5,207 nucleotides of DNA from positions 1 to 5,207 of the forward strand of contig CALALQ010000286.1 in assembly GCA_937925595.1 (NCBI GenBank). Direction: 5' to 3'. A program made the position numbers and the translations under genes. Source of the stretch: an uncultured Demequina sp. Its GTDB lineage: Bacteria; Actinomycetota; Actinomycetes; Actinomycetales; Demequinaceae. This document shows positions 1 through 5,207 of this stretch, in pieces (the stretch's first letter is position 1; every line of letters begins with the position of its first letter). The notes below the pieces were generated by a model, which did not search any database, had not been told where the DNA came from, and saw only the letters and a program-made list of their open reading frames with translations.

Positions 1-376
1 CCATGACCTTGATGATCTTCTCGCCCGCGACCTCGCCGAGCGAGCCGCCGAAGATGGTGAAGTCCTGCGAGTAGACCGCGACCTGTCGGCCGTGGATCGT
101 CCCCGTTCCCGTGACGACGGCGTCGCCGTAGGGCCGTCGCGACTCCATACCGAACGCGTGTGTGCGGTGGCGCACGAACTCGTCGAGTTCGACGAACGAG
201 CCCGGGTCGAGCAGCTCGGCGATGCGTTCGCGGGCGGTCATCTTGCCCTTGGCGTGCTGCTTCATGATCGCCGCCTCGCCGGAGGCGGTCACGGCTTCGT
301 GATAGCGCCGCTTCAGGTCGGCGAGTTTGCCGGCGGTCGTGGAGAGGTCGGGGCCGTCGTCGATCGGTTCGGTCAC
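1..376 (-). CDS. accD: Acyl-CoA carboxylase beta (carboxyltransferase) subunit, 5' part only
   Basis: This is the N-terminal 125 residues of a biotin-dependent acyl-CoA carboxylase beta subunit (AccD5/PccB type). It reads from GTG at 376 leftwards and is cut by the window edge; the full family length is about 520-550 residues. The subunit transfers carboxyl from carboxybiotin to acetyl-, propionyl- or longer acyl-CoA in the cytoplasm. That feeds fatty acid synthesis and methylmalonyl-CoA metabolism. Visible family landmarks are KMTARERI at residues 45-52, the [14 protein letters not shown] strand at 84-97, and [14 protein letters not shown] at 102-115, the beginning of the carboxyltransferase core. 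The start was chosen because the protein opens MTEPIDD, the family homology begins soon after, and a -10-like box lies 7 nt upstream. It diverges from birA, whose product biotinylates the partner alpha subunit. Substrate choice (acetyl, propionyl or long-chain) cannot be judged from this fragment. Confidence 0.95.
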
Positions 377-389
377 GCGATTCACTCTA
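377..389 (-). promoter_or_regulatory. Putative -10 box for a leaderless accD transcript
   Basis: On the minus strand TAGAGT (389-384) is followed by exactly 7 nt and then the GTG start at 376, with no Shine-Dalgarno sequence between. This spacing puts the expected transcription start on or next to the first base of the start codon, the leaderless arrangement common in actinobacteria. No convincing -35 hexamer is visible. The assignment rests on hexamer match and spacing only. Confidence 0.5.
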
Positions 390-445
390 CCGGCGCACCT
401 CCAGGCCGCTTCGTTGACGGATTCCTACAAATCGAGCCTGGACAC

Positions 446-490
446 TAGCCTGAATCCCACACGTACTGCGTCTCGAACACGCGCTGGAGG
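446..490 (+). promoter_or_regulatory. Putative birA -10 box and Shine-Dalgarno site
   Basis: Within the 118-bp divergent accD-birA gap, TAGCCT (446-451) fits the TAnnnT pattern of a -10 box, with an expected transcript start near 458. No good -35 lies at 17-18 nt. A TTGACG at 414-419 is too far upstream (26 nt) to pair with it. GGAGG at 486-490 lies 4 nt before the ATG at 495 and is a strong ribosome binding site that fixes the birA start. The rest of the gap shows no gene. Confidence 0.4.
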
Positions 491-494
491 TGAC

Positions 495-1328
495 ATGGAC
501 TGGGAACGTTCGCGGGCTGCCGTCCCGCGGTTCGAGTTCCTCGAGCAGGCGGGATCGACGAACGACGAGCTGCGTATCGCGGCGACCGGGACGGATGCCT
601 CGGGCTGGCCGCACGGCTCGGTGATCGTGACCGACGATCAGACGGCCGGGCGGGGGCGGCTCGGCCGCACCTGGCTCGCCCCCACCGGGAAGACGCTCGC
701 GATCTCCGTGCTGCTGCGGCCGACCGCCCTCGACCGGACCATCCCGATGAGTGCGTACGGCTGGTTGCCGCTGCTCGCCGGAGCCGCGATGACCGAAGCC
801 GTCCGAACGGCGCTCGACGGCGCGGTGCCCGCAGAACCGGAGGACTCGAGCGGCGGGTTGGATGCCTCGCTGAAGTGGCCGAACGATGTGCTCGTGTCGG
901 GCTTCAAGGTGTGCGGAATCCTCTCCGAGCTGCTCGCCGACGGCGACGGCGTGATCGTCGGTGCTGGACTCAATCTCACGCTCGACGAGCACGACCTGCC
1001 GACCTTGACCTCGACGTCGCTGCTGCTCGCGACCGGTCGACACCCGGACGCGGATGCCGTTCTCGCCGACTACCTCGGCCGACTGCTCGGGCTGGTCGAT
1101 GAGCTCGCGGCGCACGCGGGCGATGCGGTCGCGAGTGGGCTCGCCGACCGCGTTGCGGGTCTGTGCGGAACGCTCGGGCAGGAGGTCCGGGTCGAGCTGC
1201 CGGGTGGAAGTGATCTGCTCGGTACCGCGGAACGCATCGACCGTGACGGGCGGTTGGTGGTCCGGGACCACGAGAACGGTGAGCCTCAGGCTGTCGCCGC
1301 CGGCGACGTGACCCACCTGCGCTATTAA
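495..1328 (+). CDS. birA: Biotin--[acetyl-CoA-carboxylase] ligase (BirA)
   Basis: This is a 277-residue biotin protein ligase. It activates biotin with ATP to biotinyl-5'-AMP and transfers it to the lysine of the biotin carrier domain of acyl-CoA carboxylase alpha subunits and pyruvate carboxylase. The catalytic domain carries GRGRLGRTW at residues 52-60 (the biotinyl-AMP binding loop), KWPND at 127-131, K138-x-x-G141-I-L (the catalytic lysine region) and GAGLN at 156-160. A small SH3-like C-terminal domain covers about 226-277 and ends with the typical GDVTHLR. There is no N-terminal winged-helix DNA-binding domain, so this is a class I, non-repressor ligase. ATG at 495 is preferred over in-frame upstream starts because GGAGG lies 4 nt before it and homology begins with FEFLEQAGSTND. 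The acidic stretch at about 110-122 is a loop insertion before KWPND. The neighbour on the opposite strand encodes a subunit of its target enzyme. Confidence 0.96.
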   Translation: MDWERSRAAVPRFEFLEQAGSTNDELRIAATGTDASGWPHGSVIVTDDQTAGRGRLGRTWLAPTGKTLAISVLLRPTALDRTIPMSAYGWLPLLAGAAMTEAVRTALDGAVPAEPEDSSGGLDASLKWPNDVLVSGFKVCGILSELLADGDGVIVGAGLNLTLDEHDLPTLTSTSLLLATGRHPDADAVLADYLGRLLGLVDELAAHAGDAVASGLADRVAGLCGTLGQEVRVELPGGSDLLGTAERIDRDGRLVVRDHENGEPQAVAAGDVTHLRY

Positions 1329-1335
1329 TGGGCGT
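1323..1335 (+). promoter_or_regulatory. Possible -10 box overlapping the birA stop codon
   Basis: TATTAA at 1323-1328 includes the birA stop codon and lies exactly 7 nt before the ATG at 1336. This is the same geometry as at accD and purE. It could allow a leaderless transcript of the PH-domain gene independent of birA. The hexamer matches TATAAT at only 4 of 6 positions and lacks the final T, so it may be coincidental. The PH gene may simply be co-transcribed with birA. Confidence 0.25.
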
Positions 1336-1944
1336 ATGAACCGCCCGCCCCGTGAGGGACCTGTGTCACCGGCCTCCGGGCCGGGGTCGCACGCTCCGCC
1401 TCCGGCGGGTTCGGCGGTTGCGCAGCCACCGCCGGAGCGTGTCGTCGCGCGGATCCGCAGACACGGACGGGTACTGACTGTGCCGGTCCTGCTGATGTTC
1501 GTCGTCGCGTGCCTCACGCCCTACGCCGTGTTCACCGTGAACGAGGTGTGGCAACGGATCGCCGTCGGTGCGGTCGCCGCGCTGGTGATCGTCCTCGGCA
1601 CGTTGCTGCCCTTGCTCGCCTGGCTCACGCGCCGATGGACGGTCACGACCCGGCGCGTGATCATGCGATCCGGTGTGTTCACCAGGTCGCGGCAAGAACT
1701 CGCGCTCTCCCGGGCACACGATGTGACGGTCCGACGCACGCTCGGGCAGCGCATGTTCGGCGCGGGCGACGTGCGCATCACGACGGCGCACGAGCGTGCA
1801 TTCGTGCTGCACGACGTCCCGGCGCCGCTCGTCGTCCAAGCGGCGCTCGACGAGCTCATCGAGCGATCGCATCGGGACCTCTCGGCGGGACGCTTCGATT
1901 CCGGCGAGGCCGACGGCGACACCGTGGTGTGGGGCACGCGGTAG
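1336..1944 (+). CDS. Membrane protein with bacterial PH domain (bPH2/DUF304 type)
   Basis: This is a 202-residue membrane protein with a Pro/Ala-rich, probably disordered N-terminus (1-34). Two hydrophobic helices follow at about 46-66 and 76-97, then a bacterial PH-like domain at about 98-176. The domain begins RRWTVTTRRVIMRSGVF and continues with a DVTVRR strand and GAGDVRITTAHE, the typical order of the YdbS/DUF304 family. The C-terminal tail is hydrophilic. Both ends are expected to face the cytoplasm. The specific function is unknown for the family. It starts 7 nt after birA, and a protein of this kind follows birA in mycobacteria (Rv3278c), so co-transcription is likely. The start is uncertain: ATG 1336 has no Shine-Dalgarno sequence but has a -10-like box 7 nt upstream. 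GTG 1363 (residue 10) is preceded by GAGGG at 1354-1358 and would remove only disordered sequence. Confidence 0.88.
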   Translation: MNRPPREGPVSPASGPGSHAPPPAGSAVAQPPPERVVARIRRHGRVLTVPVLLMFVVACLTPYAVFTVNEVWQRIAVGAVAALVIVLGTLLPLLAWLTRRWTVTTRRVIMRSGVFTRSRQELALSRAHDVTVRRTLGQRMFGAGDVRITTAHERAFVLHDVPAPLVVQAALDELIERSHRDLSAGRFDSGEADGDTVVWGTR

Positions 1945-1981
1945 CCGGATGCGGGTGGACCGATCGTGTTCGGAAAGCGCG

Positions 1982-2032
1982 TACAGTGGTCGGGCGACGC
2001 TCGCGTGAACCCGGCGCGAGCCGCGAGAGAGG
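1982..2032 (+). promoter_or_regulatory. Putative promoter -10 box and Shine-Dalgarno site of the DarT-like gene
   Basis: The 94-bp gap after the PH gene contains TACAGT (1982-1987), a good -10 match that would start a transcript near 1994. GAGAGAGG (2025-2032) then lies 6 nt before the TTG at 2039. This Shine-Dalgarno site decides the unusual TTG start. The best -35-like element, TGGACC at 1956-1961, is 20 nt away and weak. A promoter of its own would uncouple this gene from the birA-PH pair. I see no clear terminator in the gap. Confidence 0.42.
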
Positions 2033-2038
2033 TTCACG

Positions 2039-2884
2039 TTGGACGAGTGCATCCACGGTTTCGACGACGGCCTGTGCGCCATCTGCTTCCCGCCGAAGGC
2101 GCCCGAGCCACCGGCGCCCGAACCGCCGAAGGCGCGGGCTCCGCGTGCGTCGTTGCGGACGCCGACCGCGGCAGGTCCCGACGGTTCGCGACCCAAGCGC
2201 GGGTCGACGCGTGCCGCACGACTGGCCGATGAGCCGCCCGTCGACCCTGCCAAGCTCCGGGTCTACCACCTCACGCATCTCGACAACCTCGCACGGATCC
2301 TCGGAAGCGGCGCACTCCTCGCCGACGCCGGTGACCCGCCGGCCGCACCCGTGGTCGACATCGCGGCTCCCGCCGCGCGGGAGTACCGCCGGTCGACGCC
2401 GGCCGGCGAGCAGGACGCGACGCTTGCGGACTACGTCCCGTTCTTCCTGAGTGTGGACGCGCACCTCTGGATGGCGATCCGAGACGGCGCAGGAGACCCC
2501 CGTCTGTCGTCGCCGGCGCCCGACGAATCGCGCGACGCGGCTGATTTCGTGCTGCTCGTGAGCTCGGCGGCGCAGGCGACTGGTGCCCGCGTGTCGCAGC
2601 CGGGCCATGTGATCGCGGCGACCTCCGACGCGTCGCTGCCGGGTGCCGAGCTCGCCGTCGGCTGGTATGAGGCCGAACGCGTGCTGCGCCGCATGGCGGT
2701 CCACGACGAGGGTCTCGCGGCCGGCGAGTTCCTGGTCAAGGGTGAGGTGCCGCTCGAGCGCATCCAGCTCGTTGCCGTGGCCAACGATCGCGTGCGCGAC
2801 CGGGTGCGTGCCGCGCTCTCCGCGGTCGGTGCGAAGACGCGGGTCGCCGTCTACCCGCCGTGGTTCCAGGCCTCCGAGGTCTGA
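2039..2884 (+). CDS. DarT-like (DUF4433) ADP-ribosyltransferase-fold protein with N-terminal Cys/His motif
   Basis: The gene encodes 281 residues, starting at TTG. Residues 1-17 hold C4-x-H6-x6-C13-x2-C16, probably a small zinc site. Residues 18-70 are a Pro/Ala/Arg-rich linker with a tandem APEPP repeat (21-30). The rest resembles DarT, the NAD+-dependent enzyme that ADP-ribosylates thymidine in single-stranded DNA. Shared features are YHLTHLDNLARIL at 76-88 (the NAD-binding segment) and REYRR at 114-118, where DarT has its catalytic arginine. Others are LADYVPFF at 129-136 and AGEFLVKGEVPLE at 228-240, with E230 aligning by eye with the catalytic glutamate. After DYVPFF, the PRSPMLY stretch of classical DarT is replaced by LSVDAHLW, so target or activity may differ. 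No DarG macrodomain antitoxin is adjacent: upstream is the PH gene and downstream the convergent gtrA, which it overlaps by 34 nt. Family assignment is fairly secure; activity and target are inferred. Confidence 0.8.
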   Translation: MDECIHGFDDGLCAICFPPKAPEPPAPEPPKARAPRASLRTPTAAGPDGSRPKRGSTRAARLADEPPVDPAKLRVYHLTHLDNLARILGSGALLADAGDPPAAPVVDIAAPAAREYRRSTPAGEQDATLADYVPFFLSVDAHLWMAIRDGAGDPRLSSPAPDESRDAADFVLLVSSAAQATGARVSQPGHVIAATSDASLPGAELAVGWYEAERVLRRMAVHDEGLAAGEFLVKGEVPLERIQLVAVANDRVRDRVRAALSAVGAKTRVAVYPPWFQASEV

Positions 2885-3453
2885 CCCGACCGGGCGCCCG
2901 GCACCCCGTCATCGGGGGGACCCGCGGTCGAGCTCGGCTCTTCGAACAGGGCGCGTTGCGCCTCTTCGACCCGGGCGAGGTTGGAGACTCCGTCGGCCCG
3001 ATGATGTCCGAACACCCAGTAGCGGTAGAGCAGGAATCGGAAGGCCGTGCCGAGACCGAGGCCGACGACGTTCGAGGCGACGTTGTCGGCGAGCAGGCTC
3101 GTGTAGCCGAGCGCGTGATGGCTGAGCCAGAGGCATCCGAGCGAGATGAACATGCCACCCAGGGAGACGGCGACGTACTCGGCGAACTCGCGGAGGTAAT
3201 TGCGGCGACGGTGTCGCCGGAAGGTCCAGTAGCGGTTGCCGATCCAGTTGAAGACGATCGCCACCGAGGTGGAGATGGTCTTCGCGCCGATCGCGGATTG
3301 CGCCCAGCCGTCCACACCGAACACCCCGAGACGCAATGCGTTGAACAGCGCGACGTCGATGACCAGCCCGATGAGGCCGACCACGCCGAACTTCACGGCG
3401 TACGTGATCAGGCCGTCCCATGCCCGCTCGAGCAGGCCGCCCCCGCGCAGCAT
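2851..3453 (-). CDS. GtrA-like four-helix membrane protein
   Basis: This is a membrane protein of about 200 residues of the GtrA family. These proteins are thought to help move or present polyprenyl-linked sugars for cell-envelope glycosylation. Numbered from ATG 3453, hydrophobic helices lie at about 16-40, 54-73, 92-113 and 122-146. Family signatures are NWIGNRYWTF at 69-78 after helix 2 and FRFLLYRYWVF at 138-148 at the end of helix 4. A hydrophilic tail of about 50 residues follows helix 4. The open frame extends upstream to ATG 3513, but those 20 residues are not membrane-like. A TATCCT box (3468-3463) lies 6 nt before GTG 3456, which directly precedes ATG 3453, so a leaderless start at 3456/3453 is preferred. 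No Shine-Dalgarno site is visible at any candidate. No glycosyltransferase gene is adjacent. In M. tuberculosis a similar gene (Rv3277) also lies opposite purK. The stop lies inside the DarT-like gene. Confidence 0.88.
   Translation of the reverse strand: MLRGGGLLERAWDGLITYAVKFGVVGLIGLVIDVALFNALRLGVFGVDGWAQSAIGAKTISTSVAIVFNWIGNRYWTFRRHRRRNYLREFAEYVAVSLGGMFISLGCLWLSHHALGYTSLLADNVASNVVGLGLGTAFRFLLYRYWVFGHHRADGVSNLARVEEAQRALFEEPSSTAGPPDDGVPGARSGQTSEAWNHGG
2890..2917. other. Tandem palindrome and hairpin just after the DarT-like stop
   Basis: Six bases past the TGA at 2882-2884 there is a perfect 12-bp palindrome, CCGGGCGCCCGG (2890-2901). It is followed by a 5-bp stem with a 4-nt loop, CCCCG-TCAT-CGGGG (2904-2917). 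Both lie within the coding sequence of the gtrA C-terminal tail. They could form RNA structure at the end of the DarT-like mRNA, but neither is followed by a T run, so intrinsic termination is not shown. GC-rich DNA yields such structures by chance. Confidence 0.3.
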
Positions 3454-3462
3454 CACCGGGCC

Positions 3463-3492
3463 AGGATAGTCGCGGCCGACCACGCTTAGACT
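3463..3492. promoter_or_regulatory. Divergent, overlapping gtrA and purK promoter region
   Basis: On the plus strand TAGACT (3487-3492) is a -10 candidate for purK, giving a leader of about 70 nt before GTG 3569. On the minus strand TATCCT (3468-3463) is a -10 candidate for gtrA, 6 nt before GTG 3456. The expected -35 position of each falls on the -10 of the other, and neither has a good -35 match. The two polymerases would compete for the same 30 bp. The assignment rests on hexamer resemblance only. Confidence 0.35.
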
Positions 3493-3555
3493 GTGAGATC
3501 GCGGTGTGATCATCGCGCCGGCCCCGGCCGGTGAGGCATCAACGAGAACAGGGAA

Positions 3556-3560
3556 TGAGG
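3556..3560 (+). promoter_or_regulatory. Shine-Dalgarno site deciding the purK start
   Basis: TGAGG lies 8 nt before GTG 3569. Translation from this GTG gives [15 protein letters not shown], the normal beginning of PurK. The in-frame GTG at 3506 would add 21 residues outside the family alignment and lacks a ribosome binding site. Confidence 0.6.
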
Positions 3561-3568
3561 TCGGTCGA

Positions 3569-4699
3569 GTGCGGGTCGGAGTGATCGGTGGCGGTCAGCT
3601 GGCGAGGATGATGATTCCGGCCGCGATCGAGCTCGGGGTGGACCTCCGCGTGCTCGCCGAGGGTGAGGGCATGTCCGCCGCGCTGGCGGCCACGCAGGTC
3701 GGCGACTACACGGATGCTGCGACTGTGCTCTCGTTCGCCCGCGAGGTCGACGTCATCACCTTCGATCACGAGCACGTGCCGCAAGACGTCCTCCGGGCCT
3801 TGGTCGACGAGGGGATCCCGGTGCGCCCGGGCCCGGGCGCACTCGCGATCGCCCAGGACAAGCTGCTCATGCGCGAGCGCCTGTCCGAGCTCGGGCTCCC
3901 CGTTCCGGACTGGGCGCGCGTCGAATCGCCCGCCGAGCTCGACGAGTTCATCGCCGCCCACGGCGGCGTCGCGGTCGTGAAGACGCCCCGTGGGGGCTAC
4001 GACGGCAAGGGCGTCCGGGTGGTCCGGTCGTCGGACGAGGTCTCGGAGTGGTTCGCCACCATCGTCGAAGACGGTCGAGCGGGCGCCCTGCTGGCCGAGG
4101 AACTCGTCGACTTCCGGCGCGAGCTCGCGCAGCTCGTCGCGCGCCGGCCCAGCGGCGAGACCGTCGCGTGGCCGCTCGTCGAGACGGTTCAGGTCTCGGG
4201 CGTGTGCAGCGAGGTCATCGCGCCCGCGCCGAAGTCGGCCGGCCGTATCGCGGACCTGGCGGGTGACATCGCGTTCGCGGTCGCCGAGGGGCTCGACGTG
4301 ACGGGCGTGCTCGCGGTCGAGCTGTTCGAGACCGTGGACGACCGCGTGCTCATCAACGAGCTGGCGATGCGGCCCCACAACAGCGGGCACTGGTCGATGG
4401 ACGGCGCGACCACCGGGCAGTTCGAACAGCACCTTCGCGCGGTGCTCGACCTGCCCCTGGGGGGCACCGGGACGCATGCCCCGTGGGCGGTGATGGTGAA
4501 CATCCTCGGCGGGCCCGAGGAAGGCACCATCGCCGATCGCACCCCGGCGGCGCTCGCGGGGCATCCGACCGTGAAGCTGCACGCGTACGGCAAGGCGCCG
4601 AGGCCGGGCCGCAAGGTCGGCCATGTCACGGCGATCGGTACGGACCTCGACGACGTCGTCTACGAGGCGCGTGCCGCAGCGGCCGAGTTCCAGGGCTGA
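3569..4699 (+). CDS. purK: 5-(carboxyamino)imidazole ribonucleotide synthase (PurK)
   Basis: This is a 376-residue ATP-grasp enzyme, of normal family length. It converts AIR, bicarbonate and ATP to N5-CAIR in the purine pathway, in the cytoplasm. From GTG 3569 the order is: N-terminal nucleotide-fold domain with GGGQLARM at 7-14 and TFDHEHVP at 64-71; ATP-grasp core with K138 and the glycine-rich loop GGYDGKG at 142-148; ELF at 251-253; and [14 protein letters not shown] at 262-275, which supplies metal- and substrate-binding residues. GQFEQHLRA follows at 283-291, then the C-terminal [10 protein letters not shown] segment at about 345-354. No key residue appears missing. purE, for the next reaction, begins 64 nt downstream. 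The gap contains a strong hairpin and a -10 box, so purK and purE may be only partly co-transcribed. The upstream neighbour gtrA diverges. Confidence 0.97.
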
Positions 4700-4719
4700 T
4701 CGGGCTGCGTTCGCCGAGT

Positions 4720-4744
4720 GGCGCTGCGGGAATCTCCCAGCGCC
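4720..4744 (+). terminator. Hairpin in the purK-purE gap; possible terminator or operator
   Basis: GGCGCTG (4720-4726) is perfectly complementary to CAGCGCC (4738-4744). With one bulged C at 4727, the inner bases GG(G) at 4728-4730 can pair with (T)CC at 4735-4737 around an AATC loop, giving 9-10 base pairs. It begins 20 nt after the purK stop and ends 6 nt before the purE -10 box. There is no T run, so it would be a U-less actinobacterial-type terminator, an attenuating structure, or, as DNA, a regulator-binding inverted repeat covering the purE -35 region. Which of these applies cannot be told from the sequence. Confidence 0.45.
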
Positions 4745-4750
4745 CAGCCC

Positions 4751-4763
4751 TACACTCGATCGG
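4751..4763 (+). promoter_or_regulatory. Putative -10 box for a leaderless purE transcript
   Basis: TACACT (4751-4756) is followed by exactly 7 nt and then GTG 4764. No Shine-Dalgarno sequence precedes this GTG, so initiation on a leaderless transcript is the simplest reading. The -35 position (about 4728-4733) lies within the hairpin loop region and has no consensus match. Confidence 0.5.
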
Positions 4764-5207
4764 GTGACTGAGACGAACAACCCCCCGCTCGTCGGGGTCG
4801 TGATGGGCTCCGATTCCGACTGGGGCGTCATGCGAGAGGCCGCCGAACTGCTCGAGCAGTTCGGTGTGCCGCACGAGGTGGAGGTCGTCTCGGCCCACCG
4901 GACACCCGAGAAGATGATCGCCTACGGGAAGCAGGCGGCCGGTCGCGGACTGAAGGTCGTGATCGCCGGGGCGGGCGGCGCGGCGCACCTGCCCGGAATG
5001 CTCGCGTCGGTCACCACGCTGCCGGTCGTCGGCGTGCCGGTCCCGCTCGCGCGCCTCGACGGCCTCGATTCGCTGCTGTCGATCGTGCAGATGCCCGCGG
5101 GTGTGCCCGTCGCGACCGTCTCGATCGGCGGCGCCCGGAATGCCGGGCTGATCGCGGTGAAGATCCTCGCGACGTCCGACCCCGCGCTCGCCGAGGCGCT
5201 TGCGGGC
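4764..5207 (+). CDS. purE: N5-carboxyaminoimidazole ribonucleotide mutase (PurE, class I), 3' end missing
   Basis: This is an open frame of 148 codons from GTG 4764 to the window edge with no stop. Class I PurE is usually about 160-170 residues, so only a short tail is missing. The enzyme rearranges N5-CAIR, the PurK product, to CAIR. Motifs are GSDSD at 15-19 (substrate phosphate and metal region), SAHRTP at 43-48 with the conserved histidine H45, and [12 protein letters not shown] at 68-79 with H75. [29 protein letters not shown] at 101-129 forms the rest of the active-site wall (given here as landmarks: [10 protein letters not shown] and IGGARNAGL). The presence of purK supports the class I mutase over the class II AIR carboxylase. 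The start was chosen because the family homology ([10 protein letters not shown]) begins 9 residues later. The -10 box 7 nt upstream suggests a leaderless message. Confidence 0.96.

Follow-up and report, generated by a model that had tools for sequence, protein, structure and literature searches.

A solitary DarT-like gene with an N-terminal Cys/His module in Microbacteriaceae: a possible antitoxin-free lineage of the DarT superfamily

DarT is known as a toxin that has DarG or NADAR as its partner. The locus analyzed in our study raises the question of what a DarT-like gene does when neither partner is encoded beside it. In the window, by which we mean the whole stretch of 5,207 nucleotides that was analyzed, a contig from an Agromyces-like soil bacterium, the gene order is accD (minus strand), birA, bPH_2, the DarT-like gene, gtrA (minus strand), purK and purE, with purE assigned from its position and sequence rather than by a domain scan. 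The gene and its immediate surroundings comprise the following features:

Positions 1336 to 1944, plus strand: bPH_2 (bacterial PH domain) protein, the upstream neighbour
Positions 1977 to 1989, plus strand: GCGCGTACAGTGG, candidate -10 region within an upstream block conserved in Agromyces
Positions 2025 to 2032, plus strand: Shine-Dalgarno-like GAGAGAGG, recognized from its sequence, 6 nt 5' of the TTG
Positions 2039 to 2884, plus strand: DarT-like gene of 281 amino acids, start TTG, stop TGA
Positions 2851 to 3513, minus strand: gtrA, encoding a GtrA/DPMS transmembrane protein, tail-to-tail with the DarT-like gene

An earlier reading of the letters alone, referred to here as the sequence-only reading, had described the gene as a solitary one with no DarG on either side. 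The Pfam scan agrees with this, as the upstream neighbour matched bPH_2 and the downstream neighbour gtrA, neither of which is an antitoxin family, and no NADAR was present among the window neighbours. The 3' end of the DarT-like gene is overlapped by gtrA over 34 bp. When the window is aligned with 29 Agromyces loci, a conserved block, CGTAxxGT.G, is seen approximately 50-60 bp 5' of the start, and the sequence GCGCGTACAGTGG within it is possibly the -10 region of a promoter belonging to the gene itself. A promoter search found no sigma-70-like site upstream of the DarT-like gene.

The assignment to the DarT family, proposed on the basis of short landmarks, was borne out by profile searches. 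The protein matched PF14487 with 58.6 bits, well above the gathering cut-off of 22.5 (E 9.3e-16), as well as the DarT model of PADLOC (E 1.9e-24). It has the DarT fold, and all of the landmarks named (YHLTHLDNL, REYRR, DYVPF and EFLV...VPLE) are present. The NCBIfam equivalog model toxin_DarT (NF048013) scored 68.3 bits, which is below its curated cut-off of 150. The protein differs from the Tpt1/KptA RNA 2'-phosphotransferases: Pfam reports DarT only, up to an E value of 10, and the ART-type glutamate is invariant here. In a tree of 74 domains, which includes 55 of the 165 aligned family proteins and whose bootstrap values fall short of fully settled, these 55 proteins formed one group (98/96) and 17 canonical DarTs another (95/86), while two divergent paralogs were found on a long branch beside the family group. 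As judged from profiles and tree, the protein is a member of the DarT superfamily that stands outside the canonical DarT group. A tree of about 5,000 DarTs has been published (PMC11481870), and the accessible portions of the open-licence papers contain no description of a Cys/His-tagged DarT family.

The gene is not confined to this locus. Of the 7998 candidates scored in the protein search, 228 were relatives with an E value of 1e-3 or lower, and among the 120 matches listed those with an organism name were from Agromyces. A scan of species genomes gave 181 encoding stretches, the best 80 of which were taken; these came from Agromyces (31 loci), Cryobacterium, Frigoribacterium, Leifsonia, Homoserinimonas, Lacisediminihabitans, Glaciibacter, Glaciihabitans, Marisediminicola, Microterricola and metagenome-assembled genomes named only Microbacteriaceae or Actinomycetota. 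Herbiconiux, Pseudolysinimonas and Protaetiibacter are further genera with a family gene. In the family to which Agromyces soli belongs, 99 of 199 sampled genomes contained PF14487 and 100 lacked it, so that the solitary DarT-like gene is present in about one sampled genome out of two. This sample contributed 93 loci from 92 genomes, the other seven genomes being represented among the first 80 loci; one of the 93 (L166), which lacks the N-terminal module, encodes another protein and is a second copy in its genome. At wider range the domain was rarer, with 20 of 396 order-wide and 25 of 394 class-wide sampled genomes. The module-bearing order-wide loci scored at least 330 bits with the family profile, except for the divergent L229 (50 bits), and five order-wide loci (L221, L230, L231, L233 and L235) were without the module. 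None of the 16 new class loci (L253-L268) carried it either; in 12 of them a module-less protein was found by the canonical profile, and the search with that profile found nothing in L263, L266, L267 and L268.

Within Agromyces the position of the gene is fixed, and it is different in other genera. The genes purK and purE were adjacent in all 31 Agromyces loci, accD, birA and the PH gene were present in 29 and gtrA in 29; all six neighbours were found in 27 of the 31, and the two loci lacking accD, birA and the PH gene start at a contig end. As these loci were found via the gene itself, its presence in every Agromyces is not implied. The remaining 49 of the 80 loci had none of the Agromyces neighbours, and the 135 non-Agromyces loci showed no conserved neighbour, the largest cluster of neighbouring ORFs having a size of 27. 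At L161, L179 and other members of two clusters of nine loci each, rplD and rplB, recognized by eye, lie downstream at about 2.3 and 3.2 kb from the gene start. A search of 72,556 plasmid and 50,697 phage records gave no relatives at E 1e-5.

For a DarT-like gene without an adjacent DarG, the sequence-only reading had offered an intrinsic restraint, a distant antitoxin or a different, non-toxic job. The genome-wide search for a partner covered the genomes of relatives. The macrodomain PF01661 was absent from 62 of the 99 gene-bearing genomes of the family sample and from 13 of the 28 gene-bearing genomes of the first set. Where it was present (37 of 99), 15 gene-macrodomain pairs shared one contig, the nearest at a distance of 29.8 kb, and 22 pairs lay on different contigs. 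NADAR was found in none of the 199 family genomes and in one of the 28 first-set genomes, where its contig is not the one that carries the gene. This genome, Leifsonia sp. Leaf264 (G028; L079, L095, L096 and L097), combines an orphan gene with two weaker macrodomain matches and the sole NADAR match of the first 28. ADP-ribosylglycohydrolases were detected in 76 of the 199 family genomes, 44 of them among the 99 with the gene; three genomes (G129, G124 and G003) had three to seven such matches each, several of them close together. Macrodomain, NADAR and ADP-ribosylglycohydrolase were all absent in only 30 of the 99 gene-bearing genomes, whose completeness is unstated. Moreover, gene and macrodomain co-occurred above expectation (37 genomes with both, 62 with DarT only, 18 with the macrodomain only and 82 with neither; Fisher p 0.0026, uncorrected for kinship and genome size), which counts against an antitoxin-free reading.

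As a control, canonical actinobacterial DarTs were inspected in the same way, and a macrodomain ORF was found directly behind eight of nine (Pfam Macro, 70-91 bits); the ninth DarT is truncated and has a transposase behind it. Similarly, an annotated macrodomain gene stood behind five of seven plasmid DarTs and a hypothetical protein behind the other two. The controls were the nine best of the 16 new class loci and the plasmid DarTs seven of 11 matches; the other seven class loci and the five module-less order-wide loci were left out of this partner check. The result for the canonical controls indicates that the method detects partners where they are present. A distant macrodomain antitoxin is disfavoured because 62 of the 99 genomes are without a macrodomain. 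For the other 37 it is still conceivable, the nearest macrodomain on a shared contig being 29.8 kb away. The different job is the option that gained, because the Agromyces gene order is kept and plasmid and phage relatives are lacking at E 1e-5, and because NADAR is missing, a macrodomain is often absent from the genome and the base-reading residues are changed. Taken as a whole, the earlier interpretation is partly supported.

The protein differs from DarT1 and DarT2 in what precedes the enzyme domain, which can be divided as follows:

Positions 2045 to 2092, plus strand: module E3-C4-x-H6-G7-x5-C13-x2-C16-x-P18, a possible zinc knuckle
Positions 2048 to 2050 (C4), 2054 to 2056 (H6), 2075 to 2077 (C13) and 2084 to 2086 (C16), plus strand: candidate ligands within the module
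Positions 2093 to 2236, plus strand: Pro/Ala/Arg-rich linker, modelled with low confidence (blocks of pLDDT 56, 46 and 56 over residues 31-60)
Positions 2258 to 2866, plus strand: DarT-fold ADP-ribosyltransferase domain, residues 74-276

Residues 1-18 carry the pattern C4-x-H6-x6-C13-x2-C16, just as had been described from the window. The four Cys/His residues were present in 78 of the 80 loci, the remaining two starting at a contig end, and in 92 of the 93 loci of the family sample, with L166 as the exception. E3, G7 and P18 were invariant in all 165 aligned proteins, in which C4, H6, C13 and C16 are fixed by the selection rule itself. Modelled by itself, the 35-residue piece with the module reached a pLDDT of 82.6, and Foldseek returned no match for this very short query. 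The module is possibly a zinc-binding knuckle. The pattern C-x-H-G-x5-C-x2-C was restricted to DarT-like ORFs in 2.48 million bases of fetched loci, which were picked for DarT or macrodomain genes and say little on whole genomes. Across the family the linker is 30-69 residues long (median 44) with 20% K+R and 4% D+E; it is probably flexible, and its basic character suits contact with nucleic acid. The dN/dS over 178 closer pairs was lowest in the module (0.20), followed by the domain (0.32) and the linker (0.47), and the first two values indicate that purifying selection acts on the module as well as on the enzyme.

The active site was mapped by a profile alignment with the Thermus DarT, in which the chain has Ala for Glu160, and by an alignment of 15 family and 17 canonical proteins. 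The 165 aligned family proteins comprise the protein of the window and 164 distinct relatives (170 before identical ones were merged), L018 and L021, at contig ends, and L166, another protein, having been dropped. The numbers of H13 and T15 in DarT2 are the positions in the alignment chain minus one, this chain being numbered from 0. The following positions were compared:

Positions 2267 to 2269, plus strand: H77, NAD+-site His, corresponding to H13 of DarT2 by alignment
Positions 2387 to 2389, plus strand: R117, corresponding to R51 of DarT2
Positions 2468 to 2470, plus strand: W144, Trp throughout the family
Positions 2627 to 2629, plus strand: D197, base-coordinating position
Positions 2726 to 2728, plus strand: E230, catalytic glutamate, corresponding to E160 of DarT2 and E152 of DarT1

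The numbers R51, Y71, H119 and E160 of DarT2 are those of two papers (PMC11543638, PMC11281641). The role of R51 is taken from PMC11281641; Y71 holds the nicotinamide, and the base-coordinating residue is H119 in DarT2 and N104 in DarT1 (both PMC11543638). The catalytic residues are retained in our family, namely the glutamate in 165 of 165 proteins, the histidine in 164, the arginine in 163 and T79, which aligns with T15 of DarT2, in 163. In contrast, the base-coordinating position is D in 155 and Asn in one of the 165, compared with N (10), H (6) and S (1) in the 17 canonical DarTs. The nicotinamide tyrosine is F136 in the window and mostly F, L or S in the family (Tyr in 12 of 165 versus 17 of 17 canonical proteins), and the methionine found just before the W144 position in 17 of 17 canonical DarTs has mostly given way to V, L or R and is retained in 6 of 165. 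W144 itself was Trp in all 165 proteins and L or M in all 17 canonical ones. Besides, the ARTT loop of the family is without the DW...W stretch seen in 15 of the 17 canonical rows, and the span from D197 to E230 is 35 residues in 107 of the 165 and 33 in the window, against 41 in DarT2 and 48 in DarT1 by published residue numbers.

DarT2 ADP-ribosylates thymidine in single-stranded DNA, the Thermus enzyme at TNTC-type sites, and is toxic in the absence of DarG. Compared with DarT2 of Thermus sp. 2.9 (PDB 7omv; DarTG2), the protein lacks an adjacent DarG, has Asp at the H119 equivalent and a shorter ARTT loop, has, as a family, mostly lost the equivalents of Tyr71 and the methionine, and has gained the N-terminal Cys/His module and the linker. 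Compared with DarT1 of E. coli C7 (PDB 8baq; DarT1-NADAR), it has Asp at the N104 equivalent, NADAR is missing from the 199 genomes, and module and linker are again additional. Neither the features of DarTG2 (adjacent DarG, His/Asn at H119, Tyr71) nor those of DarTG1 (NADAR, Asn104) are found here. An intact catalytic core together with target-reading parts that changed jointly is the pattern that a change of substrate would leave.

The most likely reading, to which we would give about an even chance, is that the gene belongs to a third lineage of DarT whose members have no antitoxin, act on a changed target and may carry a zinc knuckle. It would then be chromosomal and lineage-specific, a single-gene member of the DarT superfamily that does without an antitoxin. 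Its enzyme is presumably active and would transfer ADP-ribose from NAD+ not to thymidine or guanine in single-stranded DNA, the usual targets, but to something else, probably a nucleic acid such as structured RNA or DNA of a special kind, which the putative knuckle and the basic linker would bring to the active site. We propose that no antitoxin is needed because the activity is confined to this special target. The fuller version is more tentative, and we would put it somewhat short of an even chance: Microbacteriaceae chromosomes would encode a third, antitoxin-free class of DarT whose active site, rebuilt with Asp and Trp, receives a new substrate, in all likelihood structured RNA or special DNA, from an invariant zinc knuckle and a flexible basic arm. 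A toxin fold may in this way have become a housekeeping enzyme of nucleic-acid modification. Several observations count against the antitoxin-free lineage, as the gene is absent from 100 of the 199 family genomes, its place varies between genera, 44 of the 99 genomes with the gene also have an ADP-ribosylglycohydrolase, and divergent paralogs lie beside defence-type genes.

These paralogs bear on the main rival, according to which the gene encodes a one-gene effector of anti-phage defence or abortive infection. Module or linker would restrain the DarT domain until phage nucleic acid or protein releases it for ADP-ribosylation of DNA or RNA. DarTG systems protect against phages (PMC11543638, PMC11281641, PMC11481870), the DarT model of the defence tool PADLOC matches the protein, and its presence in just half of the family genomes would fit a defence gene. 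In two genomes a second, divergent DarT-like protein begins with C-x-H-G-x5-C-x2-C (CGHGIDxDACLFC):

L251, positions 4689-5627 (G014): divergent DarT-like paralog with a C5 DNA methylase, a Vsr endonuclease and a DrmB-like protein as neighbours
L252, positions 4665-5636 (G588): divergent DarT-like paralog behind a UvrD-type helicase

Like the family they have the DarT domain after this pattern; unlike it they sit on a long branch. As module and DarT domain thus also occur beside defence-type genes, a defence origin or role of the family is conceivable. Nevertheless, we consider this explanation rather unlikely, as the 31 Agromyces copies share one position, to the extent that their contigs show it, plasmid and phage copies are missing at E 1e-5, and no neighbour is conserved outside Agromyces.

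An ordinary DarT toxin acting on DNA thymidine, restrained by low expression together with a hydrolase that is distant or of another kind, appears improbable. By a nearest-start rule, the start codons of the 164 distinct relatives were TTG in 84, GTG in 66 and ATG in 14, with an ATG up to 12 codons upstream of the called start in 19; TTG and GTG starts may mean low translation, these counts being without a genome-wide start-codon baseline. The macrodomains in 37 and the ADP-ribosylglycohydrolases in 44 of the 99 genomes, together with the macrodomain co-occurrence above expectation, would also suit such a toxin, but 62 genomes have no macrodomain, in 30 no member of the three hydrolase families was found, and the base-reading and nicotinamide sites are altered. 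The loss of the nicotinamide-side Tyr and Met from most proteins could point to a dead ART fold, a sensor whose role is limited to binding NAD+ or ADP-ribose. With Glu, Arg and His nearly or fully invariant and a domain dN/dS of 0.32, this seems very improbable to us. Least probable of all is an ADP-ribosyltransferase directed at proteins or small molecules on a DarT fold, for which the shortened DNA-holding ARTT loop and the lost DW...W stretch may speak. To return to the antitoxin-free reading, in one bacterial family roughly every second sampled species has a DarT-fold gene whose catalytic residues are intact and beside which neither DarG nor NADAR is encoded. If the reading is true, a nucleic-acid-modifying toxin fold can be domesticated. 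Moreover, the 165 sequences form a natural set with joint changes at the base-reading sites, so that it becomes testable what decides the target of a DarT and how a standing enzyme is tolerated.

The divergent paralogs at L251 and L252 have a second His/Cys-rich stretch where the family has its long basic linker. It resembles the zinc motif of Ada; the Pfam scan reported no Ada-type motif there, and no macrodomain was recognized in the seven L251/L252 proteins scanned. A different arrangement was found at L166 (positions 3115-7003, minus strand; G192), where the gene of a UvrD-type helicase is succeeded first by a DarT-like ORF and then by an ADP-ribosylglycohydrolase gene. This trio is possibly a DarT-type system in which an ARH-type partner replaces DarG.
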